Assembly: GCF_013085255.1 (NCBI RefSeq)
Contig: NZ_JABFCX010000002.1
Location: 496,001-560,000 of the forward strand
DNA length: 64,000 bases
Direction: 5' to 3'
DNA from: Parvularcula mediterranea
GTDB taxonomy: Bacteria; Pseudomonadota; Alphaproteobacteria; Caulobacterales; Parvularculaceae
Below, piece after piece: positions 1 through 64,000 of the stretch. Within the stretch, counting starts at the first letter, position 1. Every line of letters starts with the position of its first letter. The position numbers and the translations under genes are program-made. The notes below the pieces were generated by a model. The model had not been told where the DNA came from. It saw nothing but the letters and a program-made list of their open reading frames with translations, and ran no database searches.

Positions 1-52
1 TCTCCTCCCTCGTCAAACGCAGCCAACGGTTCTCAAGCTCACGGCGGTTCAT
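1..52 (-). CDS. possible 5' end of a minus-strand gene (partial)
   Basis: Reading leftward from an ATG at position 52, the minus strand stays open to the window edge for 17 codons. The peptide begins MNRRELENRW and is charged, which looks like a cytoplasmic protein start. There is no convincing Shine-Dalgarno sequence. It would be divergent from dctP, leaving about 120 bp for promoters. The fragment is too short to identify; it may be chance. Confidence 0.3.
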   Translation of the reverse strand, partial: MNRRELENRWLRLTREE

Positions 53-171
53 GGAGAGAGGATAGCCTGACCAGCTCCCGCGCGCCTATTGGCCAAAACA
101 CCGCTCTGGACGCATGCCCCGCACCCCTCCAATGTGCGGCGCTCAGGGAAACACCGGACATCAGGGGCAGA

Positions 172-1302
172 ATGGCTGACAAGGCACGCCGCGGATTTTT
201 GAAGACAGCGGCCCTCGCCGCTCCTCTGGCGCTGGCCGCCTGCGACTGCGCTGAGCGCTGCGCAGCCGTCGCGCCCGCGCAGGCAGCGGCGGGGATCGAG
301 CCGCGGCGCCTCAAGATGGTGACCACCTGGCCCAAGGATTTCCCGGGCCTCGGGGACTCCGCCGAGCGCACGGCAGCTTTTGTCGGCATGCTGTCTGGCG
401 GCGCGATCCAGATCGAAGTCTTCGCAGCGGGCGAGCTCGTCGGCGCGTTCGACAGCTTTGACGCTGTCGCTTCGGGTGCTGCTGATCTTTATCACGGTGC
501 GGACTATTACTGGACGTCGAAGTCCCGGGCCTATCCCTATTTCACCGCCGTCCCCTTCGGCATGACGGTGACCGAGCAGATCGGCTGGCTTGAAGCAGGC
601 GGCGGGCAGGAGCTCTGGGACCGTCTCGCCGCGCCCTTCGGCATCAAGCCGTTCGCGGCGGGCAACACAGGCCACCAGCTTGGCGGCTGGTTCAAGAATG
701 AGCTGACGGACGTTGATGGCCTGAGGGGCCTTAAGATTCGTATGCCCGGCATTGGCGGCGAAGTGATGCGCCGCGCAGGTGCCTCGCCTGTTCTTCTTCC
801 GGGTTCGGAGCTTTACCAGTCGCTCCAGTCCGGCGCGATCAGCGCCACCGAATGGGTAGGCCCCTGGAACGATCTTGCCATGGGCTTCTACCGCGAGGCC
901 AAGTACTACATGTGGCCAGGGTTCCACGAGCCGAACGCCCAGCTCTCGATGGGGATGAACCTCGACCTCTGGAACAGCTTCTCGGCTCAGGAGCAGGCGA
1001 TCTTCAACGCCGCAGCGCGCTCAGCGAACCATGAGCTGATCGGTACGTATGTCATCAGGAACGCCGATGCCCTCCGTGTCCTGACCGAAGAACATGGCGC
1101 TGAGCTGACGCCGATGCCCGAAGACGTGATGGCGCTCCTCGCAGAGAAGACGACAGAGGTTCTCGAGGAAATCGCGGACTCGTCGCCCATCGCGCGGGAG
1201 ATCCATGACAGCTACATGGCGACCCTCAGGGACACGATGAAGCTCACGGCGATCACCGACGCAGCCTATATCGACCTGCGCCAGCGCCTGATCGGAGGCT
1301 GA
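172..1302 (+). CDS. dctP: TRAP transporter substrate-binding protein, DctP/TakP-like lipoprotein
   Basis: Periplasmic solute receptor of a tripartite ATP-independent (TRAP) importer. The N-terminus carries a twin-arginine motif (Arg6-Arg7, RRGFLK) and then a lipobox LAAC with Cys24, so it is probably Tat-exported and lipid-anchored. The mature part matches DctP receptors, with family segments such as TTWPKDFPGLG, GNTGHQLGGWF, LKIRMPG (the carboxylate-binding Arg) and ATEWVGPWND. These are closest in my memory to the 2-oxo-acid receptor TakP, so a 2-oxo acid or similar organic acid is the likely ligand (inference). 376 aa is normal. It heads an operon with a CPBP-like gene and dctQM, which supports the assignment. 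Confidence 0.9.
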   Translation: MADKARRGFLKTAALAAPLALAACDCAERCAAVAPAQAAAGIEPRRLKMVTTWPKDFPGLGDSAERTAAFVGMLSGGAIQIEVFAAGELVGAFDSFDAVASGAADLYHGADYYWTSKSRAYPYFTAVPFGMTVTEQIGWLEAGGGQELWDRLAAPFGIKPFAAGNTGHQLGGWFKNELTDVDGLRGLKIRMPGIGGEVMRRAGASPVLLPGSELYQSLQSGAISATEWVGPWNDLAMGFYREAKYYMWPGFHEPNAQLSMGMNLDLWNSFSAQEQAIFNAAARSANHELIGTYVIRNADALRVLTEEHGAELTPMPEDVMALLAEKTTEVLEEIADSSPIAREIHDSYMATLRDTMKLTAITDAAYIDLRQRLIGG

Positions 1303-1305
1303 GCC

Positions 1306-1806
1306 ATGTTCCCGTTTTCCAAGCTCAGCGATCCCAAGACGTCATTCCCCGTGGTGGTGGGCCTCGGCTGGCTCACCGCGACGATCCCTGCCCTGATCAT
1401 CGTCAACCTTCTCCAGATGGTCCTTCCGCCCGAGGCATTCCAAGCCGTTGAGGACGCGCTCATCTCCGGCGAGATGCCCTTCTGGGTCGACGCCGTCAGC
1501 ATCGTGCTCTTCGCACCGCTAGTCGAAACGCTCATCATGGGTCTCGTCTTCTGGCTCAGCCGCCTTGTCGGCCTCGGAGTCCGCGGACAGGTCATCGTGC
1601 AGGTGATCTTCTGGGCCGCCGCCCACGGAGCATTTGCCTTTGCGTGGGCATTCGGCCCGGCATGGATCTTCTTCGTCCTCGCCATCATCTGGGTCGGTCA
1701 GCGCGAGGCGTCGTCAGGCAAGGCCTTCTGGGCCGTCTTCCTCGTCCACGCGCTGAACAATGGCCTTGCGACAGCAGCCATCGCGGCGGAGCGTTTCGCG
1801 GGATGA
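1306..1806 (+). CDS. CPBP (CAAX protease/bacteriocin-processing) family membrane protein
   Basis: A 166-aa polytopic protein with about four to five hydrophobic helices. It shows a CPBP-like pattern: PLVETLIMG where motif 1 (EExxxR) would be, FWAAAHGAF for motif 2 and HALNNG for motif 3. Motif 1 has only one Glu and lacks the Arg, so protease activity is doubtful. It begins 3 bp after dctP and its TGA overlaps the dctQ ATG (ATGA), so it is translated within the TRAP operon. A role in transporter assembly or quality control is only a guess. Confidence 0.65.
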   Translation: MFPFSKLSDPKTSFPVVVGLGWLTATIPALIIVNLLQMVLPPEAFQAVEDALISGEMPFWVDAVSIVLFAPLVETLIMGLVFWLSRLVGLGVRGQVIVQVIFWAAAHGAFAFAWAFGPAWIFFVLAIIWVGQREASSGKAFWAVFLVHALNNGLATAAIAAERFAG

Positions 1807-2360
1807 GCGTGAAGATCGCAGCCCTCATCCTGCTGCTCCTGCCTCTTCTAGCAGCCCTGCGCGTCCCAGCGGTGGAAGACGTCCTCACACGGATCGTCAA
1901 GCTCGGCTTCGTCATCGGCGCAGCCGCCTGCCTGCCGCTCTTTCTCGTCCAGTTCGCCGTGGTGATCTTGAGGAGCGTTTTCTCGATCAGTCTCATTTGG
2001 CTTCAGGAATCGACCCTCTACCTCTTCGGCGCGATGTTCCTCCTGTCGAGCGGATGGCTCCTCCTGACCGAGGGGCACGTCCGTGTCGACATCTTCTACG
2101 CCAAGATGAGCGAGGCCCGCGCGCGGATCGTCGACCTTCTTGGCACCACGCTCTTTGTCCTGCCGATCTCCATGCTGATCATCTATGTCAGCTGGAACTA
2201 TGTCGGCACCAGCTGGGCGCAGATGGAACGCAGCCAGGAAGCTTCAGGCATCCACGCCGTCTTCCTCCTCAAATCCATGATCCCCGCCTTCGCTGTCCTC
2301 CTCCTCTTCGCAGGAGAGGTCAGGATCATCCGCCTCCTGAAGGGCGCGCGCGATGCTTGA
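1803..2360 (+). CDS. dctQ: TRAP transporter small permease, DctQ
   Basis: 185 aa, four predicted transmembrane helices, the usual size and topology of DctQ subunits. The segment around WLQESTLYLF matches the family helix that packs on DctM. The start is fixed by the ATGA overlap with the CPBP-like gene. Its 3' end overlaps the dctM start by 8 bp (ATGCTTGA). Together with DctM it forms the inner-membrane sodium- or proton-coupled import unit for the ligand delivered by the upstream receptor. Confidence 0.88.
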   Translation: MSVKIAALILLLLPLLAALRVPAVEDVLTRIVKLGFVIGAAACLPLFLVQFAVVILRSVFSISLIWLQESTLYLFGAMFLLSSGWLLLTEGHVRVDIFYAKMSEARARIVDLLGTTLFVLPISMLIIYVSWNYVGTSWAQMERSQEASGIHAVFLLKSMIPAFAVLLLFAGEVRIIRLLKGARDA

Positions 2361-3957
2361 CCAGGCGATCCTCTGCTTCTGCGCCTGCGCCACGTGGCTC
2401 GACATCGCCATGGTCGTGGTCCTGTGCGCATGTCTTCTGGCAGGCTTCCCGGCGGCGTTCACGCTGGCAGGCACGGCGTTGGTCTTCGCGCTGATCGGCC
2501 TCGCGATGGGGGTTCTCGACCCCACCTTCATCACCGAGCCCTTCCCCATACGGATCTTCGGGATCATCAAGAACCAGGTGCTCCTCGCTGTGCCGCTGTT
2601 CGTCCTGATGGGCGTGATCCTCGAGCGGGCGAAGGTGGCCGAGGAACTGCTCGAGACGACCGCACGTCTCTTCGGCCCCCTGCCCGGCGGGCTCGGCATC
2701 GGGGTCATGCTCGTCGGTGCGCTGCTGGCAGCCTCCACCGGCATCGTGGGCGCGACGGTCGTCACGATGGGCCTTCTCAGCCTACCGACGATGCTCAGAC
2801 GCGGCTACTCGCCCGCGCTCTCCTCAGGCACGATCGCAGCGGCAGGGACTCTGGGTCAGGTCATCCCGCCCTCGATCGTCCTCATCCTCCTCGGCGACGT
2901 CATGTCGAACGCCTATCAGGAGGCACAGATCAGCCAGGGCATCTTCTCGCCCGAGCCTGTGTCCGTAGGCGACCTTTTTGCAGGCGCGCTCGTGCCGGGC
3001 TTCGTCCTCGTCGGCCTCTACCTTCTCTACCTCACGGCCACCGCGATCCTGAACCCGAAGGCGTCCCCAGCCGTTCCCGCAGAGGACCGCTTCACCTTCA
3101 AAGAAGGCGCCATCGCTGCGGCGAAAACCTTGCCCGCGCCGATCCTTCTCATCATCGCCGTCCTCGGCTCGATCCTCACAGGCGTTGCCACGGCCACCGA
3201 AGCGTCCGCCATCGGCGCAGCGGGCGCGTTCCTCATCGCAGGCAGCAAGCGCGACGTGGTTCAGGGCCCTCTTCGCTACCTCGCCATTGCAGGCATCGCC
3301 TCGGCTATCGTCCTCGGCCTCCTCGTCACCCAGTTCGACCTGAGGCTCGGGCGCGAGGCGAGCGCTGCGGACAGCTTTGGCATCGTCCTCGCCATGATCG
3401 CCACCGGCGTCCTGGGCGCTGGCCTCCTCGGCAGCATCGTTGCCGTCGGCCGTGCCCTCCTCTGGCCGATGCTCAGCCAGACGACGAAGGTCACCTCGAT
3501 GGTCTTCACCATCCTCATCGGCGCGGCGCTCTTCAGTCTCGTCTTCCGGGGCCTCGGCGGTGACGAGACCGTCGCCCATGCCCTGGAGTCGGCGCCCGGC
3601 GGAACCTTCGGTGCGCTCATCATGGTCATGGTGGTGATGTTCCTCCTCGGCTTCTTCCTCGACTTCATCGAGATCACGCTGGTCGTCGTGCCCTTGGTCG
3701 CACCGCCGCTTCTCATGGCAGGGGTTGATCCGGTCTGGCTGGGCGTGCTGATGGCTGTGAACCTGCAGACGAGCTTCCTGACGCCGCCATTCGGCTTCGC
3801 GCTTTTCTACCTGCGCGGCGTGGCACCGCCGGAGGTTCCGACAGGGGCGATCTACCGAGGGGCCTTGCCCTTTGTCGGTATCCAGATCGCCATGCTTATT
3901 CTTCTCGCGCTCCTGCCGGAGCTGGCCACATGGCTTCCGGAGCGCATCTACGGCTGA
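2353..3957 (+). CDS. dctM: TRAP transporter large permease, DctM
   Basis: 534 aa with about 12-14 hydrophobic helices. Recognisable DctM segments include AVPLFVLMG, GATVVTMGLLSLP, GTLGQVIPPSIVLI and FIEITLVVVPL, and the C-terminal NLQTSFLTPPFGFALFYLRGV is diagnostic. It is about 100 aa longer than the shortest DctM proteins. The extra length lies around residues 230-370 and contains additional hydrophobic stretches, as in the TakM-type subfamily. Import-channel subunit, overlapping dctQ by 8 bp; pepP follows after 13 bp. Confidence 0.9.
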   Translation: MLDQAILCFCACATWLDIAMVVVLCACLLAGFPAAFTLAGTALVFALIGLAMGVLDPTFITEPFPIRIFGIIKNQVLLAVPLFVLMGVILERAKVAEELLETTARLFGPLPGGLGIGVMLVGALLAASTGIVGATVVTMGLLSLPTMLRRGYSPALSSGTIAAAGTLGQVIPPSIVLILLGDVMSNAYQEAQISQGIFSPEPVSVGDLFAGALVPGFVLVGLYLLYLTATAILNPKASPAVPAEDRFTFKEGAIAAAKTLPAPILLIIAVLGSILTGVATATEASAIGAAGAFLIAGSKRDVVQGPLRYLAIAGIASAIVLGLLVTQFDLRLGREASAADSFGIVLAMIATGVLGAGLLGSIVAVGRALLWPMLSQTTKVTSMVFTILIGAALFSLVFRGLGGDETVAHALESAPGGTFGALIMVMVVMFLLGFFLDFIEITLVVVPLVAPPLLMAGVDPVWLGVLMAVNLQTSFLTPPFGFALFYLRGVAPPEVPTGAIYRGALPFVGIQIAMLILLALLPELATWLPERIYG

Positions 3958-3970
3958 CGGAGGCCTCAAG

Positions 3971-5791
3971 ATGTTCCAGACGTTCGAACCCGTTTCCGAC
4001 CGCACCTTCGCGTCGCGCCACCTGCCCCTCCTGAGGGAGAAGCTGGAAGCGCGCGACCTCGACGGCCTGATCGTTCCGCATGAGGACGAATATCTCAACG
4101 AGTACCTGCCCGATCACACCGAGCGGCTGATGTGGCTCACGGGCTTCTCAGGGTCCGCAGGGTCGGCCATCGTCCTCACCAAGAAGGCCGCAGCCTTCTC
4201 CGACGGCCGCTACGCAATCCAGCTCCCCCAGCAGGTGGATGCGGATCATTTCGAGCTCCTGATGACCCATGACGTGACGCCAGAAGAATGGCTGCGCGAG
4301 AATGCCGAGCCCGGCTCGACCATCGGCTACGATCCGCTCCTCTTCTCTCTCTCGGCGCTCGAAGGCTTTGAGAAGGTCGCGAAGAAGAAGGGCTTCACCC
4401 TCAAGGCTGTCAGCCCTAACCCCATCGACGAAGCCTGGCATGGCCGCCCCGATGCTCCGACGGCGGAGGTTTATGCTCACCCGCTGAAATTTGCAGGCGA
4501 AGACCACGCCGCCAAACTCAAGCGCATCGGCGAAGACGTCCGCGAGGCCGGCGCAGACGCTGCGCTCCTCACCTCCCCCTCCTCCATCGCATGGCTCTTC
4601 AATGTGCGCGGCGGTGACGTGCACGCAGCACCCCTGCCCCTTGGCCGCGGCATCATCCACGCCGATGGCACAGGCGAGCTCTTCCTTGATCCGCGCAAAG
4701 TCACAGCCGAGCTCCGCGCCCATCTCGGCGAGCATGTCATGCTGTTTGACGAAACCGCCGTGGACGAACGGCTCACGGCCCTCGGCAAGGAAGGCAAGAG
4801 CGTCCTCATCGACCGAGGCCTCACCCCCGTCCACTTCATCAGTGTCGTGACCGAAGCTGGCGGCCATGTCGTCAAGGGCGAAGACCCCGTCTCCCTCCCC
4901 CGAGCCATCAAGAATGAGACCGAGATCGAAGGCTCCCGCCGAGCCCATATCCGCGACGGAGCAGCCGTCACCCGCTTCCTCCACTGGCTCCACGATGAGG
5001 CGGACAGCGGCGATATCTCCGAGATAAACACGGCGGAGAAGCTCGAGAACTTCCGTCGCGAAACCGGCGTCCTCAAGGATATCAGCTTCGACACCATCAC
5101 CGGGTCAGGCCCCCACGGCGCGATGGCCCACTATCGCGTCTCCACCGAGACCGACCGCAAGCTCCAGCCGGGTGAGCTCTATCTCGTCGACTCAGGTGGT
5201 CAGTATGAGGACGGCACCACCGACATCACCCGCGTTGTCGCCGTTGGCGCACCGACCCGAGAGATGCGCGAGCGCTACACCCTCGTCCTCAAGGGGCACA
5301 TCGGCCTCGCCCTCGCCCGCTTCCCTAAGGGGACGTCAGGCCACGCCCTCGACTGCCTCGCAAGGCTCCCCCTCTGGAAGGCAGGCTTTGACTATGACCA
5401 CGGCACGGGCCACGGCGTCGGCAGCTTCCTTTCAGTCCACGAAGGGCCGCAGAAGATCTCCAAGCACGCCATTGCCCAGCCTCTCGTGCCCGGGATGATC
5501 TGCTCGAACGAGCCCGGCTACTACAAGGCCGAGAACTACGGCATCCGCATCGAGAACCTCATCGTCGTCACCGAGGCCACGCCCATCGACGGCGGCGAAC
5601 GCCCGATGATAGCCTTCGAGAACCTCACCCTTGCCCCTCTCGAGCGCGAACTCATCAACCCTGACATGCTCACCGAGGAAGAAATCCGCTGGGTCGATGA
5701 CTACCACGCCGAGGTGAAGGCGAAGATTTCGAGCCAGCTCCCGAAAGAAGACGCGGAATGGCTTGCCGAGCGCTGCCAACCGCTTAGGTGA
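3971..5791 (+). CDS. pepP: Xaa-Pro aminopeptidase, M24B family
   Basis: Cytoplasmic metallopeptidase that removes an N-terminal residue preceding proline. The start is at 3971, where GGAGG lies 8-12 bp upstream; an upstream in-frame extension has no such site. The 606-aa protein has two creatinase N-like domains (about 1-300) and a pita-bread catalytic domain. Metal-ligand segments are visible: SGGQYEDGTTDITR, HGTGHGVG (His477) and NEPGYY. The long form is typical of alphaproteobacteria. It lies 13 bp after dctM, so peptide turnover may be co-expressed with organic-acid uptake (inference). Confidence 0.92.
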   Translation: MFQTFEPVSDRTFASRHLPLLREKLEARDLDGLIVPHEDEYLNEYLPDHTERLMWLTGFSGSAGSAIVLTKKAAAFSDGRYAIQLPQQVDADHFELLMTHDVTPEEWLRENAEPGSTIGYDPLLFSLSALEGFEKVAKKKGFTLKAVSPNPIDEAWHGRPDAPTAEVYAHPLKFAGEDHAAKLKRIGEDVREAGADAALLTSPSSIAWLFNVRGGDVHAAPLPLGRGIIHADGTGELFLDPRKVTAELRAHLGEHVMLFDETAVDERLTALGKEGKSVLIDRGLTPVHFISVVTEAGGHVVKGEDPVSLPRAIKNETEIEGSRRAHIRDGAAVTRFLHWLHDEADSGDISEINTAEKLENFRRETGVLKDISFDTITGSGPHGAMAHYRVSTETDRKLQPGELYLVDSGGQYEDGTTDITRVVAVGAPTREMRERYTLVLKGHIGLALARFPKGTSGHALDCLARLPLWKAGFDYDHGTGHGVGSFLSVHEGPQKISKHAIAQPLVPGMICSNEPGYYKAENYGIRIENLIVVTEATPIDGGERPMIAFENLTLAPLERELINPDMLTEEEIRWVDDYHAEVKAKISSQLPKEDAEWLAERCQPLR

Positions 5792-5859
5792 CAGATCGTC
5801 GCAGCGACGGAACGAAATCTGATCTGACGGAACTCTTTGGGCTACAACCCAAAAACGGG

Positions 5860-5887
5860 CTCAGCAGGCAGGCTGAGTTTGCTTTTT
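5860..5887 (+). terminator. probable rho-independent terminator after pepP
   Basis: Stem CTCAGC (5860-5865) pairs with GCTGAG (5872-5877) around a 6-nt loop, followed by TTTGCTTTTT. A second small hairpin, TTTGGG/CCCAAA, lies just upstream. Its position between pepP and the LOV kinase gene fits the end of the TRAP-pepP transcript. Confidence 0.5.
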
Positions 5888-5913
5888 GATAAATTCCGTC
5901 TGGAGAGAGATCG

Positions 5914-6930
5914 GTGGAATCACAGGAACTGGACGGGCTGAAGGCCCGTGCCTTTGAGCGATTCCCCATCGCTTTCGTGCTGACGAACCCCCGTCGCGAG
6001 GACAATCCGATTGTGTACGTGAACCGGGCCTTCGAACGGCTGACGGGCTACTCGGCAGACTCCGCCATCGGGAGGAATTGCCGCTTCCTTCAGGGCGAGC
6101 AGACCGACCCCGGCGCTGTCGCCCGGCTCGGTGACGCCATCAAGGAGCGCCGCTCCCACAAGACCAAGCTTCTCAATGTCCGGGCCGACGGCTCTGAGTT
6201 CATGAACGAGCTAATCATCGAGCCGATTTACGACGACCAGGGTGATCTGAGCGCCTTCCTCGGTCTGCAGCGCCGAGCCGATGACAGGTCTTCCGACCTC
6301 GACCGCGCTGAAAGCCAGCTTTTCGAAATTCAGCACCGCGTGAAGAACCACCTCCAGATGGTCGTCTCCATGATCCGGCTGCAAAGCCAGAAGGCTGGTC
6401 GCGGCGATCCCGGTATAGACTATGAGGCTCTCGCCTATCGCATCGAGACCCTCCAGCTCCTCTATCAGGAGATGAACCGGACGGGCGAAGAGGCGGATGT
6501 GCCGATGGGCGCCTACATCTCACGAATCGCGACGACCATCGGACACCTCGAAAGCCGCGAGAACATCCGCCTGAACATTGCGACGGAGAGCTTCTACGTG
6601 CCGGTCGAGACCGCAGCTCGGATTGGGCTCATTGCGTCAGAGATCATTACCAACGCCTTCCAACACGCCTTTCAAGGCAAGACGGCAGGGCTCGTCGAAG
6701 TGGGACTGCGCCAGCTTTCCGGCGGGATCATGCGGCTCGAGGTCATGGATGACGGCGTCGGCATGCCCGAGGGCTCGACATGGCCAGAAGGTAACACCAT
6801 GGGCGCATCCATCGTCTCCGCTCTCCTCGCGGGGATCGATGGCAAGATGGACATCGCGAGGGGGGTTGCGGGAACGACGTTCACAGTCGATGTTCCGCTC
6901 ACCGAAACCCGCGCGAAACATGAAAATTAG
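5914..6930 (+). CDS. LOV-domain blue-light sensor histidine kinase, HisKA_2 type
   Basis: 338-aa soluble kinase. Residues 12-115 form a LOV/PAS domain with the intact flavin-adduct motif GRNCRFLQ (photoactive Cys56). A HisKA_2 dimerisation helix follows, with the phospho-acceptor motif QHRVKNHLQ (His141). A complete HATPase comes last, with an N-box (ITNAFQHAF) and G1 box (DDGVGMP). The start codon is GTG, preceded by GGAGAGAG at 5902. Such short LOV kinases often feed the PhyR/EcfG general stress pathway in alphaproteobacteria; no response regulator lies beside it here. Its 3' end overlaps the next gene by 11 bp. Confidence 0.9.
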   Translation: MESQELDGLKARAFERFPIAFVLTNPRREDNPIVYVNRAFERLTGYSADSAIGRNCRFLQGEQTDPGAVARLGDAIKERRSHKTKLLNVRADGSEFMNELIIEPIYDDQGDLSAFLGLQRRADDRSSDLDRAESQLFEIQHRVKNHLQMVVSMIRLQSQKAGRGDPGIDYEALAYRIETLQLLYQEMNRTGEEADVPMGAYISRIATTIGHLESRENIRLNIATESFYVPVETAARIGLIASEIITNAFQHAFQGKTAGLVEVGLRQLSGGIMRLEVMDDGVGMPEGSTWPEGNTMGASIVSALLAGIDGKMDIARGVAGTTFTVDVPLTETRAKHEN

Positions 6931-7690
6931 CCTCCTCGCCACGCTCCTTCTCGCTACGCAATCTCAAGCGCCCCTGACGCCCCAGATCATGGACGTCGAG
7001 GTCGTGCGCAGCTTTCCTCACGAGACAGACGCCTTCACCCAAGGCTTCCTCTTTGCCGACGGCGTGCTGATTGAAAGCACGGGCCGCGAAGGCCAATCGC
7101 GCCTGCGGAAGCTCAGTGTGGTGACGGGTAAGCCGACCCAGGAGATCAAGCTCCCTGACGATGTCTTCGGTGAGGGCACCGCGCGGGTGGGCGACAAGCT
7201 CGTCACCCTGACATGGCGTTCGGGCCAGGGTTTCGTCTTTGACCTGACGACTTTGCAGCAGGTCGGCGCATTCGCCTATGAAGGTGAAGGCTGGGGCCTG
7301 ACCTATGACGGCGAGAAGCTGATCATGTCAGACGGCAGCTCGCGCCTGCGGTTCCTCGACCCCGAGACCTTCGCAGAGATCGGCGGCGTCGACGTGACGA
7401 TCAGCGGTCAAGCCCTCCCCCGCCTCAATGAGCTCGAGTATGTGAACGGCCGGGTCTGGGCCAATGTCTACCTGACAGACTTCATCGTCCGCATTGATCC
7501 TGTGACCGGCAAGGTTGATCAGATCTCGGACCTTTCGGCCCTGTTCCCCCGGGAGCGGCGCAAGGACAAGCTCGGTGATGTCCTTAACGGCATCGCCTAT
7601 GAAGAAAAAACCGAACGCCTCTTCGTCACTGGCAAGAACTGGCCGCTGATGTTTGAGGTCAACCTCACACCGCGTACGGAAGGTCAGTAA
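6920..7690 (+). CDS. glutaminyl-peptide cyclotransferase (plant/bacterial beta-propeller type)
   Basis: 256 aa. It begins with a signal peptide (MKISLLATLLLATQSQA), so it acts in the periplasm or outside, converting N-terminal Gln to pyroglutamate. Family segments are FTQGFLF near the mature N-terminus, EGWGLTYDGE, LNELEYVNG, VWANVY and DVLNGIAY, spread as expected for a five-bladed propeller. The ATG at 6920 overlaps the end of the kinase gene (ATGAAAATTAG). The frame stays open far upstream inside the kinase gene, but that part is out-of-frame kinase sequence. TAATG overlap with the next gene. Confidence 0.88.
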   Translation: MKISLLATLLLATQSQAPLTPQIMDVEVVRSFPHETDAFTQGFLFADGVLIESTGREGQSRLRKLSVVTGKPTQEIKLPDDVFGEGTARVGDKLVTLTWRSGQGFVFDLTTLQQVGAFAYEGEGWGLTYDGEKLIMSDGSSRLRFLDPETFAEIGGVDVTISGQALPRLNELEYVNGRVWANVYLTDFIVRIDPVTGKVDQISDLSALFPRERRKDKLGDVLNGIAYEEKTERLFVTGKNWPLMFEVNLTPRTEGQ

Positions 7691-8142
7691 TGCCCGGACT
7701 TTGGTTCTCCGAATTCGAAGAAGGCCAGGTCTTCGACCATGAGTGGACAAGGACGATGACCGAGGCTGACAACCACATGTTCAGCCTGATGACCATGAAC
7801 CCCCAGCCGCTGCACATCGACCACCACAAGGCAGCAGCGACGGAATTCGGCAAGCCGCTGGTCAACAGCCTCTTCTCGCTGGGCTGCCTCGTTGGCATGA
7901 CCGTCAACGACACGACGCTCAACACGACCGTGGCCAATCTCGGGATGGAGAAGGTCCGCTTCCCGGCTCCCCTCTTCCACGGGGATACCGTCCGTTGCCG
8001 GACGACCGTCGTCGGGGTCAGGCCATCGAAATCACGGCCCGGTCAGGGGATCGTGACGTTCCTGCATGAGATGTTCAATCAGGACGACACGCTGGTCGCG
8101 AGCTGCGAGCGCGCTGCCCTGATGAAAGCGAAGCCTGAGTAA
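7690..8142 (+). CDS. MaoC-like (R)-specific enoyl-CoA hydratase/dehydratase
   Basis: 150-aa single hot-dog-fold protein. It contains the hydratase-2 segment with MNPQPLHIDHHKAA (Asp/His catalytic pair) and FGKPLVNSLFSLG. The C-terminal half (GDTVRCRTTVVGVRPSKSRPGQG) resembles the MaoC branch related to mesaconyl-C4-CoA hydratase, so the acyl-CoA substrate is uncertain. Translation is probably coupled to the cyclase gene through TAATG. It ends 2 bp before a convergent gene. Confidence 0.8.
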   Translation: MPGLWFSEFEEGQVFDHEWTRTMTEADNHMFSLMTMNPQPLHIDHHKAAATEFGKPLVNSLFSLGCLVGMTVNDTTLNTTVANLGMEKVRFPAPLFHGDTVRCRTTVVGVRPSKSRPGQGIVTFLHEMFNQDDTLVASCERAALMKAKPE

Positions 8143-8144
8143 CC

Positions 8145-9551
8145 CTAGCTCGTTGCTGCGAATGCGCTGCGCGCAGCATCGATCAGCGCGTGGACATCCC
8201 GCTCACCTGCAGCCGTCGTCAGCGGGCGCGGCTGGGCACTCTCGGGCAGCGGCGTCAGCGTCAGGGCCTGCGGCCACGGAAGCTCCCAGTCAAAGGCCAG
8301 CAGATCCGCACCGTCGAGCTGCTTGAGCTGCGCCGCAACTGCATCATCTCGGACCTTCGCCGCGGCGTGATAAAGCGTGACGCCTGCGATGAGCGGCTCG
8401 CGTCCCGCGGAGAGAACGGCAAACGAACCGCTAGGCTCGGTGTCATCGTCCTCACCCAGCAGCCTGTCAGCTCCGTGCACGGCCATCAGGACGGGGATCC
8501 GCCCCTCGGTCGATCTTGCAAGAGTTCGCGACAGACGCAGGATGATCCGTGTCAGGACTGGCTGAAGCGCAGCCTCACAACCGCCAAGCTGGCACACTGC
8601 CATGGGCGGGCTGCCATCGGGCAAACGGAACAGGCGCTGGAGCAGGTCATCCGGGCTCAGATGATCGGCATCCTCGCCAAATACAGGCGCAAGCCTTGCG
8701 TCCTCGCGCGCCGCACGAAGGCGCCGGACCACAGAGGCACAGGCGGCGCCGGTGCCAGGGGCGCCTTGCTCTCGCTCGCGTTCGAGGTCACCGATCAGGT
8801 CACGGAGCGTGCCGCCCTGCCCGCGCATCACCGCCTTCAACAGCCGCAGGTCTTCGCGCGAGAGAGGGTCGCCAACAGCCTCAAGACAGTCCGCCAGCTC
8901 ATCCGCTGTCAGAAGACCCGGCGCAATGAAACCTGCCGAGGCATCGACGATGCTCGCCGCGTTGCCAAAGCTCCGGGTAAAGAGATTATCCGGATCGACC
9001 AGTACAAGCCTCGCCGGGAAGCCTCGCTTGAGGAGCGAGCGGACAGTGACCGCCATGGCCCGCGCGGACGCAAGGTCTGGCCCAACGATTGACACGCCTT
9101 CGGAAAGGATACGGTCAGCCTCGATGCTGAACGGCCCGTCGGCCTCGCCGATCGGCACCGCAAGCCTGAGCCCCGCCTCGCGGGCAGCAAGCGCGGCGGC
9201 CGTATCAAGGCGGCTCGTCCGGACACCGACGGTTGGGCAATGGATGCGGCTTTCAACGAGGCCCCCTGCCCCGATCCGGCCAACGAGCTCCGCTTCTGCG
9301 AGCACCACGTCGAAGGCTTCGGCATCGATGTCAGCTGCGGGAGCCTCGATACCCGTGACCACGGCCACTGCAGCAGGCTCACCGTCAATCCTGAGGAGCG
9401 TTCCGATCGTGACACCTTCTTCCTGCGCGAAGCTTGCGGAGAGGGCTGCGATCACGCGTCCGGGTGCGACGGATGCAATGACGCCCAGCGGGCGCGCTTC
9501 GGCGGCGCCTTCTGCTTCGGGCGCGAGGCTTCGCGTTTCGACGCGGCTCAT
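8145..9551 (-). CDS. degenerate HerA-like protein lacking Walker A
   Basis: 468 aa, coupled by ATGA to the kinase-like gene upstream. Residues 20-110 look like the HerA N-terminal beta-barrel (VIASVAPGRV, VTIGTLLRID, VGRIGAGG). The ATPase-like region follows. At the P-loop position it reads IVGPDLASAR (155-164) instead of GxxGxGKS/T, so ATP binding is probably lost. The Walker B-like strand is still visible (LVLVDPDN, 182-189), followed by FTRSFGNAA as in HerA/DUF87 ATPases. The C-terminal half has alpha-helical and Walker-like hydrophobic strands but no motif I can assign. No signal peptide. The function is unknown; a signalling scaffold with its partner is a reasonable guess. Confidence 0.55.
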   Translation of the reverse strand: MSRVETRSLAPEAEGAAEARPLGVIASVAPGRVIAALSASFAQEEGVTIGTLLRIDGEPAAVAVVTGIEAPAADIDAEAFDVVLAEAELVGRIGAGGLVESRIHCPTVGVRTSRLDTAAALAAREAGLRLAVPIGEADGPFSIEADRILSEGVSIVGPDLASARAMAVTVRSLLKRGFPARLVLVDPDNLFTRSFGNAASIVDASAGFIAPGLLTADELADCLEAVGDPLSREDLRLLKAVMRGQGGTLRDLIGDLEREREQGAPGTGAACASVVRRLRAAREDARLAPVFGEDADHLSPDDLLQRLFRLPDGSPPMAVCQLGGCEAALQPVLTRIILRLSRTLARSTEGRIPVLMAVHGADRLLGEDDDTEPSGSFAVLSAGREPLIAGVTLYHAAAKVRDDAVAAQLKQLDGADLLAFDWELPWPQALTLTPLPESAQPRPLTTAAGERDVHALIDAARSAFAATS

Positions 9552-10303
9552 GCTGCGCGCTCCATCTGTTCGGTGGGAAGGGAGAGAACGAGGTCCGTGA
9601 AGCCGCCTGCGCGCACTTCCTCGAACCTCAGACCATGACGTATCAGATCGGACTTCAGTGACCTCAGCACACGGATCGGCAACGCCCCGGGGCCGGAAAG
9701 CAGCCTGAACCGGATCGTGAGAAGCGAAGCGTCGTGCTCGGAAGGTTCAACAGCCAGGCCGATCGCCCGGCGCTCACCGCCTTCGAGAACGAACGCTGCA
9801 AAAATCCGCCCGAGCGCCGTGTAGAGATCGCGGCTTGAAACGGTGGAGATCGGCAGGCCCTCAGCGATGTGGACCTTGCCGATAAAGAGCTTTGCGGACT
9901 GCTCGGAGATCACGCGCTTCAGGATAGGCAGCGGATCGGCGCCCTCCGGCCGCGGACGACCCTTGGCCCCGGCCGAGGATGCAGCCTCGAGGATCGAGTC
10001 GATATGCTTGAGAAGAAGCCCTGCCGAATGGAGAATATTGTCGAGATACTCCTCGCGTTTCTCCCGGGGAACATCGGCGTTCTCTCGAAGCAGCCCGGCG
10101 AAACCAGTGATATGGTTGAGCGGTGTACGGAGTTCGTGATTGAGGCCCGAAAGAAAGGCAGCTTTCGCCGCGCCCGACTGCTCCGCATCAATCTGGGCGG
10201 CGGCGGCATCCTCCTCCGCCTCGCGCAGCCGTCTGGCTGCGCGAAAGGCCTGCGCGTAGTCGCGCAGCGAGGTCGCGCCAACAGTGTCAGGATCGCGCTT
10301 CAT
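9548..10303 (-). CDS. histidine-kinase-like protein with intact H-box and degenerate ATPase domain
   Basis: 251 aa, cytoplasmic. An N-terminal coiled coil (residues 12-45) leads into a HisKA domain with the phospho-acceptor motif NHELRTPLNHITGF (His56). The region where HATPase should lie (about 130-245) has no N-box Asn, no DxGxG and no G2 motif, although its length and strand pattern fit. It could therefore act as a histidine phosphotransferase, in the manner of ChpT, rather than as a kinase. It is the first gene of a two-gene unit and its stop overlaps the start of the HerA-like gene by 4 bp, so the products are likely partners. Confidence 0.65.
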   Translation of the reverse strand: MKRDPDTVGATSLRDYAQAFRAARRLREAEEDAAAAQIDAEQSGAAKAAFLSGLNHELRTPLNHITGFAGLLRENADVPREKREEYLDNILHSAGLLLKHIDSILEAASSAGAKGRPRPEGADPLPILKRVISEQSAKLFIGKVHIAEGLPISTVSSRDLYTALGRIFAAFVLEGGERRAIGLAVEPSEHDASLLTIRFRLLSGPGALPIRVLRSLKSDLIRHGLRFEEVRAGGFTDLVLSLPTEQMERAA

Positions 10304-10357
10304 GCCGCCCCTTCGCCGTCCGTTCTCGGAACAGCGTTAGGGCTAGGTCAGTCAGTG

Positions 10358-12262
10358 TTAAGCCGTGGTTAACCCTGACCCCTCGTCGAGCTTCTCGAGA
10401 GCCTCTTCCTTGGCCTCCTCGATCTCCTCGGGAACCTCTTCCTCGCGCTTCCTCCGGCCTTCGAGGACGGATGGCGGCACGTAGGCAAGGACCCGGTCAT
10501 CGGCGCGCGGCGTGAGCGGTTTGTCGTTGGAAACGAAGAGCAGCTCCTTGTCCCGCTCCACCGCCACAATCACGCTTTCGTCGCCAATCGCGGTGAGAAA
10601 CGCTTCGGCGTCGTAAGTCTCCGTGATCCGCGTCACTTGGAAACCCCAGCCATTATAGTGCCGCTCCATCAGCTCATCGAGGCCCAAGGGCTTCGACAGG
10701 AGCGCCCGGCCCTGCAGCGTGTAGGATACCATCCTGCGGCTATCGCTGATGGTGATGTTCTTGCCGGTGGCCAGCTGGAAGGTCCGCGCACGGTCCATCT
10801 CCGGCGCGAGGTCCATGCAGACGAGCGCGTTGTGGCTGTCATTGCCCGAGACAGCGAGCAGCGTGTTGTAGCGGACGAACTCGATATGGTGCTCGGTCAC
10901 CTCGGACAGGATCTCTCCGTAGAAGGTTTCGAGGCCCCTGTTCCTTGCCGGACGCAGCGAGCGGTAGCTCGAATCGACGACGAGCACCGGGTACTTCATT
11001 TCCTTGAGCTTCTCACCGAGCGCCGCCGACCAGCTCGACGCACCGGCGATCAGAACGCCGGGGCGGCCCCGCTGGGCGAGATCCAGCCGCTTGGCGAGCG
11101 GGCCGATGGTAAAGCCGTGGGCGAGGACCGTGGCGAAGACCATGGCGAAGGAGAGCGGCACGAGCTTCTCGGCATCGGCATAGCCGAGATCCACCATCTT
11201 GACCGCGAAGAGCCCGCAGACAGCAACGGCCACGATCCCGCGCGGAGCGATCCAGCCCATTAGCAGACGCTCTTTCCACGTGGTGTTCGTGCCGAGGAGC
11301 GAGGTGATCGCCGCGACGGGCCGCACCACGAAGAGCATCGCGATGACAAACAGCGCATCAGCGAAGGTCAGGCTGAAGAGGACATCGGGCGTCAGGTTGG
11401 CCGTCAGCATGACGAACACACCCGAGACGAACATCACCGCGATGTTCTCCTTGAAGTGGAGAAGCTGATTGATGCTCGGCAGCTTGGCGTTCGCGATGGT
11501 GATGCCCATCGCGGTCACGGCGAGGAGGCCCGCCTCTTCCTGGAAACCGTTGGCAAGCGCGAAGGCGGCGAGCACGGTAGCAAGCAGCACCGGCGTCTTC
11601 AGGAACTCCGGCACCCAGCCATTGCGGAAGCTGCGCGCGATGAAGAGACCCGCGAGCACACCGAACACAGTCGCGAGGGTCGCGCCAATGATCAGGCTGC
11701 CGGTAATGGTAGCTGGCTCATATCCGCCATGAGCGGGGTCCGAGAGGTGAAGGACCTCGTAGACGAAGACGGCGAACAGAGCGCCGATCGGGTCGTTGAC
11801 GATGCCTTCCCACCTCAGGAGCGTCGCAGGCCTGCTCGAAAGCTTCGCCTGGCGTAGGAGCGGCATGATCACCGTTGGTCCGGTGACGACCATAATGCCT
11901 GAGAAGATGAGCGCGGTCGGCGCGCTCAGCCCTGCAATCTTCCACGCCGCGAGGAACCCGAGGCCCCACGCGAAGAAAACGCCGGGGACGACAAGGCGCC
12001 GAACGCCCTTCCCGACCTCGCGGAGCTCATCGAACTTCAGCTGCAGGCCACCTTCGAAAAGGATGATGCCCACGGCCATAGAGACGAGCGGCCCATAGAC
12101 CTCGCCGAACGTCTCTTCGGGACGGAGAAGACCGAAGACAGGGCCAAGCAGGAGCCCTGCGATGGCCATCAGGACGATGGCCGGCAGGTTCATCCGCCAA
12201 GCCACCCACTGGGCGCCGATCCCGGCAATGCCGATCAGCGTGACTGCAAAGACAATATCCAT
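10358..12262 (-). CDS. CPA1-type cation:proton antiporter with C-terminal TrkA-N domain
   Basis: 634 aa. The first 390 residues contain about 12 transmembrane helices, with CPA1 segments GIILFEGGLQL, VTGPTVIMPLLR and the ion-binding motif EGIVNDPIGA (conserved Asn-Asp). A Rossmann TrkA-N-like domain follows (GVLIAGASSW to the region with AVSGNDSHNAL), then a TrkA-C-like part and a charged tail rich in Glu and Lys. This matches the NhaP2/YcgO-like long antiporters, in which the cytoplasmic domain senses nucleotides. Role: sodium or potassium/proton exchange and pH homeostasis; the ion cannot be told from sequence. Confidence 0.88.
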   Translation of the reverse strand: MDIVFAVTLIGIAGIGAQWVAWRMNLPAIVLMAIAGLLLGPVFGLLRPEETFGEVYGPLVSMAVGIILFEGGLQLKFDELREVGKGVRRLVVPGVFFAWGLGFLAAWKIAGLSAPTALIFSGIMVVTGPTVIMPLLRQAKLSSRPATLLRWEGIVNDPIGALFAVFVYEVLHLSDPAHGGYEPATITGSLIIGATLATVFGVLAGLFIARSFRNGWVPEFLKTPVLLATVLAAFALANGFQEEAGLLAVTAMGITIANAKLPSINQLLHFKENIAVMFVSGVFVMLTANLTPDVLFSLTFADALFVIAMLFVVRPVAAITSLLGTNTTWKERLLMGWIAPRGIVAVAVCGLFAVKMVDLGYADAEKLVPLSFAMVFATVLAHGFTIGPLAKRLDLAQRGRPGVLIAGASSWSAALGEKLKEMKYPVLVVDSSYRSLRPARNRGLETFYGEILSEVTEHHIEFVRYNTLLAVSGNDSHNALVCMDLAPEMDRARTFQLATGKNITISDSRRMVSYTLQGRALLSKPLGLDELMERHYNGWGFQVTRITETYDAEAFLTAIGDESVIVAVERDKELLFVSNDKPLTPRADDRVLAYVPPSVLEGRRKREEEVPEEIEEAKEEALEKLDEGSGLTTA

Positions 12263-12328
12263 ATTCCCGCCGATCTAGTCCGAAAAGTCAGTCCGCCCTC
12301 TTAAGGCCGGTCCGGGAACGATGGGAAA

Positions 12329-13105
12329 TCAAGCGTCTTTGAAGTTGGGATCGCGTTTTTCCACGAAGGCTTTCATGCCTTCCTTCTGGTCCTCGGTTGC
12401 AAAGACCGAGTGGAACACCCGGCGTTCGAAGCGGATGCCCTCAGAGAGCGGCACTTCGAAGGCGCGGTTGACGCACTCCTTGACCATCATGGAGATCGGA
12501 CGGGAGAAGCCAGCGATCTTCTTCGCAGCCTCAAGCGCCGTGTCCATCAGCTCAGCCTTGGGGACGACGCGGGCCACGAGGCCGCAGCGTTCGGCTTCTT
12601 CAGCGCCCATCATCCGGCCGGTCAGGCACATGTCCATGGCCTTTGCCTTGCCGATGTATTTCGCCATGCGCTGGGTCCCGCCTGCGCCGGGGATAGCGCC
12701 GATGGTGATCTCGGGCTGGCCGAACTTGGCGTTGTCAGCAGCGATCACGAAATCGCACATCATCGCCATCTCGCAGCCGCCGCCGAGGGCATAGCCAGCG
12801 ACCGCCGCGATGATCGGCGTCCTGATCCGGCTCGCCTCTTCCCAGTTCGCGGTAATGAAGTCTTCGGTGTAGGCCTGGACGAAGCTCTTGTCGGCCATCT
12901 CCTTGATGTCCGCGCCGGCCGCAAAGGCCTTCTCAGAGCCCGTCAGGACGATGCAAGCGACCTTCGGATCAGCATCCGCGGCCTTCAGCGCTTCCGTCAG
13001 CTCGTCCATCAACTCCTTGTTGAAGGCATTGAGGGCTTCGGGGCGCGCGAGCCGGATGATCTGCACGCGGTCATCATTATCAATCTCTAGGCAATTGTAA
13101 GCCAT
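12329..13105 (-). CDS. enoyl-CoA hydratase (crotonase family)
   Basis: 258 aa, the standard length of a monofunctional crotonase. The oxyanion-hole segment [11 protein letters not shown] and both catalytic glutamates are visible, in LGGGCEMAM and [13 protein letters not shown]. It hydrates 2-enoyl-CoA in beta-oxidation, most like the short-chain EchA/FadB1 group. The gene stands alone on the minus strand behind the antiporter gene, with a divergent 42-aa ORF starting 187 bp away. Confidence 0.9.
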
Positions 13106-13291
13106 AAGCTTTTCGGGGCCTCGTCAGCTATCCCTGAGTGTGGGACCACGGCACCCAATAGACCTGCCTTCACGAGGCCGCAACCGGGACCCTCCGCCGC
13201 TGTCTCCACAACGGTTTAGGGGTGACGCGGGGCCCCAGCATCGCTATCTGCCCGCATTCAGGAACGCTAATTCCAACGCTAGGAGACCAGC

Positions 13292-13420
13292 ATGGAACTC
13301 ATGCTCGCAGCCGGTGGCTCGCTCTTCGACATCTTCAAGGCGCCAAGCCTTCAGGTCATCATCCTGTTCATCGTGGTGTTTGCCGCCCTCAACTGGATCG
13401 AGAAAGGCCGCTGGGACTAA
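13292..13420 (+). CDS. 42-aa single-pass membrane microprotein
   Basis: A short ORF starting at ATG 13292, 5 bp after a strong AGGAGA site (13281-13286). The peptide runs MELMLAAGG to EKGRWD, with one hydrophobic helix (about residues 20-35, LQVIILFIVVFAALNW) followed by a charged end. It ends 12 bp before the Ca/Na antiporter start, so it is probably the first gene of that operon. I do not recognise a family. The good ribosome binding site and sensible topology make it more likely real than chance. Confidence 0.6.
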   Translation: MELMLAAGGSLFDIFKAPSLQVIILFIVVFAALNWIEKGRWD

Positions 13421-13432
13421 CCCCCGCGCCTC

Positions 13433-14392
13433 ATGCTCACATCCCTTCTCTTCCTGCTCCTCGGGCTGGTCGTTCTTCTTGCGGCCGGTGAATGCCTCGT
13501 GCGCGGGGCCGCAAGCCTTGCCAAGCTCGCGAACGTCCCGCCGCTCATCATCGGCCTGACCGTGGTTGCCTTCGGCACCTCGGCGCCGGAGCTCGTGGTG
13601 ACGATCCAGGCCGTTGCAGGAGATGCCGCAGGCATCGCGATGGGCAACATCGTCGGCTCGAATATCGCCAACGTGCTGCTCGTCCTTGGCCTGCCCGCCT
13701 GCATCATGCCGATTGCGATGGTGGTGCCGAAGCTGAAGCGCCACGCCGTGGCCCTGCTTCTCGCGACCGCTGTCTTCTGCGGTATGGTCTACTGGAATGG
13801 CGAAGTCGGCCTGCCTGAAGCGATCGTCTTCACCCTCGGCATGGTCGCATACTTCAGCCTGATGGCCATCGAAGCGCGCAGTGGTCACGCGGATGCAGCG
13901 CTCGAAGCCGAAGGGATCCTCGTTGAGAAACCAGGCATTCCGCAGACGATCGCGCTGACGGCGCTTGGCCTCATCGGCCTTCCCATTGGCGCCACGCTGC
14001 TCGTCACAAACGGCTCGGAAGTCGCCAGCCTCATGGGTGTCCGCGATGAGGTGATCGGCCTCACGGTGGTCGCCTTCGGCACGTCCCTGCCCGAGCTCGC
14101 GACAGTCCTCGCAGCAGCCCTCCGCCGCGATGCGAGCGTTTCGGCGGGCACGATCATCGGCTCGAACATCTTCAACATGCTCTTCGTCGGCTCCGCTGCA
14201 GGCTATGTCGGTACGAGCACGTTCAGCGAAACGGCGTTGCGCCTCGACCTGCCGGTCATGCTTGGCGCGACTGCGCTGATCACGGGCCTCATCTTCATGC
14301 GCCGTGACTTCGGCAGGACAATCGGCCTCCTGAGCATCACAGCCTACGTCGCCTACATCCTCTACACCGGCCTGTGGGCGGGCGCGGCATGA
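13433..14392 (+). CDS. calcium/sodium antiporter, CaCA family (YrbG-like)
   Basis: 319 aa with about ten helices in two inverted halves, each bearing an alpha-repeat. Repeat 1 is VVAFGTSAPELVV with GNIVGSNIANV, and repeat 2 is VVAFGTSLPELAT with GTIIGSNIFNM. These are the ion-binding signature of Ca2+:Na+ (or K+) exchangers such as YrbG. It sits 12 bp after the microprotein and its TGA overlaps the ATG of the SDR gene, so pterin genes are transcribed from the same message. Confidence 0.92.
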   Translation: MLTSLLFLLLGLVVLLAAGECLVRGAASLAKLANVPPLIIGLTVVAFGTSAPELVVTIQAVAGDAAGIAMGNIVGSNIANVLLVLGLPACIMPIAMVVPKLKRHAVALLLATAVFCGMVYWNGEVGLPEAIVFTLGMVAYFSLMAIEARSGHADAALEAEGILVEKPGIPQTIALTALGLIGLPIGATLLVTNGSEVASLMGVRDEVIGLTVVAFGTSLPELATVLAAALRRDASVSAGTIIGSNIFNMLFVGSAAGYVGTSTFSETALRLDLPVMLGATALITGLIFMRRDFGRTIGLLSITAYVAYILYTGLWAGAA

Positions 14393-15126
14393 CCAAGGCC
14401 GTCCTCGTCACCGGAGGCGGCAAGCGACTTGGTCGTGAGATCGTTCTGACCGCAGCCGAAGCTGGCTGGACCCCGGTGGTCCACTACAACAGCTCGTCGA
14501 ACGCGGCGGAGGAGCTCGCGAAAGAGACCGGCGGCGTTGCCGTGGGTATCGACCTCTCCGAGGAAGGCGCAGGCGAGAAGCTGATCGCGCTCGCCACGGA
14601 AAAGCTCGGCGGCAAGCTCACCGGTCTCGTCAACTCCGCCTCGATCTTCGAGCATGACACCGGTCAGGACGTCACCGAGGAAGCGCTCCTCAGGAACTTC
14701 CGTATCCACACGGTTGCGCCCGCCATGCTGGCCAAGGCCTTCGCCCATCAGGCCTCCGATGGCTCCGCGATCGTCAACATTCTCGACCAGAAGCTCTTCA
14801 ATCTGAACGCTGACCATTACAGCTACACGATCTCGAAGCAGGCCCTTCACGGCGCGACCATGATGATGGCTCGCGCTTATGCCCCCAGCGTCCGCGCCAT
14901 CGGCGTTGCGCCAGGCTACAACCTCCCCTCGCCCGGTCAGGATGATGAGACCTTCGAGCGCCTCGCGCCGACGGTGAACGTCCTCGAACGCAGGCTCCAG
15001 CCCCGCGACGTGGCGAAGACCGTGCTCTTCGCGCTTGAGAACATGGCCATCACCGGCCAGGTCCTGATCGCGTCAGGCGGCGAGCATCTGAAGTCAGCCG
15101 AGCGCGACGTTCTGTTCAAAGACTAA
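14389..15126 (+). CDS. SDR-family reductase, probable pteridine/dihydromonapterin reductase (FolM-like)
   Basis: 245 aa. The start at 14389 is set by the ATGA overlap; a GTG 15 bp upstream is less likely. The NADPH-binding motif TGGGKRLGRE carries the Arg seen in PTR1/FolM enzymes. The catalytic pair is Tyr146 and Lys150 (YTISK). The genes for FolB and a PTPS paralogue follow directly. That context favours reduction of a dihydropterin to a tetrahydropterin or a dihydrofolate reductase-like role, over the many other SDR activities (inference). Confidence 0.75.
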   Translation: MTKAVLVTGGGKRLGREIVLTAAEAGWTPVVHYNSSSNAAEELAKETGGVAVGIDLSEEGAGEKLIALATEKLGGKLTGLVNSASIFEHDTGQDVTEEALLRNFRIHTVAPAMLAKAFAHQASDGSAIVNILDQKLFNLNADHYSYTISKQALHGATMMMARAYAPSVRAIGVAPGYNLPSPGQDDETFERLAPTVNVLERRLQPRDVAKTVLFALENMAITGQVLIASGGEHLKSAERDVLFKD

Positions 15127-15130
15127 GACC

Positions 15131-15514
15131 ATGGAACTGCCCCTCCTCGCCCCCGGATACTACGCCGTCTTCCTCGAAGACCTCCGCAAGCATGTGAAGC
15201 TCGGCGTGCTCGAGCACGAAGTCCGTCCGCAGGCGGTCAGCTTCAACCTCGCCGTGATCGCGAGCCGCGTTGGAAAAGGCGACGGCATCGAAGATGTCGT
15301 GGACTATGACAATCTCCGCCAGACGATCCTTGAGGTCACCGCGGATGAGCATTTCGGCCTGCAGGAGACCCTGTGCGAGGCGATCATCGCAAGCCTCCGT
15401 ACACGGGACAATATCCACGGCGTACTCATCGAGACCCGTAAGCTCACCGTCTATGACGATGCCGAGGCCGTCGGCTGCCGCATGTCCGACATCGACAAGG
15501 AGGCGATCCTCTAG
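15131..15514 (+). CDS. folB: dihydroneopterin aldolase/epimerase family protein
   Basis: 127 aa, standard FolB size. The sequence carries LGVLEHEVRPQAVSFNL near the N-terminus, the typical DVVDYDNL segment (with the pterin-site Tyr) and an ETLCEAI helix with the conserved Glu. It makes 6-hydroxymethyl-dihydropterin from dihydroneopterin for folate, or epimerises the side chain if it is FolX-like. It lies 4 bp after the SDR gene and abuts the PTPS gene. Confidence 0.85.
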   Translation: MELPLLAPGYYAVFLEDLRKHVKLGVLEHEVRPQAVSFNLAVIASRVGKGDGIEDVVDYDNLRQTILEVTADEHFGLQETLCEAIIASLRTRDNIHGVLIETRKLTVYDDAEAVGCRMSDIDKEAIL

Positions 15515-15880
15515 ATGTTCGAACAACGCTACCGCTTCCACTTCGAAGCCGCTCACCAGCTGGGCGCCAACGTTCAGGACAAGGAGCACCCTTATGCCCA
15601 TGTCCACGGACACAGCTTTGAGGTCTATCTCATCCTGCGCGGCGAGGAGCTTGGCCCCAAGGGTTGGCTCACCGATTTCAGCCGTGTGCGGCAGACAGCG
15701 GACGATATCCACGCCCTCCTCGACCACCGCTACCTCAACGATATCGAGGGGCTGGAGCTTCCGACCCTCGAACGTCTCGCGCTCTTCATTTTCGAGAAGG
15801 CAAAGCCCGCCCTCGAAAAGCTCGCCGCCGTGGAGGTGAACCGCCCCTCGCTCGGCGAACAGGTCCGTTACGAGGCCTAG
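15515..15880 (+). CDS. 6-pyruvoyl-tetrahydropterin synthase/QueD-family paralogue without catalytic Cys
   Basis: 121 aa. The zinc-binding histidines are present (FEAAHQL and HVHGHSF), as is the DH pair in LLDHRYLND. However, the protein has no cysteine at all. The position of the QueD catalytic Cys before the HGH motif reads Tyr (PYAHVHGH), and the C-terminal pterin-anchoring Glu region reads EVNRPS. It is therefore probably not a normal QueD. Linked to FolB and an SDR reductase with no spacing (stop TAG then ATG), it likely acts on a pterin in a folate or tetrahydropterin pathway. It overlaps the convergent thioesterase gene by 4 bp. Confidence 0.75.
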   Translation: MFEQRYRFHFEAAHQLGANVQDKEHPYAHVHGHSFEVYLILRGEELGPKGWLTDFSRVRQTADDIHALLDHRYLNDIEGLELPTLERLALFIFEKAKPALEKLAAVEVNRPSLGEQVRYEA

Positions 15881-16662
15881 GAAAAGACGACCACCGTCTG
15901 GCGTGCCGCCGCGATCGGCCGCCCGTCCTTCGCCCAAACGCCCATGTCCTGGGACGACCAGCCATCTCCCGCCGACTGCGCCTTGGTGTGGAGGAGGTAC
16001 CAGCCATCCTCCGTAGAGAGATCATCCGTCAGGAAATCGATATGCCAGTTCACTGAGCTCACCGGCGCAAAGGTCTTCATCAGTGGCGCAGCCGCTGGCG
16101 GGGTCAGGTCACCGATGGCCAGCACGCCGACCTCTGACCCCCAATAGCTCTCATCCTGCGCACGCGCCCACCACTGCATCTCGCCCTTGTCGCTCCCAAG
16201 AAACGGCATCCCGCCGCCGCAGGGCGCGATCTCGTAGTTACTGAGGAAGGCCGGATGCATCGGCGTGATCTCCATACGCTCAAGACCGTCAGGCCCCTGA
16301 ACGTCCGGCATGGGGTAGTCATCGACCTTCACGGTGCTGTCGCGACCTGCGCCGTAGACGAGGACCCCGCGCGTCGCTGCGCCCTTCTCGCCGCGCACCT
16401 CCGCCTCGACGAACGAGGTCGACTTCCCGCGCCGGAGGAGCCGTGCCTCGGTGGTCACAGATCCAGCGGCAGGCGCAATGAAAGCCACCTGCACTGAGCG
16501 CAGCGGAGGCAGCTCCCCGACCGCCATCTCGGCGGCCCGGGCGCAGAGCGCAGCAGTCAGCCCGCCATAGGCAGTCCGTCCCTGCCCCCAGCTTTCAGGG
16601 ATATCCGTCGAGAAAACGCCATCCGCGAAGTGCTTCTCGTCCATCAGCTCGGAAAATTTCAT
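15877..16662 (-). CDS. acyl-CoA thioesterase family protein (TesB-like double hot-dog)
   Basis: 261 aa from an ATG at 16662 (MKFSELM), with an AAGGGCAGG stretch just upstream. The frame is open further, and another ATG at 16710 would overlap the engB start. The N-terminal hot-dog has [14 protein letters not shown] and [13 protein letters not shown], and the second has SVNWHIDFL and a C-terminal [16 protein letters not shown] segment, the TesB-like thioesterase pattern. Substrate unknown. The start codon lies only 46 bp from that of divergent engB. Confidence 0.8.
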
Positions 16663-16708
16663 CGCCTGCCCTTTCGCGGCCCAGCTTGCGGTGCCAAACG
16701 GCCCAGTC

Positions 16709-17332
16709 ATGAACAGACCTAGCGGCAAGATCTTCTCCGGCGAAGCCACCTTCATGAAGGGCGTGGTCGACATGGCGGGCCTCCCGCCCTCCGACCTTGG
16801 CGAGTTCGCCTTCGCGGGGCGGTCAAATGTCGGCAAGTCCTCGATCCTCAATGCGCTGATGAACCGCAAGGGTCTCGCACGGACTTCGAACACGCCGGGG
16901 CGGACTCAGGAGGTCAACTTCTTCGATATCGGAGGATCCTTCAGGCTCGTCGACCTGCCGGGCTACGGCTATGCCCGCGCCTCGCGCACCAAGGTCGATG
17001 CGTGGACGGAGCTTATCTTCGACTATCTGAGGGGTCGCCCGAATCTCCTCCGGGTCTTCGTGCTGATCGACAGCCGCCACGGCATCAAACCGGTGGACGA
17101 GGAAGGCATGGCTCTCCTCGACGAAAGCGCCGTCAGCTATCAGGTGATCCTCACCAAAATCGACAAGATCAAGGAAAGCGGCGTCGCCCGCCGGGTCGCA
17201 GAGGTTTCAGAAGCCCTCGCCTCACGTCCTGCGGCGCACCCAGAAGTCCTCGCCACCAGCTCAGAAAAAGGCCGCGGACTGAAGGAAGTCCGCGGCGCGA
17301 TCCTTGGTGCCCTCGAGGGCTGGGGCCGCTAG
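16709..17332 (+). CDS. engB: ribosome biogenesis GTPase EngB/YihA
   Basis: Small GTPase required for assembly of the 50S subunit. Motifs are intact: G1 [10 protein letters not shown]2 [10 protein letters not shown]3 DLPGYGYA and G4 TKIDKIK. 207 aa from ATG 16709; an alternative GTG start at 16691 would add six residues. Neither has a strong Shine-Dalgarno site. It ends 3 bp before a convergent stress-protein gene. Confidence 0.93.
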
Positions 17333-17335
17333 CTC

Positions 17336-17842
17336 CTAGCGGAACTTCACCGTACGGTGGACACCGACGTCCGGCGTTTTCTCGTCCATCAGGTTCGCCT
17401 TGGCGATCTCCCAGCCGAACTTCACCGAGCTGCCGGTTGAGCCCCAGATGCTGCCCGTCTCGAGGTCCATCTGCAGGAGGGTGAGGGTCGGGTCTTCCTT
17501 GCCGCCTTCGTACCAGGCCGCGACGACCGGGTTCCAGTATTCGTCACGCTTGGCCGTATCGAGGTTCTCGCGGATATAGCCGTTCACGCAGGCGTGGAAG
17601 TCGTGGTTCTTGCCGACCACCACGAAGTGCGCGGTCGAATTCCCCTTGCGCATCTCCTGAACAAGCTCACTGTCGGTCTTGGCGAAGAACCAGAGGGTGT
17701 TCGTGCCCTGCTCCCGCGTTGCGGCCATGGGCTGGCTGTGCAGCGGCGTGTTCTCAAGGTGCAGCATGCCTGCCGGGACCTCGTCGAGGATGTCGTAGAA
17801 CTGCGCATCGGGATGGTTTTCAGTCTGGGTCAGATCGACCAT
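17336..17842 (-). CDS. general stress protein 26-like, pyridoxamine-5'-phosphate oxidase fold
   Basis: 168 aa from ATG 17842, which follows AAGGAGG at good spacing; the open frame extends further upstream but without a site. The split-barrel flavin-binding pattern is visible: AGMLHLENTPLHSQPM, TLWFFAKTDSEL and AHFVVVGKNHDFHACVNG. Such proteins bind FMN or FAD and are induced by stress, but their reaction is mostly unknown. It is divergent from the sigF-nrsF pair. Confidence 0.82.
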   Translation of the reverse strand: MVDLTQTENHPDAQFYDILDEVPAGMLHLENTPLHSQPMAATREQGTNTLWFFAKTDSELVQEMRKGNSTAHFVVVGKNHDFHACVNGYIRENLDTAKRDEYWNPVVAAWYEGGKEDPTLTLLQMDLETGSIWGSTGSSVKFGWEIAKANLMDEKTPDVGVHRTVKFR

Positions 17843-17972
17843 GGAAGCCTCCTTGTCTCTTAGGAAACGAACGGGCGCGGCCGCCTGCCGGTTCCAGAGC
17901 ATGGTGCCGCAGCGCGGGAGGCCCCTGTTTCTGCGCAAAAGCCGCGCTTTGTCGTCCGTTGAGAGCTAGGGT

Positions 17973-17998
17973 GTAACCATCGGCTCGTCCCCAACGGA
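17973..17998 (+). promoter_or_regulatory. sigmaF-type ECF promoter upstream of sigF
   Basis: GTAACC (17973-17978), a 16-bp spacer and CGGA (17995-17998). This closely fits the GTAACC-N16-CGAA pattern I recall for Caulobacter sigmaF. It ends 31 bp before the sigF start, as expected for autoregulation. Confidence 0.6.
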
Positions 17999-18028
17999 TA
18001 GGGCTATGAGACTTCGGGAGCACGGGAC

Positions 18029-18613
18029 ATGACCGGCACACCGCACCTACGCGTTATCGACGGGAAGAAGCCGTCATCGAGGCCGGTTACGGACCTCAGC
18101 CACCTCGGCCCCCTCATGGTGAAGGCCCAGGAAGGCGACAAGCGCGCCTACAATGAGGTCCTGACCGCGTGCGATGCGTGGCTCAGGGTCTTTCTCGCCC
18201 GCAGGGTTGCCCCTGAATCGGTCGAGGACATTGCCCAAGAGGCGCTGATGGCCCTGCACCGCAAGCGCCACACCTACGACCCGGAGAAGCCCTTCGCGCC
18301 GTGGTTCGTGGCGATTGCCCGGTACAAATGGCTCGACCGGCTGCGCAAGCACTACCGCGCCGAAGAGGTCGAGTATGAAGACCAGGCCTCGGTGAGCGGC
18401 CACGAAAGCGCGGTCATGTCGAAGATCGTGCTCGAGCGGCTCCTCGCCCACATCCCGGACAATCAGGCGCAAGCCATCCGCCTTGCAAAAATCGATGGTT
18501 ATGCCTTGGACGAGATTGCCCAGATGACGGGCCAGTCCCTTTCCTCGGTCAAAGTGAGAATTCACCGCGGCATGAAGCGGATGATGAAGAAGTTGGAAGA
18601 AGCCCATGCGTGA
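18029..18613 (+). CDS. sigF: ECF-type RNA polymerase sigma factor, SigF-like
   Basis: 194 aa with sigma region 2 (DIAQEALMALHRKRHTYDP, FAPWFVAIARYKWLDRLRKH) and region 4 (DNQAQAIRLAKIDGYALDEIAQMTG, SVKVRIHRGMKRM). The 8-bp overlap with an NrsF/DUF1109 anti-sigma gene identifies the Caulobacter SigF-NrsF class, which responds to heavy-metal or oxidative stress. A matching promoter lies 31 bp upstream. In the cell it would be held at the membrane by NrsF until the signal arrives. Confidence 0.88.
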   Translation: MTGTPHLRVIDGKKPSSRPVTDLSHLGPLMVKAQEGDKRAYNEVLTACDAWLRVFLARRVAPESVEDIAQEALMALHRKRHTYDPEKPFAPWFVAIARYKWLDRLRKHYRAEEVEYEDQASVSGHESAVMSKIVLERLLAHIPDNQAQAIRLAKIDGYALDEIAQMTGQSLSSVKVRIHRGMKRMMKKLEEAHA

Positions 18614-19250
18614 GACGACTGACAGCATGTCCCTGATCGACAGCCTGACCGAGAGCATGGCTCCGGTCACCCGCCGCAAGCCCCGCCGCGAGATGCTTAT
18701 TCTCGGCGGCATCCTGTTCCTGCAGCTCGCGGGCACCCTTGCCCTCATCGGCACGAACACCGCGGCGGTCTTCACCCACAACCTTTCGATGGCGGCGGCC
18801 AAGGCAGTCTTCTTCGCAGGCCTGACCCTTGGCTTCGCAGCGCTCGCGTTCAGGAGCTTTGATCCGACGACTCCGCGCCAGCGCAACATCGCCTATGGTG
18901 TCGGCGGGCTCATGGTCCTCTTCGCCATCGCCTTCCTCGACAGGAACTTCGGCGGCGGTGCAGTGAACATCCTCGCGCCTTCCAGCGGCCTTCGCTGCCT
19001 TGTCAGCTCGGTGAGCTTCAGCCTGCCGATGTTCATTGCCCTGACCTTCTTCATGCGTGGCGCAGCACCGACGCAGCCCAACGCCACAGCCGCCTTCATC
19101 GGCGTGGCGGCAGGCAGCTGGGGCGCCTTCATCTACGGCCTCCAGTGCCCCTTCATGAACATCGGTTTCGTCGCCCTCTGGTATGGCGGCGCCATCGCCC
19201 TCACCACCCTTGCCGCGGCAGTCATCCTGCCGCGGTTCGCGCGTTGGTAG
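18606..19250 (+). CDS. nrsF: anti-sigma factor NrsF (DUF1109)
   Basis: 214 aa with six predicted membrane helices after a soluble N-terminus of about 30 residues that would contact SigF. Two cysteines stand at 131 (GLRCLVSS) and 181 (GLQCPFMN). As I recall, these are the same positions as the redox/metal-sensing cysteines of the Caulobacter protein. Start overlaps sigF by 8 bp. A terminator follows after 22 bp. Confidence 0.88.
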   Translation: MRETTDSMSLIDSLTESMAPVTRRKPRREMLILGGILFLQLAGTLALIGTNTAAVFTHNLSMAAAKAVFFAGLTLGFAALAFRSFDPTTPRQRNIAYGVGGLMVLFAIAFLDRNFGGGAVNILAPSSGLRCLVSSVSFSLPMFIALTFFMRGAAPTQPNATAAFIGVAAGSWGAFIYGLQCPFMNIGFVALWYGGAIALTTLAAAVILPRFARW

Positions 19251-19272
19251 AGTCAGCGCTGATAGCCCAAAG

Positions 19273-19299
19273 AGCCCGGCCTCAGCGCCGGGCTTTTTT
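19273..19299 (+). terminator. rho-independent terminator after nrsF
   Basis: AGCCCGGC (19273-19280) pairs with GCCGGGCT (19287-19294) around a 6-nt loop and runs into six T residues. It closes the sigF-nrsF operon. Confidence 0.85.
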
Positions 19300-19504
19300 G
19301 TGCCTCGATCTGAGAATTCCGTCGCAAACCGCAGCGAATGTGACCTTAAAACCATCGACAGCAGGCGATTGATCCTGCAGCTTCGGTGGGTCGGTTTCTG
19401 ATTAGTGGGACTTCGGGGCAGGCCGACGTTTTCGAAAAAACGGGAAGCCTCCGTGCATGGGCCGGGACGCCTGCTGCGGGACTTCCGCAACGTTGGAGCA
19501 CCCA

Positions 19505-19774
19505 ATGCGCAAACTTCTCATTCTTCCCGTCCTCGCCCTTGGCGCATGCGCCTCGACCGGCCCGTCGATCGGTGGCGTCTCGTTCGCCGACATGGACACC
19601 AACGCCGACGGCAAGGTCACCATGGAAGAGTTCACCGGCAAGTCTGCCGTCTTCGACGCGGTTGACGCCAACGACGACAAAACCATCACGATGGAAGAAG
19701 CAGCAGCCTACGCCCGCGCCAGACGCCTCGGCGGCGGCGACGGTGAAGTCCGCAGCACCGGAAGCCGCCTCTAG
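19505..19774 (+). CDS. EF-hand lipoprotein
   Basis: 89 aa. A signal peptide ends in LGAC, giving a lipid-anchored protein. Two EF-hand loops follow: DTNADGKVTMEE, which is complete, and DANDDKTITMEE, with Lys in place of the central Gly. It probably binds calcium in the periplasm. ATG 19505 has GGAG 8 bp upstream. The 254-bp spacer after nrsF contains the terminator and two copies of GGGACTTC, but no promoter I can name. Convergent with scoB. Confidence 0.75.
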   Translation: MRKLLILPVLALGACASTGPSIGGVSFADMDTNADGKVTMEEFTGKSAVFDAVDANDDKTITMEEAAAYARARRLGGGDGEVRSTGSRL

Positions 19775-19803
19775 GGCTTCCTCCGGCGCCCGGTCTTGAG
19801 AGG

Positions 19804-20422
<619 letters not shown>

Positions 20423-20439
<17 letters not shown>

Positions 20440-21055
20440 CGGGTGCTCCTTCTTGAGTGGGTAGTTGTGCAGCCATGAGCGCGGCGACCCGTCCTTCGTC
20501 ATTCTGACTGATCTTCGCTAGCTCATTAGGAAACTTGCTAAGTGCAAGTGCGAGAAGAGGGGCTGCAACGACGAACCCTTGTTCGTAGTCTGAATGACAG
20601 CCCGAAAAATACGAGAGCCGGTTCCGGCTCTCAATCGAGGTCTCGATGTAGTATTCGGACGGGTGAAGGCAGATCACATCGCCGGAATAGCCAAGGCTTA
20701 ATGGCAGATCGTACAGTCCACGATCGACTACGCGATCCTTCAGCTCCGTGAATGTCTGCCTGCTGATTTTTGTCCGATCGACCGAAGAGAGGCGGCCATA
20801 CTGATAACCCCCACCAAGGCCGGTTCCGGTCCGAAGCTCCAAGAGGCAGGCCCGGGTTCCGCACCTAGCCTCGACGCTGCCGCGCGCGCGTCGCCGCTCA
20901 CCCAACAGAAGGCGTACTATTTCATCATCGCTCGCCCCGACCGGAAGAAGGCGCACTGCCGCAAGCTCGGGGCCGTGAGGCTCCCCTTTCAGCTCATCGC
21001 CTACGGTCTGACAGGCCGTGAGGAGGCAAGCAGCGATGACAAAAGCTAGGCGCAT
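20423..21055 (-). CDS. hypothetical lipoprotein between scoA and scoB
   Basis: 210 aa. [15 protein letters not shown] is a clear lipoprotein signal with Cys15. The mature part contains several cysteines ([29 protein letters not shown]) and no domain I recognise. Its ATG directly follows the scoA stop and its end overlaps the scoB start by 17 bp, so it is translated within the CoA-transferase operon. The sequence looks somewhat lower in GC than its neighbours. Its function is unknown. Confidence 0.7.
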
Positions 21056-21754
21056 TCAGGCCGCCCGCACCGTCCGCTGCTCAATGCGCTTCTCCTGCGC
21101 GGCTTCCACGATCCGGTCGACATAGATGCCCGGCGTGTGGATATGATCCGGGTCCAGATCACCGACCTCGACCAGCTCTTCCACCTCGGCGATGCAGACC
21201 TTGCCCGCTGTCGCCATCATCGGGTTAAAGTTGCGGGCCGTCTTGCGGAAGACGAGGTTGCCTTCCTTGTCACCCTTCCAGGCGCGGACGAGGGAGAGGT
21301 CGGCCTTCAGGCCCGTCTCCATGATGTAGCGCTCGCCGTCGAACTCCCGCTCTTCCTTGCCTTCGGCGATCTTCGTACCGACGCCGGTCTTGGTGTAGAA
21401 AGCCGGGATACCCGCGCCCCCTGCCCTGATCCGTTCGGCGAGGGTGCCTTGCGGGTTGAACTCGAGCTTCAGCTCGCCGGATAGGAATTGCTCAGCAAAC
21501 GTCTTGTTCTCACCAACGTAGGAGCTGACCATCTTCTTGATCTGCTTCGTCTGGAGGAGGAGCCCGAGGCCCCAGTCATCGACGCCGGCATTGTTGGAGA
21601 TCGCGGTCAGGTTCTGCGCACCTGAATCCCTCAGCGCGACGATCAGCGTCTCAGGGATACCGCAGAGGCCGAAACCGCCCGCCATCACCGTCATGCCGTC
21701 GAAGGGAATGCCTTCGAGGGCCGCCTTGGCGTCTGAGAAGACTTTGTTCGCCAT
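21056..21754 (-). CDS. scoA: 3-oxoacid CoA-transferase subunit A
   Basis: 232 aa. Matches the alpha subunit of SCOT: MTVMAGGFGLCGIPETLI near the N-terminus, SNNAGVDDWGLGLLL, and ARNFNPMMATAGKVCIAEVEELVE. It forms the heteromeric CoA-transferase with scoB. The gene is first of the unit, with GAGG before its ATG, and is followed without a gap by the lipoprotein gene. Confidence 0.92.
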   Translation of the reverse strand: MANKVFSDAKAALEGIPFDGMTVMAGGFGLCGIPETLIVALRDSGAQNLTAISNNAGVDDWGLGLLLQTKQIKKMVSSYVGENKTFAEQFLSGELKLEFNPQGTLAERIRAGGAGIPAFYTKTGVGTKIAEGKEEREFDGERYIMETGLKADLSLVRAWKGDKEGNLVFRKTARNFNPMMATAGKVCIAEVEELVEVGDLDPDHIHTPGIYVDRIVEAAQEKRIEQRTVRAA

Positions 21755-21866
21755 GAGGAACCTCCGCTTGATACGGGGGCTTCATCGCTGGCAGCGGCCA
21801 CTTCTGCAAGTGGGCACGTCAGCCGTCTACCATTGAACATTTTCGCGCGGCGGCAGGCCTACAGCC

Positions 21867-22484
21867 CTACCAGGCCGGGGGCACGTGGGTGACGTCGAAG
21901 GTCACTTTCGGTTGAGGCTCGTCATTCTTCGCGACCATCGTCCGCTCAGCCATCTGCGGAGCGGCACCGCCGTCGCAGCCCATCGCGAAGCCCACACCCT
22001 TGAGATAGCTGCGACGCAGACGACCCCGTCGGTAGGCTTCCCGCACCGCACGGTCATGCGCAGTAGCGCCGGTGGCGCGGCGGACCATCGAGCGGAAAGG
22101 AATGAAGTCGGTCGTGAGGTCGCTGACGAGGCTATAGGCCTGATCGTCCGCAAGGTCGGTCACTCGGTTAGAAAGACCAGAGAAGCTGACAAGGCCATCG
22201 GCGCTCGCCGTCTGGAGCGTATCGACGTCGCTGCCGACATAGCTTTCAAGGTCCGCAATCTCGATTTCGATGCCAGCACAGCTCTCCGGCACCGGCTTCT
22301 CGTAGACCGCGAGGGCCGTGAGAATGGGCGGGATCGCTTCCTTGCGCATGTTGAGGTCTGTGAGAGGCGCGAGCACGCCTTCCGTGATGCCGCCGGTCAT
22401 CCCCTGATCGGCATCGTGCGGCCGCGTATGACACGCGGCGAGGGCGACGAAGGCCGTCGCGCCTATTAGTTTCCACATCCCCAT
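21867..22484 (-). CDS. hypothetical lipoprotein
   Basis: 205 aa from ATG 22484 (an ATG at 22478 is equally possible). The signal MGMWKLIGATAFVALAAC has a lipobox with Cys18. The mature part has a conserved-looking Asp/Leu-rich middle and Arg-rich YRRGRLRRSY near residue 160, but no domain I know. It stands alone, divergent from the PRC-barrel gene, with 170 bp between them. Confidence 0.65.
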   Translation of the reverse strand: MGMWKLIGATAFVALAACHTRPHDADQGMTGGITEGVLAPLTDLNMRKEAIPPILTALAVYEKPVPESCAGIEIEIADLESYVGSDVDTLQTASADGLVSFSGLSNRVTDLADDQAYSLVSDLTTDFIPFRSMVRRATGATAHDRAVREAYRRGRLRRSYLKGVGFAMGCDGGAAPQMAERTMVAKNDEPQPKVTFDVTHVPPAW

Positions 22485-22655
22485 AATCACAAGACTACCA
22501 CGCCTTCCTCTAAAAGTCACAACTGCAATGATGAAAACGCAAAGAATTGAGAAGAGTTCGTCCGTCTCAATTTGGAACTATCACTAGAGCGTTACCGGGG
22601 GACGGTCCGAACTGCACCGTGTTGGGACAGGTGCAGCATTTACGAAGGCGCAACC

Positions 22656-24152
22656 ATGTCACGTTTTCTCTCTACTACCGCCATCTCCACCCTCATGCTC
22701 TGCGGTGTCGCCGTAGCGCAGGAAGCCGATACCGAGACCAAGGACGTTGAGGAGTTTGTCGAGCCTTCTGCCGAGGCCCCTGCCGCCGTCAGCGAGCTGG
22801 ATCAGGATGCCCTCGACAAGGTCGATGACGCCGAGACCCTCAATGAAATCGTCCTCAAAGCCACGACGGGCGATGGCGAAGGCCAGATCGTTACCGACGA
22901 GGACGGTGAGCGGCGTCAGGTGACGGCCGATGCCTCAACCACCCCGGACATGCCTGAACAGGAAGACGGCAACTGGGGCGACAAGGACAAGAAGAAGGAC
23001 TGGGAGAAGAAGAAGACCGCCTCCAACGCCGAGAAGGACTGGTCGGACAAGGACATGGACGAAAAGCGCACCGCCTCGTCCCAACCCATGGACCGCGATG
23101 TCTTCGATTATACAACCACCGTCCGCTTGCGCTCCGATGCCCTGAACGCAGCGCGCATCATCGGCGAGGACATTGACGGCACGGATGGCGAGGAGATTGC
23201 CGACCTCGAAGACCTCATCATCAATGCCGACGGCCAGGTGACCGAAGCCGTCGTCAAGGCAGGCGGCGTTCTGGGCCTTGGCGAGAAGACCTATGTCGTC
23301 GCCTTCGACCAGCTGCGATTCATGGCTGATGATGACGACGAAGGCGAACTCGACATCGCCATGCCCGCTGACAAGGAGAGCGTGGAAGCCCTCGCCCGTT
23401 GGGATGCCGATGAATTCGCGATTGGCGAAGACGGCTTCACCCTCGCAAGCGAGCTTCAGGATGCAGAGCTTGCCGTTCCGGGCTCGGACGAGATAGCCGA
23501 GGTCGAAGACATCATGATGACCGCGAGCGGGAAAATCCGTGCCGTGATCATCGACTTCGACGACCTCATGCTCGCCCTCCCCTATGACACGATCAGCGTG
23601 ACCGAGGGCGACGCCGAGGATGACGCAGGCTACCGCATCAGTCTGTCAGCGGATGAGTTCTCGATGCTCCCGAACTACGAGTTCGAGCCGAGCAACTTCC
23701 TTGAGCGTACGGGTGATGCCATCGAAAACGCCGTCGAGAAAACCGGCGACGCGATCGAGCGCGGCGCAACCGAAGTCCGCGACGCAGGCGCAGCTGCCCT
23801 GAACCGGACCGAGGAAGAAGCTGAAGAGGCCGCTGCCGAGGTCGACGCCGAGATGGACGAAGCCGAGGCGGAGGCTGCCGAAGCGGCTCGCGACGTTAAA
23901 CGTGAGACCGAAGAGCTCGAGCGAGACGTCGAGAACGCTGCAGCCGCTACGACGGCAGAAGCCCGCGAAACGGCGAATGAGGCCGAAGCGGAAGTCCGTG
24001 AGACTGCCGAAGAAGCTGAAAACGCTGCAGAAAACGCTGCCAGCGAAGTCGAGGAAGAGGCAGAAGAAGCCGAAGAAGACGTCGAGCAGGCTGCTGAGGA
24101 AGTTGAAGAGGAAGTCGAGGAAGAGACTTCCGAAGAACCCTATCGTCGCTAA
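22656..24152 (+). CDS. secreted PRC-barrel protein with acidic Ala/Glu-rich helical tail
   Basis: 498 aa from ATG 22656 with signal peptide MSRFLSTTAISTLMLCGVAVAQ. Two PRC-barrel-like domains follow: about 145-235 (LRSDALNAARIIGEDIDG, EIADLEDLIINADGQV) and about 255-345 (EIAEVEDIMMTASGKIRAVIID). Residues 355-495 form a long, highly acidic amphipathic helix of Ala, Glu, Val and Asp with few Lys. It resembles apolipoprotein- or LEA-like tails. The extreme negative charge suggests binding of cations, membranes or a basic partner in the periplasm; this is not established. A strong terminator follows. Confidence 0.75.
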   Translation: MSRFLSTTAISTLMLCGVAVAQEADTETKDVEEFVEPSAEAPAAVSELDQDALDKVDDAETLNEIVLKATTGDGEGQIVTDEDGERRQVTADASTTPDMPEQEDGNWGDKDKKKDWEKKKTASNAEKDWSDKDMDEKRTASSQPMDRDVFDYTTTVRLRSDALNAARIIGEDIDGTDGEEIADLEDLIINADGQVTEAVVKAGGVLGLGEKTYVVAFDQLRFMADDDDEGELDIAMPADKESVEALARWDADEFAIGEDGFTLASELQDAELAVPGSDEIAEVEDIMMTASGKIRAVIIDFDDLMLALPYDTISVTEGDAEDDAGYRISLSADEFSMLPNYEFEPSNFLERTGDAIENAVEKTGDAIERGATEVRDAGAAALNRTEEEAEEAAAEVDAEMDEAEAEAAEAARDVKRETEELERDVENAAAATTAEARETANEAEAEVRETAEEAENAAENAASEVEEEAEEAEEDVEQAAEEVEEEVEEETSEEPYRR

Positions 24153-24181
24153 GCGTCCCCTCCACGAGGCTTAGAAACGAA

Positions 24182-24217
24182 GAAGGCCGGAGCAGCGATG
24201 CTCCGGCCTTCTCTTTT
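24182..24217 (+). terminator. bidirectional-looking terminator between the PRC-barrel gene and sucB
   Basis: Perfect 13-bp stem GAAGGCCGGAGCA (24182-24194) and TGCTCCGGCCTTC (24199-24211), loop GCGA, followed by TCTTTT on the plus strand. It lies between two convergent genes and may stop both, though the T-tract is better on the plus strand. Confidence 0.8.
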
Positions 24218-24238
24218 GTCCGTAATCGGTAGACCGAT

Positions 24239-25789
24239 CTAGAGGTCGAGGAGCAGGCGCTGCGGATCCTCGAGGTTTTCCTTGATCCGCACCAGGAACG
24301 TCACAGCGCCTTTGCCGTCGACGATCCGGTGGTCATAGGAGAGCGCCAGATACATCATCGGGCGGATCTTGATCTCGTCACCGACAGCGATCGGGCGCTT
24401 CTCGATACGGTGCATACCGAGAATGCCCGACTGCGGCATGTTCAGGATCGGCGTTGACATCAGCGAGCCATAGACACCGCCATTGGTGATCGTGAAGGTG
24501 CCACCCTGCATCTCTTCGAGCTTGAGGTCGCCATCGCGGGCACGGCGGCCATAGTCGCCGATCTCTTTCTCGATCTCTGCGAGACCCTTCTGGTCAGCAT
24601 CACGCACGACCGGGACCACGAGGCCCTTCTCCGTACCCACCGCAATACCGATATCGTAGTGGTTCTTATAGATGATGTCGGTGCCGTCGATTTCGGCATT
24701 GACCTCCGGCACTTCGCGCAGGGCCTGGATCGCGGCCTTCACGAAGAAGCCCATGAAGCCGAGCTTCACGCCGTGCTTCTTCTCGAAGAGCTCTTTGTAC
24801 TGAGAGCGAACGCTCATCACCGCCGTCATGTCCACGTCGTTGAACGTGGTGAGCTGGGCCGCGATGTCCTGGCTTTCCTTGAGGCGCTTGGCGATCGTCT
24901 GGCGCAGGCGGGACATCTTCACCCGCTCTTCGCGCTCACCGAGCTCGCGCGGAGCCGAAGGTGCAGGTGCCTTGGCCTTCGCAGGCTGGCTGCCAACGCC
25001 TTCGAGCGCTGCAAGGGCATCACCCTTGGTCACGCGACCACCGCGGCCGGAGCCTGCGATCTGCGAGGCGTCGAGGCCGTTCTGCTCGACGATCCGGCGC
25101 GGCGCTGGGCTCAGCGTCGAAAGATCCGTTTGCGTCTGGTTGTCAGCTTTCGGCTTGGCCGTTTCCTGCGGCTTGCTCTCGCCAGCAGCCTCGCCAGAGG
25201 TGATGATGCCAAGAACGTCGCCCACCGAAACGGTCGCGCCCTCTTCGGCCTTGATCTCTTTCAGGACGCCCGAGACAGGAGCCGGAACGTCGACCGCAGC
25301 CTTGTCGGTCTCGAGGCTGACGACCGGGTCGTCGACCTTCACATAATCACCGACCTTCACCAGCCACTCGCCGATGTCAGCTTCGGAGACGCTCTCGCCC
25401 GAACTCGGCGCCGTGATCTCGACCTCTTCGCCGTCGGCCTCTTCAGAAGCCTTCACTTCGCCAGCGCCGCCAGGGGCAGCCGCAGCCGAAGGCGTGTCGG
25501 AGGCAGCGTTGATGCCGCCGCCTTCGTCGCCAGCACCGTTCGCGCCAGCGCCGTCGCCCTCGCCGATCGTGCCGAGGAGCGCGTCGAGCTCGACGGTCTC
25601 GCCCTCTTGGGCAGCGATCTTGGACAGGACACCAGCGGCCGGCGCGTTCACTTCGACGGAGACCTTGTCGGTCTCAAGCTCGACCAGCGGCTCGTCGGCG
25701 GCGACCTGGTCGCCTTCGCGCTTCAGCCATTGTCCGATGGTGGCCTCGGTGACGCTTTCACCGAGGGTAGGTACGCGGATGTCGACCAT
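24239..25789 (-). CDS. sucB: 2-oxoglutarate dehydrogenase E2, dihydrolipoyl succinyltransferase (two lipoyl domains)
   Basis: 516 aa, about 100 longer than a typical one-lipoyl SucB. Two lipoyl domains are visible, each with the ETDK lipoylation motif (residues 2-76 and about 123-197), joined by an Ala/Gly/Glu-rich linker. A peripheral subunit-binding domain follows ([26 protein letters not shown], about 225-262). The catalytic acyltransferase domain runs to the end, with [13 protein letters not shown] holding the active His and Asp. It forms the core of the complex with SucA and transfers succinyl to CoA. sucA lies 10 bp upstream. Confidence 0.93.
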
Positions 25790-25799
25790 GTTTCTCTCG

Positions 25800-28769
25800 T
25801 TATCCTAGGGCTTCCTCGAGGAAGTCCTCGAGTTCTTTCTTGTGCTGTTGGGCGTGTCCGGTAGCGGGCGACGCGGCGGCTGGGCGGCCCGCATAACGCG
25901 CGCGCTTATGCTTTGCGTCAATCTGGTCGAGCACCCATTCGATGTTCGGCTCCATGAAGAACCACGCGCCCATGTTCTTGGGCTCTTCCTGGCACCAGAC
26001 CATTTCGGCGTTCTGGAAGCGGCGAAGCTCGTGGATCATCGAGCCGGCAGGCACCGGATAGAACTGCTCGACGCGCAGGAGGTAGACGTCATCGACGCCG
26101 CGCTTCTCACGCTCTTCGAGCAGGTCGTAGTAGACCTTGCCCGAGCACATCACCACGCGGCGGATCTCATTGTCCGGCTTAAGCGTGACGGTCGTGCCCG
26201 GCTGGTACTCGGCGTCATCCCAGAGGAGACGGTGGAACGTCGATCCCGGCCCCATCTCCTCATAAGTCGAGACCGCCTTCTTGTGACGGAGCAGCGACTT
26301 CGGCGTCATCAGGATCAGCGGCTTGCGGAAGTCGCGTTTCATCTGACGGCGGAGGATATGGAAATAGTTCGCAGGCGTCGTACAGTTCGCGACCTGAATA
26401 TTGTCCTGGGCACAGCCCTGCAGGTAGCGCTCAAGGCGCGCCGACGAGTGCTCAGGGCCTTGGCCTTCATAGCCGTGCGGCAGGAGAAGGACGAGGCCCG
26501 ACATCCGCAGCCACTTGCGTTCGGCCGAGGAGATGAACTGGTCGAAGATGATCTGCGCACCGTTGGCGAAGTCACCGAACTGGGCTTCCCAGAGGGTCAG
26601 CGTGGTCGGGTCTGCCAGCGAATAGCCATACTCAAAGCCCTGCACCGCGAACTCGGAGAGGTTCGAGTCGATGACCTCGAACTCGGCCGCATCGTCAGAC
26701 AGGTGACGAAGCGGCGTGTAGCGCTTCTCCGTCGTCTGATCGACGAAGCTCGAATGGCGCTGGGAGAACGTTCCGCGCACGGAGTCCTGCCCCGAGAGCC
26801 GGACCCGGTAGCCTTCACGGAGGAGCGATCCGAACGCCAGCGCCTCGGCCGTGGCCCAGTCGATGTTCTTACCCTCGGTGAGGGTCGTCTCTTTCGCCTT
26901 CAGGATCCGCTTCAGCGTCTTGTGGATCGTGAAATTGTCAGGGACGCGGGTCAGCTTGCCGCCAAGGTCCTTGAGGCGGTCGAGATCGACAGCCGTATCG
27001 CCCTTGCGGTCATCGTCCTGGGGCGGCTTGAAGCCCTTCCAACGAGCGTCCAGCCAGTCGGCCTTCTTCGGCTCATAGGGTTTGCCAGCCTCGAACTCGT
27101 TCTCGAGGAATTCCTTGAACTCCGCCATCTCGCGTTCGACGTCGGCCTCGGAGACGAGACCTTCCGCAACCAGACGATCCGCGTAAAGCTCGCGCGTCGT
27201 GCGGCGGTTCCTGATCTTGGCGTACATGAGCGGCTGGGTGAAGCTCGGCTCATCGCCTTCATTGTGGCCGTAGCGGCGGTAGCACCACATATCGACGACC
27301 ACGTCGTGGCCGAACTCCATGCGGAACTCGGTGGCGATCTTCGAGGCGAAGACCACAGCTTCGGGATCGTCGCCATTGACGTGGATGATCGGCGCTTCGA
27401 CCATCTTGGCCACATCTGACGGGTACGGAGAGCTTCGCGAGAAACGCGGGCTGGTCGTAAAGCCGATCTGGTTATTGACGACAAAGTGGATCGTGCCGCC
27501 GGTGCGGTAGCCGCGCAGCGCGGTGAAGCCAAAGCATTCCGCGACGACACCCTGCCCTGCAAACGCTGCATCACCGTGAAGGAGCAGCGGCATGACGTGG
27601 GTCCGCGCAACCTTGATGTGCTCGCCCGGCTCCATCAAGTCTTGCTTGGCTCGGCACTTGCCGAGAACAACAGGGTCCACTGCCTCAAGGTGCGAGGGGT
27701 TCGCAGCCAGCGAGAGGTGTACGGAGTTTCCGTCGAAGACACGGTCAGAAGAGGCACCGAGGTGGTACTTCACATCGCCCGAGCCGCCGACATCCTCAGG
27801 GATGGCTGCGCCGCCCTGGAACTCGTGGAAGATCTGGTGATAGGGCTTGCCCATCACCGCTGCGAGGACGTTCAGGCGTCCGCGGTGCGGCATGCCGAGA
27901 TTGATCTCCTGCACGCCCAGAGCGCCGCCGCGCTTGATGATCTGCTCGAGCGCCGGGACCATCGCCTCGCCGCCATCGATACCAAAACGCTTCGTGCCCT
28001 GATATTTGACGTGGAGGAAGTTTTCGAACCCTTCCGCCTCGATCAGCTTGGTCAGGATCGCCTTCTTGCCTTCCGGCGTGAACTTGATCTCCTTGTCCAT
28101 GCCTTCGATGCGGTGCTGAAGCCACTGCTTCTGCTCCGGGTCGGTGATGTGCATGAATTCGATCGCGAACGTGCCGCAATAGGTCCGTCGCAGGATCTCG
28201 AGGATCGTCCGTAGGCTGCCCGTTTCGAGGCCGAGGACATTGTCGAGGAAGATCTCGCGGTCGTAATCGTCTTCAGTGAAGCCATAGCTCGCCGGATCGA
28301 GCTCAGGGTGCACCTCGATATCGCGCAGGCCGAGCGGGTCGAGATTGGCAATCATGTGGCCACGCACCCGGTAAGCCCGGATCAGCATCAGTGCACGGAC
28401 GGAATCGTGGACCGCAGCCTGAACATCCTGCGGGTTGACCCCGCGCGGCTTCTTCTCGGCGATCTTCTTGGCGAAGACATCCGAGACGCCTGCCCAGTTG
28501 CCGCCTAGCGCTGCGGTGATTTCGTCGCCGGGGCGCTTGGGCCAGTCGTCACGCTTCCAGCTCGGCCCGTCTGCGTTGGACCTTGCGGTCTCGCGGCCAT
28601 CGCCGAAAGCGTCGAAATAGGCCCTGAGCTCAGGATCGACGCTTGCGGGGTTCTCCGCGTACTTCGCAAATTGCTGTTCGAGATAGACGGCATTGCCGCC
28701 GGAAAGAAACGAAATGTCGTCTTTCGTTTCGCGGGAGATGTCGGAGCCTGCGCTACCGTCGTGAGCCAT
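25800..28769 (-). CDS. sucA: 2-oxoglutarate dehydrogenase E1 component
   Basis: 989 aa from ATG 28769 (MAHDGSAG); the open frame extends 20 codons further but this start fits the family. The N-terminus has [17 protein letters not shown], which tethers E1 to E2. Thiamine-diphosphate-dependent dehydrogenase segments are present: [23 protein letters not shown] and [18 protein letters not shown]. The C-terminal transketolase part has [19 protein letters not shown]. Catalyses decarboxylation of 2-oxoglutarate in the TCA cycle. Upstream is sucD, 150 bp away. Confidence 0.95.
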
Positions 28770-28919
28770 TTCGCGGCCGGTCCTTCGGTCGTCCGGGGCG
28801 GGTCCGGCCGCCGCCGGGAGATGATCCAAATCAAGGGCCCGGAAGCCCTGCCCAACTACATAACGCTGGGCGGTCGCGACGCAACCAAAACCGGGGGTTC
28901 GGTAGCGCCGCGGATGGCG

Positions 28920-29831
28920 TTACATAACGCCTTTCTCTTTAAGAAGTTCGACCAAAGTCGTGCCCAGGCTGGCCGGGGTCGGCGCGACGCGGATGCCCGC
29001 TTCGTTCATCGCCTTGATTTTGCTCTCTGCCGTGTCCTCACCGCCGGAAACGATGGCGCCAGCGTGACCCATGCGGCGGCCCGGAGGCGCCGTGACGCCA
29101 GCGATGAAGCCGACGGTCGGTTTCTTGATCTTGTGCTCAGCGAGGAAGCGCGCAGCGTCAGCCTCTGCAGAGCCGCCGATTTCGCCGATCATGATGATCG
29201 ATTCCGTCTCGTCGTCCTCGAGGAAGAGCTCCAGCACGTCGATGAAGTCGGTGCCCTTCACGGGGTCGCCGCCGATGCCGACGCAGGTCGACTGGCCAAG
29301 GCCAGCGTTCGTGGTCTGATGGACAGCTTCGTAGGTCAGCGTGCCCGAGCGCGAGACAATGCCGACCGAGCCGCGGCGGTGGATGTGGCCAGGCATGATG
29401 CCGATCTTGCACTCGTCAGGCGTGATGACGCCCGGGCAGTTCGGGCCCACGAGCCGCGACTTCGAGCCGTTCAGCGCATCCTTGACCTTCACCATGTCGA
29501 GTACCGGGATGCCTTCGGTGATCGTGATGATCAGCGGCATTTCCGCTTCGATGGCTTCGATCATAGAAGCAGCTGCGAATTTCGGCGGAACGTAGACGAC
29601 CGAGGCGTTGGCGCCGGTCTCTTTCATGCCTTCTGCGACGCTGCCGAAGACCGGGAGATCGGTGCCTTCTGCGGGCGGGCCTGCCGTCCAGGTCTGGCCG
29701 CCCTTACCGGGCACCACGCCGCCAACCATCTTCGAGCCATAGGCCAGCGCCTGCTCGGTGTGGAAGGACCCGGTCTTACCGGTGAGGCCCTGGGTCAGGA
29801 CCTTGGTGTTCTTGTCGACGAGAATGGCCAT
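28920..29831 (-). CDS. sucD: succinyl-CoA ligase alpha subunit
   Basis: 303 aa, complete. CoA-binding N-terminus ([19 protein letters not shown]), GPNCPGVI and the phosphohistidine region [19 protein letters not shown] are intact. Converts succinyl-CoA to succinate with nucleotide triphosphate formation. Its partner sucC lies more than 2 kb upstream on the same strand, beyond a block of unrelated genes; in most bacteria sucC and sucD are adjacent and coupled. Confidence 0.95.
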
Positions 29832-30007
29832 TGCTCGGCTTCGCTCCTTGGGAAATTTCGAGGCTCGATAAGTGACCCGGCGCCAGCGGGCAACAGGGCC
29901 TTCGTCTGATTTGGTGCGAAAAGCGCAAACCTATCGCAATCGGGAGAGTTTGGTGAACGGTTGAGGGCCTTCTCCCGTTGGTGGGGTACGAATTCAGGAG
30001 AAGAGCC

Positions 30008-30844
30008 ATGTCCTCGTCCCGCAAGGAACTGTACGAAAAACTCGCCCGCGCAGGCTTTGCCGCCCGCGGTGTCACCTACGGCCTGATCGGCGGCCTCGCC
30101 TTCGCAGCGGCGATCGGCAGCGGCGGCGCAACCACAGGCAGCAAGGGCGCCCTCGCGGCCCTCAGCGACAGCGGATGGGGCATTGCGGTCCTGTCGCTCA
30201 CGGCTATCGGCCTCTTCGGCTATGGCCTCTGGCGGATTGTCTCGGCAGCCTTCGACCTCGAGAATGAAGGCTCCGACGGCAAGGCGATGGTCAAACGCGC
30301 GGCCCACGCAGGCTCGGGCCTCTTCCATTTCGGCCTCTCCTTCTACGCCATCGCCCTCGCAACGGGTTCGGCCAGCGGCAACTCGTCAGGCGGCGGCACG
30401 GAATCGATGATCGGCACGGTCATGTCCGCCCCGGCCGGCAAGTGGCTGGTCACAATCCTTGGAGCAGGCTTCGTCATCGCGGGCGCCAGCATGCTGAAGA
30501 AGGCGTTCAACGAAGAATATCGCGAGCACATCCGCATCCCCTCGGGCGCCAGCTGGATGGACCCTGCCATCAAGGCGGGCATCGTCTCCCGCGCAGTGGT
30601 CTTCGCGGTAATCGGCGGCTTCATCGCCTATGCGGGCCTGACGGCAGACCCCGATGATGCACGCGGCATCGGCGGAGCTCTCGAGTGGCTCCAGTCGCAA
30701 CCTTACGGCGCTTTCATCCTTGGGCTGATCGGTTTCGGTCTCCTTGGCTTTTCGCTCTACAGCTTTCTCCAAGCCCGGTACCGGACCATCCCCGATCCGG
30801 AACAAGGCGGCAGCCAGAGTGTTTCCTATTCAGCAAGCTCATAG
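30008..30844 (+). CDS. DUF1206 membrane protein
   Basis: 278 aa from ATG 30008, which follows AGGAGA. Three repeats of paired helices give six membrane spans; each unit starts with an ARAG- or RAAHAG-type segment (LARAGFAARGVTYGLIGG, KRAAHAGSGLFHFGLSFY, KAGIVSRAVVFAVIGG). DUF1206 proteins have no proven function but are often stress-induced. Coupled to the CsbD gene, 14 bp downstream, which carries the same suggestion. It stands on the opposite strand between sucC and sucD. Confidence 0.85.
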   Translation: MSSSRKELYEKLARAGFAARGVTYGLIGGLAFAAAIGSGGATTGSKGALAALSDSGWGIAVLSLTAIGLFGYGLWRIVSAAFDLENEGSDGKAMVKRAAHAGSGLFHFGLSFYAIALATGSASGNSSGGGTESMIGTVMSAPAGKWLVTILGAGFVIAGASMLKKAFNEEYREHIRIPSGASWMDPAIKAGIVSRAVVFAVIGGFIAYAGLTADPDDARGIGGALEWLQSQPYGAFILGLIGFGLLGFSLYSFLQARYRTIPDPEQGGSQSVSYSASS

Positions 30845-30858
30845 GAGGTATGCGAATA

Positions 30859-31053
30859 ATGGCACACGAAACTGCAGCAGAAACAAAAATGGACGGCCAA
30901 TCGGATCAGATCAAAGGCTCGATCAAGGAAGCCGTCGGCGAGGCCACTGGCGACCGGTCGCTGGAACGGCAGGGTGAGCGCGAGCAAAGCCAGGGCGCCC
31001 TCAAGAAAGCCTGGGGCAACATCAAGGATGCCTTCTCAGGCTCGAAGCACTGA
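30859..31053 (+). CDS. CsbD-family stress protein
   Basis: 64 aa, hydrophilic. It contains the CsbD pattern of KGSIKEAVGEATGDRSLERQG and GALKKAWGNIKDAF. ATG 30859 lies 9 bp after AGGAGG; an in-frame ATG at 30850 sits too close to that site. CsbD proteins accumulate under general stress, with unknown biochemical role. Probably co-transcribed with the DUF1206 gene. A terminator follows. Confidence 0.88.
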   Translation: MAHETAAETKMDGQSDQIKGSIKEAVGEATGDRSLERQGEREQSQGALKKAWGNIKDAFSGSKH

Positions 31054-31076
31054 CGTTCAGTCAACTGAAGACAATG

Positions 31077-31104
31077 AGCCCGCGGAGTGATCCGCGGGCT
31101 TTTT
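31077..31104 (+). terminator. rho-independent terminator after the CsbD gene
   Basis: AGCCCGCGGA (31077-31086) pairs with TCCGCGGGCT (31091-31100), loop GTGA, then TTTT. It closes the DUF1206-CsbD unit and touches the end of the convergent esterase gene. Confidence 0.85.
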
Positions 31105-32021
31105 CATGGCCCGCATTCGAGCTCGAGCGCCAGGACCCGGTCGGCGAAAGCCCGCCCCAAGGTCAGGTAATCCTCTGACTGATAATGCCATCCGTCAGGC
31201 AGGAAGGAGAACCCTTCCGTCACTGTGACCACCGAGGCGCAAGGGTCCCGCTCAGCGAACGCTCGCTGTTGGGCTTGAACCTCCGGGGAAAACGCCATCA
31301 CCCGGGTCTCAGGCGTGTCTCCTGAATCCTTGATCTGCCCGAGGACGATCGGGATATCAGAGGACCCAAGCGCCCCCCTGATAATGCCCATCAACTCGGC
31401 CAGATTTTCCGCATACTGCGAAGAAGCCTCGGCGCTGTCATAAGCGTCGGCCTCGCCTTGCATCCAGACAATCCCGGCAGGCTCGAGCCGGTCCACCCTG
31501 CCGTCGCCATCGATATCGGCCACGGCTAGCGCGTCTCCGATGGTCGTCAGCGCATAGTCAAGTTGGTTCGGACCACCGCCCTGATAGCCATCTGGATCCC
31601 ATGATCCGTAGCCGGAGACACCATCCATCAGGCCAGTCCCTCCCCGCGAATACTTGATGATCGCGATCTTGCTGTCCGGCGCGCCAGCCTTGAGCGCTCC
31701 GGCAAAGGACAGCTCAGGCCCGAACCGTGCCGAGAGCGTCACCTCGTCTGCCGTCGAGCGGTAGCCGATGCCGTGACCGGGCGTCAGGGCGCGCCAAAAG
31801 CCCTCGCCGCCGACTTCCGTTCCGTCCGTATCAGGATCACCGTGATAGATGAGGACCTCTGGCACGCCGTCCACCAGTTCAGGCGGCAGGTCCTCGTTGA
31901 ATCCGAAGCCGTCCATGTTCGACTGGCCACCGAGATAATAGACCTTGTAGGTATCGCCCGGCTGCTGCCCGCAGGCCGTCAGCGCGAGCATCACCCCCGC
32001 CGCTCCCAAGATTTTCCGCAT
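31104..32021 (-). CDS. SGNH-fold carbohydrate esterase lipoprotein (sialate O-acetylesterase-like)
   Basis: 305 aa from ATG 32021. Signal peptide with lipobox LTAC, Cys17. The esterase block I motif is GGQSNMDG with nucleophile Ser34. WMQGEADA supplies the family's QGE motif, and DGWHY near the C-terminus gives the catalytic Asp-His pair. A short DIDGDGRVDRLEP loop resembles an EF-hand and may bind calcium. Likely removes acetyl groups from extracellular glycans; the substrate is unknown. It lies on the suc strand between sucC and sucD. Confidence 0.82.
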   Translation of the reverse strand: MRKILGAAGVMLALTACGQQPGDTYKVYYLGGQSNMDGFGFNEDLPPELVDGVPEVLIYHGDPDTDGTEVGGEGFWRALTPGHGIGYRSTADEVTLSARFGPELSFAGALKAGAPDSKIAIIKYSRGGTGLMDGVSGYGSWDPDGYQGGGPNQLDYALTTIGDALAVADIDGDGRVDRLEPAGIVWMQGEADAYDSAEASSQYAENLAELMGIIRGALGSSDIPIVLGQIKDSGDTPETRVMAFSPEVQAQQRAFAERDPCASVVTVTEGFSFLPDGWHYQSEDYLTLGRAFADRVLALELECGP

Positions 32022-32106
32022 GGCCCGCGCCCTCCCCGCAAAGAAAAACGCCGCCACCTTCAAGGTGACGGCGCTTCGTGACTAGCTTTGAAAGCAGTAG
32101 GAGGGC

Positions 32107-33297
32107 TTAGCCCTTGACCGCCTTCACGATTTTCTCAGCAGCGTCTTCGAGATCGTCGGCAGGGATCACGTCGAGGGTTGAGTTCGCGATGATCGCCTTG
32201 CCCTTTTCGACGTTCGTGCCTTCGAGACGGACGACGAGCGGAACCTTGAGGCCAACTTCTTCAACGGCTGCGAGGACGCCTTCGGCGATGACGTCACATT
32301 TCATGATGCCGCCGAAAATATTGACGAGGATGCCTTCTACACCCGGATCGGAGGTGATGATCTTGAAGGCTTCCGTCACCTTCTCCTTCGTCGCGCCGCC
32401 GCCGACGTCGAGGAAGTTGGCAGGCTCAGCGCCGTAGTGCTTGATGATGTCCATGGTCGCCATGGCGAGGCCTGCGCCGTTGACCATGCAACCGATCGTG
32501 CCATCGAGCTTGATGTAGGCGAGGTCGAACTCGTTCGCCTTGAGCTCCAGCGGGTCTTCTTCGGACTCATCGCGCAGCTCTTCAATGTCCGGGTGACGGA
32601 ACGCAGCGTTCGGATCGAAGCCGACCTTGGCGTCGAGGACGCGGAGGTGGTTGTCAGGCATGACGATCAGCGGGTTGATCTCCAGCATCGCCATATCCTT
32701 CTCGGTGAAGGCTTTGTACAGCGTGCGGACAAGTTCGCGGCCATCTTCGGCTGCGGTACCTTCGAGCTTCAGTGCGCTGACGACCTTGTCGGCCACGGCA
32801 TCAGTGACACCGTCGGAAGGCTCGACAGGAACTGAGACGATTTTCTCAGGGGTCTCTTCGGCCACCGCTTCGATGTCCATCCCGCCTTCGGTCGAGGCGA
32901 TGAAGGCAACCTTGCCGGTGCGCTCGACCAGCACGGAGAGATAGAGTTCGCGGTCGATATCCGCGCCGTCTTCGACATAGACGCGGCCGACTTCCTTGCC
33001 CTCTTCACCGGTCTGGATGGTGACGAGTGTGTTGCCGAGCATCTTCTTCGCCTGCTCAGCGGCTTCTTCGGCCGACTTGGCGAGGCGGACACCGCCCTTT
33101 TCGCCAGCAGCCTCTTCCTTGAAGTGGCCTTTGCCGCGGCCACCGGCGTGGATCTGGGCTTTCACCACCCAGAGCGGACCGGGCAGCTCCTTCGCTTTCG
33201 CTTCCGCCTGAGCGGCGTTCATGACGATCGCGCCGTTCGCGACCGGAGCGCCGTAGGATTTGAGGAGCTGTTTTGCCTGGTACTCGTGAATGTTCAT
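32107..33297 (-). CDS. sucC: succinyl-CoA ligase beta subunit
   Basis: 396 aa from ATG 33297 ([12 protein letters not shown]), the invariant SucC N-terminus; the frame stays open upstream without a better start. ATP-grasp segments are [18 protein letters not shown] and the C-terminal [10 protein letters not shown]. Binds nucleotide and succinate and works with SucD, which is encoded about 2.3 kb downstream. Confidence 0.95.
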
Positions 33298-33483
33298 GGG
33301 GCCGTCCGGGTTTCGGGTTTCTGGCGCGCTTATGGCAGCGCCTCCCCGCCCTATCAACGGGGCTTTCGTCGATCCTTTCGCCTTGCGCAGCCGCAAGGCA
33401 TCACTGGCCGCCGCGTGAGAAGTTAACTCTTGCGTGCAGCGCAGCAATTCGGCTTCAGTTCAAGACAGGCGGGAGGAATTACT

Positions 33484-33792
33484 ATGGGAAATGAATACAA
33501 TAACGCATTCGTCGCGTATTGCGCGCTGCTTGATTCGCTCAAGCATTCGGTCGACTTGAGCTGTTCACTTGCCCGCCTGGGTCTGGTGCGCCACGGCCAT
33601 GAGGACGGCTTCAACGACTGGGTCGATAGCCCGAGCGGCAAGCACCTCACCGGCCGGGACGAGTTCCCGCCGCAGTTTGATGACCGCGCCCGCAGGCTCC
33701 TCGCCCGCTTCACCGGAACAGACAGCGAGACCTTCGGCCCGATGCCGGGCTTCGATGACAAAGGCGCACCGAGCCCGGAGAAGTTGGTCTAG
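33484..33792 (+). CDS. small hypothetical cytoplasmic protein
   Basis: 102 aa from ATG 33484, which follows GGGAGG at good spacing. No signal or membrane segment. The middle carries [28 protein letters not shown], probably two helices, and the C-terminus is acidic and rich in Gly/Pro. I do not recognise the family. It ends 4 bp inside the convergent mnmA gene. Confidence 0.65.
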
Positions 33793-34952
33793 GCAGCAGC
33801 CAGCGCACTCGCCGCTTCGGTCGCTTCGATCCAGCCACCGCCAAGGACACGGCTGTCGCCTTCCGCATAGAAAACGCAGGCCTGCCCCGGCGCAACGCCG
33901 GCTTCAGGCTCGGCGAGGTCCACATAGGCCCCCCCGCCGGGCGCGGCATGCAGCATCGCTGGCGCAGGCTCTCTCGTTGAGCGAAGCTTCACCCGCACCG
34001 TCACGGCTGCCGGAAGCTCAGCACCCGGACCAATCCAGTTGACCTCCTTCAGGTGCACCCGCTTGGTCAGCAGCGCCTCCTGCGGCCCGACAATCACGTG
34101 CTTTTTCTCTGCATCGAGCCCGACCACGTAGAGGGGCTCTTCCATGCCGCCGATCCCAAGGCCACGCCTTTGACCGACGGTGTAATGGATCACGCCAGCA
34201 TGGCGCCCCAGCACCTCGCCCGACTGGGTGACGATCTCCCCCGGCTCGGCAGAGCCCGGACGCAGACGCTCGACCACGGAGGTATATCTCCCCTCCGGCA
34301 CGAAACAGATGTCCTGGCTGTCCGGCTTGTCAGCGATCTCGAGGCCCATTTCCTCGGCGAACGCACGGGTCTGGCTCTTCGGATAGAGCCCCAGCGGGAA
34401 GCGCAGGAAACCTAACTGCTCGCGGGTCGTCGCGAACAGGAAGTAGCTCTGGTCCTTGCCCTGGTCCTCGGCCCGGTGGAGCTCAGGGCCCTCCGGCCCA
34501 AGCTCACGGCGGATATAGTGCCCCGTGGTCATCGCCTCGGCGCCCAGATCCCGCGCAGTCGAGAGGAGGTCTTTGAACTTCACCGTCTGGTTGCAGCGGA
34601 CGCAAGGGATCGGCGTCGCGCCAGCGAGGTACGTGTCCGCGAAGTCTTCCATCACGCTTTCGGAAAAGCGGTCCTCGTAATCCAAGACATAGTGGGGAAT
34701 GCCCAGCTGCTCGGCCGTGGCCCGCGCATCCGCAATGTCCTGCCCGGCGCAGCACGCGCCCTTCTTCTGGACGGCGACCCCATGGTCATAGAGCTGAAGC
34801 GTGATGCCCACGGCGTCATAGCCGGCCGCTTTCACAAGCGCCGCCGTCACCGAGCTGTCGACGCCGCCCGACATCGCCACCACCACCCGGGAGCCCTTGG
34901 GCACACCGAGGTCCAGCGCGTCCGCCGCGTCCTTGAGAGAAATCATGTCCAT
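33789..34952 (-). CDS. mnmA: tRNA-specific 2-thiouridylase MnmA
   Basis: 387 aa from ATG 34952 (an ATG at 34979 or 34946 is possible). PP-loop motif [12 protein letters not shown] binds ATP; the two catalytic cysteines are in [10 protein letters not shown] and [10 protein letters not shown]. The C-terminal beta-barrel part ([24 protein letters not shown]) is present. It makes the 2-thio group of wobble uridine 34 in tRNA for Lys, Glu and Gln. Confidence 0.95.
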
Positions 34953-34984
34953 CGCGGACAGATAGGCGAGGCTTCGCACAAGCG

Positions 34985-35016
34985 AAAGCCCGCCGCTGGG
35001 CCAAGCGGCGGGCTTT
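34985..35016 (-). terminator. hairpin, probable terminator for the flagellin gene
   Basis: A 13-bp perfect stem, AAAGCCCGCCGCT (34985-34997) and AGCGGCGGGCTTT (35004-35016), lies between the flagellin gene and mnmA. The T-tract is weak in both directions, so termination efficiency is uncertain. Confidence 0.55.
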
Positions 35017-35072
35017 GCTTCTGAAGGAGGTCATGGACGGCGGTGAACGGTAAGATCGTCGTCCGGTCTCCC

Positions 35073-36305
35073 TCAAAACGATCGGATCAGCTGCAGGATC
35101 GACGCCCGGCTTCTCGCCACGGCATCGAGCCCCGCCAGCGCCAGCTCATAGCGGAACTGCGCCTCCTCCAGCCGCACGCTCTCGGCGGCGATGTCGATGT
35201 CGGTCAGCCGCGAAGCCGCAGCCCCGGCGGTCGCTGAAAGCGTGGCGACGAAGTCTTCCTGGATCTCGAACCTGCTGAGGGTCGTACCGAGCGTCGAGGT
35301 CTTCGAAATGATGCCGTCCTGAATATCCGCGATATCGTTCAGCGCCTGTGCAGCCTGATCGGTATCGGAAACCGACAGCTCATCAATGCGCGACGTCAGG
35401 ACCTGCGTTCCGGGATTTCCCGTCCCCGCAGCCACCGTGGAGAGGTTGATCGTGATGGCCGAGGTCTCGTCGTTGCGGATCTCGATCGTATCGAACCTTG
35501 AGCCGGTCAGAGGGAAGAACGGATCTTGCGTTTGCTGATAGTCCGCATTGATGTTCTGGAGCTCAATGGCGGCTCCATTGGCGATCACCTGGCGGTAGTT
35601 GGTGAAGACGTCGGCGGCGCTGTCCCCTGCCTGCACCTGGTAGCTGTAGGTCGTGCCGTTGATCTCAGCCTTGAATTCATCCCCCGCGGTGGGGCTGTAA
35701 TCCGTCGCCGTGATTGTCGCGCTATCCCCCGCCGCAATGGAGCCATCGCCGCTCACGGCCACCCCGGAAATCGGTGTGCCCGGATCGGAGCCAACCGTGG
35801 TCAGCACTTCGAACAGGAAGTTCTGCCGGTTCACGGTGAAGCTGTTGGTCTCAATCGTGCCGTCCGACTGACGCGCAATCCCGGACAGCGCTTCAATCGG
35901 GTCATCATTGATCAGGAGGTTCTGGCCGTTGAACGTCGTCGAGTTGACGATGGTCCGGTACTGCCGCTTCAGGCTGGTAAGCTCAGCGTCGAGGGAATCG
36001 AGATCGGCTGCCGGTTCGTTCGCCCGGAGGATCACATCCTTCATCTTCGCGGCGAGACCGTTGAGCCCCTCTGCCCCGGCGATCGCGACCTCGACCGCCT
36101 GCCGCCCCAGGGCCAGCGACGAACCCACAGCGTCATAACCCACCACATCGGAAGCGAACCGCTGGGAGAGCGCATAGCGCGACGGATCCTCCGCTACCGA
36201 ACGCTGACCCGTCGTGATCCGCGCCTGTGATCTGAAGATATCTGCCGTGATCGAACGCAATTGCTGGAGCGCCGCGTTCGAAGCCGAGTTGAAATTGATC
36301 TGCAT
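35073..36305 (-). CDS. flagellin-family protein, isolated gene
   Basis: 410 aa from ATG 36305 (MQINFNSASNAALQQL). The conserved N-terminal D0/D1 coiled coil (FRSQARITTGQRSVAEDPSRYALSQR) and C-terminal helix (ESVRLEEAQFRYELALAGL to ILQLIRSF) are present; the middle 150-330 is variable and Ser/Thr/Asp-rich. Exported by the flagellar type III system, with no signal peptide. No other flagellar gene is in the window, so this is an orphan filament subunit. It may be a minor or alternative flagellin. A clear sigma54 promoter could not be identified upstream. Confidence 0.85.
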   Translation of the reverse strand: MQINFNSASNAALQQLRSITADIFRSQARITTGQRSVAEDPSRYALSQRFASDVVGYDAVGSSLALGRQAVEVAIAGAEGLNGLAAKMKDVILRANEPAADLDSLDAELTSLKRQYRTIVNSTTFNGQNLLINDDPIEALSGIARQSDGTIETNSFTVNRQNFLFEVLTTVGSDPGTPISGVAVSGDGSIAAGDSATITATDYSPTAGDEFKAEINGTTYSYQVQAGDSAADVFTNYRQVIANGAAIELQNINADYQQTQDPFFPLTGSRFDTIEIRNDETSAITINLSTVAAGTGNPGTQVLTSRIDELSVSDTDQAAQALNDIADIQDGIISKTSTLGTTLSRFEIQEDFVATLSATAGAAASRLTDIDIAAESVRLEEAQFRYELALAGLDAVARSRASILQLIRSF

Positions 36306-36804
36306 ATCAACCCTGAGATTTGCTGCCGAAGGTTGGGCAAAGGATGGGTAACGGTTCGCAACAGGGCCTTGTGATGTCCCTGAGAATTCGGGACTTCTCC
36401 GAAAAGCTCGATCAACCTTGATGAGAGAGGGCTCTCGCTCCGCGTGCAGGATCAACCAGGTTCGGTAACCACGTTATCCGCGATCTGCTCTTCTCTGAAG
36501 CAATAGGAGGCCCAACCGCGTGGCGCCCGGCGCTTTTTGGACACCCTCCGAGATTGCGGCCGTTAACCGCCCCTTTTCACTGTTCCCAAGGGCAAGCGTT
36601 CACCAAGCATTCGAAAAGCCTGACCGGTTTGTGAGGTCGGTCACGCCAAAGATCGCGCTTCCGTTGCTTCTCGCCTTGCCAATTTCCAACCTTCAAGGCG
36701 GTGGAAGTCTGCTAACTTCCATGGTCTACACGGCAAGTCACGGCAGCGCGCGGGGGTACGCGGCCGTGTGGCAGGACGAACAAGGCCCTCAGGAGCAGGT
36801 TTTC
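36306..36804 (+). other. 499-bp spacer between flagellin and peptidoglycan-binding genes
   Basis: A divergent promoter region. It is open in the frame of the downstream gene from about 36520, but that stretch lacks a Shine-Dalgarno site and protein-like character. A small hairpin, GGAAGT/ACTTCC, lies near 36703-36720. I see no gene, no riboswitch and no clear promoter motif. Confidence 0.5.
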
Positions 36805-37521
36805 ATGTCGATCAAACGCACGCTGGCAGCAGCAGCAGCAATTCTTCCCATGCTGGCCGCAGGCGCCCAGGCAGGCGACGCGGACGGCCGTTACGCAGTA
36901 AAAGGCATCGGCCTTCTTCCCTGCAAGAACTTCATCGAGATGGCGGAGGGCAACAAGCCCGAGGCTTCTCTCGTCATGGCGTGGTTCACGGGCTACCTGA
37001 GTGCCGCAAACATGCTGGTCGACGAGACCTATGACTTTGTCAGCTGGCAGGGCGATGCGCTTCTCGTGAACGCCCTTGCAGGCATGTGCTCGCAGATGCC
37101 TGACCAGCCGGTCGCCATGGCCGCAACGCAGGTCGTGAACGGCCTTGGTCGCGAACGGATCCAGAAGGCCGAGCAGCCGAAAGTCATCAAGGTCGGCGAG
37201 CAGCAGCGCTACCTCTACCCCACTGTCGTCCGCCGGATGCAGAGCGCCCTCAAAGAGCGTGGCCAGTCAGTCACCGTCGATGGCGATTTCGGTCCGGGCT
37301 CGCAAAGCGCCCTTCGCGCCTTCCAGAAGCAGGTCGGCGTTCCTGAGACCGGCTTCCCGGATGCCATCTCGCTCTACGCGCTCTTCAGCCCGCAGCAGGC
37401 AGGCCAGGCCCAGCAGCCGCGTCCGCAGGCTCAAGCCCAGCAGCCGCGCACCTCAGTCCCGACGCCGCTCGCGCCGATCGACATGGAGCCGGTGAAGCCT
37501 GCGCTCGGCGGTGGCAACTAA
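36805..37521 (+). CDS. secreted protein with C-terminal peptidoglycan-binding domain
   Basis: 238 aa from ATG 36805, preceded by AGGAGCAGG. Signal peptide MSIKRTLAAAAAILPMLAAGAQA. A helical domain with two Cys (GLLPCKNF, AGMCSQMP; residues 28-115) has the look of HdeA/Rap1a-type periplasmic proteins. A PG_binding_1 domain follows (YPTVVRRMQSALKERG, DGDFGPGSQSALRAFQKQVG), then a Gln/Pro/Ala-rich tail. It probably sits in the periplasm on cell wall; no enzymatic domain is seen. Confidence 0.78.
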   Translation: MSIKRTLAAAAAILPMLAAGAQAGDADGRYAVKGIGLLPCKNFIEMAEGNKPEASLVMAWFTGYLSAANMLVDETYDFVSWQGDALLVNALAGMCSQMPDQPVAMAATQVVNGLGRERIQKAEQPKVIKVGEQQRYLYPTVVRRMQSALKERGQSVTVDGDFGPGSQSALRAFQKQVGVPETGFPDAISLYALFSPQQAGQAQQPRPQAQAQQPRTSVPTPLAPIDMEPVKPALGGGN

Positions 37522-37538
37522 GCCGCCACCGTTCCTCT

Positions 37539-38417
37539 TTAGCTGAGGCCGATTTCCCTGAGGCGCTCCGCCAGGAAGTCGGCCCCGGTAATGTCCTCCG
37601 CTTCCGAGCCGTCCCGGAACTGGTCGAAGACCGACAGAACTGCCTCCGGCTTCGGATGCAGGAAGAACGGCATCGAATAGCGCGAGATGTTCGGCCCTTC
37701 GGGGTTCACCACCCGGTGGGTCGTCGCCGGGATCACCCCATTGGTGATCCGCGCCAGCATGTCCCCAGCATCGGCAATGATCGCATTCGCAGGCGCATCG
37801 ACCTCACGCCATTCGCCATCCCTATCGAGAAGCTGAAGGCCTGCCGTCGAGGCTGAGACCAGGAGCGTGATGAGGTTGATATCCTCGTGCGCCGCAGCCC
37901 TGATGGCGCCAGGATCGGCATCCTCAGCCACGGGGGGATAGTGCAGGAGCCTGAGGACAGAGTTCCCGCCCTCAGCCATCTCATCAAACGTGTACGCAGG
38001 CACCTCGAGCGGCTTCGTCAGCGCCCGCAGGAGGTCGAGCCCCACCCGGTCGAGCTCGTCATAGAGCCATGCCACCTCGCGCTCGAACCCTTCGGGCTTC
38101 TCCGGCCAGACGTTCGGCGCGATCCATTCGCGGCCCACATGCCAGAATTCCTTGAGGTCAGGCACGGGATTGCCCTTGGCATTCTCCCGGCCAAACGCCG
38201 TGTAGCCGCGCTGGCCGTCCTTCCCGACGACAAAGCGCTGCTTCTCCTTCACAGGCAGGGCGAAGAAGCGCTCCACCACCTGATAGGCGTCGTGGAGGCG
38301 GCTCAAATCAATCCCGTGGTCGGTCACCACGACAAAGCCCGTCTCTTTGAGGGCGGAGTAGAGAAGGTCGGCGTCGATCCCTTCGGCAAGGGAGAGCTGG
38401 GGTACTGCTGAAGTCAT
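37539..38417 (-). CDS. 2-oxoglutarate/Fe(II) oxygenase, isopenicillin N synthase family
   Basis: 292 aa. Shows the family layout: an N-terminal DIOX_N part (GFVVVTDHGID, VVERFFALP) and a jelly-roll with the iron ligands HED (AAHEDINLIT) and His in ATTHRVVNP, then RYSMPFF with the Arg-x-Ser that binds the 2-oxo acid. Substrate unknown; such enzymes hydroxylate or desaturate small molecules. It stands alone on the minus strand, divergent from cysK. Confidence 0.88.
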   Translation of the reverse strand: MTSAVPQLSLAEGIDADLLYSALKETGFVVVTDHGIDLSRLHDAYQVVERFFALPVKEKQRFVVGKDGQRGYTAFGRENAKGNPVPDLKEFWHVGREWIAPNVWPEKPEGFEREVAWLYDELDRVGLDLLRALTKPLEVPAYTFDEMAEGGNSVLRLLHYPPVAEDADPGAIRAAAHEDINLITLLVSASTAGLQLLDRDGEWREVDAPANAIIADAGDMLARITNGVIPATTHRVVNPEGPNISRYSMPFFLHPKPEAVLSVFDQFRDGSEAEDITGADFLAERLREIGLS

Positions 38418-38542
38418 GCCCGCCCGCTAGCGCCTCCCGCGCCAGCCCGCCAGACCCCGGGAAGCCGCATAGGGATTCTACGCACTGCAGCAGAGATTTG
38501 CAGGCCCTTCTCTCTCCCGGTGGTTCTGCCTAAGTCGCTCCC

Positions 38543-39532
38543 ATGACAGTTCACGCCTCCGTCCTCGACGCCATCGGCAACACGCCGCTCATCAAGCTCC
38601 GCCGCGCCTCCGAAGAGACCGGCTGCACCATCCTCGGCAAGGCGGAGTTCCTGAACCCCGGCCAGTCGGTGAAGGACCGCGCCGCCCTCTCCATCGTCGA
38701 AACCGCCGAGGCGGCTGGCGAGCTGAAGCCCGGCGGCGTCATCGTCGAAGGCACCGCAGGCAACACGGGCATCGGCCTCTGCATGGTCGGCAAGGCCAAG
38801 GGCTATGACGTGAAGATCGTCATGCCCCGCACCCAGTCCCAGGAGAAGAAAGACGCGATCAAGCTCCTCGGCGGCGAGCTGATCGAGGTCGACGCCAAGC
38901 CCTACGCCGACCCCGGCAACTACATCCACGTCTCCGAGCGCCTCGCGAACGACACGCCGAATGCGATCTGGGCCAACCAGTTCGACAATGTCGCGAACCG
39001 CCAGGCACATATCAGGACCACAGGCCCCGAAATCTGGCGTGACACGGAAGGAAAGGTCGACGGCTTCATCTGCGCGGTCGGCTCAGGCGGCACGCTGGCG
39101 GGCGTCGCCACAGCCCTCCGTGAACGGAAGCCCGACATCACCATCGGTCTCGCAGACCCTTATGGCGCGAAGCTCTTCGAGTATTACAAGAACGGCGAAC
39201 TCGCCACCGAAGGCGGTTCCGTCATGGAAGGCATCGGCCAGGGCCGGATCACCGCCAACCTCGAGGGCCTGACCGTCGACAAGCCCTTCCGTATCCCCGA
39301 CGCCGAAGCCCTCGAATGGGTCTATCAGCTCACGGAAGAAGAAGGCATGTGCCTCGGCGGCTCCGCAGGCATCAATGTCGCGGGCGCCGTGCGCCTCGCC
39401 AAGGAGATGGGCCCGGGCCACACCATCGTCACCATCCTCTGCGACTATGGGAACCGCTACCAGTCCAAGCTCTTCAACCCCAAATGGCTGAAGGAGAAGG
39501 ACCTCCCCGTACCGAAATGGATGGTGGGCTGA
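38543..39532 (+). CDS. cysK: cysteine synthase A
   Basis: 329 aa. PLP lysine is Lys44 in GQSVKDRAAL; phosphate-binding and substrate loops are GTAGNTGIGL and GSGGTLAG. Makes cysteine from O-acetylserine and sulfide. It opens a run of overlapping genes, including metC, a GNAT enzyme and ygfZ, which suggests a sulfur amino acid theme. TGATG overlap with the next small gene. Confidence 0.93.
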   Translation: MTVHASVLDAIGNTPLIKLRRASEETGCTILGKAEFLNPGQSVKDRAALSIVETAEAAGELKPGGVIVEGTAGNTGIGLCMVGKAKGYDVKIVMPRTQSQEKKDAIKLLGGELIEVDAKPYADPGNYIHVSERLANDTPNAIWANQFDNVANRQAHIRTTGPEIWRDTEGKVDGFICAVGSGGTLAGVATALRERKPDITIGLADPYGAKLFEYYKNGELATEGGSVMEGIGQGRITANLEGLTVDKPFRIPDAEALEWVYQLTEEEGMCLGGSAGINVAGAVRLAKEMGPGHTIVTILCDYGNRYQSKLFNPKWLKEKDLPVPKWMVG

Positions 39533-39696
39533 TGATCTGGCGCATTTCCCGTCTCGCTTTCCTCCTGTGGGGCATCGCCCTCGTCGCCTGGTACTTCATG
39601 GCGGACGGCGCGGTGCCTGATGAGTTCTGGATGCTCTGCGGGCTCTTCGCGCTGCAGGGCGTCGTCCTGTGGCTCATCATGCGGAGGGGTTCGTGA
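39532..39696 (+). CDS. 54-aa membrane protein downstream of cysK
   Basis: Starts in the TGATG overlap with cysK. Two hydrophobic helices (about residues 5-22 and 32-49) with a short negative loop between them and a positive C-terminus (MRRGS), so a hairpin in the inner membrane. Short but well placed for coupled translation. Unknown function and family. Confidence 0.6.
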   Translation: MIWRISRLAFLLWGIALVAWYFMADGAVPDEFWMLCGLFALQGVVLWLIMRRGS

Positions 39697-39716
39697 GCTA
39701 TCAGTACGCGGCTAAA

Positions 39717-39840
39717 ACCTCTCCCTTGGGAGAGGTCCAAATCTCCGATTTGGGGAGAGGGGTTTCGGCGCCGGGTCAATGCCCAACCGCACCCGCCCCT
39801 CTCTCGGCATCAAAGATGCCGGTCTCTCCCAAGGGAGAGA
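39717..39840 (+). repeat. palindromic repeat element, copy A
   Basis: Composite of imperfect palindromes: ACCTCTCCCTTGGGAGAGGT (39717-39736), CCAAATC/GATTTGG, GGCATCAAAGATGCC (39806-39820) and TCTCTCCCAAGGGAGAGA (39823-39840). The same modules recur at 44075-44202 and, in the opposite orientation, inside glyS at 59022-59138. The element ends against the GGAGG of the next gene. Confidence 0.75.
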
Positions 39841-39853
39841 CGGAGGCAGCAGA

Positions 39854-40396
39854 ATGAGCGCCTCGCCCAAATCATCCGTGCTCGAACGGCATGAAGTCAC
39901 AATCCACTACCTCGAGCAAAAGGCCCCGCGGGAGCAGACGCCCCTCCCCATGCCCGCGCGCAAGCTGGCCCTCATGCGCGCAGAAGAGCCGCCGATTTCG
40001 TTCTACCGCTTCCTCTTCAACACCATCGGAGAGCCTCACCGCTGGATTTCCCGGCGCTATATGCCCGATGAGGAGCTGCAAAAGCACATCCACGACCCCG
40101 ACGTGCATATCTATGTTCTTTACACGAACGGCTCGCCCATCGGCTATGGCGAGATCGACAACCGCGCCCAGGGTCTCTCGGCCATCAAGTTCTTCGGCCT
40201 CCTCCCCGAGGCGCAGGGCCTCGGCCTTGGTCGTTGGTTCTTCCGTGAGGTGACGGAACTGGCGTGGCAGTTCCGTCGCGGCCGGGTCATCATCGAGACC
40301 TGCAGCCTCGACAACCCACGCGCGCTGAGGCTCTACCAGCGCGAGGGCTTCACCATCTACGACCAGGCCAGGGGCCTCATTGAGTGGCGCGGATGA
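39854..40396 (+). CDS. GNAT-family N-acetyltransferase
   Basis: 180 aa from ATG 39854, with GGAGG at 39842-39846. The acetyl-CoA-binding core is FFGLLPEAQGLGLGRWFF and CSLDNPRALRLYQREGFTIY. The N-terminal 60 residues carry HYLEQKAPREQ and FNTIGEPHRWISRRYM, features of a GNAT group common in alphaproteobacteria. The acceptor is unknown. Its start lies just after repeat copy A, and its end overlaps metC. Confidence 0.85.
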   Translation: MSASPKSSVLERHEVTIHYLEQKAPREQTPLPMPARKLALMRAEEPPISFYRFLFNTIGEPHRWISRRYMPDEELQKHIHDPDVHIYVLYTNGSPIGYGEIDNRAQGLSAIKFFGLLPEAQGLGLGRWFFREVTELAWQFRRGRVIIETCSLDNPRALRLYQREGFTIYDQARGLIEWRG

Positions 40397-41550
40397 AGGA
40401 CGAGACCAAGCTATGCCACAATGGCCGCCCCCATGACGGCCTCAGAATGGTGAACCCCCCGGTAGAGCGCGGCTCGACTGTGATGTTCCCGGACTATGAT
40501 TCCTTCCGCGCAAGGAACAAACCGAAATATTACGGCCGCCACGGCACCGATACGCACACGGCCCTCAAAGACGCTATCGCCAGCCTCGAAGGCGCAGCAG
40601 GCGTCACCCTCACGCCCTCGGGCCTCTCGGCGGTGAACCTTGCGATCCTCAGCTTCGCCAAGCCGGGTACGGACATTCTCATCACGGACAGCACCTATGA
40701 CCCGGTGCGCAGCTTCGCGGACCAGTATCTCGCAAAGCGCGGCGTCTCGGTCCGCTATTACGACCCGCTGATCGGCAGCGGGATCAAGGAGCTGATCCGC
40801 CCCGAGACCGCCCTCATCCACACCGAAAGCCCCGGCTCCCTCACCTTCGAGCTTCAGGACATCCCCGCCATCGTGGAGGCTGCGGGCGAAATTCCCGTCT
40901 CGATCGACAACACGTGGGGCGCAGGCCACTACCTCAAACCGCTGGCCCTCGGCGCAGCCATCTCCATCCAGAGCGCCACGAAATATCTCGGCGGCCATTC
41001 CGACGTGTTCATGGGCACCATCGCCAGCCGGGACGAGAAGACCGCCCACCGTATCTTCAAGACAGCCCAGCTCCTCGGCAACGCGACCTCGCCTGACGAT
41101 GCCTATCAGGTCCTGCGCGGGATGCGGACGCTCCATACCCGCCTTGCCGAGCACGAGGCCCAAGGGATCGCCCTTGCGCAGTGGCTAGAAGAGAGGCCGG
41201 AAGTCGCGCGGGTTCTCCATCCGGCCCTCGAAAGCCACCCCCAGCGCGCCCTCTGGAAGCGCGATTTCACCGGCGCATCGGGGCTCTTTTCTGTCGTGCT
41301 CAAATCAGCCGATGAAACCTATGTGAGGACCTTCATCGACTCACTCCATCTATACGGGCTCGGTTATAGCTGGGGCGGGTTCGAAAGCCTTTGTCTTCCT
41401 GCGTGGCCGGCCTTCTCGCGCTCGGCAACCGTGTGGGGCGAGGGTGAAGGACAACTCCTGCGTTTTCATGCGGGATTAGAAGCGATAGAGGATCTAACCC
41501 AAGACCTCGATCAGGCATTCGAGCGGGCGAACAGGGAGGCCAAGGGATGA
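40393..41550 (+). CDS. metC: cystathionine beta-lyase
   Basis: 385 aa. ATG 40393 overlaps the GNAT stop (ATGA); an in-frame GTG lies 9 bp earlier. PLP lysine is Lys197 in QSATKYLGGHSDV. Other Cys/Met-metabolism family features are YGRHGTDTH, SGLSAVNLA and YSWGGFESL, typical of MetC. Splits cystathionine to homocysteine for methionine synthesis. Cystathionine gamma-synthase activity is less likely from the motif set. Confidence 0.9.
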   Translation: MKDETKLCHNGRPHDGLRMVNPPVERGSTVMFPDYDSFRARNKPKYYGRHGTDTHTALKDAIASLEGAAGVTLTPSGLSAVNLAILSFAKPGTDILITDSTYDPVRSFADQYLAKRGVSVRYYDPLIGSGIKELIRPETALIHTESPGSLTFELQDIPAIVEAAGEIPVSIDNTWGAGHYLKPLALGAAISIQSATKYLGGHSDVFMGTIASRDEKTAHRIFKTAQLLGNATSPDDAYQVLRGMRTLHTRLAEHEAQGIALAQWLEERPEVARVLHPALESHPQRALWKRDFTGASGLFSVVLKSADETYVRTFIDSLHLYGLGYSWGGFESLCLPAWPAFSRSATVWGEGEGQLLRFHAGLEAIEDLTQDLDQAFERANREAKG

Positions 41551-41885
41551 AACGAGCGATCGCACTGGCTGCGGCCTTCGCGCTGGTCTCCTGCGAAACC
41601 GTCCTCCCTGAGGGCTTGAGCTTCGCGCGGCCGCGCGGTCAGGCCCCGGTGCCCGGCACGATCATCGATACCGTCCCGACCGGCGCGACCCTCGCACATC
41701 CCGACGGCGAGTGCCTGACGCCCTGCCGCGTGGACTATGGCCGGGTGGTCACCGTCACGGTCGGCAAGACAGGCTACAAGGCCCTGGACGTCACCATCCC
41801 GCTGGGCGCCAAGGACACCGTGCTTGAGCTCACACCGGTTGGCCGATCCACCCCGGTCGAGACGGAGACGCTGCCTCTGCCATGA
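41547..41885 (+). CDS. PEGA-domain lipoprotein
   Basis: 112 aa, overlapping metC by 4 bp. Lipoprotein signal MKRAIALAAAFALVSC with Cys16. The mature part is a single PEGA domain (DTVPTGATLAHPDGECLTPCRV, VTVGKTGYKALDVTIPLG), here with two Cys that could form a disulfide. PEGA domains occur on surface lipoproteins and cell-envelope proteins. The ATG of ygfZ overlaps its end. Confidence 0.78.
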   Translation: MKRAIALAAAFALVSCETVLPEGLSFARPRGQAPVPGTIIDTVPTGATLAHPDGECLTPCRVDYGRVVTVTVGKTGYKALDVTIPLGAKDTVLELTPVGRSTPVETETLPLP

Positions 41886-42682
41886 GCTTCAAACCGACGG
41901 CTCTGGCACGGGACCTCATCAACGCCGAAGGGCCTGATGCGGAGCAACTCCTCAACAGCGTTCTCTCCGTAGACATCTCGGGCAAGCAGCCGGGCGACAT
42001 CGCCTATGGCTGCCTTTTGACGCCTCAGGGCAAGGTGCTGGACGTCATGTACCTGCACCGCCTGACCAATGGCTTCCTGATCGACGTGTTCCAGGGCCGC
42101 GGCGCTCCGCTCGCCAAGCAGCTCAACATGTACAAGATGCGCGCGAAGGCGACCTTCGAGAAAGTGCCGGGAGGGGTCTTCGTGGCTCCGGACAATCTCG
42201 CGCCGGAGGATGCAGGCTCCGACCCCCGCATGGACGGCCTCGGCAAGCGTTGGTTCACCCTCGGCCCGCTCGTTCAGGGTCCCAAGAGCCCCAGCTTCTT
42301 CCAGCTCATGCGCCGCCTCGGCATCCCTGAGTTCGGCCTCGACTACCAATCCGAAGACGTCTTCCCGATGGACGTCAATCTCGATGTGATGGGCGCCGTC
42401 GACTACAAGAAGGGCTGCTTCGTCGGCCAGGAAGTCGCCAGCCGGATGTTCCGCCGCGGCGAGATCCGCAAGCGTACCCTCAAGGTCTACGGCGACGCCG
42501 ACCTCCCCCGCGGCACCACCCTCCGCCAGCCAGGCGGCATCGTCGGCACGGTCACCTCCATGATCGGCGGCGAAGGCCTCGCCGTCATGCGCCTCGACCG
42601 CCTGCAAGGCGCCGAATGCTTCGCCCTCCACAAGGGCTTCGACCTGAGGCTGAAGATCCGGAAGCCGGCTTACCTTGGGTGA
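41882..42682 (+). CDS. ygfZ: folate-binding Fe-S assembly protein YgfZ (CAF17/IBA57 type)
   Basis: 266 aa with the family signature KGCFVGQEVASRM. The N-terminal region has VDISGKQPGDIAYGCLLTPQGKV as in GcvT-like proteins. Uses tetrahydrofolate in repair or assembly of [4Fe-4S] enzymes. NadA here is such an enzyme, but a link is only a suggestion. ATGA overlap with the PEGA lipoprotein gene. Confidence 0.9.
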   Translation: MSFKPTALARDLINAEGPDAEQLLNSVLSVDISGKQPGDIAYGCLLTPQGKVLDVMYLHRLTNGFLIDVFQGRGAPLAKQLNMYKMRAKATFEKVPGGVFVAPDNLAPEDAGSDPRMDGLGKRWFTLGPLVQGPKSPSFFQLMRRLGIPEFGLDYQSEDVFPMDVNLDVMGAVDYKKGCFVGQEVASRMFRRGEIRKRTLKVYGDADLPRGTTLRQPGGIVGTVTSMIGGEGLAVMRLDRLQGAECFALHKGFDLRLKIRKPAYLG

Positions 42683-42704
42683 TGGGGCACAGCTTGAGAG
42701 GCCC

Positions 42705-43103
42705 ATGCCGCTCGTCTTCCGGCTCCCGCTATGCCTCGCCGCGGCGACCCTTGCCGCGCCCGCTCCGATGCTCATCCTGCTGCCGTTAAACTTTCCCTTG
42801 GGCATCGCCATTTTTTTCGGCGCGATAATCTTTTGCGCGGTGACCGTCCTCGTCGCTGGGTTGCCCGCGGCACTCATTCTTCTGCTCTTCGGTGAGCCAA
42901 GCTGGTGGGGCGCCGTGGCGGTCGGAGCCGCAATCTCGTTCGCGGCCAATCTAGTCTTCTTTGGCGCGAATCCGGCAGATCTTTCGCTCATCCATCTTCT
43001 AGGAGTCGCATGCGGCCCCTCAGCCGGAATCGCAGGCTGGTACGTTTGGAAGAGGACGGGCGGCGGCTCCCTCTTCACCTACTCACGATACGCCCGTGGC
43101 TGA
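42705..43103 (+). CDS. membrane protein of tandem paralogous pair, copy 1
   Basis: 132 aa from ATG 42705 with GAGAGG before it (a TTG at 42675 could also start). Four hydrophobic helices; LCLAAATLAAPAPML and FGEPSWWGAVAVGAAISFA match the next protein in order. Ends with a positive, Gly-rich tail. Family not recognised. Its TGA overlaps the GTG of the second copy by 8 bp. Confidence 0.6.
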   Translation: MPLVFRLPLCLAAATLAAPAPMLILLPLNFPLGIAIFFGAIIFCAVTVLVAGLPAALILLLFGEPSWWGAVAVGAAISFAANLVFFGANPADLSLIHLLGVACGPSAGIAGWYVWKRTGGGSLFTYSRYARG

Positions 43104-43509
43104 TCGCGGCAGCAACCCGATACGCTTCGCCTTCAGGCTCCTCTTCACGCTGGTCATCGCAGCCCTCGCCGCGCCGCTGCCGCTCCTCGTCGTCTTCGTG
43201 CTTCAACCTTCGCTCGGCCTCATCTTCTATGTCATGGGCTTCATCGCATCAGGCCTCCTCCTGCTGCTCACAGCTGTGCCCATCGGCATTGCGCTCTTCG
43301 CCGTGGGCAAGCCGCGTTGGTGGATGGCCGCTGTCCCTGGCGGGATCATTGCCCTGACCGCCAGCTTCTATCTGAAGGACTATCTGGCTGCCGACACCGT
43401 CTGGTATCACGTGCTTTCAGTGCTCACAGGCGTGACCGGCGCGGTGACAGCACTCGCCATCTGGCAGAACACCGGCCGCGCAGCGGATCAGGAACAGAGC
43501 CATGACTGA
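43096..43509 (+). CDS. membrane protein of tandem paralogous pair, copy 2
   Basis: 137 aa from GTG 43096. Four hydrophobic helices; FRLLFTLVIAALAAPLPLL and GKPRWWMAAVPGGIIALTASF correspond to FRLPLCLAAATLAAPAPML and GEPSWWGAVAVGAAISFAANL of the preceding protein, so the pair arose by duplication. Charged C-terminus (RAADQEQSHD). It overlaps tag by 8 bp. Function unknown. Confidence 0.6.
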   Translation: MADRGSNPIRFAFRLLFTLVIAALAAPLPLLVVFVLQPSLGLIFYVMGFIASGLLLLLTAVPIGIALFAVGKPRWWMAAVPGGIIALTASFYLKDYLAADTVWYHVLSVLTGVTGAVTALAIWQNTGRAADQEQSHD

Positions 43510-44071
43510 CCCCATCCGCTGCCCCTGGCCCACCCCTGGCGATGCGCTCTACGAGAGCTACCATGACACCGAATGGGGCGTGCCGGAGTATGACGACCGC
43601 GCCCTCTTCGAGAAGCTGATCCTCGACGGCTTTCAGGCGGGCCTCTCCTGGCGGACCATCCTCTACAAGCGCGAGAACTTCCGCGAGGCATTCGACGGCT
43701 TCTCGCCTGAAAAGATCGCCCGCTGGGACGAGCGCAAGATCGACGCGCTCCTGCAGAACAAAGGCATCATCCGCTCCCGCCTCAAGATCGAAGGCGCACG
43801 CAAGAACGCGCGAAGCTGGCTGGAGGTCATGGAAAAGGAAAGCTTCTCCGAATGGCTCTGGAGCTACTGGGGCGGCGCACCCCTCCAGCCCAATTTCGAG
43901 CGAATGGAAGACGTCCCCGCCAAGACGCCCATCTCCGAGAAGATGGCCAAGGACCTGAAAAAGCGGGGCTTCACCTTCTGCGGCCCCGTCATCGTCTACG
44001 CCTTCGCCCAGGCTGTCGGCATGACCAATGACCATCTGACGTCTTGCTTCCGGCATGCCGAGCTGTCCTGA
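43502..44071 (+). CDS. tag: DNA-3-methyladenine glycosylase I
   Basis: 189 aa. Zinc-snap residues and catalytic region are visible: RCPWPTP near the N-terminus, YHDTEWGVP, LDGFQAGLSWRTIL, FTFCGPVIVYAFAQAVGMTNDH and the C-terminal CFRH. Removes 3-methyladenine from alkylated DNA. Start overlaps the preceding membrane gene by 8 bp. A palindromic repeat follows it directly. Confidence 0.93.
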   Translation: MTDPIRCPWPTPGDALYESYHDTEWGVPEYDDRALFEKLILDGFQAGLSWRTILYKRENFREAFDGFSPEKIARWDERKIDALLQNKGIIRSRLKIEGARKNARSWLEVMEKESFSEWLWSYWGGAPLQPNFERMEDVPAKTPISEKMAKDLKKRGFTFCGPVIVYAFAQAVGMTNDHLTSCFRHAELS

Positions 44072-44074
44072 GCC

Positions 44075-44202
44075 CCACCTCTCCCTCCGGGAGAGGTCGA
44101 AGGCTGCGCCATCAGGCTTCGGGTGAGGGTCTGGAAACGCTACGCCCTCGCCTGCCCTCACGCGGCATCAAAGATGCCGACCTCTTCCGGTGGGAGAGGT
44201 CA
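44075..44202 (+). repeat. palindromic repeat element, copy B
   Basis: CCACCTCTCCCTCCGGGAGAGGTCGAAGGC region (44075-44131), then GCCCTCAC, GGCATCAAAGATGCC (44164-44178) and GACCTCTTCCGGTGGGAGAGGTC (44179-44201). Both halves closely match the copy in glyS, but the two modules are in swapped order. It is not followed by a T-tract, so it is probably not a terminator. Confidence 0.75.
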
Positions 44203-44217
44203 GCTCCTCCACAATCC

Positions 44218-44243
44218 GTAACCCGTTGAGACCCACCCACGGT
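44218..44243 (+). promoter_or_regulatory. weak candidate sigmaF-like promoter for the FabH-like gene
   Basis: GTAACC (44218-44223), 16 bp, then CGGT (44240-44243). It has the same spacing as the sigF promoter at 17973, but CGGT is a poorer -10. It lies 62 bp before ATG 44306. Confidence 0.3.
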
Positions 44244-44305
44244 TGATCCCTCTCGCACAGAGGCGCACAAGCGTGCCACTCAACGAACATTCCCAGCGAG
44301 GTCCC

Positions 44306-45424
44306 ATGAAGCCCGCCATTGCCCGCATTCTCTCCACCGGCCTTTTCACGCCTGACCAGTCGATCTCCAACGAGGAGCTCGTCGAGGCCTACAACGCCTA
44401 TGTGGCCAAGTGGAACGCGGAGAACCCTGACGGCGAGCAGCTGGAGCCCTCCTCCGCCGAGTTCATCGAGAAGGCGTCGGGCATCAAGTCGCGCTACGTC
44501 CTCGACAAGACCGGTCCCCTTGATCCCGAGCGCATGCGCCCGAACTTCGAAAGCCGTCCGAATACGGAACTCTCGGTCATGGCCGAGATGGGCGTGAAGG
44601 CGGCCAAGGACGCGATGGAGCGCGGGAACTTCGGCCCTGAGGACATCGACGCCGTCATCTGCGCCGCCTCGAATATGCAGCGCCAGTACCCGGCGATGGC
44701 TGTCGAGATCCAGGACGCCCTCGGCATCGACGGCTACGGCTTCGACATGAACGTCGCCTGCGCTTCCGCCTCCTTCGGCATCCAGACGGCCGTTGGCCTT
44801 CTAGAAACCGGTGCCCGCCGTGTGCTGATGATCAACCCTGAGATCTGCACCGCGCACATCAACTTCAAGGACCGCGACGGCCACTTCATCTTCGGCGATG
44901 TCTGCACTGCCGTCATCATTGGCAAGCCCGAGGGCGAAGCGCCGAAGGGCGCGTTCGACATCCTCGCGACGCGCCTCAAAACCCAGTTCTCGAACAATAT
45001 CCGCAACAATTTCGGCTTCCTCAACGTGCCTGAGGACGAGGTCATCGACCTCAGCGATCCGAAGACGGACAAACTCTTCAAACAGAATGGCCGCTCGGTC
45101 TTTAAGGAAGTCGTCCCGATGGTCGCCGCGATGATCGGCGAGCACCTCGAAGACGAAGGCATCGACAAGGCCGAAGTCAGCCGCTTCTGGCTCCACCAGG
45201 CCAACCTCAACATGAACCTCCTGATCGCCAAGAAACTCCTAGGCCGCGATCCGTCCTCGGAAGAAGCCCCGGTCATCCTCGACGAATACGCGAATACCTC
45301 ATCGGCCGGCTCGATCATCGCGTTCCATAAGTACAAGGACGATATGGAAGCCGGCCAGCTTGGTGTGATTTCGGGATTCGGCGCAGGGTACAGCGCCGGA
45401 TCTATTGTCGTGCGTGCTTGCTAG
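44306..45424 (+). CDS. beta-ketoacyl-ACP synthase III-like (372-aa FabH2 group)
   Basis: 372 aa from ATG 44306. The thiolase-fold catalytic triad is intact: Cys152 in NVACASASFG, His297 in WLHQANLN and Asn330 in EYANTSSAGS. It is about 55 aa longer than FabH. The long form resembles the Pseudomonas PA3286 type that extends beta-oxidation intermediates such as octanoyl-CoA with malonyl-ACP; this substrate is an inference. It is the last normal-GC gene before the AT-rich patch. Confidence 0.82.
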   Translation: MKPAIARILSTGLFTPDQSISNEELVEAYNAYVAKWNAENPDGEQLEPSSAEFIEKASGIKSRYVLDKTGPLDPERMRPNFESRPNTELSVMAEMGVKAAKDAMERGNFGPEDIDAVICAASNMQRQYPAMAVEIQDALGIDGYGFDMNVACASASFGIQTAVGLLETGARRVLMINPEICTAHINFKDRDGHFIFGDVCTAVIIGKPEGEAPKGAFDILATRLKTQFSNNIRNNFGFLNVPEDEVIDLSDPKTDKLFKQNGRSVFKEVVPMVAAMIGEHLEDEGIDKAEVSRFWLHQANLNMNLLIAKKLLGRDPSSEEAPVILDEYANTSSAGSIIAFHKYKDDMEAGQLGVISGFGAGYSAGSIVVRAC

Positions 45425-45433
45425 GCAAAGATA

Positions 45434-45886
45434 ATGGAAATAATAGCGCAAGCCATTCAAATCCTTGGCATCCCAATTGCAATCATCAGTCTTTTGCACA
45501 GCTCGAGTAGAGCGAGTAAAGATAGAAATCTCCAGATAACTCTGAATGTTGTTGAGAATTTCTCAAGTCGGTGGGAGGAGAGTTGGCGCGAGGTAACACA
45601 CTCAACCGTAACAAAACTTAGGGAGAATCCAGATCACACCTTCAGCAGCGAAGAACTTGGAAAAATATATGATATTTTGAATTACGTCGATTGGATAGGT
45701 CGATTAATTCGCGATAAACATTTGAGACAACCGAAAACGGTTTATTTATCGATTGCACCTCGAGTTCTGGGATTGATTGCAGTCATGAGGCCATTCACCG
45801 ATCGACACATCTCTCATCAGGGGAAGGAAATATGGGGTGGCTTGACGCATTTCGATCAAAAGTCCCGGAAAGTCGTCGGGAAGTAG
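45434..45886 (+). CDS. hypothetical protein in AT-rich patch
   Basis: 150 aa, visibly lower GC than any neighbour, with codons such as ATA and AAT that are rare elsewhere here. An N-terminal hydrophobic helix (residues 5-20, AIQILGIPIAIISLL) is followed by a soluble helical part (NLQITLNVVENFSSRWEES, ILNYVDWIGRLIRD). The pattern resembles small membrane-anchored DUF4760-like proteins often found on mobile DNA, but I cannot assign it. Starts 10 bp after the FabH-like gene. Probably acquired. Confidence 0.6.
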   Translation: MEIIAQAIQILGIPIAIISLLHSSSRASKDRNLQITLNVVENFSSRWEESWREVTHSTVTKLRENPDHTFSSEELGKIYDILNYVDWIGRLIRDKHLRQPKTVYLSIAPRVLGLIAVMRPFTDRHISHQGKEIWGGLTHFDQKSRKVVGK

Positions 45887-46329
45887 CCAGAAAGAAGCTC
45901 GTTTCGAAATGCTTGTTCTAGTGCCCGGGGCTTGAAATTTTCGAACCCAGCGTGGACATCGAACGGCAATTTCAAGTCGGATACCCACCCAATCTGCGAT
46001 AAGCCCTACTAGGCACCATATGGCCTGAACTAATCTATATTGGGTGATCGATGTCCCCCGCCGCAGCGGACTTAAGCAAGGCAGCGGCCCTGTCTTGGGA
46101 AGGACCAATCTCGCCGACTTCCTTTAATATCTTGATATAGCATTCACAGGCGACAGCTCAGGCCCCGCCCGCCCCGAAATGACAGCAAGCACTTATGCCC
46201 CCACCCCTTCGATCCTTTACACTCCCACCATCGAGCAGACTGCAGGAGGTCAGGATCCGTCGTCTGGCGCTCTGTTCGTGTCGGGACTGTCCGTCTTCGG
46301 ACTGCCTCCGCTCGCGGGAGCGCACCAAC

Positions 46330-46557
46330 GCGCTCAAATAGCGAAGCGGTAGCGCAGATAAAAACGAAGAAGCACGGACGTTCGGAGGGCGTGAGCTAGG
46401 GATTGGCCGTTCACCGAACAGCAGGCAGACCCGGCCCATGCGCGCGGTCGGCCCTGGAAAGCCTCATGCCGCAGCACAGAACAAAAAGATCCAACGCTGC
46501 GACAGCCGCGCGCGTGGTTCCTTCTTTCTAAGCGCTACCGCTTCGCCACTTGAGCGC
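46330..46557. repeat. 26-bp inverted repeats flanking a 176-bp spacer
   Basis: The 26-bp sequence at 46330-46355 (starts GCGCTCAAATAGCG) and the reverse complement of 46532-46557 agree at 24 of 26 positions. No transposase-like ORF lies between them. Could be ends of a degraded small mobile element. Confidence 0.55.
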
Positions 46558-46566
46558 GGCGGGCGC

Positions 46567-46701
46567 CTAGCCGTGCCGACCTCTCCGTTTTCCCGGAAAG
46601 CCGAAGGCTTATCCGGGACCCATGGACTGACTTCCCCACGCAGAGAAACAGTCAGTCCATGGGTCCCGGCTCTCCCTCCGCTCGGCCGGGAAAACGGCTA
46701 G
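46567..46701. repeat. nested palindrome, 135 bp
   Basis: A perfect 20-bp inverted repeat, 46613-46632 (CCGGGACCCATGGACTGACT) and 46650-46669, loop 17 nt. It is enclosed by CCGTTTTCCCGG (46585-46596)/CCGGGAAAACGG (46686-46697) and by CTAGCCGT (46567-46574)/ACGGCTAG (46694-46701). No T-run follows. This could form a large cruciform. Confidence 0.8.
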
Positions 46702-46759
46702 CATCGACCTGCAAAACCCAACCCTTCTCGAACCGCCCGCGCCCGGCTATCCCCGTCCG

Positions 46760-47344
46760 ATGAGCACCAATCCGCCAAGGGCGTGGCAGCGGATGCTGTC
46801 AGGCCGCCGCCTCGACATTCTCGACCCCTCGCCTCTCGACGTGGAGATCGAGGACATCGCCCACGGCCTCGCGCGCGTTGCGAGGTGGAATGGCCAGACT
46901 GTCGGTGTACTGCCTTTCAACGTAGCTCAGCACTCGGTCATCGTGCTTGACATGTGTGTGCAGATGAAACCCAACTGGCCGAGGGAGTGGCGCCTCGCCG
47001 CCCTCCTCCACGATGCGCCGGAATACGTCATTGGCGACATGATCTCGCCCTTCAAGGCGCTCTTAGGCGGCAACTACAAGGACGTGGAGAAGCGCCTCGA
47101 GCAAGCGATCCACCTCCGCTTCGGCCTCCCCGCCGACTTGCCCGCGGAGGTTCACCGGCACATCAAGAGGGCTGACCGTGCCTGCGCCTATTTCGAAGCC
47201 ACCCAGCTCGCAGGGTTTTCGGTGGAGGAAGCCAAGAAGTTCTTCCCCGTACCAACAAAAGTCGACCCCCTGACCATCGACATTCTCTCCACGGAAGAAA
47301 GCCAGCGGCTATACTTGGAGCGCTTCGAGGAACTCTGTTCTTAA
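46760..47344 (+). CDS. HD-domain hydrolase (YfbR-like)
   Basis: 194 aa. HD metal motif: AQHSVIVLD, LLHDAPEYVIGD and a later Asp in RADRACAYFE, the arrangement of YfbR-like 5'-nucleotidases/HD hydrolases. Probably hydrolyses nucleoside monophosphates, but the substrate is not certain. It precedes the NAD regulator gene by 43 bp. Confidence 0.8.
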   Translation: MSTNPPRAWQRMLSGRRLDILDPSPLDVEIEDIAHGLARVARWNGQTVGVLPFNVAQHSVIVLDMCVQMKPNWPREWRLAALLHDAPEYVIGDMISPFKALLGGNYKDVEKRLEQAIHLRFGLPADLPAEVHRHIKRADRACAYFEATQLAGFSVEEAKKFFPVPTKVDPLTIDILSTEESQRLYLERFEELCS

Positions 47345-47387
47345 GCAGACGCTTGAAGCTGTCACAAAAAACGCCCACACGCAGTGT

Positions 47388-48326
47388 GTGGAAAGAAGGC
47401 TGGTCATCGGGCTCAACATTGCGCTCACCACTCTGATCGAGGGGGAGCCGCATGTGCTGTGCGTCAAGCGCGCCGGGGGTTGGGGCCTGCCATTCGGCCG
47501 GTTCGACCCTGAGGAGCACCGCACCTTCGAGCTCGCCATGCGCGACTTCGTCGAGCGTCAGACGGCTGTCCCGCTGGGCTACGTCGAGCAGCTCTACACC
47601 TTCGGCGACAAGGGCCGCGAAGCCCCCCGCGCCTCGCTGAGGTCAGGTGACGAAGCCGACCGCATCGTCTCCGTCGGCTACCTCGCCCTCTCGCCAGAAC
47701 CGACCCAGCCACAGCTTGAAAGCGCAGCTTGGCGCCCTTGGTACGCCTTCTTCCCCTGGGAAGACCAACGCGAAGAAGGCGCTGATCTCAGGGAAGACAT
47801 CGCGGAGAAGCTCCGGGACTGGGCTGCTGGGGACGACGAAAAGCTCGACCGCATTGCGCAGGTCTTCTGCGGCGAAGACCAGAGCTGGAGCGAAGAACGT
47901 GCTCTCGACCGTTACGAGCTGATGTACGAAGCGCAGCTGGTCACCGAGGCGCACCGTGACCGGGACGGTGTCGAAGGACCTCTCCTCCACGGCGAAGCGA
48001 TGATCTCGGACCACCGCCGGATCCTGGCGACAGCTATAGGGCGCCTGCGGGGCAAGCTTCGCTACAGGCCGGTGATTTTCAACCTTATCCCCGCACACTT
48101 TACCCTCGGTACACTGCAGGTATCTGTAGAAGCCATCCTAGGCTTCTCCGTCCACAAACAGAATTTCCGGAGAGGTGTCGAGGGCAGTGAGCTTGTCAGC
48201 AAGACAGGCGAGACCAGCTCGGCGACGGGAGGAAGACCGGCAGCCCTCTACGAGCCCGGTCCCGCTGTCGATGCAGAGGCGGGGAGCGGCCTTCCGCTCC
48301 CGCGCCTCAAATTGTCAGCAGGCTGA
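47388..48326 (+). CDS. nadQ: NUDIX-like NAD metabolism regulator (NadQ/NrtR type, COG4111-like)
   Basis: 312 aa. N-terminal NUDIX-like fold without a usable catalytic NUDIX box (GGWGLPFGRFDPEEHRTFELAMRDFVERQT, YVEQLYTFGDKGR). A C-terminal winged helix follows: FNLIPAHFTLGTLQVSVEAILG, HKQNFRR and GRPAALY, as in NrtR. I recall COG4111 (NadQ) as a repressor of nadABC in alphaproteobacteria; nadABC lies 2.9 kb away. The GTG start codon is inside an inverted repeat, CCACAC (47375-47380)/GTGTGG (47386-47391), and there is no Shine-Dalgarno site, which may allow self-control (speculative). Convergent with the RTX gene, 2 bp apart. Confidence 0.78.
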   Translation: MERRLVIGLNIALTTLIEGEPHVLCVKRAGGWGLPFGRFDPEEHRTFELAMRDFVERQTAVPLGYVEQLYTFGDKGREAPRASLRSGDEADRIVSVGYLALSPEPTQPQLESAAWRPWYAFFPWEDQREEGADLREDIAEKLRDWAAGDDEKLDRIAQVFCGEDQSWSEERALDRYELMYEAQLVTEAHRDRDGVEGPLLHGEAMISDHRRILATAIGRLRGKLRYRPVIFNLIPAHFTLGTLQVSVEAILGFSVHKQNFRRGVEGSELVSKTGETSSATGGRPAALYEPGPAVDAEAGSGLPLPRLKLSAG

Positions 48327-48328
48327 CG

Positions 48329-50965
48329 TCAGGCAACGAGAACGTCGTCGAACTCGGCAAAGACCTGAGCGTCCGAGAACTTGTTGCCGACATTCGTGGT
48401 GCCGAAGATGTCTTCGAGGGTCAGGCCGTCTTGACCGATGAGTCCTTCGAGGCGGACCCCATGGATAATGCGGCCTGCGTCATCACGCTCGAAGGAAAGG
48501 AACAGGTCGTTGTCCGACCGCGTGACCCGCGTGTTGGTCGTGCCGTCCCTGTTCAGAACGTCGATGAACGCAAGCAGGTCGTCCGCCGACCGAATGCCGT
48601 TCTCGGTGAAGCTGCGAAGCGTCTGCTCCCAGCCCGAGGATACGACGGAGGACCAGTCAAACTGAACGATCAGGACATCGCGGCCTGCAAAGGTGAAGTC
48701 CGTGATCGTGTCCGCACCATTGCCAACCACAAAGCTGTCAGGGCCGTTTTTGCCCGTGTACGCATCATGACCAGCGCCGCCGACGAGCAGGTCACCCTTG
48801 CCTCCGCCGATCAGGTGCTCGTTCGCTGCACCACCGAAGAGGACGTCAGTGTACCGCGTGCCGTTGATTTCGATAAGGCCGTCAGAGACCTCAGCGGTCA
48901 CTTCAGCACGGTAGTCGGCGAAGACGTCTGCGAGATCCTGCCCCGCCGCATCAACATGCATGATGTGGATCGCACGGCCATTGCCGAAATGATAGCTGAG
49001 CGAGGACCCGACGAGCTCAGCGTATGTCGCAGCGCTGTTGTCCGTAGCCAGAATGTCGGCAAGCTGCTTCAGCTCGTCGAGCGTGCTGATGCCCCTGTCG
49101 AGCATCGAGAACACTTCGGAGGCCTTGTTGAAGCCGCTGAAGGTTTGAGCGGTGGAGAGAAGGTCCACGCCCGCGTCGCCCCACTGACCGGTTTCAAACT
49201 CGAAGATCCAGTCTTGCTCCGTGCCCAGATCGAACTCGTCACGACCGCCGAGGTCAAAGCCTTGGAAGAGATCGCCGATCATGATGTTGCGACCATTGAT
49301 CGAGACCGTACGGTCGTCTCCGCCGGAACCGACCAGAATATCGTCTCCCCGCTTCCCAACGAGGCGGTCGTCACCGGACCCACCATCCAGGAAGTCCGAG
49401 CCTTGGGTGCCGACGATGCGTTCATCGAGATAGATCCCGCGAATGGGGTTTTCCGTCGAGATGACCGGCGCTTCTTCGTAGGTCGCCTCGGGCAGCGGCG
49501 CTTCCGGTTCAGGAGCCGGCGGGGGCGGAGGCGGCGGCGCTGGCGCAGGAACGTCTTCGCCGATTGGGAAGTCCTGCGTCAAAAGCTCGTTCGGCAGGGT
49601 CAGGTTCGCCGGATTGAAGAGCCGGATCGAGAGCCCGCCTTCGAAGCCGGAAAGGCCCGCGCCGAACAGAGCTTCACCGTCGAGCGCAATCGTCGCAGAG
49701 GTCTCGAGATCGAACACCGCACGGCCGGTGACCCGGCCGTTCGTACCCAGAACTTCATAGCCCACCGATGCCGCCGCGGCACCGTTCCCGAACTGCTGGC
49801 TGAGGACGATATCGAACTCGATCGTCGTTCCGGAAACACGGACGCTGTCGGTGACAGACACGACTGGCAGATTGCGTCCATCGAGCGTGTTGGTGAAGAT
49901 CGTTCCGTTGTTGGCGATGGTGTGGCCGAAATCCTGGAGCATCAGGAGTTCGAGGATGCCCACCGCAACACGGTCACCGTTCACCGTGAAGGGGTTCATC
50001 AGGCTGTGGCGCAGATCGGAGTCAAATCCGTCGATCGCCCTGCCCAGAAGGTGCGAAAGGTCCGAACCCGAACTACCGGTGGTAAATTCGATCGGCACGC
50101 CGTCACCATAGCCCTCGGCCGCGTTCGGTCCGTAGTACCGGGCGATCCCTTCGCTATCGAACCGCGTGTAGTAGTCGAGGTAGGTCCCGTAATTGAGGTT
50201 CACGGTCTGCCCGTCGATGGTGAAGTTCGACGTCTCGTAAACGCCGACCGCATCGTTGAGACCGATGAAGCCAAGACCGTGGCCGATCTCGTGGAGCATG
50301 ACCGAATAGAAGTCGATCTTCCCGGAAGGAACAGACTCGGTGAGGTCGGTTCCGAAGTAGAAGGAGTCGTTCTGGAGGAGCGTCTCGTTGACGAAGACCA
50401 CGATGTCCGCAGCGCCGCCATTGAGATCCTGACCGGTCTGAAGCTCGATCAGCGATCCCGGCAGGACAACGCGGAAGTCACCGTCGTTGATGAAGCCGTT
50501 ATTGTCGGTGTCGATATACTCACCGAAATAGAGACCGCCCGGACCCGCCGAAGCGACGGCATCGGTCCCGCCGACCGTCACGCTGATATCGAGGGTGCCT
50601 GCCTGATTACCTCCGAGGAAGTAGGCCCAGGTCTTCATCGCAAGGTCCACGACCTCGGTGAAGGCCTGCAGCGTCGAGGAACCAAGGGAGCCCACAGCGT
50701 CGATGACGTCGATCGTGTAGTTGAAGTTTCCGGGGCCATTGACGATGTCGCTGGCGAGCTCGGAAACGCCCGTCATCACCGCGCCGAAGGGGCCCGAGGA
50801 AACCGAGTCACCCCATGCCGGCTCGAAGCTGTCGATCTCTTCCTGATCGAGGCTGCAGCCGTGGCAGTGGCAGAGAAACGGATGGTCTGCGAAGACCTCG
50901 TACGATGTCTGATCGTGTTCAGTTGAAAAAGACGCGTTGTTAGAAATGGCGCTGCCGAGAAGCAT
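48329..50965 (-). CDS. RTX metalloprotease, type I secreted
   Basis: 878 aa, no signal peptide, as expected for type I secretion. A Cys/His cluster (CHCHGC, 32-37) opens the protein. The protease domain has HEIGHGLGF (225-233) with Glu226 catalytic, and a met-turn-like LMNP (322-325). The usual third zinc ligand ten residues after the first His is absent; His305 (SHLLG) or His320 could serve, as in leishmanolysin-like enzymes. A proline-rich linker (472-492) joins two sets of RTX calcium repeats (about 519-551 and about 745-795, GGSGDDRLVG and GGAGHDAYTG). The C-terminus is acidic and hydrophobic, like a secretion signal. No ABC exporter gene is nearby. Confidence 0.85.
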   Translation of the reverse strand: MLLGSAISNNASFSTEHDQTSYEVFADHPFLCHCHGCSLDQEEIDSFEPAWGDSVSSGPFGAVMTGVSELASDIVNGPGNFNYTIDVIDAVGSLGSSTLQAFTEVVDLAMKTWAYFLGGNQAGTLDISVTVGGTDAVASAGPGGLYFGEYIDTDNNGFINDGDFRVVLPGSLIELQTGQDLNGGAADIVVFVNETLLQNDSFYFGTDLTESVPSGKIDFYSVMLHEIGHGLGFIGLNDAVGVYETSNFTIDGQTVNLNYGTYLDYYTRFDSEGIARYYGPNAAEGYGDGVPIEFTTGSSGSDLSHLLGRAIDGFDSDLRHSLMNPFTVNGDRVAVGILELLMLQDFGHTIANNGTIFTNTLDGRNLPVVSVTDSVRVSGTTIEFDIVLSQQFGNGAAAASVGYEVLGTNGRVTGRAVFDLETSATIALDGEALFGAGLSGFEGGLSIRLFNPANLTLPNELLTQDFPIGEDVPAPAPPPPPPPAPEPEAPLPEATYEEAPVISTENPIRGIYLDERIVGTQGSDFLDGGSGDDRLVGKRGDDILVGSGGDDRTVSINGRNIMIGDLFQGFDLGGRDEFDLGTEQDWIFEFETGQWGDAGVDLLSTAQTFSGFNKASEVFSMLDRGISTLDELKQLADILATDNSAATYAELVGSSLSYHFGNGRAIHIMHVDAAGQDLADVFADYRAEVTAEVSDGLIEINGTRYTDVLFGGAANEHLIGGGKGDLLVGGAGHDAYTGKNGPDSFVVGNGADTITDFTFAGRDVLIVQFDWSSVVSSGWEQTLRSFTENGIRSADDLLAFIDVLNRDGTTNTRVTRSDNDLFLSFERDDAGRIIHGVRLEGLIGQDGLTLEDIFGTTNVGNKFSDAQVFAEFDDVLVA

Positions 50966-50994
50966 CGCATCCCCCTTTTTAACCTAGTCCGCCC

Positions 50995-51012
50995 GTTCAC
51001 CCCGATGTGAAC
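50995..51012. promoter_or_regulatory. palindrome upstream of the RTX gene
   Basis: GTTCAC (50995-51000) and GTGAAC (51007-51012), separated by 6 bp, 30 bp before the RTX start and 179 bp before nadA. It has the size of a dimer operator; regulator unknown. Confidence 0.35.
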
Positions 51013-51190
51013 TGGGACGCGATAACGGTAAACGGTTTGGAACAGCAAGGATGGGTTGGTTACGCCTCGGAAAGACCCCGGATGCGGGAACCCTCGCCAG
51101 GCTGTGACTTTCCGCCTGAGAAAAACTCTTGTCGAGCATAAGGCGAGGAGCCATATACTCGCTGTGAGCAAAAGGCGGAGCCCAGTTGCG

Positions 51191-52282
51191 ATGGCTGCTT
51201 TCGAGACAGGTACGGAGACGCGGACACCCGAAGAGGTGCGAGCTTTGACCGATCATCTCTATCCCCTTGTATCTGCACGCATTCCGCGCTTTGAGTGGGA
51301 CTTGATGGCGCCGGTGATCGCACGGATCAACGAGCTCAAGGCCGAAAAGGGCGCGGTGATCCTCGCCCACAACTACATGACTCCCGAAATCTTCGCCTGC
51401 GTCGGTGATATTCGGGGAGACAGTTTACAACTAGCGCGCGAAGCTGCCGAGACAACTGCACCTGTGATTGTGCAGGCTGGCGTTCACTTCATGGCAGAGA
51501 CAAGCAAGATTCTCGCTCCAGAGAAAACTGTTTTGATCCCTTCGATGGAGGCAGGTTGCTCTCTGGCATCGTCGATCACGGGCGCGGATGTCCGTCTCCT
51601 TAAAGAGCGCTATCCGGGCGTGCCGGTCGTCACCTACGTGAACACGACCGCCGAGGTGAAGGCCGAGACCGACATCTGCTGCACCTCCTCGAACGCGGTG
51701 CAGGTCGTCGAGCACATCTGTGAAGAGTTCGGCACGGATCAGGTCATCCTTATCCCTGACCAGTACCTTGCCAAGAACGTCGCCCGCATGACCGATAAGA
51801 AGGTCATCACCTGGGCTGGCTCTTGCGAGGTGCACGAGCAGTTCACGGCTGACGACATCAAGGAGATGCGCGACGCCAATCCGGGCGTCGTCGTTCTCGC
51901 CCACCCTGAGTGCCCGCCGGATGTGCTTCAGGAAGCGGACTATGCAGGCTCGACCGCAGCCATGTCAGGCTATGTTGCCAAAGAGCAGCCGCGCCAGGTG
52001 GTCCTCATCACCGAATGTTCGATGTCGGACAATGTGGCGCTCGAGAACCCGGACGTCGAGTTCGTCAGGCCCTGCAACCTCTGCCCGCACATGAAGCGCA
52101 TCACGCTTGAAGGCATCCAGATGGCGCTCGAGACGATGACACACGAAGTCACGGTGGACCCGGTGATCGCAGCCCGTGCCCGCGAGGCCGTGGAGCGGAT
52201 GATCGCCTTGCCGAGCCCCTCCTTTCCTGCCGCCTTTGACCGCGGCCATGGCGGGGACGTCATCTCCGTCGAGCAGCGATAA
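51191..52282 (+). CDS. nadA: quinolinate synthase
   Basis: 363 aa from ATG 51191, with GGAG about 14 bp upstream; the frame is open earlier without a site. [4Fe-4S] ligands are Cys in [18 protein letters not shown] or PECPPD, and [21 protein letters not shown] is the substrate-binding start. Condenses iminoaspartate with dihydroxyacetone phosphate. First gene of a nadA-nadB-nadC run. Confidence 0.95.
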
Positions 52283-52294
52283 GTATCCCGCCCG

Positions 52295-53839
52295 GTGGAG
52301 GCCTCAGGTGACACCGGGCGTGTGCTGATCATTGGAGCTGGCATCGCAGGCCTTTGGACCGCGCTCCAACTCAGACCGCTCCCCGTCACGGTGATCACTG
52401 CTGGCAAGCTTGGCCAGGGCAGCTCCTCTTGGGCGCAAGGCGGGCTCGCAGCAGCAGTGGGTGGAGACGACACCCCTGCCCTTCACGCAGCGGATACGAT
52501 CGAAGCCGGTGCGGGACTGTGCGACCGGCGCGCTGTCGACATTCTCTGTACGGATGGACCTGATGCCGTAGAAGCCTTGGCGGAGCTCGGCGTCCCTTTC
52601 GACCGCAATGATGATGGCTCGCTGAAAGTCGGCCGGGAAGCTGCTCACGGTCAGGACCGCATCGTCCATGTGGGCGGCGACGAAGCTGGCGCTGCCATCA
52701 TGCGCTGCCTGACCGAAGCCGCGGAGGCTGCCGAGAGCATCACCATCCGTGAACGAACGGCAGCTTACAGGATCAACACGGACGCGCACGGCAATGCCTG
52801 TGGCGCGTCTGCCTTGGACATCGAAAAGGGTGAGCCCGTCACGTTCGAAGCGTCATCCGTTGTCCTCGCCACCGGGGGCATCGGCGGGCTCTACGCCGTC
52901 ACCACCAATCCGTTGTCGAGCCAGGGGCATGGCATCGCCATGGCCGCCCTTGCGGGAGCGGCTTTGCGGGATCTGGAGTTCGTCCAGTTCCACCCCACGG
53001 CGCTCCATGTCGGGCGTGACCCGGCACCCCTCGCGACGGAAGCGATCAGGGGAGCGGGCGGCACGCTCCTCGATAATGATGGTGAGCGCTTCATGCTCGC
53101 GCTTCATCGTGATGCGGAGCTTGCGCCGAGGGATGTCGTCGCGCGCGGGGTGGCCTCCGCCATCAAGAGGACAGGTGCAGCGTTTCTCGACGTACGCGGA
53201 GAGCTTGGGGACAGGTTCGCGGAAGCCTTCCCGACCGTGTTCGCGGCTTGCGAAGCCGCGGGCCTCAATCCCGCGACTGACCTTTTGCCGATTGCTCCTG
53301 CAGCACACTACCATATGGGCGGCATCATGACGGATACGGAGGGCCGCTCGAGTCTCCCGGGTCTCTTTGCCGTCGGTGAGTGCGCGAGCACGGGGGTCCA
53401 CGGCGCCAACCGGCTTGCCTCCAATTCGCTTCTCGAGGCGATTGTCTTTGGGAGCCGCGCTGCCAAGGTCTTGAGCCGGGAGAAAGGCGCTGTCGGCGAG
53501 CCCTCGGAAACACAGCAATCATCGCTGGAGATTGGTCCCGCCATGGACCTGAGCGATGTCCGTAGGCTGATGGCCAGCGAAGCAGGCATCCTGCGGATTG
53601 CCTCGGGACTTCGCGACGCTGAACGGCACCTGGCGCAGAAGGAGGCGCAATCAAGCGGCGAGGAGATGGCTCTCCTCACGGCGCGCCTCGTGCTCGAAGC
53701 CGCACGTGCACGCGAGGAAAGCCGAGGCGCCCACCAGCGCTCGGACTATCCTGAAACGAGTGAAGCTGCGCTCCACTCCCTTATAAATCTGAAGCCCGAC
53801 GGGACCATCAGCGTGGGTTTCGAGGAAGTACGACCATGA
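52295..53839 (+). CDS. nadB: L-aspartate oxidase
   Basis: 514 aa from GTG 52295. FAD-binding motif IIGAGIAGLWTAL, then GLAAAVGGDD and the fumarate-reductase-family substrate region LEFVQFHPTALHV; HYHMGGIMTD and ANRLASNSLLEA are present. Makes iminoaspartate for NadA. It lies 12 bp after nadA and overlaps nadC by 4 bp. Confidence 0.95.
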   Translation: MEASGDTGRVLIIGAGIAGLWTALQLRPLPVTVITAGKLGQGSSSWAQGGLAAAVGGDDTPALHAADTIEAGAGLCDRRAVDILCTDGPDAVEALAELGVPFDRNDDGSLKVGREAAHGQDRIVHVGGDEAGAAIMRCLTEAAEAAESITIRERTAAYRINTDAHGNACGASALDIEKGEPVTFEASSVVLATGGIGGLYAVTTNPLSSQGHGIAMAALAGAALRDLEFVQFHPTALHVGRDPAPLATEAIRGAGGTLLDNDGERFMLALHRDAELAPRDVVARGVASAIKRTGAAFLDVRGELGDRFAEAFPTVFAACEAAGLNPATDLLPIAPAAHYHMGGIMTDTEGRSSLPGLFAVGECASTGVHGANRLASNSLLEAIVFGSRAAKVLSREKGAVGEPSETQQSSLEIGPAMDLSDVRRLMASEAGILRIASGLRDAERHLAQKEAQSSGEEMALLTARLVLEAARAREESRGAHQRSDYPETSEAALHSLINLKPDGTISVGFEEVRP

Positions 53840-54687
53840 GACTGCCTGACGAAATGATGCGCCCACTGATCAGGGAAGCGCTGGCGGAGGACCTCGCGCA
53901 GGGCGGAGACCTCACCACCATGGCGACGATTTCGCCAGAAGAGCCCGGCACCGCGCACCTTAACGCGAGAGCGGACGGGATCGCGGCGGGGATCGATGCA
54001 GCAGTTCTCGCCTTTGCGATGGTCGATGCCTCTCTCAAGGTGACGCAGCGGATCGAAGACGGGCAGCGCTTCCGCGCAGGTGATGCGCTCCTGACCGTCG
54101 AAGGCAGCGCCGCTTCGCTTCTCACGGGGGAACGCACAGCGCTCAACCTTCTCACCCACCTCTGCGGCATTGCTCAGCTAACAGATCAGTACGTTCAGGC
54201 TGTGAAGGGGACAAAGGCGCGGATTGCTGCGACTCGTAAGACCCTGCCGGGCCTGAGGCTTCTCCAGAAGCATGCCGCGCGCTGTGGCGGTGGGATGACC
54301 CACCGGATGAGCCTCTCCGATGCGGTGATGATCAAGGACAACCATATCGTCGCCAGCGGCGGGCTTGCTCAATCAGTAGAGCGGGCCCGGGAGTTTGCCG
54401 GCCACACGGTGAAAATCGAGATCGAAGTCGACACGCTCGAGCAGCTCCGCGAGGTCCTGCCTGCGAAGCCTGATATCGTACTCCTCGACAATATGAGTAC
54501 GGATCAGTTGAAAGAAGCGGTCACCATCGCCAGTGGGCAGACGATCCTCGAAGCATCAGGCGGCGTTACGCTGGAAACGGTGCGAGGCATCGCGGAAACC
54601 GGGGTGGATGTCATATCCGTGGGTGCACTCACCCACTCCGCCCCTGCCCTTGATATCGGGATGGAGCTCAGCTCGCCACGTCGCTGA
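53836..54687 (+). CDS. nadC: nicotinate-nucleotide pyrophosphorylase (quinolinate phosphoribosyltransferase)
   Basis: 283 aa. Active-site motifs: GERTALNLLTHLCGIA, ATRKTLPGLRLLQKHA, HRMSLSDAVMIKDNH and DIVLLDNMS. Converts quinolinate to nicotinate mononucleotide. The last 20 bp overlap a convergent cell-wall hydrolase gene. With nadA and nadB it forms the whole de novo route from aspartate. Confidence 0.95.
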   Translation: MRLPDEMMRPLIREALAEDLAQGGDLTTMATISPEEPGTAHLNARADGIAAGIDAAVLAFAMVDASLKVTQRIEDGQRFRAGDALLTVEGSAASLLTGERTALNLLTHLCGIAQLTDQYVQAVKGTKARIAATRKTLPGLRLLQKHAARCGGGMTHRMSLSDAVMIKDNHIVASGGLAQSVERAREFAGHTVKIEIEVDTLEQLREVLPAKPDIVLLDNMSTDQLKEAVTIASGQTILEASGGVTLETVRGIAETGVDVISVGALTHSAPALDIGMELSSPRR

Positions 54688-55444
54688 GGTCGATGCCCAT
54701 CTGGTTCGCAGCCAGCTCAATCGCGCCTGGCGGGCGGTAGAAGATGTGGTCGCCGACGACGACGGTCTCGTTGAACGCCTTGGCCCAATAAGGGTCGACA
54801 TAGTCCGCGTGGTAGAAGGTCGCGAAGCGCGTCAGCTCAGGCCTGAACCCGCGATAAATGAGGTCCGCGAGCTTGTCTGCCTTGTCCCAGGCGCGCGGCT
54901 CGCGCGCTTTGTTCATGCTGCCGTCGCAGGCGAAACTGAACTGGCAACCGTAGCTGCGGCCCTGGCCCTGAAAGACGACGCCGCAGATTGTGTCCGGGAA
55001 GCGGCGGTCCGCGACGCGGTTGAGGATCACGTCAGCCACCGCAATCCGGCCCAGCACCGGCTGGTTGCGCGCCTCGTAATAGATGCCCTGCGCGAGACAC
55101 ATCTTCTGGCGCTCCTGATCGGGGGCCAGTTCAAAAGGCGAGTAGTTCGGCAGGACCAGAGCTTCTGAAGAAACGCCTGCCAGGAGAAGATCGGTGGAGA
55201 TGTCCTCGCCGTCGAAGCCGGCATTGTTCAGGAGGTCGATCGCGCTGGCGACGCCATTATCCGTGAGGTCCGCTCGTTCGAGCGCGGCTTCCTGGAAGAC
55301 GTCGATCTCCCAGTCTTCGAGCGTGGCGATCAGCTCTTCAGGACGGTCGAGGAAATAGGCGGTCAGCACGGCGGCAGCCACAGCCAAGACAAGCGTCAGG
55401 GCGCGCTTGCGGCCTTTCACTTCTGCTGTTTCAGCTGTCGCCAC
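54668..55444 (-). CDS. cell wall hydrolase, SleB-like (Hydrolase_2)
   Basis: 258 aa. An N-terminal signal-anchor (residues 14-31, ALTLVLAVAAAVLTAYFL) places it in the periplasm, tethered. The hydrolase core has CLAQGIYYEARNQPVLGRIAVADVILNR with the catalytic Glu in YYEAR, then YGCQFSFACDG and TFYHADYVDPYWA. Cuts peptidoglycan glycan strands. Its 3' end overlaps nadC. Confidence 0.85.
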   Translation of the reverse strand: MATAETAEVKGRKRALTLVLAVAAAVLTAYFLDRPEELIATLEDWEIDVFQEAALERADLTDNGVASAIDLLNNAGFDGEDISTDLLLAGVSSEALVLPNYSPFELAPDQERQKMCLAQGIYYEARNQPVLGRIAVADVILNRVADRRFPDTICGVVFQGQGRSYGCQFSFACDGSMNKAREPRAWDKADKLADLIYRGFRPELTRFATFYHADYVDPYWAKAFNETVVVGDHIFYRPPGAIELAANQMGIDLSDVAS

Positions 55445-55534
55445 GGTTCCTCCTGCCTCGCCTCAAGGGCTGATGCTCCAAGTCTTGTGCAGTGCAGCAT
55501 TACGCCACACCGCTCAAGATAAGAACACGTAACC

Positions 55535-58228
55535 CTAGGCGTCAGGTCCATCCTTTGCCGAAAGAGACGCCTGCGCCGCAGCCAGCCTTGCGATCGGCAC
55601 CCGGTAAGGCGAGCAGCTGACGTAATCGAGGCCGATGCCTTCGCAGAACGCGATGGACGCTGGATCGCCGCCATGCTCGCCGCAGATGCCGAGCTTGATG
55701 AGCGAACGCGTGGCCCTGCCGCGCTCAGCGCCGAGGGCGACGAGCTGGCCGACGCCTTCCTGATCGAGGCTGACGAACGGGTCCTGGTCCATGATGTTCT
55801 GGCGCAGGTAATGCGGCATGAAGCTGCCCGCATCGTCACGGCTGATGCCAAACGTCGTCTGCGTCAGGTCGTTGGTGCCGAAGGAGAAGAACTCCGCCGT
55901 GTGGGCGATCTTGTCCGCCGTCAGGGCTGCGCGCGGCAGCTCGATCATGGTGCCGACGGTGTAGACGAGCTTGTCGCCTGCTTCGGCGAAGACCTTCTGG
56001 GCGATGGCGTCGATGCGCTCCTTGACCAGGTCCAGTTCCTTCTTGGTGCTGACGAGCGGAACCATGATTTCGGGCTGCACGGGATCGCCGGTTTCCTTGC
56101 CGACGGCGAGGGCCGCTTCAAAGATGGCGCGGGCCTGCATCTCGGCGATCTCGGGATAGCTGACCGCGAGGCGGCAGCCGCGGTGGCCGAGCATCGGGTT
56201 CTGTTCGTGAAGGGCGGAGACGCGCTCGGCGACTTCCTTGACTTCACGACCGAGGGCCTTGGCGACTTCCGCGATCTCATTGTCACCGTGCGGAAGGAAT
56301 TCGTGCAGCGGCGGATCGAGAAGGCGGATGGTGACCGGCAGGCCCTTCATCACCGTGAAGAGCTCCTCGAAGTCGCCGCGCTGGAAAGGCAGCAGCTTAT
56401 CGAGGGCGGCACGGCGGCCGTCTTCGCGCTCGGCGAGGATCATCTCGCGGACCACGTTGATGCGGCTTGCGTCGAAGAACATGTGCTCGGTGCGGCAGAG
56501 GCCAATACCTTCGGCGCCGAAGCCGCGGGCGGTCTTGGCGTCGAGGGGGGTCTCTGCGTTCGCGCGGACCTTCATGCGGCGATGTTTGTCCGCCCACTGC
56601 ATGACCTTGGCGAAGTCGCCGGAAAGCTCAGGCTCAATGGTCGGGACAGCGCCGAAGAAGATCTCGCCGGTCGAGCCGTCGATGGTGATCTGGTCGCCCT
56701 TCTGCACCTCGCGTCCGTGGACGGAGAATTTGCTGCCATCTTTCTCGATGCGGAGATCGCCCGCGCCGCAGACGCAGGCCCGGCCCATACCGCGCGCCAC
56801 GACGGCTGCGTGAGAGGTCATGCCGCCGCGCGCGGTGACGATACCGTTGGCAGCGTGCATGCCGTGGATGTCTTCAGGGCTCGTCTCGACACGGACGAGC
56901 ATGACCTGACGGCCCTGGTTTGCGAGCTCTTCAGCCTCATCAGCGGTGAAGACGACTTCGCCTGAAGCCGCGCCAGGGCTGGCGGGCAGGCCCTTGGCGA
57001 TGACATCGCGCGGCGCATCGGGGTCGAGGGAGGGATGGAGGAGCTGGTCAAGCGCAGCCGGGTCGACGCGCATGACGGCCTCGTCCTCGGTGATCTTGCC
57101 TTCTGCACACAGATCAACGGCGATCTTGAGAGCAGCCTTGGCCGTCCGCTTACCGTTGCGGGTCTGCAGCATGTAGAGCGTGCCCTGCTCGATCGTGAAC
57201 TCGATGTCCTGCATGTCGCGGTAATGGTCTTCGAGCTTGGTGAAGACGGCGGACAACTCCTTGTACGTCTCAGGCATCGCCTCTTCGAGGGAGGCTTCGT
57301 CAGAGCCCTGCTCTTCGCGGCTTTCCTTGGTGAGGTTTTGCGGCGTGCGGATGCCCGCCACCACGTCTTCGCCTTGCGCGTTGATCAGGAACTCGCCGTA
57401 GATCTTGTTCTCGCCGGTCGAGGGGTTGCGGGTGAAGGCAACGCCGGTGGCCGAGGTCTCGCCCATATTGCCGAAGACCATGGCCTGGACGTTGACGGCG
57501 GTACCCCATGCGGCGGGGATATTGTTCAGACGACGGTAGGTCTTCGAGCGGTCGTTCATCCACGAGCCGAAGACGGCATCGATAGCGCCCCAGAGCTGGC
57601 CCTGCGGGTCTTGCGGGAAGGGTTTGCCGAGAGCGGCCTCGACGGCTTCCTTGTACTCGCCGATCACGGCTTTCCAGTCGTCAGCCGTCATCGAGGTGTC
57701 GAGGACGTAGTCGCGGTCGTCCTTATACGTATCGAGGATCTCCTCGAACGTATGGTGCGGCACGCCGAGGACGACGTCGCCATACATCTGGATGAAACGA
57801 CGGTAGCTGTCATAGGCGAAACGCTCATCGCCGGAGAGCTTAGCCAGGCCCTCCACCGTGTCGTCGTTGAGGCCGAGGTTCAGGACCGTGTCCATCATGC
57901 CCGGCATCGAAGCGCGCGCGCCCGAGCGGACCGAGACGAGGAGCGGGTTCGTGGTGTCGCCGAACTTCTTACCGGTGACCTCTTCGACCTTGGCGAGAGC
58001 AGCGTCGACCTGGCCGCTCAGCTCTTTGGGGTACTGGCGGTCATTGTCGTAGTAGGCGACACATACTTCGGTGGTGATCGTGAAGCCCGGGGGAACAGGA
58101 AGGCCGAGATTGGCCATCTCGGCGAGGTTCGCGCCCTTGCCGCCGAGGAGGTTCTTCATGCCTGAGCGGCCTTCGGACGTGCCTCCGCCAAAGGCGTAGA
58201 CCATTTTGTCAGGTGCGGACTGGTTCAT
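55535..58228 (-). CDS. ppdK: pyruvate, phosphate dikinase
   Basis: 897 aa, full length. N-terminal nucleotide-binding domain (MKNLLGGKGANLAEMA, RSGARASMPGMMDTVLNLG); swivelling phosphohistidine domain with GGMTSHAAVVARGMGRACV; C-terminal PEP/pyruvate barrel with GLCRTEHMFF, LEFLPHG-type LHEFLPHGDNE, and CGEHGGDPASI. Interconverts pyruvate and phosphoenolpyruvate using ATP and phosphate. Upstream, glyS on the same strand is 22 bp away, so they may be co-transcribed. Confidence 0.95.
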   Translation of the reverse strand: MNQSAPDKMVYAFGGGTSEGRSGMKNLLGGKGANLAEMANLGLPVPPGFTITTEVCVAYYDNDRQYPKELSGQVDAALAKVEEVTGKKFGDTTNPLLVSVRSGARASMPGMMDTVLNLGLNDDTVEGLAKLSGDERFAYDSYRRFIQMYGDVVLGVPHHTFEEILDTYKDDRDYVLDTSMTADDWKAVIGEYKEAVEAALGKPFPQDPQGQLWGAIDAVFGSWMNDRSKTYRRLNNIPAAWGTAVNVQAMVFGNMGETSATGVAFTRNPSTGENKIYGEFLINAQGEDVVAGIRTPQNLTKESREEQGSDEASLEEAMPETYKELSAVFTKLEDHYRDMQDIEFTIEQGTLYMLQTRNGKRTAKAALKIAVDLCAEGKITEDEAVMRVDPAALDQLLHPSLDPDAPRDVIAKGLPASPGAASGEVVFTADEAEELANQGRQVMLVRVETSPEDIHGMHAANGIVTARGGMTSHAAVVARGMGRACVCGAGDLRIEKDGSKFSVHGREVQKGDQITIDGSTGEIFFGAVPTIEPELSGDFAKVMQWADKHRRMKVRANAETPLDAKTARGFGAEGIGLCRTEHMFFDASRINVVREMILAEREDGRRAALDKLLPFQRGDFEELFTVMKGLPVTIRLLDPPLHEFLPHGDNEIAEVAKALGREVKEVAERVSALHEQNPMLGHRGCRLAVSYPEIAEMQARAIFEAALAVGKETGDPVQPEIMVPLVSTKKELDLVKERIDAIAQKVFAEAGDKLVYTVGTMIELPRAALTADKIAHTAEFFSFGTNDLTQTTFGISRDDAGSFMPHYLRQNIMDQDPFVSLDQEGVGQLVALGAERGRATRSLIKLGICGEHGGDPASIAFCEGIGLDYVSCSPYRVPIARLAAAQASLSAKDGPDA

Positions 58229-58250
58229 AGCTCTCTTGTCTCCCCAGAGC

Positions 58251-60602
58251 TTAGCCTTCGAGCCGTTCGAAATCGGCTACGTCTTGTACGATGGTTTTGA
58301 AACGCAAGAGTTGCGCCAAGCGGTTTTCCCGCACGTTTTTGGAGTCTGCGTTCACGGTGACGGCGTCGAAATAGGCGTCCAGAACAGGACGCACCTCCGA
58401 AAGTTCACGCATTGCCGAGGCGAAGTCCTCGTTTTCGATGTGTTTCTTCGCTTCTGGGCCTGCCTTGTCCAAGGCAGCGGCGAGGGCGCGTTCCTCGTCC
58501 TGTTCGTAGAGGCCTGCGTCCGGTTCTGGGGCAGGCAGCGGGCCTTTCTTGGCCTCGGCCTTCAGAATATTCGCCGCGCGCTTGTAGGCGGCGGAGAGGT
58601 CGGCGCCCTCCGATGTGTCTAGGAATTCCGAGAGGGCTTTGAGCTTCTTTTCGATGAGGACGAAGTCGTCGGCCCCTTCGGTCAACGCAGCCGCCACGCG
58701 GTCATGGCGGAAGCCCTGATCACGGAAATAGACGGTCAGGCGATCGTGGAAGAAGGTGAGGAGGTCGGCTGCAGAGCGACGGATAAAACCGTTGATAAAA
58801 GGCTGGCTTCCTTCTGGGAACGATGAGCGATACTTCTCAGCTATTGCCTGCATGGTGGCGTCGTAGGATCCCGCTCCCACGTTTGTAATGAAGTAACTCC
58901 ACTCTCGCTGTTTGGCTTCAATCTCTTGCTGGATCGCCGCATCAGCTTCTCGACTACGCTGTTGTGCAACGTTTGCTGCGATTTGTCGTTCGGCGGCCTT
59001 GAATATCTGGAGGCGCAGCCCGCCCTCACCCGAAGCCGCTGACGCGCCTTCGACCTCTCCCGAGGGAGAGGTGGAGGAAGCGCTACCGTCTACCTCTCCC
59101 ACCGGGAGAGGTCGGGATCTTTGATCCCGGGTGAGGGCATCACCCAGCACCATGCGGATGACCGCCAGCGCCGCCCTTCTCAGCGCAAACGGGTCGCGCG
59201 AGCCGGTCGGCTTCTGGTCGATGCTCCAGAACGCTGCCAGCGTGTCGAGCTTGTCAGCCAAACTCACCGCCACGCCGATTTCGTTCGTGGGCAGATCGTC
59301 CGACTGCCCGGCGGGCTTGTAATGGTCGCGGATGGCGTCGGCGATGGCTTGGTCTTCGCCCTGCTCCATCGCGTAGTAGCGGCCCATGAGGCCCTGCAGC
59401 TCAGGGAATTCGTAGACCATTTCCGAGGCGAGGTCCGCCTTGGCGAGGCGGGCGGCGCGCTCGGCCTTGTCGGGGTCGGCGCCGCAGGCAGGAGCGAGCT
59501 CGCGCGCCAGGGCTGCAACCCGCTCGACCTTGTCTGCAATCGTACCGAGGCCTTCGAAGAAGGTCGTCCCGGAGAGCTTCTTGGCGTGCTCCTCCAGCGG
59601 CTTCTTGAGGTCGTTCTGGTAGAGGAAGAGCGCGTCGGACAGCCTGGCCGTCAGGACCCGTTCGTACCCTGACATCATCCACGCATCCTCGACGATGTCG
59701 GCAACGCAGATGAACCTCGGCGCGAGGCGTCTTGTCTTTGGGTCGCGTACGGAGAAATATTTCTGGTGCCCGCGCATCGCCGCGGTGATCACCTCGTCGG
59801 GGAGCGCCAGGAACTTCTCGTCGAAGCTGCCCATGTGCGGCAGCGGCCATTCGGCAAGGCCCGTCACCTCTTCGAGGAGGCCCTTGTCTTCGACGAGTTC
59901 CAACCCCTGCCCTTTGCAGAGGTCGCGGGCGCGGGTCAGGATGCGGTCGCGGCGATCCTCACCGCGGAGCATGACCTTGCCGTCGGCGAGTACGCGCTCA
60001 TAGTCGGCAAAGTCCGTGGCGACGCCTTCACCCTGCCCCAGAACACGGTGGGTCTCTGTCGTCAGCCCGGCCTCGACCGGCTGGCTGCCGTTCTCGAGGC
60101 TGAACGGCACGGCCTTGCCGTCAAAAGCCATCAGCACACGGCGTAAGGGACGGATCCAGCGCAGGTCACCATCGCCCCAGCGCTGGGACTTGGGCCAAGG
60201 GAAATCGGTGATTGTCGTCTTCAGGGCCTCGCCGAGGACTTCGGTCGTCGCGCGGCCCTTTTTCTCGATGATGGCGACGTAGACCTCGCCCTTCTTGGTC
60301 TCCTGGATTTCAGCCTCGGAGATGTCCTTGAGCCCTGCGCCGCGAAGGAAGCCTTCGATAGCCTTCTCGGGCGCACCGACCTTGGGACCTTTTCGCTCTT
60401 CGCGAAGGTCCGGCGAGGTCTCGGGCAGCCCGTCGATCTTCAGAGTCAGACGGCGGGGGCCGTAGAAAGTTTCCGCTGCCTCCCACTCGAGATTCGCCTC
60501 CTTGAGGCGCGTGGTCATCAGCCGCTCGAGGTCCGCTGCTGCACGGGCCTGAAGACGGGCGGGGATTTCTTCGGAGAAGAGCTCGAGGAGAAGTTGCGCC
60601 AT
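58251..60602 (-). CDS. glyS: glycyl-tRNA synthetase beta subunit with two insertions
   Basis: 783 aa, about 90 longer than the usual GlyS. The N-terminus (LLLELFSEEIPARLQARAAADLE) and core (LPDEVITAAMRGHQKYF, SLADKLDTLAAFWS, GSRDPFALRRAALAVIRM) are standard. Residues 489-527 are encoded by an in-frame 117-bp palindromic repeat. Removing them restores IRMVLGDGLRLQIF, the expected continuation. Residues about 535-608 form a second, lower-GC insert before the conserved DLLTFFHDRLTVYFRDQG. The C-terminal anticodon-binding part is intact. The alpha subunit gene glyQ is not adjacent. It pairs with GlyQ to charge tRNA-Gly. Confidence 0.93.
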   Translation of the reverse strand: MAQLLLELFSEEIPARLQARAAADLERLMTTRLKEANLEWEAAETFYGPRRLTLKIDGLPETSPDLREERKGPKVGAPEKAIEGFLRGAGLKDISEAEIQETKKGEVYVAIIEKKGRATTEVLGEALKTTITDFPWPKSQRWGDGDLRWIRPLRRVLMAFDGKAVPFSLENGSQPVEAGLTTETHRVLGQGEGVATDFADYERVLADGKVMLRGEDRRDRILTRARDLCKGQGLELVEDKGLLEEVTGLAEWPLPHMGSFDEKFLALPDEVITAAMRGHQKYFSVRDPKTRRLAPRFICVADIVEDAWMMSGYERVLTARLSDALFLYQNDLKKPLEEHAKKLSGTTFFEGLGTIADKVERVAALARELAPACGADPDKAERAARLAKADLASEMVYEFPELQGLMGRYYAMEQGEDQAIADAIRDHYKPAGQSDDLPTNEIGVAVSLADKLDTLAAFWSIDQKPTGSRDPFALRRAALAVIRMVLGDALTRDQRSRPLPVGEVDGSASSTSPSGEVEGASAASGEGGLRLQIFKAAERQIAANVAQQRSREADAAIQQEIEAKQREWSYFITNVGAGSYDATMQAIAEKYRSSFPEGSQPFINGFIRRSAADLLTFFHDRLTVYFRDQGFRHDRVAAALTEGADDFVLIEKKLKALSEFLDTSEGADLSAAYKRAANILKAEAKKGPLPAPEPDAGLYEQDEERALAAALDKAGPEAKKHIENEDFASAMRELSEVRPVLDAYFDAVTVNADSKNVRENRLAQLLRFKTIVQDVADFERLEG
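59022..59138 (-). repeat. in-frame palindromic repeat inside glyS, copy C
   Basis: 117 bp with terminal inverted repeats GCCCTCACCCG (59022-59032) and CGGGTGAGGGC (59128-59138). Inside are two GACCTCTCC...GGGAGAGGT palindromes (59052-59072 and 59092-59112) and GGGATCTTTGATCCC (59115-59129). Read in the glyS direction it encodes 39 hydrophilic residues (residues 489-527, ALTRDQRSRPLP onward). Related to copies A and B. Confidence 0.88.
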
Positions 60603-60666
60603 GACCGGCGCGCCATAGAACGCCCGTTACCGCACTGCAACGGGGACCTTCGGACAACGTAGGACC

Positions 60667-60692
60667 GGAACCCAAGCCTGCGACAGGTTGTT
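60667..60692 (+). promoter_or_regulatory. weak EcfG-like promoter candidate
   Basis: GGAAC (60667-60671), 17 bp, TGTT (60689-60692). It approaches the GGAAC-N16/18-CGTT pattern of the alphaproteobacterial general stress sigma factor, 28 bp before the small membrane gene. A single mismatch site can arise by chance. Confidence 0.3.
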
Positions 60693-60719
60693 CCTGCTCA
60701 TTATGGCGTGGTGGCTGAA

Positions 60720-61004
60720 ATGAAGCGTATCATAATGTTGGTGCTGGGCCTGATCCTGAGCATGATCGGCGTGCTGCTGACCATCTCGCCATTCCCCATG
60801 GGATTCGTTCTGGTCTTCTTCGGTTTTGGCATCCTGATCATGCATTCGCCGCGCTTCGCGGCTTGGGTCAGGCTGAACCGCACCAACAATGATGTCATCG
60901 ACAGGCAGGCTTCGGTCGCTGCGAAAGCCTGCCCACCGACGATTGCGGAGGCGCTGGAGAAAACCAGCCCCCACCGCAACTATGAAGACGAACCCGAAGT
61001 CTAG
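60720..61004 (+). CDS. small two-helix membrane protein
   Basis: 94 aa from ATG 60720 (GTG 60708 is an alternative). Two hydrophobic helices in residues 3-43, then a hydrophilic tail of about 50 residues. Family not recognised. Overlaps the convergent dps gene by 4 bp and is divergent from glyS. Confidence 0.6.
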   Translation: MKRIIMLVLGLILSMIGVLLTISPFPMGFVLVFFGFGILIMHSPRFAAWVRLNRTNNDVIDRQASVAAKACPPTIAEALEKTSPHRNYEDEPEV

Positions 61005-61447
61005 CGCTCGAGGCTAGCGCGCAGCATCCAGGCCATTTTCTCGTGGCCCGTAATGAGGTCGCCAAGCAGCGTCTCGGTCGCCGTATCGCCGGCTTCTTCA
61101 GCTTCGTTGAGGGCAGCGGCCGTGTCTTCGAGCCAGGCTTCGTGACCTGCGACGAGGTTCTGGACCATGCCGTTGGCCGAGGGGACGGAATTGTCCGCCG
61201 TATCGATGGTCGCGCCTGCGAGGATCTCGCCTCCCATCGGGGCAAAGGTGCCCAGCATCCGGATGCGCTCGGCGATCTCGTCGATGCTCTGCCACATCTG
61301 GGTGTACTGCTCCTCGAAGAGCTCGTGCAGGCTCTTGAAGCTCGGGCCCTCGACGTTCCAGTGATAGCCGTGGGTCTTGAGGTAGAGCGCGTAGGTGTTG
61401 CCCAGCACGCGCTTCAGCGTCTCAGTGATCTGTTTGTTGGTAGCCAT
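61001..61447 (-). CDS. dps: Dps-like DNA-protecting ferritin
   Basis: 148 aa from ATG 61447, preceded by GGGAGG; ATG 61477 in the same frame has no such site. Dps ferroxidase segment LKTHGYHWNVEGPSFKSLHELFEEQY and DEIAERIRMLG are intact. Stores iron, binds DNA and detoxifies peroxide. A near-palindrome, ATAG...CTAT (61476-61497), lies 29-50 bp upstream and may be an operator. Confidence 0.92.
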   Translation of the reverse strand: MATNKQITETLKRVLGNTYALYLKTHGYHWNVEGPSFKSLHELFEEQYTQMWQSIDEIAERIRMLGTFAPMGGEILAGATIDTADNSVPSANGMVQNLVAGHEAWLEDTAAALNEAEEAGDTATETLLGDLITGHEKMAWMLRASLER

Positions 61448-61542
61448 GACAGGCCTCCCTTCCTTGACGAGAGACATAGCGATGCCATCCGCATCTATAA
61501 AACGGATTGTATCTCTATCAGTAATCGAGAGGGCCGATGGGC

Positions 61543-62748
61543 CTACCGGACGCTGTCGCAGAACCTGGCGATTCGTTTGGCGGCCTCCTGGAGGCTCTCC
61601 ATCGAGGCTGCGTAGGAGAGCCGGAGATAAGGCGCCTTGCCGAAGGCCGTTCCGGGGACCAGCGCGACCAGCTCCTGCACGAGGAGCGCCTCGGCCACGT
61701 CGAGGTCGGTCTCCATAACCTTCCCTCCTGCGCTTTTGCCGATGAGGCCCTCGCAGCGCGGGTAGAGGTAGAAGGCCCCTTCGGGCTTTTCGCAGGAGAT
61801 GCCTGGCATGGCGTCGAAGGCATCGAGGAGGAAGTCTCTCCGCTCACGGAAGGCCTTGTTGCGCTCGGCGAGGAAGTCGTGCGGACCTTCAAGCGCTGCA
61901 ACGGCGGCCCACTGGCTGATCGAGCAGGGGTTGGTGGTCGACTGGCTGAAGAGCTTGCGCATGGCGGCCATGAGCGGTGCTGGCCCGCCCGCATAGCCGA
62001 TGCGCCAGCCGGTCATGGAATAGGCCTTGGACGCACCATTCATCGTCAGGGTACGATCCTTGAGACCCGGCTCCACTTCGGCAATCGTCGCAAACTCGGC
62101 ATCGTAGAGAACATGCTCATAGATATCGTCGGTCAGCACCCAGACATGGGGGTGGCGCATCAGGACGTCTGCGAGTGCCTTCAGGTCACTCCGAGAGAGA
62201 ATGGCGCCCGTAGGGTTGCTTGGCGAGTTGAGGATGAGCCAGCGCGTCTTCGGCGTGATGGCGGCTTCGAGGTCATCAGGCATCAGGCGGAAGCCGTCTT
62301 CCTGCTTGGTCTCCACGAACACAGGCTCACCGCCCGCAAGCTTGGTCATGCCGGGATAGCTGACCCAGTAAGGGGCCGGGATGATAACCTCGTCGCCCTT
62401 GTCTACCGTCGCCATGAGCGCAGCGTAGAGGACGAACTTGCCCCCTGAAGCGACGCAGATTTCGCTGCCGGGGTCATAGGTCAGGCTGTTGTCACGGGTG
62501 AATTTGGCGGCGACCGCCTCCTTCAGCTCCATGATCCCGTCGACGCTTGTGTACTGGGTTTTGCCATCGCGAATCGCCCTGATCCCCGCCTCGGCAATAT
62601 GCTCCGGAGTCGGAAAGTCCGGCTCACCTGCCGCAAGGGCAATGACGTCTTTTCCCTGCCGCTTCAGGTCGATGGCCTTCTGGGACATGGCAATCGTCGG
62701 GGACGGCTTGATCCGCGACAGGGCTTCAGAGGCTTTGAACTCGGCCAT
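61543..62748 (-). CDS. pyridoxal-phosphate aminotransferase, aspartate/prephenate type
   Basis: 401 aa from ATG 62748 with GGAG upstream; the frame is open another 22 codons. Class I fold I enzyme: PLP lysine in MNGASKAYSMTGWRIGY, the NSPSNPTGA and LTDDIYEHVLYD segments, and the C-terminal RLSYAAS with the carboxylate-binding Arg. It matches the 1-beta aspartate aminotransferase group, often also prephenate-active. Same strand and direction as dps, 95 bp before it. Confidence 0.9.
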   Translation of the reverse strand: MAEFKASEALSRIKPSPTIAMSQKAIDLKRQGKDVIALAAGEPDFPTPEHIAEAGIRAIRDGKTQYTSVDGIMELKEAVAAKFTRDNSLTYDPGSEICVASGGKFVLYAALMATVDKGDEVIIPAPYWVSYPGMTKLAGGEPVFVETKQEDGFRLMPDDLEAAITPKTRWLILNSPSNPTGAILSRSDLKALADVLMRHPHVWVLTDDIYEHVLYDAEFATIAEVEPGLKDRTLTMNGASKAYSMTGWRIGYAGGPAPLMAAMRKLFSQSTTNPCSISQWAAVAALEGPHDFLAERNKAFRERRDFLLDAFDAMPGISCEKPEGAFYLYPRCEGLIGKSAGGKVMETDLDVAEALLVQELVALVPGTAFGKAPYLRLSYAASMESLQEAAKRIARFCDSVR

Positions 62749-62849
62749 GGCTGGCACTCCCCAGATCATTGGCGGGTGCCGCGAAGGCTTGACCATCGCG
62801 GCGACGCCGAACACGCAAAAAGGCGAAGCTGACAGACACCATATAGACC

Positions 62850-63749
62850 ATGCAAACGCCAGAACCCGCCGCAGCGCCCTCCTCCGATTCCATCGAGCAA
62901 GGCCGCGCCTTTGTCGAAAACCTCCTCCGCCCCGAGACGATCTCGGACATGACCCAGACAGCCATCGGCTGGGGCCTCAAGGCCGTCGGCGCGCTGATCG
63001 TTTTCCTGATCGGCGTGTGGATCGCGGGGCGGATGCGCGCGACGGTCTTCTCCGCCGTGAGGCGGGCCCCGAACCTCGACGAGACCCTCGCCAAGTTCTT
63101 CGGCAGCATCGTCTACTGGCTCGTCTTTGCTTTCGTGGTGATCGCCGTCCTGTCCATGTTCGGCATCCAGACGACCGGCCTCGCAGCCCTCATCGGCGCC
63201 GCAGGTCTTGCGATTGGCCTCGCGCTGCAGGGCACGCTCAGCCACGTGGCCTCCGGCGTCATGCTTCTTGCGTTCAGGCCCTTCCGGGTGGGTGACTATA
63301 TCGAGGCCGGCGGCAAGGCCGGAACGGTGAAGTCGATCAACCTTTTCACCACCGAGCTCGCCACGCCCGACAACGTGCAGAACATCGTCCCCAATGGCGA
63401 CATCTTCTCAGGCCCCATCACCAACTACTCAGGATACGACACACGCCGTGTCGATTTCTCGGTGGGCATTGGCTACGACGCCGACATTGATCAGGCGATG
63501 GAAGTGCTCCGCGGCGAGATCGACAAGGATAACCGCGTCATGGCTGATCCTGAACCTCTGCTCGTCGTGGGCGAGCTGGGCGACAGCTCGGTGAACCTGA
63601 CGATCCGTGTCTGGTGCCAACGCCCTGACTATTGGGGCCTGAAGTTCGACCTGAGCAAAGCCTTCAAGCAGGCCCTCGACCGGGAAAACATCACGATCCC
63701 ATTCCCGACCCGGACTCTGCACGTCGAAACGATGGCAAAGCCCAACTGA
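62850..63749 (+). CDS. MscS-family mechanosensitive channel
   Basis: 299 aa. Three N-terminal membrane helices; pore helix AALIGAAGLAIGLALQGTLSHVASGVML; the beta domain follows with FRVGDYIEAGGKAGTVKSINLFTTELATPDNVQNIVPNG; the C-terminal domain ends in PFPTRTLHVE. Opens under membrane tension to release solutes. A second channel gene begins 52 bp downstream. Confidence 0.93.
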   Translation: MQTPEPAAAPSSDSIEQGRAFVENLLRPETISDMTQTAIGWGLKAVGALIVFLIGVWIAGRMRATVFSAVRRAPNLDETLAKFFGSIVYWLVFAFVVIAVLSMFGIQTTGLAALIGAAGLAIGLALQGTLSHVASGVMLLAFRPFRVGDYIEAGGKAGTVKSINLFTTELATPDNVQNIVPNGDIFSGPITNYSGYDTRRVDFSVGIGYDADIDQAMEVLRGEIDKDNRVMADPEPLLVVGELGDSSVNLTIRVWCQRPDYWGLKFDLSKAFKQALDRENITIPFPTRTLHVETMAKPN

Positions 63750-63756
63750 ACCCTTT

Positions 63757-63799
63757 AGTTCCCCCGGGTGTTCAACAGGTTGGGCAACTCAGGGGAACT
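63757..63799 (+). promoter_or_regulatory. hairpin covering the ribosome binding site of the next gene
   Basis: AGTTCCCC (63757-63764) pairs with GGGGAACT (63792-63799), loop 27 nt. The second arm contains AGGGGA, the likely Shine-Dalgarno site of ATG 63802, so folding would hide it. Could also be a weak attenuator. Confidence 0.35.
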
Positions 63800-63801
63800 C
63801 C

Positions 63802-64000
63802 ATGCAGGCCAACGAAAAAGCGCTCCCCGAGCGCGTCGTCCAGGGGAGCGCCGACATCATGGGCCAGGCCGTGGCCGGCACGCGCGAGCTTGTCGCGTGG
63901 CTTGACGAGCGCGGCCTGACTGTGGCGATCGCGGCGCTGGTCGCCTTCGGCGCCTTTGTCGGGCTCAGGATTCTGCGCGGGACGATCTATTCGGCCCTCC
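63802..64000 (+). CDS. probable second MscS-like channel, N-terminal part (cut by window end)
   Basis: 66 codons are visible from ATG 63802. A soluble stretch (QANEKALPERVVQGS, LVAWLDERG) leads into one hydrophobic helix (VAIAALVAFGAFVGLRILRG), as in the start of larger MscS proteins. It lies directly downstream of an MscS gene in the same direction. Identity is inferred from context and helix style only. Confidence 0.5.
   Translation, partial: MQANEKALPERVVQGSADIMGQAVAGTRELVAWLDERGLTVAIAALVAFGAFVGLRILRGTIYSAL

Follow-up and report, generated by a model that had tools for sequence, protein, structure and literature searches.

How did a palindromic repeat come to lie in frame inside the gene of a presumably essential synthetase, and why was it tolerated there? 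This question is raised by glyS of Parvularcula mediterranea, found at 58251-60602 on the minus strand of the window, by which we mean the whole stretch of 64,000 nucleotides that was analysed. The gene encodes the 783-residue beta subunit of glycyl-tRNA synthetase (GlyRS), in which both the beta-subunit domain (PF02092, residues 4-490, 1e-173) and the anticodon-binding domain (DALR_1, residues 671-771, 1.7e-8) are present. A sequence-only reading of the window had placed in it, at 59022-59138, a 117-bp palindromic repeat of 39 codons with matching 11-bp ends, and our analysis shows the element to be real, correctly placed and beyond chance. It extends exactly from the first base of codon 489 to the last base of codon 527 and leaves the 783-residue frame uninterrupted, having no stop codon in the glyS frame and a length divisible by three. 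Its ends, GCCCTCACCCG and CGGGTGAGGGC, are perfect 11-bp inverted repeats, and inspection of the junctions by eye shows no target-site duplication. On the whole, the element (no strand assigned) consists of two inverted units with their tails (GGGTGAGGGC) outward, namely a first unit of 51 bp (59022-59072, minus strand; C1:555022-555072 in the genome) and a second unit of 47 bp (59092-59138, plus strand), which score 58.3 and 68.6 bits to our covariance model R1, respectively, and which are separated by a spacer of 19 bp (59073-59091, no strand assigned). The second hairpin of the second unit is CGGGATC/GATCCCG, whereas most short-form copies carry CGAAATC/GATTTCG.

As RNA of the mRNA strand, the element has a predicted folding energy of -88.7 kcal/mol, whereas shuffled sequences average -49.8 (z -10.3) and none of 200 falls as low. 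A closed hairpin of such strength is what one would look for if the palindrome were left untranslated, either because ribosomes bypass the hairpin or because the RNA loses it; however, the reading frame runs through the element without a stop, as it does through the excised loops of relatives, and we consider this explanation very improbable. Most likely, the element is translated as a disordered linker of about 39 residues.

The repeat unit has 46-56 bp and two hairpins, a head (ACCTCTCCC..GGGAGAGGT) and a second one (CGAAATC..GATTTCG, or a longer version), together with a tail (GGTGAGGGC). These hairpins are kept by compensatory changes: among 34 aligned units both sides change in 6 of 16 pairs, and the covariation score is reached by none of 500 shuffles, which are a guide only, because the units are related to each other. 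In the number of further pair types the units do not surpass shuffled ones (295 of 500). The genome-wide search that the sequence-only reading had proposed does bring up other copies. BLAST of the element against the 3.2-Mb genome returns 85 matching pieces at E up to 10, among which overlaps and hits to one place on both strands are frequent. With R1, 49 units score 37 bits or more, spread over 33 places. Among these places, 14 hold pairs with heads outward (+/-), 17 hold single units, and two hold pairs with tails outward (-/+), one being the glyS element itself. The other tails-outward pair (C1:1465691-1465790; L193:1692-1791) is located between a thioesterase-like ORF and an ORF resembling a transhydrogenase subunit, both named by eye. 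Two related elements had been noticed elsewhere in the window and both are real, each with heads outward (+/-) and no strand assigned: that at 39717-39841 is located upstream of a GNAT acetyltransferase domain, and that at 44077-44200 is crossed only by open frames of at most 65 aa. The window also has inverted repeats of different sequence at 46585-46697 (48-nt arms, 17 nt apart) and 46329-46558 (34-nt arms, 162 nt apart).

Taking the genomes together, R1 has matches at E ≤0.001 in 27 of 37, the own genome included, with 1 to at least 149 matches per genome, where the counts in copy-rich genomes are lower bounds. In P. maris, a member of the same genus, there are at least 147 units at E up to 1e-8 compared with 49 in the own genome, and in 31 of its 35 close pairs the heads point outward. 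One repeat unit of P. maris is found about 50 bp upstream of glyS, outside the gene (G003:C4:173067-173123; L032:1392-1448), and the GlyS loop of this genome is identical to that of the named locus L090. Membership in an Rfam family was dropped, with no match in the window at the gathering cut-offs. A RAYT transposase (PF01797) is matched in 6 of the 37 genomes, and the match in the copy-rich P. maris is weak; the own genome has none, the control being positive in 5 of 14, and RAYT mobilisation within the own genome was rejected on this result. Of the earlier description of the repeat as mobile or dispersed, dispersal therefore stands, and mobility is suggested by the presence and absence of copies, in a genome with no RAYT match.

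The position of the copies relative to genes was then read from open frames that cross the 33 places or a number of weaker matches, and those of at least 130 aa were picked out. The glyS copy lies in an open frame of 791 codons with Pfam domains on both sides, and is the sole such copy among the crossing frames scanned. In the Pfam scan of 18 crossing frames of at least 130 aa, two gave family matches (GNAT and NDUS4), the repeat being upstream of the domain in both. At C1:1465691, C1:1721091 and C2:534564 the crossing frames are long; from inspection of the ORFs by eye, not from annotation, these copies are taken to lie between or beside genes. A count of in-frame insertions, also proposed by the sequence-only reading, thus yields one of 33 places, glyS, inside a gene with recognised domains among crossing frames of at least 130 aa; it is to be read as the only one found, the genome being without annotation.

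The gene without the element can be viewed in close relatives, and an alignment of relatives with and without residues 489-527 gives the junction as it had been claimed. Here it reads VLGD-[element]-GLRLQIF, and at the same point the sister genome G005, which is 80% identical over residues 1-490, reads VLENDLRLNV and the genome G002 reads VLENGLRLSL; the sister genomes examined are all without the element at this point. The claim that its removal restores a family-like GlyS is right for the local motif (VLGD|GLRL compared with VLENGLRL) but not for the protein as an ordinary GlyS, since 86 residues without relatives in the sets searched follow. This species-specific rest of the loop (58764-59021, minus strand) comes directly after the element, with a GC content of 0.54 compared with 0.63 for the gene, and has no match among the loops compared. 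A second genomic copy was considered as its source, and none was found in the genome. Because the loop of G005 has just 25 aa, more than the element separates G005 from the own genome.

The genome search finds one GlyRS beta gene and one glyQ, and no dimeric GlyRS above the cut-off (best 21.6 bits, cut-off 243.3). With one glyQ and no dimeric enzyme above the cut-off, the GlyS carrying the element probably has to work. The element thus sits, as had been claimed, in the only GlyRS beta gene found, the essentiality of which is presumed. Compared with three sister genomes, the 200 codons upstream of the loop have dN/dS of 0.06-0.10 (dS 0.8-1.6), and this flank is under purifying selection.

The site of insertion itself is quite different from what had been implied. 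The element falls in a hypervariable loop, residues 484-616 (58755-59153, minus strand), bounded by DPFALRRAALAVIR and FFHDRL. An insertion into an otherwise conserved part of the enzyme is contradicted by the variability of this loop in the order as well as in Rhodobacterales, and unrelated linkers in relatives, which the sequence-only reading had named as evidence that would tell against it, are to this extent half borne out. Loops were excised by motif from 46 of 59 loci in the order-level set and from 137 of 139 in a larger set, and the 137 loops vary from 17 to 170 aa with a median of 85. Two genomes are present twice among the 137 (L032/L090 and L034/L091) and each was dropped once for the comparison of pairs, with 133 loci remaining. 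Among the order-level loops, 10 of 46 match the loop of another genome, several of them over the start motif only, and the window's loop matches none. Between DPFALRRAALGVIR and FFHDRL the loops often hold unrelated sequence of low GC3, even where the flanks are nearly identical (L119/L148, L103/L111 and L114/L156), and Pfam domains were matched in the loops only below the cut-off, a result that leaves L034:1200-1500 out of account.

A fold search gives GlyRS structures as the top matches. In the alignment to E. coli GlyRS (7yse), residues 484-616 correspond to about residues 490-526. Arg482 and Arg531 of the E. coli enzyme contact the acceptor stem of the tRNA, as described in the available part of the report (PMC9908026). 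By our own match in the 7yse alignment these are R476 and R621 here, one flanking each side of the loop, and the loop would accordingly be placed between helices whose E. coli counterparts touch the acceptor stem. In the AlphaFold model, residues 494-535 have pLDDT below 50, helices of low confidence are predicted at 528-575 and 580-594, and better confidence begins from about residue 611.

The 79 named loci, mostly Rhodobacterales according to their record titles, divide into 48 with a loop of a common type, 27 whose loop stands alone and 4 whose loops make up two pairs. Where the flanks are at least 90% identical, the loops fail to match each other at E 1e-3 in half of the named-locus pairs (18 of 36) and in two of three order-level pairs. 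These pairs favour a view of the glyS loop as an exchange cassette under diversifying selection, escaping for example a phage protein or toxin that binds GlyRS, where recombination would swap whole loops and the palindrome would be part of the exchange or its means. The 18 pairs are not independent, however: Ruegeria alone accounts for 13 of them, and in 4 both partners are common-type loops that have diverged from each other. The pair L119/L148 points to exchange as well: its flanks are 97.3% identical with an upstream dS of 0.49, yet the loops, of 116 and 90 aa, have in common just a start motif of 15 residues (E 0.032), with sharp nucleotide borders after LVLENGVR and before LLS. A quick tree of the flanks requires loops to switch 19 times between the common type and any other type, and starred branches force 10 or more of these switches. 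The label for loop type nevertheless shows clustering on this tree beyond that of shuffled labels, with 4 and 1 of 500 shuffles scoring as low, which speaks against the exchange of cassettes.

Composition can be read in two ways. Loops outside the common type have a GC3 of 0.49 compared with 0.72 in the upstream flank and are lower in 31 of 31 cases, while common-type loops have 0.68 compared with 0.74 and are lower in 32 of 48; in the order-level set, loops of at least 40 aa have GC3 below their own flanks in 38 of 39. The values of the two classes are in favour of exchange. Low GC3 in itself also fits drift to mutational equilibrium, as would be seen if the loop were simply unconstrained, with neutral indels and substitutions turning over its sequence and palindromes being one random source of it. 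The low AlphaFold confidence in the loop is consistent with such turnover, and so is the range of loop lengths, from which it follows that a long loop is not needed everywhere. In all 13 usable close pairs the median dN/dS is 0.24 for the loop, with values up to 0.97, and 0.22 for the flank, near values that again agree with an unconstrained loop, although flank dN exceeds 0.1 in several of these pairs, probably through indels in the ungapped flank comparison, so that the flank dN/dS is inflated. On the other side, six close pairs of the common type (at least 80% loop identity) have loop dN/dS of 0.07-0.17, by which the common loop is constrained in those pairs, in agreement with exchange and not with neutrality. 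For four near-identical pairs the neutral expectation is 0.57-0.64 nucleotide identity, but their loops have no protein match at E 1e-3, with short matches or none. For these reasons we regard purely neutral turnover of an unconstrained loop as rather unlikely. The exchange of cassettes under diversifying selection lacks a donor among the sources searched, namely the own genome, phages and plasmids for the window's loop and phages for one Ruegeria loop, and we know of no partner or attacker of the loop; it deserves attention as a possibility, with a probability clearly below even. A phage or plasmid origin of the window's loop, and a phage origin of the one Ruegeria loop, were rejected on the same absence of matches.

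Palindromes are not restricted to the window's loop. Inverted repeats above all 100 dinucleotide shuffles are detected in 3 of 46 loops, those of G029, G002 and the window (12 compared with 11 for the window). With 60 base shuffles and an ungapped score over the 137 loops, four are above all shuffles (G029, G002, L151 and L124), and the window's loop only ties (12 compared with 12). L151 and L124, both from Rhodobacterales, are above these 60 base shuffles by a small margin. Searches for repeats in the own genome covered three loops, those of the window, G002 and G029. The G002 loop has the same design of head, hairpin and tail, with weak matches to R1 (21.3 and 19.3 bits) and unit matches at four other places, all in one contig. 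The G029 loop has a different palindrome, with two other genomic copies at 76% and 72% identity, and this palindrome presumably resembles a repeat common in other Alphaproteobacteria. Because long open frames cross several of the G002 copies and one of the two other G029 copies, we do not claim these copies as intergenic. The presence of other palindromes in the same loop of these two Parvularculaceae supports separate captures. Extending this, one may tentatively picture the loop as an exchange site within an essential enzyme in many Alphaproteobacteria, where orphan segments of low GC replace one another under selection for novelty, and where dispersed palindromes supply part of the raw material, three species showing them before they have decayed into ordinary-looking protein; we consider this broader picture doubtful.

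Several known repeats can be compared with the glyS element. With REP/BIME sequences it has in common short imperfect palindromic units, occurring single or as inverted pairs in many copies; as to the extragenic position of REP/BIME, none of the other copies could be placed inside a recognised gene of this genome, which is without annotation, while the glyS copy is inside a gene. REPINs accompany RAYT (Y1_Tnp) transposases, and in this respect the own genome differs, with no match to PF01797. Palindromic intergenic repeats are also found in Alphaproteobacteria as the RIME of Rhizobium. Wolbachia belongs to a different order and has a different way of life from Parvularcula. Protein-coding palindromic repeats have been reported from it (reference in PMC2229807), and by the title of that reference alone we liken them to the glyS element, both being protein-coding, palindromic and alphaproteobacterial. 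The CIR repeats of Caulobacter and Brucella are likewise alphaproteobacterial palindromes; in the available part of the report (PMC2229807) they have an exposed GANTC motif and are not found in genes, whereas the GlyS element has no GANTC when read by eye and is inside a gene. The palindromic elements of Rickettsia are described in the same part of that report (PMC2229807) as dispersed, 105-146 bp long, with terminal inverted repeats, and located between genes as well as in frame inside conserved genes. Their size and inverted ends are alike to ours (117 bp, 11-bp ends, z -10.3), and by this description the glyS element would act like them, a likeness that makes no claim of family membership. 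The parallel drawn earlier thus holds for the kind of event, not for its spread over genes, since many conserved genes are hit in Rickettsia and glyS is the sole in-gene place found of 33. In enterobacteria, the small mobile repeats RU-1, RU-2 and RU-3 contribute reading frames that are joined in frame to those of genes; in the available part of the report (PMC2759123) such fusions affect C-terminal regions, and none is located in the sequence of a conserved domain. Unlike these, the insert here is in the middle of a protein, between two domains, in a hypervariable loop. In-frame palindromic repeats are therefore already known from Rickettsia, Wolbachia and the enterobacterial RU. Among the leading matches in the open-licence literature, none reports GlyS palindromes, hypervariability of the GlyS loop or its replacement.

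Taking all parts as one joint reading, we hold it to be very probable that a REP/BIME-like element was captured by a loop which tolerates in-frame insertion and replacement, and that it is probably translated as a disordered linker. The element would be non-autonomous, an inverted pair of the two-hairpin unit of 46-56 bp that is scattered through Parvularculaceae genomes. One such copy would have landed between glyS codons 488 and 489, where the loop starts, behind the helix that corresponds to one touching the acceptor stem in E. coli. The insertion may have been made by an enzyme or by template switching, and the move into glyS would have taken place after the split from the sister species. 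The element would have been kept because it is a multiple of three, is stop-free in frame and fell in a loop that tolerates very different sequences. Its product of about 39 residues would loop out of the HD domain with little effect on catalysis, tolerated perhaps because the loop points away from the tRNA. Since relatives repeatedly fill the same loop with unrelated sequence, the insertion is probably tolerated and not disruptive.

What is added here to the in-frame repeats of other lineages is a reason for the insertion site, that is, a loop of a presumably essential synthetase which is replaced again and again in the groups examined. This repeatedly replaced loop is the more surprising part of the finding, and a stronger lead than the element itself. 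The glyS gene thus offers a natural system in which to study the entry of new protein sequence into essential enzymes, and also to ask whether a phage protein, a toxin or a partner drives diversity between two tRNA-contacting helices.
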